This document shows positions 1-39,015 of a stretch of DNA of 39,015 nucleotides, in pieces. Both the position numbers and the translations under genes were made by a program. The stretch's first letter is position 1. Each line of letters begins with the position of its first letter. The notes under the pieces were generated by a model, which had not been told where the DNA came from, searched no databases, and saw nothing but the letters and a program-made list of their open reading frames with translations. The stretch is from a virus, in the IMG/VR virus record IMGVR_UViG_3300012168_000002, positions 1 through 39,015 of that record. One strand, given 5' to 3'.

Positions 1-123
1 ACCATCTTCCTTGTCTTTAGCATTTTGAGCATCGTAACTTTTTCGACCACTAACTTTTCTCATCTCATCAGCAGAGGCAATGCCATCTATCAAGCCGATG
101 TTGGCGAAACCGAGAGCACGTCC
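1..123. repeat. Terminal direct repeat, left copy (circular join)
   Basis: The first 123 bases are identical to positions 38893-39015, so prefix equals suffix and an open reading frame continues through the join. This is the signature of a circularly closed contig or of a short direct terminal repeat. The unique length is therefore 38,892 bp. The length is an odd number, as expected for an assembler k-mer overlap, so I favour an assembly overlap over a packaged terminal repeat. Confidence 0.9.
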
Positions 124-456
124 TATTGCGGAAGTTTCTGCCACCTCTAAAGCAACATCTCCCATGTGCCCTTCTCCGAACACGGCCTGGGAGTGACCTG
201 TAAAAGTAGCCCATCTGCTAGTTCCTAAAGTTGAGGTCACGCCAGATATTTTATCTTCAACTTTAAACTTAATAACCGCTTTTACTATTACTCTTTTATC
301 ACTTTTAAAAATTTGCTTTCCATCTTCAGAGATTATATCTTCACCCATACTTAAAACATGCGTCTCAATTTCTCCTTCAGGGTGTAATTTATGAAACTCC
401 TTTACTCTTTCTACTACTGGCACATATTCTTTTCCTTTGATGTTTATTGTTTTCAT
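1..456 (-). CDS. Erf/Rad52-like single-strand annealing protein (N-terminal part; continues at 38892)
   Basis: The gene starts at ATG 456 and reads off the left end. Through the circular join it continues at 38892 and stops at 38854, giving 164 aa. Around residues 115-131 it has a segment containing EVAETSAIGRALGFA, which resembles the conserved core of Erf/Rad52-type phage annealing proteins and of related short phage recombination proteins. The start overlaps the stop of the 57-aa gene upstream (ATGA), and the stop is followed closely by the DUF736-like gene at 38849. Erf/Rad52 proteins anneal complementary single strands during phage recombination and end joining. The family is assigned from this one motif, so the general role is moderately supported and the exact family is uncertain. 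Confidence 0.6.
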   Translation of the reverse strand, partial: MKTINIKGKEYVPVVERVKEFHKLHPEGEIETHVLSMGEDIISEDGKQIFKSDKRVIVKAVIKFKVEDKISGVTSTLGTSRWATFTGHSQAVFGEGHMGDVALEVAETSAIGRALGFANIGLIDGIASADEMRKVSGRKSYDAQNAKDKEDG

Positions 457-626
457 GGTAATATTTGTCTCACTAAATTATAAACTCCGGCTGATAATGG
501 TTTCACTTTTGTTTTCTCATAAGGGGGTAAGGTCGGACTTTCTTGTTTACTCCATTCCTCGTTCGCCTCTTTATTTACTAATTTGATCAGGTACTTATTT
601 AATGGCTCGCTTAGTGGTTGGTTCAT
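453..626 (-). CDS. Small protein, 57 aa, unknown
   Basis: ATG at 626, stop TGA at 453-455 overlapping the ATG of the Erf-like gene (ATGA), which implies translational coupling. The product is soluble and proline/lysine-containing (starts MNQPLSEPLNKYL, ends LVRQILP). I do not recognise it. It sits immediately before the recombination gene and after an HNH gene, and may be a partner of the Erf-like protein by context only. Bases 627-716 upstream contain no convincing start codon. Confidence 0.65.
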   Translation of the reverse strand: MNQPLSEPLNKYLIKLVNKEANEEWSKQESPTLPPYEKTKVKPLSAGVYNLVRQILP

Positions 627-716
627 AACAGTCCAGCGAAAGCTAAGATGAGTAAGTAGACCCCAATAATTTCTTTCCTGTAAGGTAGTAAATATGTCTC
701 TAAGTTAAGATATTTT

Positions 717-1271
717 TTATACAATTTTTTCATTTTTTTTATGTTTTATACTTTTTGCTCCGTAAGTATCTGTAGTTTTATGGCAATTTCGACAGAGTGT
801 TCGACCATTATCTATCGCAAAACGAAGTTCGGGGAATAATGCGAATGATTTTATATGGTCAGCTTCTGGTCTTTCTTTTGAACCACACCAAACACAAGTG
901 TAGTTATCTCTCTTTTTTACAGCCACTTTCCATAAGTAATATTCGTAAGAAAGTCTGAACCTTGATTGTATCGCAGACACTCCCCCTTTCCAATTCGGAT
1001 GTTTTTCTCTATTTACTTTCCAAAAATCTCTAAGTTTCTTTTTTTGTTCTTCACTCATTTTTCTGCTACCTAACACATATTTCTTTGCATTTCTTAAACG
1101 AGCTTCACTCATTTTCTTTTTAGTTTCTTCTGTATGATGTTTCCCTAAAAATTGGTGAGGTTTATTATTTTTTCTCCTAGAAACCCATATTTTAGCACTT
1201 CGTTCTTTTCCATAAATTCCCATTCGACCTCCTTTAGGAATTAAATTTAAAATATCTTTACGTTTTGTCAT
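717..1271 (-). CDS. HNH homing endonuclease with NUMOD3-like repeats
   Basis: A 184-aa protein. Residues ~40-85 hold two NUMOD3-like helical DNA-binding segments (LGKHHTEETKKKMSEAR and GSRKMSEEQKKKL). Then comes the HPNWKGG motif common in phage HNH nucleases, and a zinc-binding HNH nuclease with CVWC (126-129), ADHI (His139) and CRNC (160-163). Free-standing proteins of this kind nick or cut at a cognate site to spread their own gene. It interrupts an otherwise ATGA-coupled operon between a 22-aa gene and the 57-aa gene. The ATG shares one base with the preceding stop (TAATG). A weak TAGAAT lies 3 nt before the start, less convincing than the promoters of the other HNH genes. Confidence 0.85.
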   Translation of the reverse strand: MTKRKDILNLIPKGGRMGIYGKERSAKIWVSRRKNNKPHQFLGKHHTEETKKKMSEARLRNAKKYVLGSRKMSEEQKKKLRDFWKVNREKHPNWKGGVSAIQSRFRLSYEYYLWKVAVKKRDNYTCVWCGSKERPEADHIKSFALFPELRFAIDNGRTLCRNCHKTTDTYGAKSIKHKKNEKIV

Positions 1272-1339
1272 TACATTCTATCTTCTAAGCGATAGTAAGC
1301 GTTTTGTTTAACTTTAAAGTCGCTAAATTGTTTTCTCAT
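1271..1339 (-). CDS. Micro-protein, 22 aa
   Basis: ATG at 1339 overlaps the stop of the pentapeptide gene (ATGA), and its TAA at 1271-1273 overlaps the start of the HNH gene. It encodes a basic, aromatic peptide ([20 protein letters not shown] then RM). Overlap at both ends is the only evidence for translation. It could be a leftover 5' end of a gene interrupted by the HNH insertion. Confidence 0.4.
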
Positions 1340-2112
1340 TTTGTTTTCCATTCAGCTTCCCACTTTTCTAATTCCTCTTTGGTTGGTTCGTAAGTAATAG
1401 TGTAAAATTTCTGTTCTTCAAACATTTCAATCAGCTTTAGGACATGGGCGGAAAATTGATTGTTCTCTGGAGTATCGCCTTTTTTAATGTTCAAGAAAAA
1501 CATTTCTCCAAAATTATGCGTACCTTTTTCGTAGAATGGGATCGTCTCACACACTTTAGCCACCCCTCCATCGCCATTAGCCAGAGTACCGATGAGGCAA
1601 GCACATTCACCCTCATACTGCGTGCCGTCTACTTTCCCTTTGACCAACATATCTTTCAAAAAACTGACTTCCTTTTTAAGATAGTTAAATATTGAAAGAA
1701 TATCTCTTGAACACTGATTGATATAGTCCTGCGGAAGTTGCCAGAGGTTAGCACCGCGGAGGTCAGCACCGTAGAGGTTAGCACCGCGGAGGTCAGCACC
1801 GTAGAGGTTAGCACCGCGGAGGTCAGCACCGCGGAGGTCAGCACCGTAGAGGTTAGCACCGCGGAGGTCAGCACCGTAGAGGTTAGCACCGCGGAGGTTA
1901 GCACCGCGGAGGTTAGCACCGTAGAGGTTAGCACCGCGGAGGTCAGCACCGTAGAGGTTAGCATCGCGGAGGTTAGCACCGCGGAGGTTAGCACCGCGGA
2001 GGTCAGCATCGCGCTGATTCTTTTCTACTACTGCTTCCTTTAGGGTTTCCTTTTCAGATTCCCAAATTACTGAACCAAACACTGAATTTATAATTATTTT
2101 GTTTTTAGTCAT
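1336..2112 (-). CDS. Pentapeptide-repeat protein with C-terminal phage domain
   Basis: A 258-aa protein. An N-terminal ~35-residue head is followed by 18 uninterrupted pentapeptides (residues 36-125, pattern A[DN]L[RY][GD]) and a ~130-aa alpha/beta C-terminal region with two cysteines (CAC). Pentapeptide repeats fold into a right-handed quadrilateral beta-helix. Some family members mimic DNA and inhibit gyrase (Qnr, MfpA), but many are of unknown role, and I infer no gyrase activity here. The gene is ATGA-coupled to a 27-aa membrane peptide upstream and a 22-aa gene downstream, in the operon driven by the promoter near 2574-2601. The ORFs antisense to the repeat are artefacts of its periodicity. 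Confidence 0.85.
1738..2007 (-). repeat. 18 x 15-bp tandem repeat encoding pentapeptides
   Basis: Eighteen 15-bp units in perfect register encode the pentapeptide array. Units differ almost only at two positions (plus-strand ccgcgg versus ccgtag, and ggtt versus ggtc), giving [10 protein letters not shown] and ANLYG. The near identity at DNA level implies recent expansion by slippage or unequal recombination. The array can look like a CRISPR on a quick scan but has no spacers. Confidence 0.95.
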
Positions 2113-2192
2113 TGTTTAATAAATAATACTAATAATCCTAGAAAGACGATATAGACTGTAAGTAAGATCAGTAAGAAGTGTTTAGTGGTCAT
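2109..2192 (-). CDS. Single-TM micro-protein, 27 aa
   Basis: ATG at 2192 overlaps the stop of the 71-aa gene, and its TGA at 2109-2111 overlaps the ATG of the pentapeptide gene; both junctions are ATGA. The product is MTTKH, then a ~19-residue hydrophobic helix ([19 protein letters not shown]), then IKQ: a minimal membrane-spanning peptide. Coupling on both sides argues that it is translated. Function is unknown; the frames leave no room for a longer protein. Confidence 0.65.
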
Positions 2193-2404
2193 TTTCCAAG
2201 CATATCGGATAACTTAATTCCTGTAATCGCCGCCAAACTATCTATTGGACTATTTACGACCTTGTGTGCTTTCATAAGCCTGTTCTCTTTGTGGCACTCG
2301 TAACATCCTTCTTGAACTTTATCGTGAAAGCCTGCGTTGTGTTCCTTTTCCGTAAACTCGTAATCCTGCTCCTTTTGTGTTTCGTAACTATTATTTTCGT
2401 CCAT
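2189..2404 (-). CDS. Small acidic CxxC protein, 71 aa, unknown
   Basis: ATG at 2404, first gene of the operon that continues through the 27-aa peptide and the pentapeptide protein. The N-terminus is very acidic/glutamine-rich, with a central cysteine pair (GCYECHKENR) that could bind zinc together with nearby histidines (FHDK, AHK). It ends SDMLGK. I do not recognise the family. The likely SD (AAGGAT) lies in the 3' arm of a predicted hairpin in the leader, so translation may be regulated. Confidence 0.75.
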   Translation of the reverse strand: MDENNSYETQKEQDYEFTEKEHNAGFHDKVQEGCYECHKENRLMKAHKVVNSPIDSLAAITGIKLSDMLGK

Positions 2405-2567
2405 ATTGTTTTTATCCTTGCCCCGCCGTAACCTTGTTAGAAACGGCAGGATGGGGATGTTAGTTACTAATCCTGCGATAGTTATTTACCCTTAGGGTGT
2501 TTCGCTATCTGGGAGAAGTTATTGAGGATGATTCACGCCGTGGCCTAAATGTCCTCAAACTTCTCTT
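2405..2567 (-). promoter_or_regulatory. Structured 5' leader RNA of the pentapeptide operon
   Basis: About 163 nt without a gene, starting at the predicted TSS (~2567). It contains three nested hairpins in the minus-strand RNA. A at 2513-2565: GAGAAGTT pairs with AACTTCTC and TGAGGA with TCCTCA. B at 2477-2509: GATAG/CTATC enclosing ACCC-UAA-GGGU. C at 2414-2452: AUCCU/AGGAU enclosing GCCGU/ACGGC. The 3' arm of C contains the AAGGAU that would serve as SD for the 2404 start. This is compatible with a riboregulator or mRNA-stabilising leader. I cannot match it to a known riboswitch class. Confidence 0.55.
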
Positions 2568-2573
2568 ATTATT

Positions 2574-2628
2574 AGTATATACGATTGTATTACGAAGTCA
2601 AGAAAGTTATTAACATCTTTCGTAATAC
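2574..2628 (-). promoter_or_regulatory. Sigma-70 promoter with dyad operator
   Basis: On the minus strand: -35 TTGACT (2596-2601), 16-bp spacer, -10 TATACT (2574-2579). A perfect 10-bp inverted repeat, GTATTACGAA (2587-2596) and TTCGTAATAC (2619-2628), has one arm in the promoter spacer/-35 and the other 32 bp upstream. A second possible promoter, TTGACA just upstream inside the 52-aa gene with its -10 over the distal arm, may overlap. The arrangement fits repression by a dimeric or tetrameric DNA-binding protein; the RHH-like gene ending at 2632 is the obvious candidate. Confidence 0.65.
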
Positions 2629-2631
2629 GCC

Positions 2632-2790
2632 TTAGATTTTCGGCAATGTCAAATACTCTCCTACCGCCACATCAAGAGCTTCTCGTAAGATTTCTCCTTC
2701 TCCTCTTTTTTCTTTCTTCGCTTTGAGTTTCAGGGCGACCGCTTGTTCTTTTCTAATTCTGTAAGCGCGCACGATTAGTGGTTGTTTCAT
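2632..2790 (-). CDS. Ribbon-helix-helix-like small protein, 52 aa (putative regulator)
   Basis: ATG at 2790 overlaps the stop of the HNH gene (ATGA). The 52-aa product has a short strand-like start (MKQPLIVRAYRI), a basic helix (RKEQAVALKLKAKKEKR) and a second helix (GEGEILREALDVAVGEYL), the order and size of Arc/MetJ/CopG-type RHH regulators. I see no exact family signature. The gene ends 4 bp from a 10-bp inverted-repeat operator in the next promoter, so autonomous control of the downstream operon is a reasonable inference. Confidence 0.6.
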   Translation of the reverse strand: MKQPLIVRAYRIRKEQAVALKLKAKKEKRGEGEILREALDVAVGEYLTLPKI

Positions 2791-3122
2791 ATTTTCTGTA
2801 CAAGTTGTAATAATAAATCTTTCGTTCTTTTGTCTGCGAAGTCTAATTTGTTTCCTTTAAATGAATTACAAGGTCTGCACATTATTCGGTAATTTCCATC
2901 TAAAATTTCTCTCTCAACATCCATCCCAAACATTTTTAAAATATCTTTCGGAACGATATGGTCTAAATTAAGGTTATCAGTCCGCCAACATTTCTCACAC
3001 TTTTCACTTTCTTTTTTTAACTTTATGAAAATTTCCCTTTCTAGGACTTCTCTATTTTTTCGAGTCATAATCTCCTTTTGAGTCATTTCTCTTAACTCTC
3101 TTTTTAAAGCCCCATAGTCCAT
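2787..3122 (-). CDS. HNH endonuclease, 111 aa
   Basis: I take ATG 3122 as the start rather than the TTG at 3128, because a TATACT -10 box ends 7 nt before it. An N-terminal basic helical region (~35 aa) is followed by the zinc-HNH core: CEKC, LDHIVP, then CRPCNSFKG. This is typical of small free-standing phage HNH nucleases. It is ATGA-coupled to the 52-aa RHH-like gene downstream. Its promoter has a full TTGACT-16-TATACT, and it is the only HNH gene here with a clear -35. Confidence 0.85.
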   Translation of the reverse strand: MDYGALKRELREMTQKEIMTRKNREVLEREIFIKLKKESEKCEKCWRTDNLNLDHIVPKDILKMFGMDVEREILDGNYRIMCRPCNSFKGNKLDFADKRTKDLLLQLVQKI

Positions 3123-3129
3123 ATACAAA

Positions 3130-3165
3130 AGTATAGCAGATTACTAGTTAAAGTCAAGTATACTT
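3130..3165 (-). promoter_or_regulatory. Sigma-70 promoter, leaderless, with palindrome at -35
   Basis: Minus strand: -35 TTGACT (3152-3157), 16-bp spacer, extended -10 TGC-TATACT (3130-3135), and start codon 7 nt later, so the transcript should begin at or near the ATG. A 10-bp palindrome AAGTATACTT (3156-3165) overlaps the -35 edge and may be an operator. Confidence 0.65.
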
Positions 3166-3214
3166 CTAGTTACTTAATGGGGGTAAACTCCTTCATTATT
3201 TTGTATCTAAAAAT

Positions 3215-3574
3215 TTACTCTAGTAACAATTGTTTTGCTTCTGAAAGTGTTTTAGTTAGCATCTGCGGATTTTTTTCTATCAAGTCTGCCGTTTTTTTTG
3301 CCTCCGAAAGTAAATCTCTTAATTTTCTATCAATACCCTTGGCCCTGATTTCATTCCAATCATCATCGTCTAAATCGTGGGTGGGATTCCAGCCCATTGT
3401 TTCATTATATGCTGGTTCTATTTGCTGGATATTTTTACCTTGAAGTGCTACACCATTACTAAAAATACCTCTTTCTTCTGGATGCATGAACAAATAATAT
3501 GCCTTATGTGCTTCTTCTGCGTCTATAATTCTATATTGATTTTCTCTAAACCCTGTTGTTATTTTTATTTTCAT
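3215..3574 (-). CDS. Conserved-looking phage protein, 119 aa, unknown
   Basis: The start overlaps the stop of the replication gene (ATGA), so the two are coupled. The sequence has a strand-rich first half (FRENQYRIIDAEEAHKAYYL, GIFSNGVALQGKNIQQIEP), a middle segment with NETMGWNPTHDLDDDDWN and a helical C-terminus rich in Lys/Glu/Leu. It looks like a well-folded conserved phage or plasmid protein, but I cannot name it. Position directly after the initiator suggests a replication-associated or early role. Bases 3166-3214 downstream hold only the upstream edge of the next promoter region. Confidence 0.8.
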   Translation of the reverse strand: MKIKITTGFRENQYRIIDAEEAHKAYYLFMHPEERGIFSNGVALQGKNIQQIEPAYNETMGWNPTHDLDDDDWNEIRAKGIDRKLRDLLSEAKKTADLIEKNPQMLTKTLSEAKQLLLE

Positions 3575-4302
3575 TGAAATGCTATTTTATTAGTGGTTAA
3601 TTTTTTCGACTTAAAAGCTATAATTGCGTCCTCAAGTTTTTGCCATTTGTCGTAAAGTTGTAAAGGGGTACTAATGTTAGGAAAAAATTGGGCGGTCATT
3701 TTATTGGTCTTAGGTAGAGTCTTTCCTACCACACTCAATACTCTTTCAAGCCCATAAGTATCAATTAGGTCCTGGCACGCTTTACGTTGGGTGGTATTTC
3801 CATACATCCTCTTTATAGCAGGATTGATATTCTCAAACTCCTTTATAATGGAAACTACCTCTGCGGAGCTTGTCTCCGCAATTTCTTTTGTATTAGTTTC
3901 TTTCTTTCTTTTGTGTGTCAATACGTCTTTACTAGTTTTGGTCAATACGTCTTTACTAGTAACCCACTTACCCTTTACTAGTAAAGACGTATTTACTACC
4001 CACTTTTCGTGGTCTTTTATAAAGGTATATCCGATATTGCCTGCTGGTAAATATATCTTTACTATCATACCTTTTGCTACTAAATTTTGAAGAGTTTTGT
4101 TAATAGTCTGCCTTGAAATACCTGTGCCTTTTTCAAATTGGGTAAAGGATATTTGATCTTGAGTTTTTCCCCAGCCATAGGTTTTTCTAATTATGAATAA
4201 TAAAACTTGAAACTCTGCTCCTAGTAAAGGTGTCTTGACTAGATGTTCCAGTATTTCATTCGCAATTCGAGTGTAGCCATTTTCTACTTGTATGTTTGCC
4301 AT
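3571..4302 (-). CDS. Replication initiator / replisome organiser (phage O-like)
   Basis: I choose ATG 4302 (MANIQVENGYTRIANEIL, 243 aa); the upstream open frame runs through a structured RNA. Residues ~1-85 form the winged-helix domain typical of phage replication proteins O (GYTRIANEILEHL, LFIIRKTYGWGK, then ISRQTINKTLQNLVAKGMI). A Thr/Lys/Ser-rich linker with repeated KDVLT motifs (~115-150) follows, then a helical C-terminus. The family binds origin DNA and recruits host helicase machinery. No helicase, loader or polymerase is encoded, so the phage must rely on the host. A DnaA box lies ~160 bp upstream. The start has no SD. Confidence 0.8.
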   Translation of the reverse strand: MANIQVENGYTRIANEILEHLVKTPLLGAEFQVLLFIIRKTYGWGKTQDQISFTQFEKGTGISRQTINKTLQNLVAKGMIVKIYLPAGNIGYTFIKDHEKWVVNTSLLVKGKWVTSKDVLTKTSKDVLTHKRKKETNTKEIAETSSAEVVSIIKEFENINPAIKRMYGNTTQRKACQDLIDTYGLERVLSVVGKTLPKTNKMTAQFFPNISTPLQLYDKWQKLEDAIIAFKSKKLTTNKIAFQ

Positions 4303-4317
4303 GACTTTACGACGTAA

Positions 4318-4382
4318 AAAGGTATTCCCACTGGGCAAGTTAGTGAAAACTTGGTGTCCGAAGACACAATGAGAATACCTTT
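4318..4382 (-). ncRNA. Three-way-junction RNA upstream of replication gene
   Basis: On the minus strand, P1 pairs AAAGGUAUUCUCAUUG with CAGUGGGAAUACCUUU: 16 continuous base pairs including two G-U. It encloses P2, UGUC-UUCG-GACA (a classic cUUCGg tetraloop), and P3, CAAGUU-UUCACU-AACUUG. Both the G-U pairs and the UUCG loop favour the minus-strand RNA. The 3' arm of P1 runs into UUUUU, as in an attenuator. It lies 15 bp before the ATG of the initiator gene. Its conserved core does not match hammerhead, twister or purine-riboswitch consensus sequences that I remember. Confidence 0.7.
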
Positions 4383-4484
4383 GCACGCAATAAAATTATT
4401 AAATTGTTCACTATTCCCCATGTAGAAACACTACCATAAACACAAACTCCGCACAACATATTCTGTGGATAACTTCCTAAAATG
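4383..4484. other. Candidate replication origin region with DnaA box
   Basis: This non-coding stretch upstream of the initiator gene contains a perfect DnaA box, TGTGGATAA at 4464-4472 (TTATCCACA on the minus strand). It also has an AT-rich tract at ~4383-4412 that could serve as an unwinding element. Two more copies of the 9-mer occur at 6403 and 27465, but those lie in genes. One box next to an initiator is suggestive only. I see no iteron array and no clear promoter here. Confidence 0.4.
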
Positions 4485-4520
4485 AAAAAGCCCCCGATGC
4501 AGACGTATCTGCACAAGGGT
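4485..4520 (-). terminator. Rho-independent terminator
   Basis: Minus-strand RNA: a perfect 6-bp stem TGCAGA-TACG-TCTGCA (4498-4513) with a UNCG-type loop, extended by CCC/GGG pairing, followed by GGGGGCTTTTTC with the T tract at 4485-4489. It ends transcription of the NinG-like gene and moron before the replication leader. Confidence 0.85.
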
Positions 4521-4584
4521 CTCTTTCTTATTGTTTACTATAGTTATAGCCCCGCACATATCCATAGATGTTGTTGGAACTATG

Positions 4585-4938
4585 TTAATCAGTATAACTC
4601 AATCTTTCCATTAAGTCAAGTATAGCATCTCTTCTTTTTACTATACTCTTGGCTCTCAATTCAAGGGCGTTGTATTTTGTTATTCCTAGTTGATTTATTT
4701 TAAATTCTCTGTACTCTCCTTGTTTATTGTATTCCCATCCTAATTGATTTCCATAGTGGCAGGCGTAACAGAGAGTATCGCAGTTTTCATCATCATACCT
4801 GGTAGCCGAGTTAGAGCGTGCCCAGAAATGGGAGCATTGTAGGTTCTCAGTTTTTCCACAGCGTACACACTTACCATCTCTGGTACGAATAAATTTAGAG
4901 TGTTCCTTATCAGCCCTTCCTGAAGTCCAAAGTTTCAC
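4585..4938 (-). CDS. NinG/Rap-like HNH nuclease
   Basis: 117 aa with a GTG start at 4938. The cysteine-histidine layout is CVRCG, LQCSHFWAR, then DTLCYACHYGNQLG followed by YREFKINQLG. The 'H-F/Y ... C-x2-C-x3-GN ... YR ... LG' order is closer to NinG/Rap recombination endonucleases (Holliday-junction-related, lambda nin region) than to homing HNH proteins, and the DNA-binding NUMOD/WKGG modules of the homing genes are absent. No SD is present, but a TATAAT (4945-4950) ends exactly 6 nt before the GTG, so a leaderless mRNA is predicted. Family assignment is by motif recognition only. Confidence 0.65.
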   Translation of the reverse strand: MKLWTSGRADKEHSKFIRTRDGKCVRCGKTENLQCSHFWARSNSATRYDDENCDTLCYACHYGNQLGWEYNKQGEYREFKINQLGITKYNALELRAKSIVKRRDAILDLMERLSYTD

Positions 4939-4944
4939 ACTTTA

Positions 4945-4950
4945 ATTATA
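4945..4950 (-). promoter_or_regulatory. -10 box for leaderless transcript
   Basis: TATAAT on the minus strand, then 6 nt (TAAAGT), then the GTG start. The preceding bases are TAG rather than the TGn of an extended -10, and no clear -35 is seen. The spacing matches that of the HNH genes. Confidence 0.5.
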
Positions 4951-5006
4951 CTACACAATTAGGAAAGGGCGAAGATAAATATTTTCACCCTCGCCCGTTC
5001 GATTGA

Positions 5007-5276
5007 TCACCTCCTTATGAGTTCCTCTGCATCTTCCTCCATCTTGATGCACCGACTGCACTTCCCCAAGCCGAACCTTACTTGATATTCTTCCTTTCTA
5101 AGTTTGAGGAAGTTACCGACTCTGGTTGGAGTTGGGTCGAACATCACCACTTTCTCACAGTGCAGTGAGATGACATAGAATCGGTGGTTTTTGTGATTGT
5201 ACTTCACCACTAGCCACTCGCTATCTCCTGTGTGAAGTTGGTGATTCTCACACAAGACGATGTTGATGGTTCTCAT
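5007..5276 (-). CDS. Moron protein, 89 aa, unknown
   Basis: Small protein with a beta-rich N-terminal half (RTINIVLCENHQLHTG, WLVVKYNHKNHRFYVISLH) and a basic/cysteine C-terminal half (GKCSRCIKMEEDAEELIRR). No family recognised. Its codon use and GC content are clearly higher than in the flanking phage genes. Its last codons and stop (AUA AGG AGG UGA UC) form a 12-base perfect match to the anti-SD end of 16S rRNA, yet no start codon follows at a useful distance. It follows the 85-aa gene by 11 bp in the same transcript. A weak GC hairpin (GGGCGA/TCGCCC) follows at ~4963-4992. Confidence 0.7.
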   Translation of the reverse strand: MRTINIVLCENHQLHTGDSEWLVVKYNHKNHRFYVISLHCEKVVMFDPTPTRVGNFLKLRKEEYQVRFGLGKCSRCIKMEEDAEELIRR

Positions 5277-5287
5277 ACCCCCTCACT

Positions 5288-5545
5288 TTATGGAGTTTGG
5301 AAACTCCTTTGATTAAGATGCGCCTTGCACTTCTGTTGATTCTTCCGAATCACCACTGTCCCAGCTTTAGCGTAGGGCATGAGCAGAGTGTAGATGAACT
5401 GTGGATTGGGCTGATAGTAACTCTTGCCCCTAAAGCTGAGCCTGATTACGAAGAGTTTCCGGGGCTTGTTGTCTTTCCCCAAGAAGACGCACAAATCTTC
5501 GCCCGGATGAGGTTCGGAACACACGGTCAGGATGCAGGTATCCAT
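5288..5545 (-). CDS. Moron protein, 85 aa, overlapping the membrane-protein gene
   Basis: ATG 5545 is preceded by GGGAG at a plausible SD distance. The protein (MDTCILTVCSEPHPGEDLCV...) has several cysteines and a basic C-terminus and shares the general size and a Cys/His-rich style with the 89-aa neighbour. No domain is recognised. The first 116 bp are shared in another frame with the 58-aa membrane-protein gene. GC-rich codon use sets both apart from the rest of the phage. I rate this frame as probable because it abuts the next gene. Confidence 0.55.
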   Translation of the reverse strand: MDTCILTVCSEPHPGEDLCVFLGKDNKPRKLFVIRLSFRGKSYYQPNPQFIYTLLMPYAKAGTVVIRKNQQKCKAHLNQRSFQTP

Positions 5546-5606
5546 AGAGAACTCCCAGTGAAAGTAGAACAAATAGCCAAACGAGTAGCCAACGCAGAGC
5601 TTTCAT
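5430..5606 (-). CDS. Moron membrane protein, 58 aa
   Basis: ATG 5606 has a perfect AGGAGG SD (5612-5617) 5 nt upstream, the best ribosome-binding site in the genome, and a strong promoter at 5635-5662. The product begins MKALRW, has one hydrophobic helix (LLVWLFVLLSLGVLYGYL, residues ~7-24) and then a basic, soluble tail of ~35 aa ending NQAQL. This is the layout of a type II membrane or signal-anchored small protein. It overlaps the 85-aa gene in a different frame. Superinfection exclusion or another membrane role would be typical for a phage moron, but nothing in the sequence proves it. Confidence 0.7.
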   Translation of the reverse strand: MKALRWLLVWLFVLLSLGVLYGYLHPDRVFRTSSGRRFVRLLGERQQAPETLRNQAQL

Positions 5607-5611
5607 TGTCG

Positions 5612-5662
5612 CCTCCTAGAAGGAACTTTTAGATATTATATGCTCATTAAAAATATTGTAAA
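5612..5662 (-). promoter_or_regulatory. Moron promoter and perfect SD
   Basis: Minus strand: -35 TTTACA (5657-5662), 16-bp spacer, -10 TATAAT (5635-5640), a short leader, then AGGAGG (5612-5617) 5 nt before ATG 5606. It starts immediately downstream of the lysis-operon terminator, so this gene group has independent expression. Confidence 0.75.
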
Positions 5663-5664
5663 AC

Positions 5665-5733
5665 AAAAAAGCACCCTTAGGTCTCAGAGTGCTTCCTTGC
5701 TTATGAAAGGCGGAGAATTTGTAGAAACTCCGC
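5665..5733 (-). terminator. Late-operon terminator (two hairpins)
   Basis: Minus strand: hairpin GCGGAG-12 nt-CTCCGC (5710-5733), then a second stem AAGCACTCT pairing with GGGTGCTT (one G-U) followed by TTTTTTG (T tract 5665-5670). The second is a textbook intrinsic terminator at the end of the structural/lysis operon. Confidence 0.88.
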
Positions 5734-5745
5734 AAGTTAATTATA

Positions 5746-6006
5746 CTACTTCACCTCTGTGCTTGTAAACCAGATTCTTAGAATCAAGTTACCAACAGTC
5801 CCCCCCAACACTGCGTACGGCAACCACACGGCTGGCAATACTGATATAAATTCTGGCAACGCTAGAAATGCCACCACAAACACAATTACGTTGAACCACA
5901 CAGTTTTTGATTCATAAAACTTTTTTGTATTCATGTTTTCTTCATTTAACTGATAATCATTTTCGACCTTTTCAGTATAATCATAATCTTCGTAGATGTC
6001 TTTCAT
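5746..6006 (-). CDS. Holin (two-TM, class II type)
   Basis: 86 aa. A charged N-terminal ~28 residues precede FYESKTVWFNVIVFVVAFLA, followed by a second hydrophobic segment ending VGNLILRIWFTSTEVK. The 'K-T-x-W-F-N ... LP ... N-x-x-L-R' layout is common among small phage holins with two membrane helices. Start ATG at 6006 overlaps the stop of the 24-aa peptide (ATGA). It is last in the lysis cassette and directly followed by the terminator. Holins time lysis by permeabilising the inner membrane so that the amidase can act. Confidence 0.75.
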   Translation of the reverse strand: MKDIYEDYDYTEKVENDYQLNEENMNTKKFYESKTVWFNVIVFVVAFLALPEFISVLPAVWLPYAVLGGTVGNLILRIWFTSTEVK

Positions 6007-6077
6007 TTTTTTGCCATCAGTACAAATATTACTACTAATAATTCTAACAAAATTCCGAATAAAAATAAGTTGCTCAT
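6003..6077 (-). CDS. Single-TM micro-protein, 24 aa, in lysis cassette
   Basis: ATG 6077 overlaps the amidase stop (ATGA), and its TGA at 6003-6005 overlaps the holin ATG (ATGA). The peptide is MSNLF followed by one hydrophobic helix (LFGILLELLVVIFVLMA) and KK. Its position between endolysin and holin suggests an accessory holin or antiholin role, which is inference only. Confidence 0.6.
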   Translation of the reverse strand: MSNLFLFGILLELLVVIFVLMAKK

Positions 6078-6604
6078 AAAAGTTCTAAAAGTTTTTTTAT
6101 CTGATTTTTAATGTCTTCTTTGTTTTCTGTAGGTATTAAGTTTCTTGCCCAAGTATCAGAGAGTTTTGAGCCGTAACAGGTTTTATTGGCAAAGGCTCTA
6201 TGAGGGACTATTTTCTCTAGGGGAATGTTGTAGCGTCCTCTTATTGAGGCTACGAGGCTTGCCAGAGTGTTTTCCTGCTCTTTGGTAGGTAAGGAAGCAT
6301 CAAAGTTACCAGAGAGGCATATCCCGATAGATTTAGAGTTATAGTTGGTGGTGTGCGCTCCATGATAGTGTTCAGGTCGCCCTTTCCAAATAGCTCCGTC
6401 TTTGTGGATAACGTAATGATAACCCAAACCTTCCCATGGAGGAATTTTAGCTTCGTGCCACGCTTCCATCATTTGTGCCGTGTGGTGTGAGGTGTCCAGT
6501 AATGGTTGGGTATCAGTTCCACCACTGTGATGAATTATCAAATATTCTGGGTAATTGTCCTTAGGACGATTTTTCAATTTCTTATAAGTTTCAGTTTCAT
6601 TCAT
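6074..6604 (-). CDS. N-acetylmuramoyl-L-alanine amidase (endolysin)
   Basis: 176 aa, Amidase_2 family, T7-lysozyme type. Zinc ligands are visible: His25 in IIHHSG, His135 in VPHRA and Cys143 in NKTCYG (the same 8-residue His-Cys spacing as T7 lysozyme). The catalytic Tyr is in GYHYVI (Tyr62) and Lys141 precedes the Cys. It cleaves the amide bond between muramic acid and L-alanine in peptidoglycan. No signal peptide is present, so it needs a holin for release. It overlaps the preceding TM gene by 4 bp and the 24-aa peptide by 4 bp. Confidence 0.92.
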   Translation of the reverse strand: MNETETYKKLKNRPKDNYPEYLIIHHSGGTDTQPLLDTSHHTAQMMEAWHEAKIPPWEGLGYHYVIHKDGAIWKGRPEHYHGAHTTNYNSKSIGICLSGNFDASLPTKEQENTLASLVASIRGRYNIPLEKIVPHRAFANKTCYGSKLSDTWARNLIPTENKEDIKNQIKKLLELL

Positions 6605-6903
6605 AATTTTAAGTAATTTAAAATCCCTGCTATTATTATTCCCGTAATTATACTACTAATTATTGACCAATAGATAGCGGTATTTTTAGCTTTGACGTGC
6701 ATTTCTGCTTGAGAAATAGCAAATTGACTTTCTAATTTAGTTAGTCTGCCAGCTTCGAGTGAGGAAAATTCTTGTCTAAGTTTAACATGATCATCACGAA
6801 GTAGACGAAGTTCAGTTTTAACTTCGGAGATTCCACCTTCGATTCTGCCAAGACTTCTTGCCACTGAAAGGTCATTATTAAGGTTATTATTTATATCAGA
6901 CAT
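6601..6903 (-). CDS. Coiled-coil protein with C-terminal TM (lysis-associated)
   Basis: 100 aa: hydrophilic coiled-coil-forming N-terminal ~70 residues (VKTELRLLRDDHVKLRQEF) and one C-terminal membrane helix (YWSIISSIITGIIIAGIL). This layout is seen in XhlA-like and other phage lysis accessory proteins. ATGA overlap with the endolysin gene supports a joint function. Confidence 0.7.
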   Translation of the reverse strand: MSDINNNLNNDLSVARSLGRIEGGISEVKTELRLLRDDHVKLRQEFSSLEAGRLTKLESQFAISQAEMHVKAKNTAIYWSIISSIITGIIIAGILNYLKL

Positions 6904-6937
6904 TTATTATTAACAAAAGAAATTTTTTCATGGGTTT

Positions 6938-6943
6938 ATTATA
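6938..6943 (-). promoter_or_regulatory. Possible -10 box at the head of the lysis cassette
   Basis: TATAAT on the minus strand overlapping the stop of the upstream gene, then exactly 6 nt (AAACCC), then an ATG opening an 11-codon frame (MKKFLLLIINV) that overlaps the start at 6903. It has the same spacing as the HNH promoters, but no -35 is seen, so chance is possible. Confidence 0.3.
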
Positions 6944-7643
6944 CTACCATCAATCTAGGAATAAAAGAGACTGGTTGTGGTGGTTGTATCGCTCCCAGAC
7001 TCACTGCCCAGCTATCTAAAGCACCCATTCCTGACCAAGAAAGAGTAGTAGAAGCCGCGACTACGATTGTGCCCATTTCTGAACCTACTAAGCTACCTAA
7101 TGCTCCTGCGGCACTATGGTGAGGAGCTTGACGAATCTGGTCAGTTATGGCGGTAGCTGTTTGTGTAGCCAGTCCTCCTGAAACACGATTATTAGCTGAA
7201 GTAGGAGTTACTGCAGCGGAAGCAGGTGTGTTTGTGCCATTAGCCCCAGTGTTAGCAGAATAAGGATTTGTCTGGTCTACATTCCGCCAAGCAATTGCTC
7301 CAGCGATAGCTGTTAGAGAAGCTGAAAGAGTAACGGTAACTGTTCTAGTTCCGCTGGTAGGGTTAACCAGATACCATTTCTCTGAAGTATAAACTCCATT
7401 TACATCGCTTCGGAGTTTAGTCATTGCTTGCCCTGAAACATCAATCGAGGAAACTGTGCCAGCAGCGAATATCCCGACATTAACTTCTAATAATCTATTC
7501 GTATTCGTGCCAACTAAAATAGTCCAAACAATAGTCGTTCCTAACCCATAAGCAGATATACTTGCATTATCAAAATAAACAGGACCTAAGTCAGAGTTTA
7601 TATACGCTCGTCTACTTGGAAATGCTCGTCCTTGCCTAGCCAT
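6939..7643 (-). CDS. Beta-sandwich virion/fibre-associated protein, 234 aa
   Basis: Residues ~25-200 are a Ser/Thr/Ala/Gly-rich all-beta sequence (LLEVNVGIFAAGTVSSIDVS, TRTVTVTLSASLTAIAGAIAW, TLSWSGMGALDSWAVSLGAI). This pattern is shared by many uncharacterised phage structural proteins downstream of fibres. It begins MARQGRAFPSRRA and ends PRLMVV. Last of the fibre block before lysis; probably part of the adsorption apparatus. The exact role is unknown. Confidence 0.75.
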   Translation of the reverse strand: MARQGRAFPSRRAYINSDLGPVYFDNASISAYGLGTTIVWTILVGTNTNRLLEVNVGIFAAGTVSSIDVSGQAMTKLRSDVNGVYTSEKWYLVNPTSGTRTVTVTLSASLTAIAGAIAWRNVDQTNPYSANTGANGTNTPASAAVTPTSANNRVSGGLATQTATAITDQIRQAPHHSAAGALGSLVGSEMGTIVVAASTTLSWSGMGALDSWAVSLGAIQPPQPVSFIPRLMVV

Positions 7644-7645
7644 AA

Positions 7646-8608
7646 CTAATAAGTAGCCGCTCTTTTGACGGCTTGACCATAATAATAATTTTTTCTTGGG
7701 AGATCACCAGTTGCCACAACCTGGCCAGCTCCAATATCCCAAGGAGCAACACGAGTTACTCCGTCAAAGTCATCGGGGAAAGGCCAGCCAGCATCAGCCG
7801 ATAAATCAGCTCCATAAGTTCTCGCTCCTGCGTCAGCAGCACCTAAGTGCCAGTCAGACGCTGAGACGAAAGTAAATGTCTGACTGGTACGACTACCTGT
7901 ACCAGGGGCGGTGGTGTCCTGACTAGCGTTGTTGTTGGAGGTACCCGTTCCGGTAAAGTCATTTCCCGATGAACCATGACCGAGACAGTTCTTCATCACC
8001 GTAGTAGGAAGTCCATCTAATCTGTAATTCACCGCAAAATTAATAACTGTATTGTTATACCATCTATGGGTTATACCGCCGCTGCCACCGGAATTATCCA
8101 ATCCTTCCGTTGAAGCTGTCCCAGTGCCGATAATGAAACAATTTTCAACAATGACCCCATCAGACCGCACGTCAACCCCTTGGTGCTGAAGTGTTCCAGT
8201 AGTACGAATGTGGCATTTAATTAGTTTTATGCCAGCAACACCAGAAGAGAAGACCACGGTTCGATTCGATCCGGTGTCGTCAGTCTCAATTTGGATGCGT
8301 TCGACCCGAGTGAAAGGGTCTGATAGGGTTAGTGGAGCACCAGCTACCGAGAGTCTATAACTACCTGTTGACCACGGCATTTCAGCGTAATCACCAGCCG
8401 AACCAATAATACGGATAAAGTAAGTGGCATCGGTAGTGAACCCATCTACTGTGACAGTTGTGGTATCTTCAAGATCACCACAGACAATATCTAGTTGCTC
8501 AGTATTACCTACCAGGTTAGCTCGAATCGCTTGCTGACCTGATTCAGCCCCCGAAAGAGTAGTGTAGTCTCCCCCTGATGATTCGACTGTGACAGTAATT
8601 ACGGCCAT
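7646..8608 (-). CDS. Right-handed beta-helix fibre/spike protein, 320 aa
   Basis: The sequence has parallel beta-helix character: repeated short strands with IKLIKCHIRTTG, VIVENCFIIGTG and HRWYNNTVINFAV-like turns, and a C-terminal FDGVTRVAPWDIGAGQ motif typical of pectate-lyase-like repeat proteins. The N-terminal MAVITVTVESSGGDYTTLSG is typical of such phage proteins. No catalytic residues for a lyase are evident. Probably a receptor-binding spike or its enzymatic relative. It stands 1 bp from its upstream neighbour and starts in an A-rich, SD-less context (ACTAAAATG). Confidence 0.75.
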   Translation of the reverse strand: MAVITVTVESSGGDYTTLSGAESGQQAIRANLVGNTEQLDIVCGDLEDTTTVTVDGFTTDATYFIRIIGSAGDYAEMPWSTGSYRLSVAGAPLTLSDPFTRVERIQIETDDTGSNRTVVFSSGVAGIKLIKCHIRTTGTLQHQGVDVRSDGVIVENCFIIGTGTASTEGLDNSGGSGGITHRWYNNTVINFAVNYRLDGLPTTVMKNCLGHGSSGNDFTGTGTSNNNASQDTTAPGTGSRTSQTFTFVSASDWHLGAADAGARTYGADLSADAGWPFPDDFDGVTRVAPWDIGAGQVVATGDLPRKNYYYGQAVKRAATY

Positions 8609-8609
8609 T

Positions 8610-9206
8610 TTAGTTATCTACTGAAGAAGCTAAAAGTCCTGTTTTCAGGTTTCTAATGTTAGCTTCCAGTTCTGCTTTAGTAATTTCGACCTCTCCTTTT
8701 GAATCAAAAATAAAGTTATCTACTTCAATAACCCATTCTCGCCTCCTAAGAACAATGCGATTATCGTTTGGGTCTTCTTCTCGTTGATTATATTTTTCAA
8801 TTTCCGCTCGGCTTACTCCTGGAATCTTTATTTTATAGAACCAAGGTAGTCCTTCCTTACTTCCCCAGACATGACCATCCTCCATAATCACTGAAATCAT
8901 TCCTCGTTTATATGAACCCTTCCTGTCTTTAAAATCAAGAAGAGCTTGGAGTTCTGCGTTGGACATATTGCTTTCCTGAACCTTTTCGTGTTGCCATTTT
9001 ACTAGAATGATCTCCTCTACTCGTGCACGAGTAATGTTTCTTTGCCCCGCTTTTTCTTCCGCCTCTTCAGCAATCGCTTTGTCATATTCTTCCTGTGAAT
9101 AATCCTTCGTCCACGTCTCAAGAATCCCTTTATAAGCTTCTAGGGTAGGTTGATTCGTTGATTCTGCTCTAAGTAGTAGTTCAGCCATAGTAAGTTTAAA
9201 TCTCAA
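8610..9206 (-). CDS. Coiled-coil/charged protein, 198 aa, unknown
   Basis: Strongly helical, charged protein (KGILETWTKDYSQEEYDKAI; C-terminal helix with AELEANIRNLKTGLL). It resembles fibre-assembly or phage accessory proteins only in its composition and place between two fibre-type genes. The start overlaps the end of the upstream gene by 11 bp. Confidence 0.7.
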   Translation of the reverse strand: MRFKLTMAELLLRAESTNQPTLEAYKGILETWTKDYSQEEYDKAIAEEAEEKAGQRNITRARVEEIILVKWQHEKVQESNMSNAELQALLDFKDRKGSYKRGMISVIMEDGHVWGSKEGLPWFYKIKIPGVSRAEIEKYNQREEDPNDNRIVLRRREWVIEVDNFIFDSKGEVEITKAELEANIRNLKTGLLASSVDN

Positions 9207-9702
9207 TCACCATGTAAGCTATTGCGTTCACTGCTGCGGCTGCCTTTACCCTAATTCTTACTGAATTTCCAATGATACATTTTGGTTCAGCACCTAGAGG
9301 AAACTGCTTGTAATAGTAAGGTTGAGCGGGAGCGATAAACGCTACATCAAACAACTTTGTTACCGTAATCGAACCTTCTGCTGAAGCTGTGTAACCAGTT
9401 GCCGCTGTTCCTAAAGTAAGACCTGCGACTGAAGCCACTGCACCTTCTGCCCCATCAAACTTCATTACATCGGCATCAGCACTAGCGGTTACAGTCGCAA
9501 AGACTGTTCCTGTATCTAATAATTCTACTTCGATTCCCGCAGCGGCTGCACTACCATCAAACGAAATTCCCCACTCTACAATTTTAACCACGTTGAATGG
9601 TTTTAATTGTAATAAGGTTTTAATCGCTGTGCCTGTGGTCACTGCCACAAAAGAAGCAGTGGTTGGCATTGCTCCGTTAAATATTGTATATCTACTTGCC
9701 AT
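9196..9702 (-). CDS. Small virion beta protein, 168 aa
   Basis: All-beta, Ala/Val/Thr-rich (FNGAMPTTASFVAVTTGTAI, VEWGISFDGSAAAAGIEVEL, VRIRVKAAAAVNAIAYMVIEI). It resembles a decoration or fibre-tip protein by composition. There is a 53-bp gap to the fibre gene upstream, with no strong structure. It starts without an SD (ATTAAAATATG). Confidence 0.7.
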   Translation of the reverse strand: MASRYTIFNGAMPTTASFVAVTTGTAIKTLLQLKPFNVVKIVEWGISFDGSAAAAGIEVELLDTGTVFATVTASADADVMKFDGAEGAVASVAGLTLGTAATGYTASAEGSITVTKLFDVAFIAPAQPYYYKQFPLGAEPKCIIGNSVRIRVKAAAAVNAIAYMVIEI

Positions 9703-9756
9703 ATTTTAATTCTTTGTTAATTTCTAATTAGTTTATTGTCTTTTCGGACTTACGAC

Positions 9757-12700
9757 CTATGTTTGCCTAATACCTATACGCACTGTTAATCCTTTTGCTG
9801 CCGTAGTCTGAATCCCATCCACATCCACAGTAATTATATCACCTGCGGTAACTGCGGTAACACTTATCACTGGGGCAGCCGCTGCGGTTCTGGAAGATTT
9901 TTCTGTTGAATCAATGGTAATTTTTGTGCTGATAACTGTGGTGCCATTCAGGTTTATATCAATAGTTTGTACTCCTGTTACTCCCGCCGTGTCCACCCAG
10001 GCTCCCACTTCTGTAATTGTCCCAGTAAAAGGAAGTTCTAAATCCCCACCAATAGCTGTTCCTGTTGCATTGTCTGTGGTGTTTCCCAAAACTCGATAAA
10101 GAAAATATTTAACATTTCTATTTGAGGCAACAAACTGATCTACAGGCATTGCTCTAGTAGTATCGGTGCCTGTGTTTATTTCTGCGGTAGTAGCTAATTC
10201 TACTCCTCCAACCACTGTCAAAGAAGCCGCTCGATAAGTATTTGTAGTGCTAGAGATGTCTTTATTTGTAAGAGTTTGAGCTGTACTAACATCAACAACA
10301 GTTATTCCTTCAACTGCAATCAAACCAGCAGAAACTCTTGAAAGAGTAGTATCAGAAGTCGCTCCAAGCTCTATGGTAGTTGATTCTAGGACAGTGAAGA
10401 AAGCTGAAGATACTCTTGCTCCAGTGGCTGCTAGTGCGCCTGTCATTGTTATAGCAGTAGCTCCCAAAGCTAAAGTAGTATAAGCAGAACCAGCGATAGT
10501 AAGAGTATTCGCTGAATGAGTTACCGTTACCGCTCCTGCAAGAAAGTTTATTACCGCACCACTTGCTAGAAAAAGGTCAGAGAAAGCTGTCCCTGAAACT
10601 CCTAGCCCTGCACCATCGTTGGCATCTGGTAGAAAATTAGTGTTCGCTGTGATATTTGTTCCTGTTATAGCCGCTGCTGAAGCTCCACCGATTACCGTTC
10701 CATCAAGCGTACCGCCATTAATATCTGTCGTAGTAAGAACTGTGGAAGCAAAGGTGGCCACTCCAGTATTGGAGTTAAAAGTCATATTTGTGTTAGTCTT
10801 CGGACCTAAGTCTCCTGTTGCTGCTGTGAAGAAAGCAATAAACGATGATGTATCTGTCGCTTCATCAGCGACTGTTATTGTTGTTGGAACACCCCCCCCA
10901 GCAACCCAAGAAAGAACCCCTGCACCATCTGTAGAGAGAACTTCTCCAGAATCACCATCGTCAATAGGCAAAGTGTAAGTTATATCTCCTGCTTGAATAC
11001 CTACTTTAAAAGCAGTAAAGTTAGTACCATCTGTCGTATCTTCGTAAAGGCGTAGTTCCGCTGCCTGCGTAGCATTGCCGAGGAATCTGAATGTACCAGC
11101 ACCTTTAGCTAAGAAGTTAAATCCTACATCCGTATCTCCACCGGAAGCTGTGAATTGAGGGTTGGTAGCAGTCGCGGCATTGGCGTAGGTAATCTCGTTC
11201 ACCGCTGAAGCTGTGGTGGTAAATATTAGAAGCTCATTACCATTAGTGTCTGCGAGAAATCCCCCTGAAACGATTTTAGCTTCTGTGAGAGTTTTCGCAG
11301 TGAGAGTTTGCGTGCCTCCCACTGTAACTGCACTTGCAGTGTTAGTGCCTGCTGTGGTTACTCTTAGGTCGCCTGTGGAAACTGTGAATATCCCTGTGGA
11401 ATGTGTGATTACCGCATCTCCGTTAGCTATATTTAGGGTAAATCCCGTTGCTCCGTGTAAGTCAGCATAGCCAAGAGCAGTAGTTCCCAAAACTACTCCG
11501 TCATTAGTCGCTGGTTTAAATACACCTGCACTATCAAGGATAAGGCGGTCAGTTAAAGTTCCTGAACCATCAGGCACAGTTCCAAAAATAATTCGTCCAG
11601 GCATATCAGCACCTGCTCCTGATGTTACAGTCCCGTCTACTTCAGCTCTTATTTGAGCGGCTAGGGTTTGAGTTGCGAAAGTTCCTGTTTGTTGTGCTCC
11701 GTACCAAGATATTTTACCTAAGCCATCTCCTGAAGCTACTACTGTTGAATTTACAACTGCGGCATTTTTAGAACGATAAAATAGAAATTCCGCTTGAGTT
11801 CCAGCTGTTGCGTTATACATAGCAAGAACCATAGCTGCTGGACCAGCTGTTGCACCATGTTCTTGGTAGCTTGGAATAATCCCTCCCATTGTTACGGCTT
11901 GAGCACCCATATATACGGCATTTGGTACTACTGGTGCATCGAAAGTATACGAAGTAGCTGCACCCGCAAAAGCTAAAATATTTCCTGTTTGAGTGATAGT
12001 TACATCACTACTATCCCAGTTAATAACTGCACCTTCAGCAAGAAAGAGATCAGAGAAAGCCGTTCCTGCAGCACCCAATGCTGCTCCATCGTTAGCATCT
12101 GGTAAAATACTAGTATTTACTACATAAATATCAGTGGTTAAAGTGTTCGTTGTCGTATCAAAAGTAAGTGCCGCATCACCTTCTATGGTGCCGTCTCCTG
12201 TCCACACACCCACTTGATTGTCTACTGGCGTGCCTACTTTAGTAACATCCCCTGAACCTGCTGGTGTAGCAAATGTTGGCGCAGAAGAAGCGCCGTTAGA
12301 TTTAAGAAATGTTCCATCAACACCGAGAGCAAGTTCCGTTACATCGCCATTAGTATCAGAATAAAATACTCTCCAAGCGGTGTTGCCTACGAATTGAGTT
12401 AAAGAATCTGCAGAAGTAGCTCTAGCATTTAATTGCGTTTGAATAGCTGAAGTTACACCTTTAACATAAGAGAGTTCGGTTAAAGAGGGGTAGGTGGCGG
12501 TGGTGAGTGAGGCAATAGTAGTAGGAGCATTAAAGTAAGCTATCTCATTGGTTGTACCTGGGCCAACAGTACCACCCGAACTTGGTAAATTGTTTATTTT
12601 GTTTATTAAAAACGAAGTTCTTTGATCTACAATTCCTATGGCCCGATTGATTATGCTGTCAGTTAGTTTGGTATGAACTTTATCTAAGCCTTCAATTTGT

Positions 12701-13173
12701 TTTATTTCTATCTTTGAGTCTTTGGTTTTACCTGTGTTTATTTTTTCTACTAGTTGGAGTCTGGTATCTGGGCTACCATCTGCCCCAGGAAGCCCATTTT
12801 GCCCCGCTACGCCTTCTATTCCATCTAAACCATCATTTCCCTTAATCCCCTGTTTTCCATCAATTCCAGGGTCTCCTTTGTCCCCTTTTTCGCCCTGCTC
12901 ACCCTGTATTCCTTGAATACCTTGCTCACCAGGAACCATACTATCTTGTCCATCTTTTCCTTTGATACTTTCAAGAACTTTATCAAGATTTATTTCACTT
13001 GCTTTGACTTCGGCAATAGATTTCTCTACTTCTTGTTTCAGTTCTTTAGTGAGAGTATCTACTCGGTCTTCTAGGTCAGAAATCAGATTAAAAACCTGTA
13101 AGGTAGTCTTGTCTGAGACTTTACCTTCGATGATGGCTCTTTTTAATTTGTCTTTTTGGTTGTCTGAGAGCAT
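9757..13173 (-). CDS. Long tail fibre with collagen-like segment, 1138 aa
   Basis: Domains in order: N-terminal helical/coiled-coil region (~1-70); collagen-like G-x-y repeats (~70-135, GEQGIQGIQGEQGEKGDKGD); a helical stretch (TKLTDSIINRAIGIVDQRTS); then ~900 residues of repetitive beta units. In these, variants of LPDANDGAALGAAGTAFSDL, followed by a VINWDSSDVTITQ-like phrase, recur at least four times. The C-terminal ~120 aa form a beta domain (TGTITEVGAWVDTAGVTGVQ). This is the presumed main receptor-binding fibre. An HNH gene lies directly upstream. A + strand antisense frame is a shadow. Confidence 0.88.
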   Translation of the reverse strand: MLSDNQKDKLKRAIIEGKVSDKTTLQVFNLISDLEDRVDTLTKELKQEVEKSIAEVKASEINLDKVLESIKGKDGQDSMVPGEQGIQGIQGEQGEKGDKGDPGIDGKQGIKGNDGLDGIEGVAGQNGLPGADGSPDTRLQLVEKINTGKTKDSKIEIKQIEGLDKVHTKLTDSIINRAIGIVDQRTSFLINKINNLPSSGGTVGPGTTNEIAYFNAPTTIASLTTATYPSLTELSYVKGVTSAIQTQLNARATSADSLTQFVGNTAWRVFYSDTNGDVTELALGVDGTFLKSNGASSAPTFATPAGSGDVTKVGTPVDNQVGVWTGDGTIEGDAALTFDTTTNTLTTDIYVVNTSILPDANDGAALGAAGTAFSDLFLAEGAVINWDSSDVTITQTGNILAFAGAATSYTFDAPVVPNAVYMGAQAVTMGGIIPSYQEHGATAGPAAMVLAMYNATAGTQAEFLFYRSKNAAVVNSTVVASGDGLGKISWYGAQQTGTFATQTLAAQIRAEVDGTVTSGAGADMPGRIIFGTVPDGSGTLTDRLILDSAGVFKPATNDGVVLGTTALGYADLHGATGFTLNIANGDAVITHSTGIFTVSTGDLRVTTAGTNTASAVTVGGTQTLTAKTLTEAKIVSGGFLADTNGNELLIFTTTASAVNEITYANAATATNPQFTASGGDTDVGFNFLAKGAGTFRFLGNATQAAELRLYEDTTDGTNFTAFKVGIQAGDITYTLPIDDGDSGEVLSTDGAGVLSWVAGGGVPTTITVADEATDTSSFIAFFTAATGDLGPKTNTNMTFNSNTGVATFASTVLTTTDINGGTLDGTVIGGASAAAITGTNITANTNFLPDANDGAGLGVSGTAFSDLFLASGAVINFLAGAVTVTHSANTLTIAGSAYTTLALGATAITMTGALAATGARVSSAFFTVLESTTIELGATSDTTLSRVSAGLIAVEGITVVDVSTAQTLTNKDISSTTNTYRAASLTVVGGVELATTAEINTGTDTTRAMPVDQFVASNRNVKYFLYRVLGNTTDNATGTAIGGDLELPFTGTITEVGAWVDTAGVTGVQTIDINLNGTTVISTKITIDSTEKSSRTAAAAPVISVTAVTAGDIITVDVDGIQTTAAKGLTVRIGIRQT

Positions 13174-13183
13174 TGACTTTTAG

Positions 13184-13714
13184 TTATTTATTTACAAGTT
13201 CATACCTAATTGTTTTTATACTCTTTTTACTATTACAAGATACACACAGTGGCTGTATATTTTCAATATTGTCCGAGCCACCTTTATTTACAGAAATAAT
13301 ATGGTCTTTGGTGAGTTTTATTTCTGGTTCTTGTTTTTTACAACACGGACAAGTCCAGTTGTATTGAGCTTTCAAAGTTTCCCATTCTTTAAAACTATGT
13401 GAACCTCCAGCTTCTTTTAATTTGTTAGCTCTCATTATTTTATAATAAGGCGTAACTCCACCCTGCCAGTTAGGAGCTTGTTCTCCTTTCTTTCCATAAA
13501 AATAATTGTTTGCACCTTTACTTTGAATTAAGTTACTGCATTTTCTACATCTTTTAGAATAAAAAGAACACGCATTATTACAATCAATACACTTAAATCT
13601 TTCCTTGCCACCTTTCCATCTTGGATGATTAACTCCCATATTTTCACCCTTCTTAAACTGAGTTTCAGGTGAGATACTAACTCCCTTCTTGAATTGTGTA
13701 TTTACATTTGGCAT
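13184..13714 (-). CDS. HNH homing endonuclease (paralogue of 20027-20542)
   Basis: 176 aa: an N-terminal GVSISPETQFKKG-type motif, HPRWKGG, a zinc ribbon (CIDC, then CRKC), a second NWQGG, a helical region, and a C-terminal HNH core (CPCCKKQEPEIKLTKDHIIS, then GGSDNIENIQPLCVSCN). The core is closely similar to that of the HNH gene at 20027-20542, so the two are paralogues. It sits between the fibre gene and an ejection-protein gene. No SD; an extended -10 (TGT-TATAAT, 13721-13726) lies 6 nt before the ATG. Confidence 0.9.
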   Translation of the reverse strand: MPNVNTQFKKGVSISPETQFKKGENMGVNHPRWKGGKERFKCIDCNNACSFYSKRCRKCSNLIQSKGANNYFYGKKGEQAPNWQGGVTPYYKIMRANKLKEAGGSHSFKEWETLKAQYNWTCPCCKKQEPEIKLTKDHIISVNKGGSDNIENIQPLCVSCNSKKSIKTIRYELVNK

Positions 13715-13720
13715 ATTGAT

Positions 13721-13726
13721 ATTATA
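13721..13726 (-). promoter_or_regulatory. Extended -10 promoter of HNH gene (leaderless)
   Basis: Minus strand TG-T-TATAAT, then ATCAAT, then ATG. No good -35, as expected when an extended -10 is present. The 13-bp string TAATGTTATAATA is also found at the HNH gene starting at 20542. Confidence 0.6.
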
Positions 13727-13791
13727 ACATTATGTGTTAAGATAAGGTATGATTTTACTTAGTATTCTAGTGTGGTTTTTCATAGGGATTT

Positions 13792-15243
13792 TCATTGTTG
13801 GTCTTGTAGGAGAGCTTGTATTAGGGTCTTCTGCAAAGCAGGAGAAAGACCTTTCAAGGAAGTCAGAAAAGGAGACAAGACTGTATCAGCGATTCCCGTT
13901 TTAATAGCGATATCCCTTACTAATTGAGGTGTAATCACTGAGCTTGTTATCTGTTGAATCAACTCTCCGACAGAAAGTCCTTTTGTATTTGCTTGAGTTG
14001 ACTTATCAGTTATCTGTCTGACCGCTTCGCTGGTTCTAAAGTCGGCAGAGTCTATTCCTATCCTTTTTAAGAAGTCATCTACAACATCAGGAGCTAAGCC
14101 TTTTTGAGCAAACAATGTTTCAAGTTTTTTGGAGGCTTTGACTACTTCTGAAAGGTTTTTGTAATCAACTTTGCCGAATATATCTTCTACCGCTTCCACA
14201 AGTTGCATATCTTGTGAAAATACTTTATTTATTTCGTCTAGTTTAGGCGTAGAAGCAGAGATAGATTGTTTTAGTGTTGAAGACAAATCTTTAATGAAAG
14301 CATTGTAGGATAATCTTTCATCGCTCGTAGCTACTTTATATGCGGAATTCTCTATATCATCAGCCAACTTTCTCAAAGATTTTCCATCAAGTTTTACATT
14401 TGAAAGTGTATTAATAAGTTCTGTTGCCTTTGTTATATTTTTAGGGTCAGTGAATTCAACTCCTTGTAATGTTTTCTTTCCTTTTTCAGTAATTACGCCA
14501 TATCTATCTAGCACTTTTTGAGTGCTATCTCTAAATGTTTTTGGGGCAATATCTGTTTCTGATAAAGTTTCTAGTCCTTCACCAAATGCCTTTCTAGCTT
14601 GTTGTCTTATTGTAGATACCCCATTCACTATTTGTTTTGCATTTTGTTCAAGAATCTTACTATTTCCTTCTTTTAATAAAGTTTTAGAGAATTGCTGAGC
14701 TACCTTTGGATTTTCAATAATTGAATCAATAGTTTTAGTTGATACCCCCGAAAGACCCGAACCCAATCCTTTTGTTAGTCTCCCTAGCAACTTTCCAGCT
14801 AAACCTATCACCACACCACCAACAGGTAGTGTTGCACCGATAGCCGTTCCTATCCCTGGAGAAGGGGTTTCTCCTTTTTGGAGTTTTGAGCCTACATCAA
14901 AAGCAAGACCCATCCCTGCTCCAACTAACGCTTTTCTTCCAAGTGTTGCACCTACTCCTGCACCTGGAATAAAGTTTGCTCCAAGTTGAATGGCAGAACC
15001 AGCTACCTCTTTCGCTGTTGGAAATTCCACAAATTCCTTTTCTTCTGGTTTAGCTTTCGCTTTTGCAATAGTAGCTCCAGTTAAGTCAGCTATTCCTTTG
15101 CCTCCAAAAAAGTTGGACACGCCTGTCCCTGCATCTAACACTTTTTGTCCAAAAGAAGTTTCTGGTTCATTCTGTTCAGTAAAAGGTTGCAAAGAAGACT
15201 CACTCCCTAAAACTGTATATGATTTTAAATCTGTTATTTTCAT
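13792..15243 (-). CDS. Putative internal virion / DNA-ejection protein, 483 aa
   Basis: The first ~70 residues are soluble. Residues ~75-165 are Gly/Ala-rich and hydrophobic (SAIQLGANFIPGAGVGATLG, IGATLPVGGVVIGLAGKLLG), able to insert in membranes. The C-terminal ~300 aa are helical. This order is typical of podovirus internal-virion/pilot proteins that form the ejection conduit. Its ATG overlaps the upstream 582-aa gene's stop, so both are made together. Assignment is from composition and position. Confidence 0.6.
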   Translation of the reverse strand: MKITDLKSYTVLGSESSLQPFTEQNEPETSFGQKVLDAGTGVSNFFGGKGIADLTGATIAKAKAKPEEKEFVEFPTAKEVAGSAIQLGANFIPGAGVGATLGRKALVGAGMGLAFDVGSKLQKGETPSPGIGTAIGATLPVGGVVIGLAGKLLGRLTKGLGSGLSGVSTKTIDSIIENPKVAQQFSKTLLKEGNSKILEQNAKQIVNGVSTIRQQARKAFGEGLETLSETDIAPKTFRDSTQKVLDRYGVITEKGKKTLQGVEFTDPKNITKATELINTLSNVKLDGKSLRKLADDIENSAYKVATSDERLSYNAFIKDLSSTLKQSISASTPKLDEINKVFSQDMQLVEAVEDIFGKVDYKNLSEVVKASKKLETLFAQKGLAPDVVDDFLKRIGIDSADFRTSEAVRQITDKSTQANTKGLSVGELIQQITSSVITPQLVRDIAIKTGIADTVLSPFLTSLKGLSPALQKTLIQALLQDQQ

Positions 15244-16988
15244 TGTATTATATCTAGTGTTACTCCATCCATCCCGACACGATATCTAACACCATTAGAT
15301 TCTATTATTTGACCTGGTAATACTGGTCTGTTGACCGATGCTTCACGATAAATGTTATTTATTGCGGTATTTCTTGATTGTTCTTTTTGTAAAACAACAC
15401 CAGAGTTATCTCCTGCTTGTGGGAAGTATTGTTTTTCTGCACTAACAAACTCACTTTCTGCTATGGCTGCACCAGATTCTCTGCGAAGAACCGCATTAAC
15501 AAAGTTTCTTTTTGCTTGTTCATACATTTGCCTATCATCTGATTGAAGTCTATTAGGTAAAGAACCACCGATAGCTAATTTACTCGTGAATTTATTTCCA
15601 AGAGTGCTTATAATTACATCAGCTTGAGCCACTCTATCTGCATATCCATTAGCAGATGATTGAGCCGCAGTTTGTGGTTTCCCTGTAATTGTTCCATAAG
15701 AATTACTTACATTGTTTCTTTCTGCGATTTGACTTTTTACATTTTCTATTTGTTGCAGTAGGAGTTCCCTTTGTAAGTAATCACCCCCGTACTTTCCCGC
15801 TACTTGTACTGCTTCTTGGTACGACTTGGCTTTAAAAATATCTGATAGAACACCTGCTGGAGCTTGATTCTGCATTGCTTGAGTCGCTATATCTTTAATA
15901 TCTTTTAAGGTTGCTTGTCTCTCGTCATATTGCCGTTCTTCTTGTTTATCTAACTTTTCTAATGCTCTTTTCTCCTTCTCATTGGCAATTTCATACACAA
16001 TTTTCTTAACCTCACGCTTGTATTCGTACTCATTACGAGCGTCCTCGCTGTATATTTTATATAGTGTGTCCAAATTTTGTTGTGCTGATTCCAATGAACC
16101 TTGAGCGGCTTGCAACTGAGCAGATACTGGTAAAGCACTTATAGCGGTCTGTCTTCCAATTTCTGCAGAAATTCCTCCAAGGATTGCTTCTGGTATCCCC
16201 CTACCCTGCCCTACTTGAGCTAATTGTTGAGCTTGACCTTTGTTTACAATGGCATTGAGTGTTCCTGTTAAAGTGTTCACTTCTTCTTGTTTTCTTAGGA
16301 TGTCAGTCTCTCTTTGAGCACGTTTGTAGGCATCTTCAGAACTTGGAGCACCTTCTAAGATTGAGTCTACATAATCTTGGAGAGTTGTGTCCTTTTTGGC
16401 GTCATCTGCCGCTTGTTCAATCGGAGTTGGGACATATTTGGAATAATCAGGTGTTGCTATCTCTGGGAAAATTACTTTTTGATTACTAGCTCCTAAAACA
16501 GTTGGGGCATTTACTACACTAGAGGTGGGGTAGCTTGGGGTACTTGAAGAAAGGGAAGTGTTTGGACTAGAGAAACTTTGAAAGGAAGTACTCCCGCCAA
16601 ATTGTCCTGCTGATAGTGCTGTTGAATCAGATACCTTGCTTGAAGTTTTAGTAGAAGCACCAGCAACCGTGGGTTTTCCAGTCGAGCCATAGTATTGTCC
16701 TGTGTTTATGGCGTCTTGAATATTACCACCTTGAATAAAGTTCAATTCTGAAGAAGGTTTATTAAGGGTGGAACTACCTCTGGGAACGCCTGTGGTAGCT
16801 TGAGGTAGTCCTGACCTACCTGTGGCTGCGATCACACTTGCTGGTAAATTCTTTGTAGATTGGGAAATATCTTTAACAGCTACCTTTACTGCCCTAGAGA
16901 CAGCCGAGCCAACAATTTTAGCTCCCCCAGCTACATTTTTTCCATAATTTACTCCTGCTTTTTTAATTTTTGATATTTTTGATGCCAT
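15240..16988 (-). CDS. Putative internal virion protein, 582 aa, with long coiled coil
   Basis: A basic N-terminus (KISKIKKAGVNYGKNVAGGA) is followed by a Ser/Thr-rich low-complexity region (~60-180), then alternating helical segments with EKRALEKLDKQEERQYDERQ (coiled coil, ~325-365). A C-terminal region contains a YRVGMDGVTLDI-type beta ending. Size, position and helical content fit an internal/ejection or tail-tip protein. Start context is SD-less (ACTAAAATG). Confidence 0.6.
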   Translation of the reverse strand: MASKISKIKKAGVNYGKNVAGGAKIVGSAVSRAVKVAVKDISQSTKNLPASVIAATGRSGLPQATTGVPRGSSTLNKPSSELNFIQGGNIQDAINTGQYYGSTGKPTVAGASTKTSSKVSDSTALSAGQFGGSTSFQSFSSPNTSLSSSTPSYPTSSVVNAPTVLGASNQKVIFPEIATPDYSKYVPTPIEQAADDAKKDTTLQDYVDSILEGAPSSEDAYKRAQRETDILRKQEEVNTLTGTLNAIVNKGQAQQLAQVGQGRGIPEAILGGISAEIGRQTAISALPVSAQLQAAQGSLESAQQNLDTLYKIYSEDARNEYEYKREVKKIVYEIANEKEKRALEKLDKQEERQYDERQATLKDIKDIATQAMQNQAPAGVLSDIFKAKSYQEAVQVAGKYGGDYLQRELLLQQIENVKSQIAERNNVSNSYGTITGKPQTAAQSSANGYADRVAQADVIISTLGNKFTSKLAIGGSLPNRLQSDDRQMYEQAKRNFVNAVLRRESGAAIAESEFVSAEKQYFPQAGDNSGVVLQKEQSRNTAINNIYREASVNRPVLPGQIIESNGVRYRVGMDGVTLDIIQ

Positions 16989-16993
16989 TTTAG

Positions 16994-17236
16994 TTATACT
17001 AAGCTAAATACATTTGGAGAACTGCATATTAACAGAAATCCTCCTACCTCTATTATTTCCCCTACTTCCCCGACTGGTGGAACGGAATCATAATGTGGTA
17101 TCTTTAGACGCGTTGTAAAGTTTGAAAATTTATTAAAGTCTTGATGACTAGAAAAGTTGTTACGATAGACTTCACTTTGTAAAGCAGTCAAGTCGTTTCG
17201 TAGTATTTGAATTTGCTCCTCGATTGTTTTATCCAT
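16994..17236 (-). CDS. Small tail protein, 80 aa (coiled coil plus beta tip)
   Basis: N-terminal coiled coil (IEEQIQILRNDLTALQSEVY), then a short beta tip ending VGEIIEVGGFLLICSSPNVFSLV. This helix-plus-tip layout recurs in small phage tail-needle or fibre-cap proteins. Overlaps the 583-aa gene's stop by one base. Confidence 0.65.
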   Translation of the reverse strand: MDKTIEEQIQILRNDLTALQSEVYRNNFSSHQDFNKFSNFTTRLKIPHYDSVPPVGEVGEIIEVGGFLLICSSPNVFSLV

Positions 17237-18987
17237 TATGGGTTACTTAAAGGTGTGGCTAATGCGACCCAACTTAAAATCTCTGCTCCACCAGTACTGT
17301 TAATTTGGAACTTAAATTCTCTACCTGATTTGAAATCTACACTATTTGTTTCTTCTCTTAAAAATGTATGTGAAAGTGCATCATCAGTATCAAATGTTCC
17401 GATGGTAGTCCAACTTGTTGCACCATCTACTTTATATTTCAAAATTATACTTTCCCCACTTGCCATTTTTCTAAATGAAACTTTGAAACTGTCTAGTCTC
17501 TTATCAAGTTCTGTACTCCCGAAATTTAATATCTGAGTTTCTAAAATTGAAGTCATTGTATAGACCGCACTATCATTTATTTTATCTACACTTCCATCCG
17601 CACTATGAGCAATGAAAAAGAAATTACCAGCCGAACCAAAACCTTGAATGCCTGAAGTGTTTATGTTCTCATCTATATAATCTAAAGAAAGAGCATAAGG
17701 GTATGCAGAGTTCTTTCTACCAAAGCTCCAAAGTCCCTCATTATATTCCGTGCCTGCCGTGTTGGTCATTATCTTAGCCACAAAGAATACACGATTGTTT
17801 TTCACTGCCTTGTAGTTTGGCATGGTGATACCATTTAGTTTTTCTGTAAACACTTCTTTCAAGACTTGCGGTGAACCTCCTGTGTACCCTTGAACAATTA
17901 GAGAGCCACGCCCTGCTCCTGAAGCATTATTTAGGTATCGGTCTGTTACACCGATAATTATCCCCTCCACACTTTCCAAGATTCTAAGTTCTCCTTCCCC
18001 CCAATCAATTACTTCCTGCACATCAGGAGAGTAAAGATTCCATAGGAATACTTTGCTTACTCCGTTGTAAATTGAAGTCGGTGAGCAAGCGATAGCCATG
18101 TAGTTACCAAAGTTACAAGCTGAAGTGATTTTAAGGTTAGTGGGCAGTTTAAGAGCTTGGTCTTGGATTGTTCCTGAAGGATAAATACGAACCACGATAT
18201 TGTTATAAAAAATATATCCGTTGTCATCTTTAGCTACAATACCTTGAGCTACACTTGTGATAGTTGCTGAGGTATTAGCTACTGTGGTTACTCCAATAGT
18301 GCAACCTGTACCTGTTGAAGATGATGTGGTAGTAGCTTTAGTGCCTGTGGAATAGTTATATCCAGGTTCTAGTAATGTCACTGTGGCTACCACTCCTCCA
18401 GCAGTAACTGAAGCAACAATGGCTGTTCCACCAGTACCCCCATCAATATATAAAATATCATTTACGTTATATAAAGTTCCACCTGCTACTACTGAAATGG
18501 CTGTGATGGTGTTATAGACTGTTCCCACAGTGCCTGCCGAATTAGTTATACTTGGTGTCCCTGAAAGCAAGCCCCATTTCCATACTTGCGTAGTGCCTTG
18601 AAAACCCCAAAGATAGTCCTTGTATTCTAGTAAACAACCATTCTTTACTGCTCCATTTCCTTCTGAAGAAGCAGGTAAAGTCCAAAGTCCCGTCGTTGCG
18701 TCAGCTTTGTAAACTATCTTAGTAAGCCCAGCCCCTGTTTGTCCTAGCCCGTAAAGTTTTGCCGAAGCGGAAGCGTAGAGAAAATCTTTCACTGCGTACT
18801 GTTTTAGGTCAGTGGCTGATACGCTAGTTTCTGTGTCTGCCTCAAAAGAACGATAGGGTGTTAATCTATTAGGATTCGTGAAGATGTCAAATAACTTGGT
18901 TATAGTAAAACCATTTTGTGAGATTGCTCGTGGGTCGTCGCTTATTCCACTTGACCAGTTATTTTGTTGGATTTGAACTTGTTTCAT
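17236..18987 (-). CDS. Tail nozzle / beta-propeller-like structural protein, 583 aa
   Basis: Starts NNWSSGISDDPRAISQNGF, a typical opening for tail 'tubular protein B'-like nozzle proteins. Repeated beta blades follow (YKDYLWGFQGTTQVWKWG; YNEGLWSFGRKN). Residues ~160-240 form an inserted Gly/Thr-rich beta domain (GGTLYNVNDILYIDGGTG, LLEPGYNYSTG) of the kind found in many phage adhesins. Neighbours support a tail position. Starts TTAAAAATG without SD. Confidence 0.7.
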   Translation of the reverse strand: MKQVQIQQNNWSSGISDDPRAISQNGFTITKLFDIFTNPNRLTPYRSFEADTETSVSATDLKQYAVKDFLYASASAKLYGLGQTGAGLTKIVYKADATTGLWTLPASSEGNGAVKNGCLLEYKDYLWGFQGTTQVWKWGLLSGTPSITNSAGTVGTVYNTITAISVVAGGTLYNVNDILYIDGGTGGTAIVASVTAGGVVATVTLLEPGYNYSTGTKATTTSSSTGTGCTIGVTTVANTSATITSVAQGIVAKDDNGYIFYNNIVVRIYPSGTIQDQALKLPTNLKITSACNFGNYMAIACSPTSIYNGVSKVFLWNLYSPDVQEVIDWGEGELRILESVEGIIIGVTDRYLNNASGAGRGSLIVQGYTGGSPQVLKEVFTEKLNGITMPNYKAVKNNRVFFVAKIMTNTAGTEYNEGLWSFGRKNSAYPYALSLDYIDENINTSGIQGFGSAGNFFFIAHSADGSVDKINDSAVYTMTSILETQILNFGSTELDKRLDSFKVSFRKMASGESIILKYKVDGATSWTTIGTFDTDDALSHTFLREETNSVDFKSGREFKFQINSTGGAEILSWVALATPLSNP

Positions 18988-18989
18988 TT

Positions 18990-20030
18990 TTAATTATCAA
19001 ACCTTACAATTAAACAGCTATTCACTGCTTCAGTAATTGACCCAGGTGTGATTGTCGTTGCGGGAACTCCACTACTGATAACCACAGTGCCTTCTAAAAT
19101 TGGCTCACTTGTAACATCTCCACTTAATCCCGCTGTTGCACTAAACGGAATACTATCTGTTTCCCAAAAAGCGAGCATCCCACCGCTTGCGTTTATAATA
19201 TTGCACGCTAAGTAGTATCTTCCTGCCACAATTGTTGTTTCTGTAATAGTGAAAGTTTTAACAACATTGTCGTCTGCTCCGTCAATCGTTGCGCTTGCGA
19301 CGAGAACCGTATTTGTCTGTCCATCCTCTGAATACAAATTTATATCAATCACTGTTGATGTGCCTGCAATCGTCCCTGTTCTCAGCGACACTTTATTTAC
19401 CACAATTCTAAAAGGAATATCTATTTGCGCAACATGCTGTACTGTTGCAACTGATAAATCTCGCATTATCCCAGTAGTAGCAGCCGCTGGGCTTAAACCA
19501 ACAATAGGTTTTGGAATTAGAGTCAGGACAGTTGTCGGTGTCGGATTAAGCCCTGACCTATCCACTAACTGCATATTCGTTCCATCGTAGATAACAGTAA
19601 CAATTTGATTGGCTAGAATATCACCTGTGGCTAGGTCTGTAGTTACATCTTTTTTAATCGTGATAGCTGCAAGGGAGTTTACTTTAAGAGTAGCAGCTCC
19701 TGTGTTTGCTGTGTTTGCTTTGAACTTGAAAGTTTGTCCTGTCGCATAGGCAGCAACACCTGTAAGAGTTATGACATAAGCATCAGTTGAGCCAGCGTCA
19801 GCAGCATATTCATTCCAAGACGCACCTGTGGGATTTACATTAGCCAGCACATACGCTTTAGTAGCTTTTTGAGTAGCAATTTTACTATCACTATTAGCCG
19901 CTAGAGCTGTGTCAGTATCTAAATATGATGTTTCAATTTTGTCCGTGTTCAAATTACTGAAATTAGTATTTATATCAGTTCTACTTGTTGAGATTAAATC
20001 TCCTGATGCGATTGTGGTTATGGTACTCAA
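18990..20030 (-). CDS. Fibre/tail structural protein, 346 aa
   Basis: The first ~65 residues match the common fibre N-terminus pattern (ASGDLISTSRTDINTNFSNL, ALAANSDSKIATQKATKAYV). The next ~90 residues form a beta repeat (TGQTFKFKANTANTGAATLK) and the C-terminal half is another beta domain. It uses TTG as the start, overlapping the HNH gene's TGA (TTGA). Probably a trimeric side fibre or tail attachment protein. Confidence 0.7.
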   Translation of the reverse strand: MSTITTIASGDLISTSRTDINTNFSNLNTDKIETSYLDTDTALAANSDSKIATQKATKAYVLANVNPTGASWNEYAADAGSTDAYVITLTGVAAYATGQTFKFKANTANTGAATLKVNSLAAITIKKDVTTDLATGDILANQIVTVIYDGTNMQLVDRSGLNPTPTTVLTLIPKPIVGLSPAAATTGIMRDLSVATVQHVAQIDIPFRIVVNKVSLRTGTIAGTSTVIDINLYSEDGQTNTVLVASATIDGADDNVVKTFTITETTIVAGRYYLACNIINASGGMLAFWETDSIPFSATAGLSGDVTSEPILEGTVVISSGVPATTITPGSITEAVNSCLIVRFDN

Positions 20031-20542
20031 TTTATTGTTTCGTTAAATTGATAAAAATTGCTGATGTAATCTATGTGTTTCGTATGTTTTCTACAATTAC
20101 AACTTTTACAGAGAGGTTGAAGGTTTTGAATATCATTTCTTCCTCCCATTGAAATAGGTAAAATATGGTCTACTGTAAGTTTAATTTCTGGCTCAAATCT
20201 TTTACAACATAGACACATATAATTAAACTTTTTGAGTAACTCATTCCACTCTTCGAGTGTGAATGAGCCACCATTACCTCTCTTTCTAACTTCTCTTGTC
20301 TGTTGAGAAATAATTGCTCTTATTTTTTCAGTTTCTTTTCCTCCCTTCCATTTATTATTATTCTTACCAAGTCTAGTTTTGAAATAACATTTTTGACATC
20401 TCTTAATTTTCGTACCTCGTGATGTAAGACTTATTCTACAATCAAGACACTTCTTAGAACCACCATTCCATCTAGGGTTATTTTCACCTATCATATCAAT
20501 CCTATTACATCCTTTTATAAATTGTCCTTTTTCGTTTCGCAT
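20027..20542 (-). CDS. HNH homing endonuclease (paralogue of 13184-13714)
   Basis: 171 aa: N-terminal EKGQFIKGCNRIDMIGENNP, NPRWNGG, zinc ribbon (CLDC, CQKC), NNKWKGG, then the HNH core CLCCKRFEPEIKLTVDHILP and LQPLCKSCN. It separates a 63-aa structural gene from a fibre gene and is TTGA-coupled to the latter. No SD; an extended -10 lies 6 nt before the ATG. Confidence 0.9.
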   Translation of the reverse strand: MRNEKGQFIKGCNRIDMIGENNPRWNGGSKKCLDCRISLTSRGTKIKRCQKCYFKTRLGKNNNKWKGGKETEKIRAIISQQTREVRKRGNGGSFTLEEWNELLKKFNYMCLCCKRFEPEIKLTVDHILPISMGGRNDIQNLQPLCKSCNCRKHTKHIDYISNFYQFNETIN

Positions 20543-20548
20543 ATATTT

Positions 20549-20554
20549 ATTATA
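20549..20554 (-). promoter_or_regulatory. Extended -10 promoter of HNH gene (leaderless)
   Basis: Minus strand TG-T-TATAAT, then AAATAT, then ATG 20542. The TG element overlaps the stop region of the upstream 63-aa gene. Same spacing and 13-bp core as the 13714 gene. Confidence 0.6.
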
Positions 20555-20557
20555 ACA

Positions 20558-20749
20558 TTAAGCTGGTTTACTTTGGTTAGTTATTGAGGAAGAAATTTTA
20601 GTAAGATTATCAATTAAGCTAGCAAAATCGCTCCACGCACGAGTTTCGGTTGCGTAAGTCGTGGTGATACTAGCCCAAGTCTCCCCAATATTTATTTTGG
20701 TTTGGTTTGCCATACTGGAACTTGGTTTTGATACATTTGCGATTGCCAT
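20558..20749 (-). CDS. Small structural protein, 63 aa
   Basis: Ser/Thr/Asn-rich (MAIANVSKPSSSMANQTKIN then TWASITTTYATETRAWSDF), like short phage proteins adjoining tail adaptors. It sits 1 bp from the adaptor-like gene. Function not recognised. Confidence 0.6.
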   Translation of the reverse strand: MAIANVSKPSSSMANQTKINIGETWASITTTYATETRAWSDFASLIDNLTKISSSITNQSKPA

Positions 20750-20750
20750 A

Positions 20751-21476
20751 TTATCGTGGGCTTCTATGCTTAGGAATAATCACATTTGGCTCATCTGTTT
20801 GTCGTGTTGCGAAGTAATCCTCTAACTTCTGCTCCTCTTTTTCAAGTTCTACTGAAAGAGGTTGTAGATTCTCAAGACCAAGCGTTAAAGCGGCATCGTA
20901 AGCACTAGCTACTACGAAACCTCTATGCAAGTCGTCGGCTACTCCAGGTGCTTTGGTTGTATCAGTAGCTGTAAAAAAGGAAGGTGAGCGTTGGAAGTAG
21001 AACTTAATGCCACTGGTTACGCTTGTGGCTGGCTTTGGATAAAGTCTTATTACATTATCAGCTATCTTGTCGTAGTAAAGTGGTAAATTGGCTGTTTTAT
21101 TCCACTCGTCTAACGCCCAGCCCTTTAGCCCGGCTTGGTCAATAGGTTTTAACTGTCTATAAAGCCCTGAATCGTCAAGAATATCTATTCTGGTAAGGTT
21201 AGTGATTCTATTACCCTGTTCGTCAGTCAAAAATGAATAATTTGATTGATTAGCCACTAAGTCAGTTGTGCCGATAGGTAGTTTGGTGTGGTTTGTGTCG
21301 TCTAACTGGAAATTAATGTCGTTCCCTTTTCCATAAGTGAAGATTTTATTGAGCCAGTCGTTGCAGGAATTTACTACATTAAATGTTTCCCATTGAGTAC
21401 TATCAACCCTTGCCATTTTTCTGGCTCTTTGTAAGATTCCTAAATTGTTGGTTACATCACTAAATGGGATAGACAT
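20751..21476 (-). CDS. Head-tail adaptor / tail-tube-A-like protein, 241 aa
   Basis: Helical N-terminus (LGILQRARKMARVDSTQWET), a central beta segment (TRIDILDDSGLYRQLKPIDQ) and a C-terminal helical bundle (LHRGFVVASAYDAALTLGLE). The sequence resembles phage adaptor proteins of the T7 gp11 / P22 gp4-like group by motif order and gene position between capsid and nozzle genes. Moderately sure. Confidence 0.6.
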   Translation of the reverse strand: MSIPFSDVTNNLGILQRARKMARVDSTQWETFNVVNSCNDWLNKIFTYGKGNDINFQLDDTNHTKLPIGTTDLVANQSNYSFLTDEQGNRITNLTRIDILDDSGLYRQLKPIDQAGLKGWALDEWNKTANLPLYYDKIADNVIRLYPKPATSVTSGIKFYFQRSPSFFTATDTTKAPGVADDLHRGFVVASAYDAALTLGLENLQPLSVELEKEEQKLEDYFATRQTDEPNVIIPKHRSPR

Positions 21477-21477
21477 T

Positions 21478-22008
21478 TTATTTTTTCTTAAAGTTAGCTT
21501 TCCAGTCTACTAAATGGTTGAAAATAGTCGCCACTATCTCATCCCCTTGAAGTTGTAGGGTGTCGTAGTCATCATACTGGTCTTGTAGAAATGGTTTCAT
21601 CATTTCTCTACCGATTGGGATTATCTTGTCATTGTACTTCTGGGCTTTGAGAGCCACCTTATTCCTGTCAGTTTCCAGGTCATCTTTCTTTTTCTTTAAC
21701 TCATCGTATTTTTCTCTCAATTCTTGAGACACTTGCTTGGTCATGCGGTCAGAAATTTCTTTCTTTATTTCCTCCATTTCTTCGATGGCTTTGTTTACTT
21801 GCTCTACCAATACCATCTGCTTCTTGTTTAAGTCCTGAATATCTACTTTCTTTTCTTCTTCTAATAGCTTCTGGTTTACCTCCTCCATCTCTGCCTCAGT
21901 TTTCTCAATCTCTTCAGATTTTCCTCTGCCAATAGTGATTAACTCTCCTTTCTTCTGAAGAAGTGTTTTTAGTTTTGGGGATTCTATTTGTACTGTGTGG
22001 GGATACAT
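21478..22008 (-). CDS. Long coiled-coil protein, 176 aa
   Basis: Residues ~20-150 form an almost uninterrupted coiled coil (heptads of Leu/Ile/Val with Glu/Lys). A C-terminal segment (QDQYDDYDTLQLQGDEIVAT) appears folded. Located between a glycosyltransferase and the tail adaptor; could be a structural or assembly protein. No family recognised. Confidence 0.7.
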   Translation of the reverse strand: MYPHTVQIESPKLKTLLQKKGELITIGRGKSEEIEKTEAEMEEVNQKLLEEEKKVDIQDLNKKQMVLVEQVNKAIEEMEEIKKEISDRMTKQVSQELREKYDELKKKKDDLETDRNKVALKAQKYNDKIIPIGREMMKPFLQDQYDDYDTLQLQGDEIVATIFNHLVDWKANFKKK

Positions 22009-22009
22009 T

Positions 22010-23089
22010 TTATTTTAATTTATTAGTTAGTGATTTATAAGCGTCTAGCCATTTGTGAGCATTAGCTTCAATGGAATATTTCTCAGCTACATAATCGTGA
22101 GCTTTCTTCCCCATACTTCTGCGTAGTTCTTTACTAGCGATCAAAATTTCAATCTGGGTAATCCACATTTCGGTAGTATCTGCTAGTAAAAGGTAATTCT
22201 TATCTTCGGGATTTTGTTCGTATGGGGAATCACCGCTTTGGAATGACTGGGCTATGGTTGGAATTTCCAGCATAGAGTTCTCTAGGAATTTGAGGTTAGA
22301 CTTACAGCGATTAAAGTATGAGTCTGAACGTGGAATAATAACCATATCTAGTTTTAGGTCGTTTAGGTAGTCGTAGTAAATATCTGCACCTACGAATGAA
22401 TGCCATTCTATGTTTACCTTATTCCAGAAAGCGTACTCGTCTACATAAAGTTTCTTGTAGATTTCATTATTGCCTTGAGGTGGGAGAGAAAGTAAGACCA
22501 ATCGTACTCTTGGATCATGCTGATAATGTTCTATGATAGGTTTCAAGACTTCTACATCGGAGGTTATCCCTACGCTTCCTGTGATGCCAATTCGGATTGT
22601 ATCTGTTTCGTTTCTTTTAGGTTCTGGGTAATAGAAAGAGTCTACGCAGTTTGGTAACACCACTACATTAGGGTTTACCTGCTCATATTCCTTTTTAAGA
22701 ACTTCGGTGGTGCAAGTTACTAGGTCGGCTAATTCTAAAAAGGTAGTTATATTCTTATCAAGTTCGCCCAAGCCCTTTTTAATCTTTTCTTCGGTCATAT
22801 AGTCGTTGAACTTAAAGCCGTTGTGGTCTTTGTAAGTATCATCGTTATCAAAGACTATTTTCTTGCCAACTTGTTTTAATTTTCTTGCCAAAGCTAATTG
22901 GTATTCTTGTTCGGGTCTATGAAAGACAATTATATCGGCATCCACTACTGCTTTAGCTTTCTGCTCAGCAGAGATGCGTTGCAAGCTCATTGTTGTTCTA
23001 TCACCATCCCAGCCGTTCTCTTGTAAAGGGAAAAGACAGCGTACGTTATAGCAGCCCTCCAACGAATTATTTGTAAAAAATACTTTCAT
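22010..23089 (-). CDS. Glycosyltransferase, GT-B type (GT4-like), within virion genes
   Basis: 359 aa: N-terminal Rossmann half (KVFFTNNSLEGCYNVRCLFP, ADIIVFHRPEQEYQLALARK, KKIVFDNDDTYKDHNGF, ADLVTCTTEVLKKEYEQ, VVVLPNCVD). The C-terminal half has RIGITGSVG and CKSNLKFLENSMLEIPTIAQ, followed by YSIEANAHKWLDAYKSL, as in GT4-like enzymes. Likely acts in the cytoplasm with a nucleotide-sugar donor. Its place between head and tail genes suggests modification of virion proteins. Confidence 0.82.
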   Translation of the reverse strand: MKVFFTNNSLEGCYNVRCLFPLQENGWDGDRTTMSLQRISAEQKAKAVVDADIIVFHRPEQEYQLALARKLKQVGKKIVFDNDDTYKDHNGFKFNDYMTEEKIKKGLGELDKNITTFLELADLVTCTTEVLKKEYEQVNPNVVVLPNCVDSFYYPEPKRNETDTIRIGITGSVGITSDVEVLKPIIEHYQHDPRVRLVLLSLPPQGNNEIYKKLYVDEYAFWNKVNIEWHSFVGADIYYDYLNDLKLDMVIIPRSDSYFNRCKSNLKFLENSMLEIPTIAQSFQSGDSPYEQNPEDKNYLLLADTTEMWITQIEILIASKELRRSMGKKAHDYVAEKYSIEANAHKWLDAYKSLTNKLK

Positions 23090-23099
23090 ACTATAAATT

Positions 23100-23402
23100 C
23101 TAGAGGGCTTCCTCTACCTTTTTGGCGACCAACTCCTCTACCTTTTTGGCGACCAACTCCTCTACCTTTTTGGCGACCAACTCCTCTACCTTTTTGTTCA
23201 CTAAATTGTTGATTATATCGTCTATTTTTGATTTTGGCGTCTCTTTTTTAACTTCTTCGATTACTGTTTCTACGACTGGTGGTGCATACTCTGGCTCTGC
23301 GTGTTGGATTACCTGTTTTGTTCTTGGATTGATGATATTCCCACTTGGGTCTATCCTCTCACTCGTTTTCCTTATGTTTGGACTTATTATGACATTTCCC
23401 AT
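23100..23402 (-). CDS. Small protein with KKVEELVA tandem repeats, 100 aa
   Basis: First part MGNVIISPNIRKTSERID and PEYAPPVVETVIEEVKKETP; then KIDDIINNLVN and four KKVEE(L/A)(V/L)A-type repeats to the end, encoded by near-identical 24-bp units at 23110-23193. The repeats should form an extended amphipathic coiled coil. Follows the capsid gene after a pseudoknotted RNA; may be a decoration or head-associated protein. Not recognised. Confidence 0.65.
   Translation of the reverse strand: MGNVIISPNIRKTSERIDPSGNIINPRTKQVIQHAEPEYAPPVVETVIEEVKKETPKSKIDDIINNLVNKKVEELVAKKVEELVAKKVEELVAKKVEEAL
23110..23193 (-). repeat. 24-bp tandem repeat (3 full copies plus partial)
   Basis: The unit tcctctacctttttggcgac plus caac (plus strand) occurs three times head to tail, followed by a partial fourth copy, encoding KKVEELVA. 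Copies are identical, implying recent slippage. Confidence 0.95.
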
Positions 23403-23414
23403 ATATTTTATTGC

Positions 23415-23473
23415 TTGTTGTGAGCAAATTGTCTTGGGTACTTTGATTTGCTTCTAATACCCAAGCACAACAA
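23415..23473 (-). ncRNA. Pseudoknotted RNA element after the capsid gene
   Basis: Minus strand order: TTGTTGTG, CTTGGGTA, TTAGA, AGCAAAT, CAAAG, TACCCAAG, ACA, ATTTGCT, CACAACAA. The outer arms pair perfectly (8 bp), the inner arms pair perfectly (8 bp), and the loop heptamer AGCAAAT pairs perfectly with ATTTGCT just 3 nt after the inner stem, making a pseudoknot inside a closing stem: 23 perfect pairs in 59 nt. It lies 19 nt after the capsid stop and 13 nt before the next ATG. It could control translation of the following gene or protect the capsid mRNA 3' end. Confidence 0.72.
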
Positions 23474-23491
23474 TTTAACTTAAATTGATAA

Positions 23492-24403
23492 TTAGTCCTG
23501 TGATCTAACCCAGATACCTGCGTTATCTCGATTCTCCACAACTCCGTAGAGCAAGTCTGCGGTTGTAAGAGTAGAAAGATATTCAGGAATGTAGTTGGAC
23601 TGTACACGAACTCCATACTTACCTGTCATAAAACCTCCTGACAATGAGCCACCATCACCTAATGGTGAGGTTGCAAAGTGTAGAGCGTCCTTATGTGCCA
23701 AAGCACCTGACCTTCCAACTGTTCCTGAAATATATTGAATATTTGCAGAAACATAGACTGGGATACCATACAAAGTTGCTTTTGGCGTCTTTGCGGTTGG
23801 GTCGTTGACTGGTGAATTGACGGCAAGGCTGAACTTATCAAGATTTTGAATCTGTTTCCAAAACACGTTTGGGTGAACAAAGAATGCAACATCTTGAGTA
23901 GTGTCTATACCTACTCCTTCGAGAGCAGCGATAGCTGCACGGATTTCACTATCGGCAAGAGCGGTAGTAGAAGCTCCTACTGAACTGCTGAAGTTATCAA
24001 ACAGTTCTGCAAGTGCTACTTCTAATTTCTTAGCGATTGTGTACCCAGCATTCGTAGCATACTTTTCTTGTATGTAGTAAGAATGCTTAACTTGTGCATT
24101 TTCTCGGTCTTCGATTGCGAAAGAAATTTCATACCACTGGTCTACTGTAAGCGTAACTTTAGTATCTGTTGGTGCAGTTACTGTTACGGCTGTAGCATTA
24201 GACTTAACTGCGGCACTCATCTCTGTCATGTTAGGTGTGTAAAGGGCTGAACCTCCACTTGCTAACTCAGAAGAGCGGTCTATAAAGAAGTCTGCAAGCA
24301 ACAATTTCAACTTGAAGAAATTGTTGATGCGTTCCCCCCATAATAGGGGAATTGATTGGGCCAGAGTTGTCGAGCTAGCCGAACCTGTTGGGAAAGTACC
24401 CAT
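23492..24403 (-). CDS. Major capsid protein, HK97 fold
   Basis: 303 aa with the layout of podovirus/sipho-type HK97-fold capsid proteins: N-terminal region ending TLTVDQWYEISFAIEDRENAQ, a central helix (GYTIAKKLEVALAELFDNFS), a loop with DVAFFVHPNVFWKQIQNLDK, then YGIPVYVSANIQYISGTVGR and ALAHKDALHFATSPLGDGGS. It follows a scaffold gene and the portal. It assembles the icosahedral head. No SD; ATG follows a 7-bp hairpin after the scaffold stop. Confidence 0.85.
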   Translation of the reverse strand: MGTFPTGSASSTTLAQSIPLLWGERINNFFKLKLLLADFFIDRSSELASGGSALYTPNMTEMSAAVKSNATAVTVTAPTDTKVTLTVDQWYEISFAIEDRENAQVKHSYYIQEKYATNAGYTIAKKLEVALAELFDNFSSSVGASTTALADSEIRAAIAALEGVGIDTTQDVAFFVHPNVFWKQIQNLDKFSLAVNSPVNDPTAKTPKATLYGIPVYVSANIQYISGTVGRSGALAHKDALHFATSPLGDGGSLSGGFMTGKYGVRVQSNYIPEYLSTLTTADLLYGVVENRDNAGIWVRSQD

Positions 24404-24414
24404 AAATGTTGTCG

Positions 24415-24441
24415 ACTAATACCTTATTTTTTAATATTAGT
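24415..24441 (-). promoter_or_regulatory. Hairpin between scaffold and capsid genes
   Basis: Inverted repeat ACTAATA (24415-24421) / TATTAGT (24435-24441), 13-nt loop carrying AAGG. It begins right at the scaffold stop and ends 11 nt before the capsid ATG. Could act as a processing or translation-regulating hairpin. Confidence 0.4.
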
Positions 24442-24954
24442 TTATAATCCCATCACTTTCTTAAATGCCTGTTCATGTTCCTCACGGGTCATATCTGATT
24501 TGATTAAGGTGTCGTCTTGCGACTCACCAGAACCTTTTGAAGCACCAAGCTTAGCTTTTTCCTTTCTTTTCTCTTCTTTCAGCGTCGCCTGATAAGAGAG
24601 GAAGAGAGGGTCTTTGATTGCCTCTTTGAAAGTTAGATTACTTCCTTTAGCAATTATTGTAGCTTTCTCGATTTCTTCATCTGATAATTGTTCCCGTGAA
24701 ATCACGATCAAGTCGCTTTGTGAAAATTCTGGGTTGTTTTTAAGGGGAGGATTGGCTTCGATGTCCCTCAATTTCTTGAGTTCTTTCTCTGCTCTTAATG
24801 CCCTAGCAGTTAATTGCCTCCGAGCCTCTTGCTCCTTAGCTAATTCTACTGATAAGTCTGTGGCTTCCTCCTGATCACCACTTTCGTTGCTATTTGTAGC
24901 TTCCTCAACATCAGAGCTTGTGTCCTCTGCGACGTCTATATCCTCTTCGGGCAT
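24442..24954 (-). CDS. Capsid scaffolding protein
   Basis: 170 aa from ATG 24954 (MPEEDIDVAEDTSSDVEEAT). Extremely acidic N-terminus, a central coiled coil (QEARRQLTARALRAEKELKK), Glu/Lys-rich remainder and a positively charged end (HEQAFKKVMGL). This order is typical of phage scaffolding proteins encoded between portal and capsid genes. They template the procapsid and leave before maturation. A farther upstream frame start (24984) would add ten residues. Confidence 0.8.
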   Translation of the reverse strand: MPEEDIDVAEDTSSDVEEATNSNESGDQEEATDLSVELAKEQEARRQLTARALRAEKELKKLRDIEANPPLKNNPEFSQSDLIVISREQLSDEEIEKATIIAKGSNLTFKEAIKDPLFLSYQATLKEEKRKEKAKLGASKGSGESQDDTLIKSDMTREEHEQAFKKVMGL

Positions 24955-25051
24955 AGATATTCGATAGAATATGCTTACTATCAAGCGGTTAGCAGGTTTG
25001 TGGATTTCCTGTTTCCTATTATGGGTTTATAGACATCATTGGTCTTTTAGT

Positions 25052-25177
25052 TTAAACAGTTGCTTCACTTTCCGTAGGAGTCCCTGTGGCTTCACCAACG
25101 ACTGTGACTGTTGATTCTGTGCCAGTTGTCTCTGTCGGTTCTTGTTCTGGGGTTGCTTGGATTTCTTCATTTTCCAT
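25052..25177 (-). CDS. Small acidic Thr/Glu-rich protein, 41 aa
   Basis: ATG 25177 to TAA 25052. Product (MENEEIQATPEQEPTETTGT, ending ATGTPTESEATV) is low-complexity and acidic. It lies between the portal-side small genes and the scaffold, 97 bp from the latter. No homology is recognised and coding status is uncertain; the only support is the tidy frame in a 350-bp region otherwise without a gene. Confidence 0.4.
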   Translation of the reverse strand: MENEEIQATPEQEPTETTGTESTVTVVGEATGTPTESEATV

Positions 25178-25197
25178 ATAAATTGTTCATTTAACTA

Positions 25198-25350
25198 TTA
25201 ATACATACGACCTCCTGTTGCTTTGCTCCAAAATGTTTCTTTCTTACCGTGCATTTTATCTACCTTTTCCTTGAACTTATAATCTTTTTGTTTTGTGTGG
25301 CATAATAAATATTCTGGTAATGCACCTAAAATTATCTTAGCGTGCCTCAT
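25198..25350 (-). CDS. Small basic protein, 50 aa
   Basis: ATG 25350 overlaps the end of the 73-aa gene by 14 bp. The peptide begins MRHAKIILGALPEYLLCHTK, followed by basic residues and a FWSKATGGRMY ending. The composition is that of a real small protein, possibly nucleic-acid-binding. Not recognised. Confidence 0.55.
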   Translation of the reverse strand: MRHAKIILGALPEYLLCHTKQKDYKFKEKVDKMHGKKETFWSKATGGRMY

Positions 25351-25558
25351 TCTTTTGCTCTTTACCCTCCGACTGAGGGGTGAATAATATCTCTAAATTA
25401 TCAAATGCTTTATCAATACACTCTTTCGCTTCGGCTATATGCTCTGTACTTTCTCTGTTAAAGGTCTTCTCTATCGCTTGCACCTTTAAGAAGTCCAACA
25501 AGTAAGTCTTGACTTCACCTCTCAGCACTTCGTTCATGTAAAAATCTTGCAGGGTCAT
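25337..25558 (-). CDS. Small helical protein, 73 aa, after portal
   Basis: Starts 4 bp inside the portal gene's end (ATGA junction). Helical: TLQDFYMNEVLRGEVKTYLL, EHIAEAKECIDKAFDNLEIL. Likely a head-completion or accessory protein by position; no family recognised. Confidence 0.75.
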   Translation of the reverse strand: MTLQDFYMNEVLRGEVKTYLLDFLKVQAIEKTFNRESTEHIAEAKECIDKAFDNLEILFTPQSEGKEQKNEAR

Positions 25559-27366
25559 CTTGTAGGTTGTGGATTAGCTTGTAATGTCATTGGTGAAGGT
25601 ACTGGAGTCTGTGTTTGCATCATAGCGTTCTGTTCCATTGTTTCTGCGTCTTTTTTGGATTTTTCGTTCATTGCTCCGACAATACTAACAGGGGAAATCC
25701 CAGCTCCTGAAAGTTCAATAATCTTTGTGAGTAACTGTGAAGCTACAGGGTCAGTTGAGAGAGCAGGATTTGAAGCATAAGTTACTAGAATGTTGTTTAG
25801 ACTCTCAAGAGTAGCAGCCTTATTCCTCTGTTCGCCGGTGATGTTTACTGTTACTTTAGCTTTAAGGTTCTTGTAAAAATCTTTTGGAATCTCAATAAAT
25901 CTTTGGCTTTTGGTTTGCTTAATGAACTCATCATAATTCTCTATCCAACCATCATACTGCTCTTGGGTTACCATCCTACCAGCAATGATTTCATTAATGG
26001 CTCTTTGGTTAGCTTCTTTAGCAGTAAATTTATTATCAATCTCCTTCAATTCTTCGGGTGAGAAATCATAAGCTAAAATGTGTTCTTGATTTAACTTAGT
26101 TGCCAAGTAAGGCATTACCCAATCTTCTATAATCTCTGTAATAAAGATACCCATTTCTTGCTGGAGAGTTTTAAAGACACTGTTTGACTGTTGAAGCACT
26201 GTAGCTTGCAGTCTAAAAGGCGTGCCGGAAGGCGGAGTTTCGCCTCTTTGTGCGGCGTAAGCACTGGTAGTCTTTTGGAGTTGGTCATACCACTGCACAA
26301 TTAAATCGTTATACTGTTTAAGCCCACCACTAGGTAAAAGATTAAGAGCTGTAATAGGCTTGTTTTCTTCTGTTTCAAGTATTGTTCCATCGTCAGTTTC
26401 AGTAAGTAAGTTTCTGCCTTTAAGTTTCTTAGAAGCAGTTTGTCCGATTACTTTCGTAGTATATTCCATAGCTCTCGCTTGTTTGAGAACTGCATCGTTT
26501 GTCCATACTTGAGCTTCTTCGCCTTCTTCCATCACGCCTACACCAAAACTCCTCCCAGCTTTAGGCTTCCTTGCAAGATATTTATATACTTTCTCTGTGT
26601 CATCTTCACAGTAAAGTTTTTCGTAAGTTTCATAACTATCAGTTTTTCCACTCTCTACTGGATTACCTGCCACATAATAAAGTTGATAACTAAATTCTTT
26701 CTCATCCTTAGTGGTATATTTTTCACTTTGTGTGTCTTTATAAGTAGCTTTGCTAAATTCTCCTCGTATTTCATAGATTGGAATTCTTTTGGATGAGCCA
26801 CTATTCTTTAGCTTCTCAATTACCTTATCTACATTCTTCCACTCAGTCATTTTGGAAATCTCATTGGCGGTCATCCAGTGAGTTTCTACTATCGCACCTT
26901 TGATTATATTCACTTGGTCAGTTAGAGTATTCTTCCATTCTGGTAGTTCTAGGGTAAGTTCTTTGTCCTTCATTACCTTTTTAACAAGCAAAGAACCATA
27001 GCGAGTATGAGCATCCCGCATATCGTTTAAGGTTTTGGCAAAGTTAGTTTCCTTCATCCAAACATAAATGTCTTTTGAAAGAAGCCAACTTTCTAGGTAG
27101 TGGTTAGCGTCATCGGAAGTTATTTGAATATCTTTAGTATCAATATCTTTGGCGGAGTTCTCTACATCACAGATAGCGTTTAGTATATTAAAAAAAGGTT
27201 TCTCTCTGCCTAGCTCATCGAGTTGGCCATTAAGATATTTACTGTTATTGTAGAATTCTATTGTCCTAACTTGTTTCTTTTGGGAGAATTTAAGACCATC
27301 AACTAAATCAATAGTCTTGTCGTAATTAGTTTTGATTATCTCCAACTCCTGTTTTATATTTAACAA
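25555..27366 (-). CDS. Portal protein
   Basis: 603 aa; length and layout of portal proteins. N-terminal helical stretch, then a clip/stem area (HTRYGSLLVKKVMKDKELTL, GAIVETHWMTANEISKMTEW). The wing includes SYQLYYVAGNPVESGKT. A long helical region with LKQYNDLIVQWYDQLQKTTS, then a C-terminal domain ending in a Gln/Thr/Pro-rich tail. It forms the dodecameric ring at one vertex. Preceded by the TTGACA-TATACT promoter at 27430 and followed by small genes, scaffold and capsid. Confidence 0.75.
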   Translation of the reverse strand: MLNIKQELEIIKTNYDKTIDLVDGLKFSQKKQVRTIEFYNNSKYLNGQLDELGREKPFFNILNAICDVENSAKDIDTKDIQITSDDANHYLESWLLSKDIYVWMKETNFAKTLNDMRDAHTRYGSLLVKKVMKDKELTLELPEWKNTLTDQVNIIKGAIVETHWMTANEISKMTEWKNVDKVIEKLKNSGSSKRIPIYEIRGEFSKATYKDTQSEKYTTKDEKEFSYQLYYVAGNPVESGKTDSYETYEKLYCEDDTEKVYKYLARKPKAGRSFGVGVMEEGEEAQVWTNDAVLKQARAMEYTTKVIGQTASKKLKGRNLLTETDDGTILETEENKPITALNLLPSGGLKQYNDLIVQWYDQLQKTTSAYAAQRGETPPSGTPFRLQATVLQQSNSVFKTLQQEMGIFITEIIEDWVMPYLATKLNQEHILAYDFSPEELKEIDNKFTAKEANQRAINEIIAGRMVTQEQYDGWIENYDEFIKQTKSQRFIEIPKDFYKNLKAKVTVNITGEQRNKAATLESLNNILVTYASNPALSTDPVASQLLTKIIELSGAGISPVSIVGAMNEKSKKDAETMEQNAMMQTQTPVPSPMTLQANPQPTR

Positions 27367-27429
27367 AAAAGTAAGGTTAGCTTTCTAATGCTTCCCTCAG
27401 TTTTCCTGCGGAGAAATTTACTTGACCTA

Positions 27430-27459
27430 AGTATACGCTATTTTAATTGTCAATGTCAA
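27430..27459 (-). promoter_or_regulatory. Sigma-70 promoter upstream of portal
   Basis: Minus strand: -35 TTGACA (27454-27459), 18-bp spacer, -10 TATACT (27430-27435). Predicted TSS ~27423, 57 nt before the portal ATG. It overlaps the 3' end of the 60-aa gene. The leader may form a small AAGTAA/TTACTT stem with a T-run. Confidence 0.65.
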
Positions 27460-27638
27460 ACACCTGTGGATAAACTCTTATTGGTCTGGTCTGTGAGAAA
27501 CACCTTCTGCTCTCGATTAATGATAAAGAAGTCTGGCTTACCATTAGCGTCTTTTTGAATACTGACTGATTCGTAAGGTCTCAAATCTCTAATAATAGTA
27601 AGCATTATCTTTTCGTTCTGTGAGATTTCGTAATTCAT
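27456..27638 (-). CDS. Small protein, 60 aa, unknown
   Basis: ATG at 27638 overlaps the stop of the 53-aa gene (ATGA). Sequence MNYEISQNEKIMLTIIRDLR, then SIQKDANGKPDFFIINREQK: an alpha/beta mini-domain. Located between terminase and portal. Not recognised. Confidence 0.7.
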   Translation of the reverse strand: MNYEISQNEKIMLTIIRDLRPYESVSIQKDANGKPDFFIINREQKVFLTDQTNKSLSTGV

Positions 27639-27796
27639 CGTGAGCTTTTGTTGTTATTCCTTATCTTACTCTCCATTCGTTCCATCTTTTCGATAGGGTC
27701 TAAATCATCATTGAAACGAGTAGCTTCTTTGAAATAGATGCTTTTAATAAGAGCAAATTCCACCGGGTCATCAAGTCGTGGACGTTTATTTTCCAT
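27635..27796 (-). CDS. Small charged protein, 53 aa
   Basis: ATG 27796 overlaps the end of the 69-aa gene by 11 bp; its TGA overlaps the ATG of the next gene (ATGA). Product MENKRPRLDDPVEFALIKSI ... MERMESKIRNNNKSSR, helical and basic at the end. Three chained small genes with overlaps support expression. Role unknown. Confidence 0.6.
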   Translation of the reverse strand: MENKRPRLDDPVEFALIKSIYFKEATRFNDDLDPIEKMERMESKIRNNNKSSR

Positions 27797-27995
27797 AATT
27801 CTTTAATGCTTCCCAGTCTTTCTTATCTTTCTCTCCAAATTTAATATGTCTCCAATATTTGGATTGTGTGGCGTAACATCTTTCAATAGGAAATTCATCA
27901 TCCTTATGCTTTTCCATTAGCGTCTGAGCTTCTTGTAAAGTTATATCTGCGTCCCAACATTCCTTAACCATGTTTTTAAATTTCTCTGTGGTCAT
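27786..27995 (-). CDS. Small protein, 69 aa, after terminase
   Basis: ATGA-coupled to the terminase large subunit. Helical, Lys/Asp/Trp-rich (KNMVKECWDADITLQEAQTL, WRHIKFGEKDKKDWEALKNY). Function unknown; may be packaging-associated. Confidence 0.75.
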   Translation of the reverse strand: MTTEKFKNMVKECWDADITLQEAQTLMEKHKDDEFPIERCYATQSKYWRHIKFGEKDKKDWEALKNYGK

Positions 27996-29227
27996 CTTGT
28001 TTGTGGTTGTAAGTTTCTTAGTCTACTAATAAGTCTATCAGCTTTCTCAGCTTCCATATCCATTCCCACATTCTTCATCATAATCACATAACGTAAAGCA
28101 TCTAATAAATGGTCGTTGGCTTTGACGGGGTTCTCATTCTCGTTTTTATCGCCTTTCTCATCATCATAAGAATACATTTCAAGTTCAGCAATTAAGTTCA
28201 CACATCTTTTATTTACCATGAGTTTGCCTGTAATGAATGTTTCCTTGACTCTATTGATTCCTGCAACAATACTTCCTTTACCCTTATTAACTTCGCGCAC
28301 ATTCACACCTCGTTGTTTTAATTCTTCAATGCCACCCGCATTCTCTGGGTCAGGATAAACTTCATTAAACTTATAGCCTGCTACATATTCCGCTATCATT
28401 GCATCAGTTCTTTCAGTCTTCTTCCACTCATCTTCTACCCAGAATTTATCTTTAGCAAAGTAAACGTTTAGCACACCGGCGGGATTTCTAAATCCAAAGT
28501 CTACACCTCCTAGTTTCTCGTAAGTATTTTCTGGTAGTTCTTCATACAAATGTTTCTCTCGTCTAAATTCCTTGTAAACCAGTCCTTGAGTCTTTTGAAA
28601 ACTCGCCATATACTCCTGCTCAAATCTTTCTATGGGTAGCGTAGCCTTAGCGTTATCTATTTCTTCTTTGGGTAAGAATGGATTGTCATAGCTTGAAAAT
28701 GTAAATGACTTGTAGTCTTTATCCTTTAATTCTTGATTGTATAAATCATAGAAGTGGTTAAATCCTTTTGGTGTAGAAACAAACATTGTTCCGCCTTTTG
28801 TATCAGTCAGTGTTGGTCGTAATACTTCTTGCCAACCAATCCAAAAGTTTCTCATGGAAGCCACCTCATCTAATATAATAAAATCAAATGCTTGTCCTCG
28901 TAAATTCTCAATAGCTTCCCAACCTCTTAAAACAATTAAGCTCTCAGTGTTATCTTGTGTCTTGACTGTAAACTCTAAACTTGGTGCTTCTTTTACTTTT
29001 AATAGAATAGGTTGTAATTCTTTCTTGAGCATCGCAAAAGCAATATCTCTAGCCTGTTGAATCGTGGGTGCTATATAAGCTATCTTCACACTCTTAGCAA
29101 ATGCTTTCATCAGCATTATCTCTACCGCTAAAGTAGTTTTACCCCAGCGTCTGCCACAATTAAGAACCTTGAACCTTGCTTGGCTCTTGGCTACTGTCTT
29201 TTGGTTCGGGTGCAATGCGTATGCCAT
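27992..29227 (-). CDS. Terminase large subunit
   Basis: 411 aa with all diagnostic parts: Walker A GRRWGKTT (residues 25-32), Walker B IILDE (117-121), coupling motif VSTPKGFNHF (~150-159), and the RNase H-like nuclease with GVDFGFRNP (241-249). The acidic C-terminal ends NDHLLDALRYVIMMKNVG. ATPase plus nuclease that packages DNA into the procapsid through the portal. Its start lies 67 bp inside the small-subunit gene. Confidence 0.97.
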   Translation of the reverse strand: MAYALHPNQKTVAKSQARFKVLNCGRRWGKTTLAVEIMLMKAFAKSVKIAYIAPTIQQARDIAFAMLKKELQPILLKVKEAPSLEFTVKTQDNTESLIVLRGWEAIENLRGQAFDFIILDEVASMRNFWIGWQEVLRPTLTDTKGGTMFVSTPKGFNHFYDLYNQELKDKDYKSFTFSSYDNPFLPKEEIDNAKATLPIERFEQEYMASFQKTQGLVYKEFRREKHLYEELPENTYEKLGGVDFGFRNPAGVLNVYFAKDKFWVEDEWKKTERTDAMIAEYVAGYKFNEVYPDPENAGGIEELKQRGVNVREVNKGKGSIVAGINRVKETFITGKLMVNKRCVNLIAELEMYSYDDEKGDKNENENPVKANDHLLDALRYVIMMKNVGMDMEAEKADRLISRLRNLQPQTR

Positions 29228-29501
29228 AAGATTCTGCTAATTCTTTATCTAATAACAAAACTTTTAATGTGCCTGTATTTTCGTTCCTAGCATCTGGCTT
29301 ACCTTCCGCCATTTCCCAGATAGTTCTTTTATCTATCCCTTCTAAGAACTCCTGCTCTTCTTCTTCTGTCATAGCGTTGAGCATAGATTTACTTCTTTCT
29401 TTTAAAGATTTACCAGGTGGTCTACCTTTAGGATTACCACTTTGTCCTTTCTTAAACAACCAAGGTCTGTTATTAGACTGTTCTTTCAGTTCTTCTTCCA
29501 T
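29160..29501 (-). CDS. Terminase small subunit
   Basis: 113 aa. The N-terminal RPWLFKKGQSGNPKGRPPGK (~13-32) is a known signature at the start of many phage small terminases (DUF5681-like). A helical middle and Lys/Glu-rich remainder follow. It recognises packaging sites and activates the large subunit. It overlaps the large-subunit gene. Confidence 0.78.
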   Translation of the reverse strand: MEEELKEQSNNRPWLFKKGQSGNPKGRPPGKSLKERSKSMLNAMTEEEEQEFLEGIDKRTIWEMAEGKPDARNENTGTLKVLLLDKELAESYGIRIAPEPKDSSQEPSKVQGS

Positions 29502-29650
29502 ATCACATCTTTCTTTGTTAAAATAGAATAGCTCTTCTTTTCATTTACCTTGTATTCTCTACATTCACTGTGAATTAATTGCTCATTGTCCTCGGTTAAG
29601 GTGATTTTTTCTCCTTCATAAAAATCCTTTCTACATTTTGGGCATTTCAT
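29486..29650 (-). CDS. Zinc-ribbon-like small protein, 54 aa
   Basis: ATG 29650; TGA lies 16 bp inside the small-terminase gene, so the frames overlap. MKCPKCRKDF opens with CPxC; His27 and Cys30 (IHSEC) complete a likely zinc site. C-terminal half is basic. Probably nucleic-acid-binding; not recognised further. Confidence 0.6.
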   Translation of the reverse strand: MKCPKCRKDFYEGEKITLTEDNEQLIHSECREYKVNEKKSYSILTKKDVIWKKN

Positions 29651-29653
29651 ACT

Positions 29654-29719
29654 TTAATGTGTTAAAAACCACCACAATAATAAACAGTAAACCACTAATA
29701 CCAGTAAGCCTCCTATCAT
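29654..29719 (-). CDS. Single-TM micro-protein, 21 aa
   Basis: ATG 29719 overlaps the stop of the glycosyltransferase-like gene (ATGA). The whole product (MIGGLLVLVVYCLLLWWFLT plus H) is one hydrophobic helix. The ATGA coupling is the main evidence. Function unknown. Confidence 0.5.
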   Translation of the reverse strand: MIGGLLVLVVYCLLLWWFLTH

Positions 29720-30354
29720 AAATCTGGTAAATTTTTCTTCCTAGTTTCTTCCTCCAACTCTTTGTATTGTTCCGGGGATACCCAGCTTGTTCCTTTCCAT
29801 TTTATCATATATTTGTTTTCAAGTCTCATCCTCTTCTGTCCGTGTATCTCCTCCCAAATAAGTGAATGTACTGGCAAATCAGGAGTAAACTCTGTATACT
29901 TAAATCCATCTAGCCATTTCACTTCTAACATTATTGCTGTTGCTTTATCGTGTACTCTGGGTAGATTTGGTAGCTCCCCCGTTACAAACTTACCCATGTA
30001 ATGGAAGTTGCCTTTAGTGAATACTACATTTCCTTCTATTGCAAACGCTTTATCGAATAACGAAATGTCCTTTATCAATGTGGTGTCCATTAGGTGAACA
30101 AACTCGCTAAAGGTTTCCTTTCCTCTCTGTAGGCCTCCTATCTCCCAGCCATTCCAACTATTTACTACTAAAACAGTTGCTCTCAGACTTTTGGTTTCCC
30201 ATACAGGAAATTCTATCTCAGGAATATACCCTCCATTTGAAACTACAATTATATTATATGGCGTTCCTTTCAATGAATCAAGGCAAGGTTTTAAGAAATC
30301 CTTTGTGAACTCACTGGTGGTTATAACTATTCCTCTCATGGTATCTTTAGTCAT
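29716..30354 (-). CDS. Short glycosyltransferase-like protein, 212 aa
   Basis: N-terminal GT-A-like start (RGIVITTSEFTKDFLKPCLD, YNIIVVSNGGYIPEIEFPVW) with a possible metal/sugar-binding HLMDTTLI. C-terminal half is Trp/Lys-rich (KYMIKWKGTSWVSPEQYKEL). Placed in the glycan cassette, so a sugar-transferring role is likely, but no DxD motif is certain and the length is short. Confidence 0.6.
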   Translation of the reverse strand: MTKDTMRGIVITTSEFTKDFLKPCLDSLKGTPYNIIVVSNGGYIPEIEFPVWETKSLRATVLVVNSWNGWEIGGLQRGKETFSEFVHLMDTTLIKDISLFDKAFAIEGNVVFTKGNFHYMGKFVTGELPNLPRVHDKATAIMLEVKWLDGFKYTEFTPDLPVHSLIWEEIHGQKRMRLENKYMIKWKGTSWVSPEQYKELEEETRKKNLPDL

Positions 30355-30410
30355 ACTGTCTTTGTCCTTAAATTAGGTCTTTTATTGTGGATGTATCCTC
30401 CGTAGGGCAT
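30351..30410 (-). CDS. Possible 19-aa leader peptide
   Basis: ATG 30410, stop TGA overlapping the ATG of the 212-aa gene (ATGA). Sequence MPYGGYIHNKRPNLRTKTV. A TATAAT (30417-30422) preceded by TGT lies exactly 6 nt before its ATG, the same arrangement as for the HNH genes. It may be a leaderless leader peptide or a relic of a lost HNH gene. Confidence 0.4.
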   Translation of the reverse strand: MPYGGYIHNKRPNLRTKTV

Positions 30411-30416
30411 ATTTTC

Positions 30417-30422
30417 ATTATA
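30417..30422 (-). promoter_or_regulatory. Extended -10 promoter inside glycan cassette
   Basis: Minus strand TGT-TATAAT, GAAAAT, ATG. No clear -35. Predicted TSS at the 30410 ATG, 56 nt before the 212-aa gene. Confidence 0.5.
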
Positions 30423-30427
30423 ACACT

Positions 30428-31198
30428 TTATTCGTAAAAAACTTTGTCTGGCAACCCTACTCTTTTTGTAATTTTAAATCCATTCTTTTCTTCTACTCGT
30501 TTAAGACTTTCCGCTACATCTTTTCTAGTAGCGAACACATCTCCATGACTTTTAAGTCTCTGGTTAATGTATATATCGTGTGTGTCCTTTAGAGCTTCTC
30601 GCATAATCTCTCGATCAATGTCTCCGTGCCATTCACCTCTAAAGTGTTTGACTAGGTTCATGTAGGGTTTAAACTTTGTGAGTATTTGCCCTTCCATTCC
30701 TTCAGTGTCGCACTTTAGTAAATCTATTTGCGGAAATTCGTATCTGTCTATTATCTCTTTAAGTGTTGAAGCTGGTACTTGGATTTGACCGACCTTTTCT
30801 GAACCCATTTTTTCAAACAAATCCCACCTAAAGTTTCCGTCTACATGGCCATTCCCCTCCCATTTACAAATGTTAAATGTTACTTCTTTTCGATCATCTC
30901 CGATTATCGCTTCTTGGATATAAGTAAGTTTATTGCCTGTATTCCTTCTAGCATATTCTAGTAATTCTGGCTCTGGCTCACAAACTAGAATTTTAGCGTT
31001 AGGGAAGTAGTGGTTAAACTGCCAGGAAGCTGTGCCTACATTTGCCCCTAAGTCTACAATATAATTTATATCCTTGTCGTAATCAGCAAGCTCCTTAACT
31101 TTGTACTCGTCTTCTTCTATTACCGCAGTATAGTGGGCTTTAGTAGTCAGTTCTAGCTTCTTGTTGTAATCAAAATCTTTGTTTTCTTCTAGTTTCAT
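30428..31198 (-). CDS. FkbM-family SAM methyltransferase
   Basis: 256 aa with the class I SAM-binding loop VDLGANVG (residues 48-55), acidic second motif (ILVCEPEPELLEYARRN) and the FkbM signature IDLLKCDTEGMEGQIL (~158-173). FkbM enzymes O-methylate sugars or polyketides; in a phage glycan cassette, sugar capping is the likely role. Starts directly after the 50-aa gene (TGGTAAAATG). Confidence 0.85.
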   Translation of the reverse strand: MKLEENKDFDYNKKLELTTKAHYTAVIEEDEYKVKELADYDKDINYIVDLGANVGTASWQFNHYFPNAKILVCEPEPELLEYARRNTGNKLTYIQEAIIGDDRKEVTFNICKWEGNGHVDGNFRWDLFEKMGSEKVGQIQVPASTLKEIIDRYEFPQIDLLKCDTEGMEGQILTKFKPYMNLVKHFRGEWHGDIDREIMREALKDTHDIYINQRLKSHGDVFATRKDVAESLKRVEEKNGFKITKRVGLPDKVFYE

Positions 31199-31199
31199 T

Positions 31200-31352
31200 T
31201 TACCAATATCTATATTTTATTAACTTATGAACTAAATTTTCTTTATACCCACAACGACTACAAGTTGAAATTAAGTCTTTAATGAAGAAGTCGGGAGGTC
31301 GTGATATATTTCCAACCTCATGTCCAAATAACCAACAAATTATCTTTTTCAT
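31200..31352 (-). CDS. Small CxxC protein, 50 aa
   Basis: ATG 31352 overlaps the HNH stop (ATGA), TAA at 31200. MKKIICWLFGHEVGNISRPP then CSRCGYKENLVHKLIKYRYW: an N-terminal amphipathic stretch and one zinc-knuckle-like CxxC. A similar arrangement (CLKGFHDWS..., CGNC) appears in the 103-aa gene at 32889. Function unknown. Confidence 0.6.
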   Translation of the reverse strand: MKKIICWLFGHEVGNISRPPDFFIKDLISTCSRCGYKENLVHKLIKYRYW

Positions 31353-31975
31353 CTCGTTTCTTCAACTAGCTTTTTAAAGTATGGCGACAATCTTTTTTCC
31401 TCATTATATTCTCGTGGGTGGTGGAAATGGCACAGGGTTATACCATTATTGATGTCGTATCTTAATTCTGGATATTCTCGCCAAGTTAAAATATGATGTG
31501 CTTCTAGTCCACCTTTACAATCTTTGTTATCAATCCTGCATTTCTTATCTCTTTTCTTAACAGCCCTTATCCAGTAAATACTAGTAGTGCTTTTGCGTCC
31601 TTCGCCACTTAATTTTGTTCTATCTTTTATCCAATTAGGATTATTTTCTTTTTTAAAATCTATATGCTCTCTACAAGTCTTTGCAGTATAGCTTGTTAAA
31701 GACTTCCCACATTTTAAACATTTTGGTAATCCCCCTTTCCATTGATAAGCATTTTCCCCAGACAACTCTGGACGTTTTTTACCTTTCCAAATTCTTGAAC
31801 TGCTAATAGCAAGTTTCTTTCTGCTTTCTTCTGTTAGATAACTTAGATGACCCTTCTGAAAACCTTGACTTGGTTTCATTTTTCTACCCAGATTTACTGT
31901 GCTTCCTTTTTGAAATCCATTCTTCCTTGAGATAGCATTGTGATATTCAGTTCTTTTGTAGTGTCCTGTTGGCAT
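31349..31975 (-). CDS. HNH homing endonuclease, 208 aa
   Basis: N-terminal repeats (FQKGSTVNLGRKMKPSQGFQ, FQKGHLSYLTEESRKKLAIS, the latter NUMOD3-like), NAYQWKGG, a zinc ribbon (CLKC), NNPNWIKD, then an HNH core with CRIDNKDC, EAHHILTW and ITLCHFHH. Inserted between a glycosyltransferase gene and the 50-aa gene. No SD; extended -10 6 nt before ATG. Confidence 0.9.
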   Translation of the reverse strand: MPTGHYKRTEYHNAISRKNGFQKGSTVNLGRKMKPSQGFQKGHLSYLTEESRKKLAISSSRIWKGKKRPELSGENAYQWKGGLPKCLKCGKSLTSYTAKTCREHIDFKKENNPNWIKDRTKLSGEGRKSTTSIYWIRAVKKRDKKCRIDNKDCKGGLEAHHILTWREYPELRYDINNGITLCHFHHPREYNEEKRLSPYFKKLVEETR

Positions 31976-31981
31976 AAGGTT

Positions 31982-31987
31982 ATTATA
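31982..31987 (-). promoter_or_regulatory. Extended -10 promoter of HNH gene (leaderless)
   Basis: Minus strand TGC-TATAAT, AACCTT, ATG 31975. Located in the 18-bp gap after the upstream glycosyltransferase stop. Confidence 0.6.
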
Positions 31988-31993
31988 GCATAG

Positions 31994-32905
31994 TTAATAT
32001 GTTATTGCTTCGTAGAACTTGAGGTGAACATCACCTGTAGCTTCCAAATAGGGTCTCTGGGTATGGTAGGCGTAGTGAACAAATAAACTATCTCCGCATA
32101 GGAAGTTAGGTCGCTTTAATTCTTCGGCAATTTGGTACGCAAGTTGTGGTTCTTCGATATACCCAGGACTTACTTTGTCTTTGCCCCACCAAGCAATACA
32201 GCAAATAGAGAATCGCTGGTACTCATCAAGGAGTTTACTTGGGTTGTAGTAGGCATTTAGGCTTCCTTCTTGATAACGCTTTTTAAATGTGTTGTGAATA
32301 TGGTCGATTAGTCTGCCATCAGTGTAGTTAAACGGGTCTAGGTACGCATAGTCTGGTTCAGCCTTGTTGTATCTTTTGACCTTGCCTGCTTCTACACTTA
32401 AAGCTCCGTTCTCTTGATGCCACGAAGTCCAAATCGTGCTGTTTATTATGTTGGGGTAAATCACAAAAGCATCAGGATTGTCTATTCGTGCTTTGCAGAT
32501 TTTCTCTATTGCGTCATCAGCCGCCCACACTATATCGTCATCAAACCTTATGTAAATTGTGTCATCATCGTGAGTATTGGCAAAGAATAGGTGAGTCTGC
32601 AAAGCATTGTAGCTATACATATTTCCTAAGTTTATTGCTTGTTCTACCCCAGGTGGTTTATATACACCTGTTTGGATGGGTTCGCCTATTCTATAAATCT
32701 TTACTTGTGGATGTTCTCTCTCCATGCTTTCAAGATAGGCAATGTCGCTAAAGTTAGTCGTATTTTGCCAGAGTTGCCAGTGGTCGACTAAGCCTTCCGT
32801 CATTTTGCGGTAAATGTGCTTCTTAAATATCTTTAAATACTTCTCCCTACCAGATGGAGTTACCACACAAACTTTAAATTCTTTGCCTTTATATTTTATT
32901 GACAT
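31994..32905 (-). CDS. GT-A glycosyltransferase, 303 aa
   Basis: I take ATG 32905 (MSIKYKGKEFKVCVVTPSGR), 17 bp inside the upstream gene, over the farther start. Residues 122-124 give the metal-binding DDD in YIRFDDDIVW; upstream strands and AINLGNMYSYNALQ are typical of GT-A enzymes. Part of the glycan cassette; the acceptor is unknown. Confidence 0.75.
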   Translation of the reverse strand: MSIKYKGKEFKVCVVTPSGREKYLKIFKKHIYRKMTEGLVDHWQLWQNTTNFSDIAYLESMEREHPQVKIYRIGEPIQTGVYKPPGVEQAINLGNMYSYNALQTHLFFANTHDDDTIYIRFDDDIVWAADDAIEKICKARIDNPDAFVIYPNIINSTIWTSWHQENGALSVEAGKVKRYNKAEPDYAYLDPFNYTDGRLIDHIHNTFKKRYQEGSLNAYYNPSKLLDEYQRFSICCIAWWGKDKVSPGYIEEPQLAYQIAEELKRPNFLCGDSLFVHYAYHTQRPYLEATGDVHLKFYEAITY

Positions 32906-33200
32906 ATTCTTTTGCGTTAGTTTGTTTTTCTCCATCATTGAATAATCTTGATTCTGGCATTTCAATATGGCAATTCCAGCAATGGCGGTAACTATATAAT
33001 CTTTCACTTTTTTGTTTCATCCTTTCCATTTCAGCACAATTGCCGCAGCTCATTGAACTCCAATCACTCCAATCATGAAACCCTTTTAAACAAGTTATAT
33101 CCTTCTTTAACCCCCTAATGACCGAACCAAGGATAATAGCGTCATGATTTATTGCCTCACTTACCCATTTCCTAATGATTTTTAAAATCCAGTCTCTCAT
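32889..33200 (-). CDS. Cys-rich small protein, 103 aa
   Basis: Overlaps the SAM-fold gene upstream (ATGA) and the glycosyltransferase downstream. Contains several Cys/His motifs (CLKGFHDWSDWSSMSCGNC, HCWNCHIEMPES) and a helical N-terminus (RDWILKIIRKWVSEAIN). Likely metal-binding. Unknown function. Confidence 0.7.
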   Translation of the reverse strand: MRDWILKIIRKWVSEAINHDAIILGSVIRGLKKDITCLKGFHDWSDWSSMSCGNCAEMERMKQKSERLYSYRHCWNCHIEMPESRLFNDGEKQTNAKEYVNKI

Positions 33201-33928
33201 TTTCTTTTGTAATCAAAATCTCCTGCCTTAATAAATTTAGCACTCTCTTTGTCTTGTGGCTTCATCCAAGGAGCTGTTGCACCGTACTTCAATTCCAATG
33301 GAGTGAACTTGCGAGCTATGGAGAGACCACAACGATAAGGTAAGTGTAGCCCATGAACATCTTTAGTTGTTCCTAGATTAAGTATATCATATCCCATCTC
33401 TTTAAAGTCGTTTACTAATTGCCGTTCTGGTGGACAGAATACCCAGCCTCCTTCGACCTCGTAGGATATGTTGGGATAACCTAAAGCATCTTCAGTTGGT
33501 AAAAGATTAGTATCGTGGAAAGCAAAGATAGTTCTATCAGTTATGATTCCTGCTCTCTTAAGATTCTGAAATGCACACAGGGAAGCCTCATATGCGTGGC
33601 AATCAAAGAACAAAAGGTCAATCGGTTCGTTTCCAAAGTCTTCGGGAGTTACATCTGCTACGTTCTTGGTAATGATGATATGATTTTCAGCTTGCTTTGG
33701 AGTTACTCCTTCAACTCCCCAGTCCACAGTATAAACTGTGCCAATATTGCCTATCGCTTCACAGAAGTTTTTAGCACCATACCCCCAAACACCTCCAAAT
33801 TCTACAATTCTTTTAATACGAGTTACCCTTACCAAAGCAAAGAATAGTAACGCTTCATCATCTTGAATAGGCCCAGGGATATTCTGGTCATCTGATTGCG
33901 TTAAATGATTCAAGTTATAGACTACCAT
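33197..33928 (-). CDS. Class I methyltransferase-fold protein (Methyltransf_24-like)
   Basis: 243 aa: SAM-pocket strand KRIVEFGGVWGYGAKNFCEA, acidic VYTVDWGVEG, and DLLFFDCHAYEASLCAFQNL with TDRTIFAFHDTNLLPTEDAL, the order of Methyltransf_24 / cephalosporin-hydroxylase-like proteins. In this cassette, sugar or fatty-acyl O-methylation is plausible. ATGA junction with the 103-aa gene. Confidence 0.7.
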   Translation of the reverse strand: MVVYNLNHLTQSDDQNIPGPIQDDEALLFFALVRVTRIKRIVEFGGVWGYGAKNFCEAIGNIGTVYTVDWGVEGVTPKQAENHIIITKNVADVTPEDFGNEPIDLLFFDCHAYEASLCAFQNLKRAGIITDRTIFAFHDTNLLPTEDALGYPNISYEVEGGWVFCPPERQLVNDFKEMGYDILNLGTTKDVHGLHLPYRCGLSIARKFTPLELKYGATAPWMKPQDKESAKFIKAGDFDYKRK

Positions 33929-34835
33929 TTGTTAATTCAAACCAAGCCTTAGTTTTCCCTCTAAACTCATCAAACCACGGATGTCCTTTGTAGTTCTCTG
34001 GGTCTTTGTAAAATTCCTCTCCATGAAGAATGCCGACCGCTTCCTTGGCTAGAGAAGTGAACACATTGCTTGCTCTTAAATGATTAACTCTGGCAAAACC
34101 AGATACGATTCCCCAATTTAGCTCTGCAAACTTTTTAATTACCATAACCCCCATGAAAATGTCATCCCATCTTTCTGCCCCCTTGAACTGTCCCACCGGT
34201 GCAAAGTAAATATAGGGCAAAGCTTCTCTTCTAAACATAACGTTCATTCCGCAAATTGGAGCATAGATTCCTTTTGGTAAGATGCCTCTGTAGTAGTCAG
34301 GCTTAAACTCTTTTGAGATTAAAAGTTGTGTAGGTGCATCATAATCAGGCACAGACTCCCACACTCCATGAGAAAGCATCACTGGTGCTTCGTCTCGCAC
34401 TCCATAAGGAAAACCCCTCATATAAGCATTAGTCGAAGTAGAAAGCCAAGAGATAGGCACTTTACGCTTAAGTTGATCTATGTGGTCTTGAATAGGGTCG
34501 CCTATTGGAAAACAATCATCATCGGTAGTAAAAATATACTCCACAGCAGGCAAGTGTTTCGCTATGTATAAAAATCCTAGTTGTCTACAACCTGCACAAA
34601 ATTTTGAAACTAAATCAGTTGGGTCAAGTTCTTCCTTTGTTTTTTCTACGTTCTCTAAAATCACTTCAGCATGAACACTAGCAGGGGTATGGATTAATCT
34701 CTGATTTTCTCCGTCAATTACTAAAATAAATTCTACGTTATGTTTATCGAATACGGGTTGCCATGCCTTCATAAAAGTTGGCATTGCATCTTTTCTTATA
34801 GTCGGAACTACCACCGCAATATTACTCATAGCCAA
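33915..34835 (-). CDS. GT75 family protein (reversibly glycosylated polypeptide / UDP-arabinopyranose mutase-like)
   Basis: 306 aa with the characteristic run of RGP/UAM motifs: an N-terminal VVPTIRKDAMPTFMKAW, DLVSKFCAGCRQLGFLYIA, TTDDDCFP (DDD 105-107), RGFPYGVRDEAPVMLSHGVW, VPDYDAPTQL, PICGMNVMFRREALP and RWDDIFMGVM. In plants these proteins interconvert UDP-arabinopyranose and UDP-arabinofuranose and autoglycosylate. I know this family mainly from plants and some prokaryotes; a phage copy is unusual. It is encoded right after the SDR and nucleotidyltransferase genes, so a nucleotide-sugar role is likely. Whether it is a mutase or another glycosyltransferase cannot be told from sequence alone. 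Confidence 0.82.
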   Translation of the reverse strand: MAMSNIAVVVPTIRKDAMPTFMKAWQPVFDKHNVEFILVIDGENQRLIHTPASVHAEVILENVEKTKEELDPTDLVSKFCAGCRQLGFLYIAKHLPAVEYIFTTDDDCFPIGDPIQDHIDQLKRKVPISWLSTSTNAYMRGFPYGVRDEAPVMLSHGVWESVPDYDAPTQLLISKEFKPDYYRGILPKGIYAPICGMNVMFRREALPYIYFAPVGQFKGAERWDDIFMGVMVIKKFAELNWGIVSGFARVNHLRASNVFTSLAKEAVGILHGEEFYKDPENYKGHPWFDEFRGKTKAWFELTNGSL

Positions 34836-35845
34836 TGTTTGTTTTCTGGGCGAAGTGTCCAGTTTATTGTTTTTAATAAACTTTCTTCAAAATCTATTGG
34901 GTAAGTAAACCCCGCATTTTTTAATTTACTGCCATCTAGGCGATAGGCAAGGTCATGACCAGGCCTAGAAGAATGGAAGCTAATTAACTCTACCTTAGCT
35001 TCTTTCCCCATTAACCTACCTATCATTCGTGCAAAATCATCATTTGCAATCTCCATATCTCCGACAATATTCCAGCAACCAAGTGAAGCATCGATTTTGT
35101 CTAAATTCTCATTTGTATTTGAAATTATAAATTCTAGTGCTTGAGCTATGTTTCGTGCGTGAAGGTAATGCCTAGTCCCTGATTTGGTTAAATCCTCATT
35201 GGCGTGTATCTGTATCACTTCATCATTTAAAATTTTGCGTATGCAAATTGGTACAAACTTTTCAGGATGTTGCCGTTCACCAATTATATTCATCGAATTG
35301 GTGATGTTGATTCTCAGGCCATAAGTATTAGCATAAGCTCGACAAATGGCTTCTTGAGCATCTTTACTAGCTGAATACGGATTACCAGAGTTATGTCTAT
35401 CTCCTTCTTTATAAGCAACACCGTCTTCAGCAGTTCCATAACACTCATCAGTTGAAAACTGTAAAAATAGTTCTGGCTTTACTTCACGAGTAAACTTGAG
35501 CATATTAAGCACCACTTTTACATTATTTAAAATAAAAGCATCAGGATCAGTAATGCTTCTATCAACATGAGAATCTGAAGCTAGGTTTAGAATTATGTCT
35601 ACCTTACCAATCCTTTCTATTAAATCAGGGGTAATGGGAGCTTCTAGGTCGTGAGTGATTATTGTTACTCTATCTCGATATTTTATAAAATTTTCATCCT
35701 CAGCTACCCTTATCGGAACTCCTTTGTGAGACCAACTTGCAATACCAATAATTTCATGGTTAGTGTTCTTTAAAAAATGAGACATCACATGAGAGCCAAC
35801 GAAACCCGAAATCCCCGTCAAAAGTATCCTTTTTTTATTTTGCAT
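34826..35845 (-). CDS. Extended SDR, dTDP-glucose 4,6-dehydratase-like
   Basis: 339 aa with GxxGxxG (GISGFVG, residues 11-17), the SDR Tyr-Lys pair (YSASK, Tyr157/Lys161) and STDECYG (131-137), the Thr-Asp-Glu triad region of RmlB-type dehydratases. NAD-dependent nucleotide-sugar modifying enzyme. ATGC junction with the nucleotidyltransferase gene; overlaps the GT75 gene by 10 bp. Substrate base (dTDP, UDP, CDP) is undecided. Confidence 0.9.
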   Translation of the reverse strand: MQNKKRILLTGISGFVGSHVMSHFLKNTNHEIIGIASWSHKGVPIRVAEDENFIKYRDRVTIITHDLEAPITPDLIERIGKVDIILNLASDSHVDRSITDPDAFILNNVKVVLNMLKFTREVKPELFLQFSTDECYGTAEDGVAYKEGDRHNSGNPYSASKDAQEAICRAYANTYGLRINITNSMNIIGERQHPEKFVPICIRKILNDEVIQIHANEDLTKSGTRHYLHARNIAQALEFIISNTNENLDKIDASLGCWNIVGDMEIANDDFARMIGRLMGKEAKVELISFHSSRPGHDLAYRLDGSKLKNAGFTYPIDFEESLLKTINWTLRPENKHWL

Positions 35846-36248
35846 TTTTTATTCTCTCATGAAGTTCAGTCGTGGAATATGAATGATCCCTATTATTAAA
35901 ATAAACTTTGATTGGCAAGTCAAACCCTGTAAACTTTTTTCCCTGCCAATCCGCCCCAATAATACGAATGTCGGGTTTTACTTCTAAAAGCAATTTATAT
36001 AAATCTTCTTCGGTATCGTAGGTTACTATTTCATCAACATATCTATTTGCCTTGAGTTGGATATACCTCTCATTTAACCTTTGAATGGGTTTGTTTTTCT
36101 TTTTACCTCGATACTCTTCGGGGGTTTCACTAGGGTCATTTTGTAGTCCTACGATAAGCCAATCACACTGTTTTTTTGCTTCTTCTAACATTAAACAATG
36201 CCCCGCATGAGGTAAATCGAAAGCACCGAATGTTATACCTTTTATCAT
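35835..36248 (-). CDS. Cytidylyltransferase-family nucleotidyltransferase
   Basis: 137 aa with HxGH (FGAFDLPHAGH, His14-His17) and a terminal STTE (~125-128), as in TagD/RfaE-type enzymes that activate sugar- or alditol-phosphates with CTP or ATP. Small single-domain enzyme. Overlaps both neighbours, so it is coupled to the SDR. Supplies an activated sugar or glycerol for the cassette. Confidence 0.88.
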   Translation of the reverse strand: MIKGITFGAFDLPHAGHCLMLEEAKKQCDWLIVGLQNDPSETPEEYRGKKKNKPIQRLNERYIQLKANRYVDEIVTYDTEEDLYKLLLEVKPDIRIIGADWQGKKFTGFDLPIKVYFNNRDHSYSTTELHERIKNAK

Positions 36249-36550
36249 TTCAATAAGTCAATTTCATCTTCTAAGATTACCCAGTATTTTACTAGCGCAG
36301 TTGGAACTGTTACTTTCTCAAAAGCCTTCTTAATTATATCGATCTCTGCTTGCTCTAGTTCCAAAGTTTCTTCTGCCTCGTCTAGTTTTCTTTGAAGTCG
36401 CCCTATGACTCTCTTTAGTTGCCCTTCCACGCCTTCCTTATAATGAGAACTTATTGCGTAGGTTATATAGTCAATCGAGAGCGCCACGTTAGAGGTTTTC
36501 TTTTCATCTTCTTCTCTGCGCTTGTAATCTAAATTGAGATTCAAATTCAT
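36245..36550 (-). CDS. Coiled-coil protein, 101 aa, first gene of glycan cassette
   Basis: Helical with a coiled coil at ~60-95 (GRLQRKLDEAEETLELEQAE). Begins NLNLNLDYKRREEDEKK, typical of small phage proteins of unknown role. Preceded by a strong promoter whose -10 ends 8 nt before the ATG. Confidence 0.7.
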   Translation of the reverse strand: MNLNLNLDYKRREEDEKKTSNVALSIDYITYAISSHYKEGVEGQLKRVIGRLQRKLDEAEETLELEQAEIDIIKKAFEKVTVPTALVKYWVILEDEIDLLK

Positions 36551-36558
36551 ATATATAT

Positions 36559-36587
36559 ATTTTAAGTTAATTTATAATTATTGTCAA
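36559..36587 (-). promoter_or_regulatory. Sigma-70 promoter of glycan cassette
   Basis: Minus strand: -35 TTGACA (36582-36587), 17-bp spacer, -10 TAAAAT (36559-36564), then 8 nt (ATATATAT), then ATG 36550. Leaderless or nearly so. Confidence 0.75.
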
Positions 36588-36649
36588 ACATATTTCTCTG
36601 TTGCAAATGGACAATTTCCCTTATTTTGTAGTCTATGTTGAGATTTATT

Positions 36650-36856
36650 TTAATTAAAATTAGTGCTCATAAAAATTACTGTTACTATCATAGCCCAAAA
36701 CCAGTTAAAGAGCAAATACGAAGCAAAGAACACCCCTCCATAAAACGCTATGTGATCCCATCTCATTATACCATCATCTATTCTTTCAAAGAACGCCAAA
36801 TTTTTAATGAAACCCGCCCATACGACTATGATGATTATAAATAATGCTATTTTCAC
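36650..36856 (-). CDS. Two-TM small membrane protein, 68 aa
   Basis: GTG start at 36856 overlapping the preceding stop (GTGA). Two membrane helices (IALFIIIIVVWAGFI; FFASYLLFNWFWAMIVTVIF) around a short polar region. Unknown role; might influence host membrane or superinfection. Confidence 0.7.
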   Translation of the reverse strand: MKIALFIIIIVVWAGFIKNLAFFERIDDGIMRWDHIAFYGGVFFASYLLFNWFWAMIVTVIFMSTNFN

Positions 36857-36999
36857 TTAATTGGATCGTGCTTCTTACAGTACAAATAATTTCCACGCTG
36901 AATCCAGTATATCCCTCTTAAATTCACCCCACATTTAGCGCACAAACTCATCTTGGTGGGGTTAGGCAAAGGTTGGATATAGAGTTTATTCTTTGGCAT
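36853..36999 (-). CDS. Zinc-ribbon-like small protein, 48 aa
   Basis: ATG 36999, TGA overlapping the GTG of the next gene (GTGA). Product has CAKC at ~20-23 and CKKH at ~41-44, giving a probable zinc ribbon (C-x2-C ... C-x2-H). No family named. Confidence 0.65.
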   Translation of the reverse strand: MPKNKLYIQPLPNPTKMSLCAKCGVNLRGIYWIQRGNYLYCKKHDPIK

Positions 37000-37013
37000 C
37001 TTTTAATTTTCTA

Positions 37014-37469
37014 TTAAGCTTGTAATTTTCTCGCCCAATCTTCTAACTTCTCTAATCGAAAGGTCAAAGTTTCTAAGGACAAAGGGTCAGAGAGTTCAGA
37101 GTTACCAAGTTTAGAGGGCTTGCGGAAGCGGAGCGCAGGATTGCCCGCGTCCCAGTCGTTGACGAGCCAGTACCAGAGCAGGACCACCTTGCCAGCGTGC
37201 TCGATGAGATAAGGCACCTCCAGGTACCGGTAGTCGTACTGGACGACAGACTTCCACCCGAAAACATATTTATCTTTAAAATACTTGTTAAATTCTTTTA
37301 AACCAAGCTCTTGTATTTCTTTTAGATTTTCTAAGGTAAGACAATCTTCCAGTAGTCCTTTGGTTTGAAGGTGCTGGTATAAATCATAACCTTTTATGTA
37401 ACCATTCTTTTGTTTAGGATGGTAATATAGTTCTATATCTTTTAAATTTTCTTTAGTGATTTTTCTCAT
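37014..37469 (-). CDS. Phage protein, 151 aa, with GC-rich codon patch
   Basis: Starts MRKITKENLKDIELYYHPKQ after a structured leader. Mixed alpha/beta, Trp/Tyr-rich centre (VVQYDYRYLEVPYLIEHAGK, VVLLWYWLVNDWDAGN) and a coiled C-terminus (LETLTFRLEKLEDWARKL). Positions ~37110-37260 (residues ~70-120) use strikingly GC-rich codons (GCG, CGC, CTC, GAC), unlike the AT-rich ends of the same gene. Not recognised. Confidence 0.7.
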   Translation of the reverse strand: MRKITKENLKDIELYYHPKQKNGYIKGYDLYQHLQTKGLLEDCLTLENLKEIQELGLKEFNKYFKDKYVFGWKSVVQYDYRYLEVPYLIEHAGKVVLLWYWLVNDWDAGNPALRFRKPSKLGNSELSDPLSLETLTFRLEKLEDWARKLQA

Positions 37470-37508
37470 TTCCTTTTTACCTTATCTTAATGTCTCTCTT
37501 TGAAACAT

Positions 37509-37608
37509 GTGCCCCTTTCCTACGTCTATGGCTTTATGATTACTTAGGCGAGGAAGAAATTTTATTAACTCCCTTTATCACTACCGTAGACTGCTAGGAA
37601 AGAGACAC
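37509..37608 (-). promoter_or_regulatory. Long-range hairpin leader RNA (candidate attenuator)
   Basis: In the minus RNA GUGUCUCUUUCCUA pairs with UAGGAAAGGGGCAC (14 bp, two G-U), then GUCUA/UAGAC continue, closing a ~50-nt multibranch interior (AGGGAG/CUUCCU inside). The 5' arm could alternatively pair with AAAGAGAGACA just downstream. An AAGGAGG SD (37614-37620) precedes possible GTG starts, so a short leader peptide could be translated across the 5' arm. Stretch 37470-37618 has no conventional gene. No known class assigned. Confidence 0.5.
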
Positions 37609-37618
37609 ACGTTCCTCC

Positions 37619-37837
37619 TTACTTATTGTCTTTATTAACTAATAAATCCCCCGTATTATTAAATTCATTTCTATACATTATAATGCCACCTTTCTCGTCT
37701 TTTTTCTCGACCAAGGCGAGCTTCCCTTCATCGTTGAATATAAACCCATCATGCTTCAATTCCTCTTTAATCATGGAAACATTAAATTTCGCATTACCGA
37801 TAAATGCCGTCTTAGGGAATGCACGACACAATCCCAA
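37619..37837 (-). CDS. Small phage protein, ~72 aa, uncertain start
   Basis: The listed start is TTG 37837. The coding pattern seems to extend upstream to an ATT with the extra residues IEDIKGKLDFRHNIANSLFL, so the true start may be non-standard. C-terminal part KLALVEKKDEKGGIIMYRNE and TGDLLVNKDNK looks folded. Function unknown. Stop overlaps the AAGGAGG of the next leader. Confidence 0.55.
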   Translation of the reverse strand: MGLCRAFPKTAFIGNAKFNVSMIKEELKHDGFIFNDEGKLALVEKKDEKGGIIMYRNEFNNTGDLLVNKDNK

Positions 37838-37909
37838 AAACAGCGAGTTTGCAATATTGTGCCTAAAATCTAGTTTTCCTTTGATGTCTTCAATATTTCT
37901 TTATTATGG

Positions 37910-38116
37910 TTAAATTATCTTGTAGTAAGCGTGATTTCCTTTCCTATACTCGACCTTTAACTTTCCTTCTTCGGCTAATTCTCTAAGCCTCCTACCAGTG
38001 TTTTGTGGTGAATAATATCCATTATCTTGCGCCAGTCTTTGAAGATCACCAGAAGCTACGAAGTAGTCTCTTTTTGCTAGATACTTTACTATGCGGTTTT
38101 TAAGACTTTCTTTCAT
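37910..38116 (-). CDS. Winged-helix DNA-binding protein, 68 aa
   Basis: Sequence KNRIVKYLAKRDYFVASGDL, then NTGRRLRELAEEGKLKVEYR and a short beta wing (GNHAYYKII): a classical winged helix-turn-helix of ~65 residues. Probably a small regulator or DNA-replication accessory protein. The 49-aa gene overlaps its start by 17 bp. Confidence 0.75.
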   Translation of the reverse strand: MKESLKNRIVKYLAKRDYFVASGDLQRLAQDNGYYSPQNTGRRLRELAEEGKLKVEYRKGNHAYYKII

Positions 38117-38249
38117 CTATGTAATTACCCAACACAGTAACTAATAAATCTTGATCGTCTTTGTCGGTAAAATCGCAGTCGAGCATGAAGTTTCCATGTC
38201 CCTTACAATTCTTACAAGTATCTGGCACAAATCTTGGTATTTTTTCCAT
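38100..38249 (-). CDS. CxxC small protein, 49 aa
   Basis: ATG 38249 follows the previous stop without a gap (TAAATGG). Product MEKIPRFVPDTCKNCKGHGN then an acidic helical tail (LDCDFTDKDDQDLLVTVLGN). A single CxxC plus a later Cys might bind zinc. Not recognised. Confidence 0.6.
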   Translation of the reverse strand: MEKIPRFVPDTCKNCKGHGNFMLDCDFTDKDDQDLLVTVLGNYIDERKS

Positions 38250-38558
38250 TTAATATATTGAGTATAATCTACTCTTTAAGCTATTAAGTAATTCTTTAGT
38301 TGCCAAACAATAGCGCTTTAGCTCAATTTCTCGAAGTCCTTTTTGACTAGCTTGCCAGTTTCTTTTTAAGGAAATGTCCGAGTCATGGGGGGTGGCAATT
38401 TTCATCGCTTCAAATCTAAGTGCTTTTTCTTTCTCTACTTCTGCCAACTCCATCTGCATTTCCGCATAAACATGGCTCATTTCATCTCTGTAATTCTCAA
38501 GCTGATCCTTGGATAAATTCTTCTCTTTTACTGCCATGATGAGATCTTGTAGCTTCAT
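38250..38558 (-). CDS. Coiled-coil recombination-module protein, 102 aa
   Basis: Helical (MKLQDLIMAVKEKNLSKDQL, ELAEVEKEKALRFEAMKIAT), with SLKRNWQASQKGLREIELKR and a final helix. It forms a trio with the DUF736-like and Erf-like genes upstream, and these should act together. Exact role unknown. Confidence 0.72.
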   Translation of the reverse strand: MKLQDLIMAVKEKNLSKDQLENYRDEMSHVYAEMQMELAEVEKEKALRFEAMKIATPHDSDISLKRNWQASQKGLREIELKRYCLATKELLNSLKSRLYSIY

Positions 38559-38561
38559 GGG

Positions 38562-38849
38562 TTAAATAACGTCATCTGGGGCATTTTCAGCCCTCTCAGA
38601 GCCTACTACCGCCTTGGTTATAAGTTTCTCATCTGCGATCGCAAACCCTTTCTTAGACTTCGTGCGATCTGTGTGGTCAACATAGACATCTTGGAGCTTA
38701 CAGGAAAGGAATTTGCCCCCTTTGCCTTCTTTCGTCCAGCACGCCCCGATGTTCACATACTCCTCTCCTATTTTAGCGGAAATACTGTGAGTAGGGAACT
38801 TCTCATTATCGTTTGGCTTGTTTTTGAAAATACTGAAGTTTTTAATCAT
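38562..38849 (-). CDS. DUF736-like protein, 95 aa (possible ssDNA-binding)
   Basis: Contains IGACWTKEGKGGKFLSCKLQ (~33-52) and DRTKSKKGFAIADE, reminiscent of DUF736, a small all-beta family often found near recombination or conjugation genes. Located directly after the Erf-like gene, where single-strand-binding proteins commonly lie. Resemblance is moderate; no cofactor motif is visible. Confidence 0.6.
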   Translation of the reverse strand: MIKNFSIFKNKPNDNEKFPTHSISAKIGEEYVNIGACWTKEGKGGKFLSCKLQDVYVDHTDRTKSKKGFAIADEKLITKAVVGSERAENAPDDVI

Positions 38850-38853
38850 AAAT

Positions 38854-39015
38854 TTAAAATATATCTACATCACTACCTTCTAATGGGTCTACACCATCTT
38901 CCTTGTCTTTAGCATTTTGAGCATCGTAACTTTTTCGACCACTAACTTTTCTCATCTCATCAGCAGAGGCAATGCCATCTATCAAGCCGATGTTGGCGAA
39001 ACCGAGAGCACGTCC
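38854..39015 (-). CDS. Erf/Rad52-like protein, C-terminal part (joins 456-1)
   Basis: C-terminal part of the gene that starts at 456: 38893-39015 repeats positions 1-123, and TAA stops at 38854-38856. The tail is low-complexity and acidic (KDKEDGVDPLEGSDVDIF), as common for phage annealing proteins. See the entry at 1-456. Confidence 0.6.
   Translation of the reverse strand, partial: GRALGFANIGLIDGIASADEMRKVSGRKSYDAQNAKDKEDGVDPLEGSDVDIF
38893..39015. repeat. Terminal direct repeat, right copy
   Basis: Exact copy of positions 1-123. The genome closes here to a 38,892-bp circle. Confidence 0.9.

Follow-up and report, generated by a model that had tools for sequence, protein, structure and literature searches.

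In viral exonuclease-resistant RNAs, a very compact pseudoknotted fold acts as a mechanical barrier. In the repZ/repA systems, a pseudoknot adjoins the start codon of one open reading frame (ORF), lies downstream of the stop codon that ends a second, and couples the two. Translation there is activated when the loop of a more distant hairpin pairs close to the ribosome-binding site of rep, an effect that an antisense RNA opposes. Such pseudoknots are named for the IncI-alpha, IncB, and IncL/M plasmids in titles cited in PMC10724649. The T4/T2 gene 32 mRNA pseudoknot is a translational operator, an open H-type knot located about 67 nt upstream of the start codon, which nucleates gp32 binding (PMC3014915). 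A 2010 review could name T4 gene 32 as the sole viral pseudoknot in translational autoregulation (PMC3014915). The L17 downstream element (RF01708) is a conserved structured RNA located 3' of a ribosomal protein gene in bacteria, and its function is putative (PMC2864571).

The element analyzed here lies between the major capsid protein (MCP) gene and the next gene in the window, the whole 39,015-nt stretch of viral DNA under study. All large ORFs around it are on the minus strand, and the element was therefore read as mRNA sense in this direction. Its parts and neighbors are as follows.

23415..23473, minus strand: whole pseudoknot, 59 nt, helix order A-B-C-B'-C'-A'
23466..23473, minus strand: 5' arm of helix A, TTGTTGTG, the weak AU-rich enclosing stem
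23458..23465, minus strand: 5' arm of helix B, CTTGGGTA
23446..23452, minus strand: 5' arm of helix C, AGCAAAT, within the loop of B
23433..23440, minus strand: 3' arm of helix B, TACCCAAG
23423..23429, minus strand: 3' arm of helix C, ATTTGCT
23415..23422, minus strand: 3' arm of helix A, CACAACAA; in most relatives, A' touches or overlaps the next ATG
23492..24403, minus strand: major capsid protein gene, the upstream cistron; PHROG 267 and 283 (major head protein), Pfam PF25209
23100..23402, minus strand: downstream gene of a small protein with the conserved N-terminus ISPNIRKTSERIDPSGNIINPRTKQ and a repeat/coiled-coil-like tail
23481..23487, minus strand: candidate arm D, CAATTTA, just 3' of the MCP stop; could pair with the initial TAAATTG of A

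In mRNA sense, positions 23473-23415 read TTGTTGTG CTTGGGTA TTAGA AGCAAAT CAAAG TACCCAAG ACA ATTTGCT CACAACAA. Helix B is a hairpin, helix C is a loop-to-flank pseudoknot, and helix A is an enclosing stem. An earlier note on this DNA had described three perfect helices in 59 nt and the pairing of the loop motif AGCAAAT with ATTTGCT inside the enclosing stem. Both descriptions were exact on re-reading: helices A, B, and C comprise 8, 8, and 7 bp, with no mismatches. Stem B reaches 10 bp in the window if T.G and T-A are added on top. The relatives revealed a fourth helix that the note had missed. It consists of 3 bp between the loop segments, caps stem B with a bulged A, forms standard pairs in 89.5% of the cells, and covaries.

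The mechanisms that come nearest are those of the T4 gene 32 operator and of the plasmid rep pseudoknots, and the element belongs to neither class. Like the gene 32 element, which is linked to translation control, this pseudoknot belongs to a phage mRNA and occupies a gene's leader, upstream of the start codon. Here, in contrast, it is placed between two cistrons, its enclosing stem reaches the AUG, and it has no known binding protein. With repZ/repA it shares the position adjoining a start codon and downstream of the stop of another ORF, whereas the knot is local and enclosed and a Shine-Dalgarno (SD) sequence is absent. The L17 downstream element is similar in being a conserved structured RNA of putative function downstream of a structural gene; it differs in belonging to a ribosomal protein gene and to other organisms, and the present element has no Rfam match. 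As in the viral exonuclease-resistant RNAs, the knot is very compact and could serve as a mechanical barrier; the helix order differs, with the partner strand lying inside the enclosing stem.

Searches of Rfam 15 detected no family above the gathering threshold in the window or in 16 relatives, with chance matches in permissive mode only, and we found no published description of the element in the open-access literature. When viral contigs were scanned with the A-arm DNA pattern, true pseudoknots were detected at this locus only. The covariance model likewise matched each locus once, in every case at this site; the sole exception was a weak reverse-strand echo in L006. By these sequence comparisons, the structured-RNA family is unregistered.

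A scanner for the A-B-C-B'-C'-A' layout (stems of at least 6 bp, short linkers) gave the window's element a score of 52.7, and no other match on either strand of the window scored 38 or more. Shuffling the 39-kb strand 572 times with dinucleotide composition preserved gave 18 matches of at least 38, the best scoring 44.4. The element is thus more than a chance arrangement. Pseudoknot-free folding yielded z = -3.4. The decisive evidence for the reality of the fold is comparative, coming from related sequences.

Two capsid-protein searches of viral contigs returned 37 and 80 loci, of which 85 contigs with a readable gap were left after repeats and truncated ends were discarded. The pseudoknot is present beside the MCP gene in 77 of these 85, at MCP identities of about 42-92%. 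Sixty-three unique copies, including that of the window, satisfied the strict scanner; the remainder of the 77 were repeats or were judged by eye owing to mismatches or weaker stems. The 63 copies comprise 40 different versions of the A arm, 57 of the B arm, and 51 of the C arm, and they range from AU-rich to GC-rich (the latter in L024, L093, and L094).

Covariation was assessed in a plain MAFFT alignment of 39 copies, built without reference to structure. Standard pairs occupied 93.8% of the cells, compared to 38-45% when the 3' partner was slid by 1-3 columns; because the structure string was derived from two of the copies, the slid controls favor the structure somewhat, but not to the extent observed. 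Changes on both sides were detected in 25 of the 27 pairs, and none of 500 shuffles attained any of these values. The G-U cells (63) far outnumbered the A-C cells (15), indicating an RNA of mRNA sense and not single-stranded DNA or antisense RNA; a DNA-level or antisense structure was thereby ruled out. Since the fold is kept while nearly every letter changes, the folded RNA itself is under selection. On this comparative evidence, we regard it as settled that the fold is real and selected as RNA on the mRNA strand. The earlier note had proposed a compact pseudoknotted RNA in the gap between the capsid gene and its downstream neighbor and had named compensatory pairs as a check; these pairs are present in the relatives, and their covariation fully supports the proposal. 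One contig, L011, is almost identical to L010 and L012 but departs from them by about 10 nt within the 5' arms of helices A and B. The difference breaks stem B and is either a real variant or an assembly error.

The geometry of the 63 copies is tight. The A-B linker is absent in 57 and the C'-A' linker in 62, and the spacing from B' to C' is 0-1 nt in 58. The GC content of the arms (A, 21%; B, 51%; C, 40%) describes a strong B/C core shut by a weak AU-rich stem A. Loops L1 and L2 vary between clades, almost no unpaired bases are conserved family-wide, and no invariant core nucleotides of the kind found in a self-cleaving ribozyme or riboswitch were detected across the 63 copies. The lack of loop conservation argues against a ligand pocket or catalytic core.

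In the window, 18 nt separate the end of the capsid gene from the element, and another 12 nt lie between the element and the start of the next ORF. Counting only ORFs of at least 45 aa, the distance from A' to the next ATG is -2 to +7 nt in 50 of the 63 copies (median 2); L024 has about 30 nt here. The spacing between the upstream stop and A is broader (median 14, range -3 to 61), and coupling to MCP termination is thus not uniform. The pseudoknot begins at or after the MCP stop, which lies inside stem A in several relatives. L003 and L024 have an extra ORF between the MCP gene and the pseudoknot, and in L025 and L070 an ORF (HNH/NUMOD-like endonuclease and 60 aa, respectively) separates the pseudoknot from the gene that usually follows. 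In all four, the element is still at a stop/start junction, showing that its placement is independent of any one neighbor. The HNH/NUMOD-like homing endonuclease ORF of L025 (L025:5961-6470) starts directly at the pseudoknot. In L108, the true stop-to-element distance is about 51 nt. An insertion between capsid gene and pseudoknot was considered for this contig and rejected: the ORFs show that the capsid gene itself is interrupted. A LAGLIDADG-like endonuclease ORF (L108:4673-5303) splits it, and capsid sequence resumes behind; the interruption is probably an intron with a homing endonuclease.

The pseudoknot is absent in eight contigs (L037, L099, L100/L101, L071, L068/L090, and L073), which requires about six changes on the capsid tree. 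In all eight, as well as in the distant pelagiphage HTVC026P, the gap contains a stable hairpin (z -3.5 to -6.9), which in L073 is an intrinsic terminator. A stable structure 3' of the capsid gene is thus the general rule, and the pseudoknot is the usual form that such a structure takes in the window's clade. L071 and L068/L090 were also considered as terminators with promoters and rejected, the scan backing a terminator in L073 only. At 23300-23600 of the window, no intrinsic terminator (GC-rich hairpin plus T run) was found. Unlike the pseudoknot, the hairpins of L037, L099, and L100 leave a free leader of 16-22 nt before the ATG and, being at least 16 nt away, do not close the start codon. 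In L071, L068, L073, and the pelagiphage, the minimum-energy fold weakly pairs nearer the ATG, and the contrast between hairpin and pseudoknot is thus suggestive only.

We conclude that the fold probably sets the amounts of the proteins on either side. The reading that we tentatively prefer, at somewhat below even chances, is a post-transcriptional cistron-boundary element that would hold the next start codon closed and insulate or stabilize the capsid message. As a cis-acting structured RNA on a late phage mRNA, it would mark where the capsid cistron gives way to the following one. Stems B and C would together serve as a rigid plug, with arms C' and A' covering the roughly 15 nt upstream of the AUG that the 30S subunit needs single-stranded. 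That the 30S footprint extends upstream of the AUG is general knowledge. Because starts in this phage lack an SD sequence, initiation at the next ORF would stay low until the weak AU-rich A stem, and then C, had been opened. The plug would also prevent ribosomes that have completed the capsid ORF from drifting on to the AUG beyond, and it would shield the 3' side of the capsid message. The net effect would be abundant capsid protein and scarce next protein(s) from a single transcript. Against start-codon closure, the ATG is removed from the element in L024 and, by 12 nt, in the window.

A pure 3'-end stabilizer or processing boundary is a possible, if doubtful, alternative. The fold would block 3'-5' exonucleases or mark a cleavage site, the capsid part of the mRNA would outlive the rest, and closeness to the ATG would reflect genome compaction only. 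Its position just after the presumably most expressed gene agrees with this, as do its persistence when the following ORF changes (L025 and L070) and the hairpins, one of them an intrinsic terminator, in the pelagiphage and the relatives lacking the pseudoknot. A barrier, however, has no need to stop within about 2 nt of the next AUG; the plain hairpins of L037, L099, and L100 stop well short of it, and in L003 and L024 the element no longer adjoins the capsid stop. We rank start-codon closure slightly above a 3' boundary or stabilizer for two reasons: the element fits tightly against the AUG, and the bases to be bound by 30S are covered by the weak stem A. Of the roles proposed by the earlier note, control of the capsid/next-protein ratio and 3'-end protection are thus both still alive: the position against the next ATG speaks for control of the start codon, and the plain hairpins or terminator that take the pseudoknot's place in some relatives speak for a 3'-boundary role.

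It is unlikely that the fold is an operator to which a late protein, whether the capsid protein, the small downstream one, or some other, binds and so represses the next gene in the manner of T4 gp32. Position and geometry resemble those of translational operators, and the conserved N-terminus of the small downstream protein is basic, but conserved unpaired bases are almost nil across the family, and the element keeps its place when either neighbor is swapped. Still more doubtful is an IRES-like leader, which would help to seat the ribosome on the AUG beside it in an organism whose starts lack SD sequences. A compact fold against the AUG and the absent SD sequence would fit; conserved ribosome-contact bases are lacking, however, and the A'-to-ATG distance varies from -2 to 30. 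A self-cleaving ribozyme or metabolite riboswitch is very improbable, for although the fold is compact and pseudoknotted, neither a conserved core across the family nor an Rfam match in the window and 16 relatives was found. Least probable of all is a recoding signal (frameshift, readthrough, or bypass) fusing the capsid to the next protein: the pseudoknot does lie shortly downstream of a stop codon, but the stop-to-ATG gap modulo 3 is uniform (21/19/19), the next gene keeps its own ATG, and the stop lies within stem A in several relatives, so that a consistent frame across the stop is missing and a fusion product is excluded. The earlier note was right to place frameshifting last.

The RNA family shows near-saturating covariation and is tied to the capsid gene of a large uncultured phage group. 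If the element does set the ratio of capsid to next protein, it would be a simple, portable device for tuning stoichiometry within a single transcript that dispenses with SD sequence, ligand, and repressor. It could conceivably represent a new fold class, although we would not expect so: an enclosed, almost linker-free loop-to-flank pseudoknot serving as a purely mechanical boundary in bacterial-virus mRNA, which sets protein ratios by geometry and not by ligand or protein and persists across deep divergence although hardly any bases are fixed. Its compactness makes it a good target for structure determination.

Pairing of candidate arm D with the 5' arm of A is an alternative to A:A' and would switch A:A' off in the main lineage. 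This pairing averages 6.3 bp, compared to 4.9 bp in shuffled sequences, with few single cases significant, and it is lineage-limited and missing elsewhere. The arm (CAATTA/CAATTT) also occurs in the spacers of L001-L007, L013-L018, L021, L023, L027, and L031. It appears to travel with the element, since in L003 it follows the stop of the inserted ORF. Arm D is a possible switch.

In the small downstream protein, about 30 N-terminal residues are conserved and the tail is variable. Its homologues swap between two unrelated coiled-coil-like tails, and the window's protein carries tandem VEELVAKK-type repeats. "Decoration" as its role, the term used in the earlier note, is a guess. No SD-like sequence was detected at the window's gene starts. 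A TATAAT motif is located a few nucleotides upstream of the ATG of several SD-less genes (starts 13714, 20542, and 31975, minus strand), a placement that suggests leaderless or very short-leader transcripts.

No MCP relatives were found in GTDB genomes, and among cultured phages the only one was a 31% partial match in Pelagibacter phage HTVC026P, where the gap holds a plain hairpin. The large terminase subunit of the window is encoded at 27992-29227 (minus strand). Its closest relatives are in groundwater MAG contigs, one from a bacterium (65%) and one from a Candidatus Nomurabacteria bin (47%), and a further relative is in a Thermoanaerobaculia bin (51%). The host may possibly belong to the Patescibacteria. 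Terminases near closely related capsid genes fall into two groups, about 23-36% or 43-85% identical to that of the window, indicating that head and packaging genes have been shuffled. At 9757-13173 (minus strand), the window encodes a 1138-aa protein with a collagen-like repeat stretch, possibly a tail or fiber protein.
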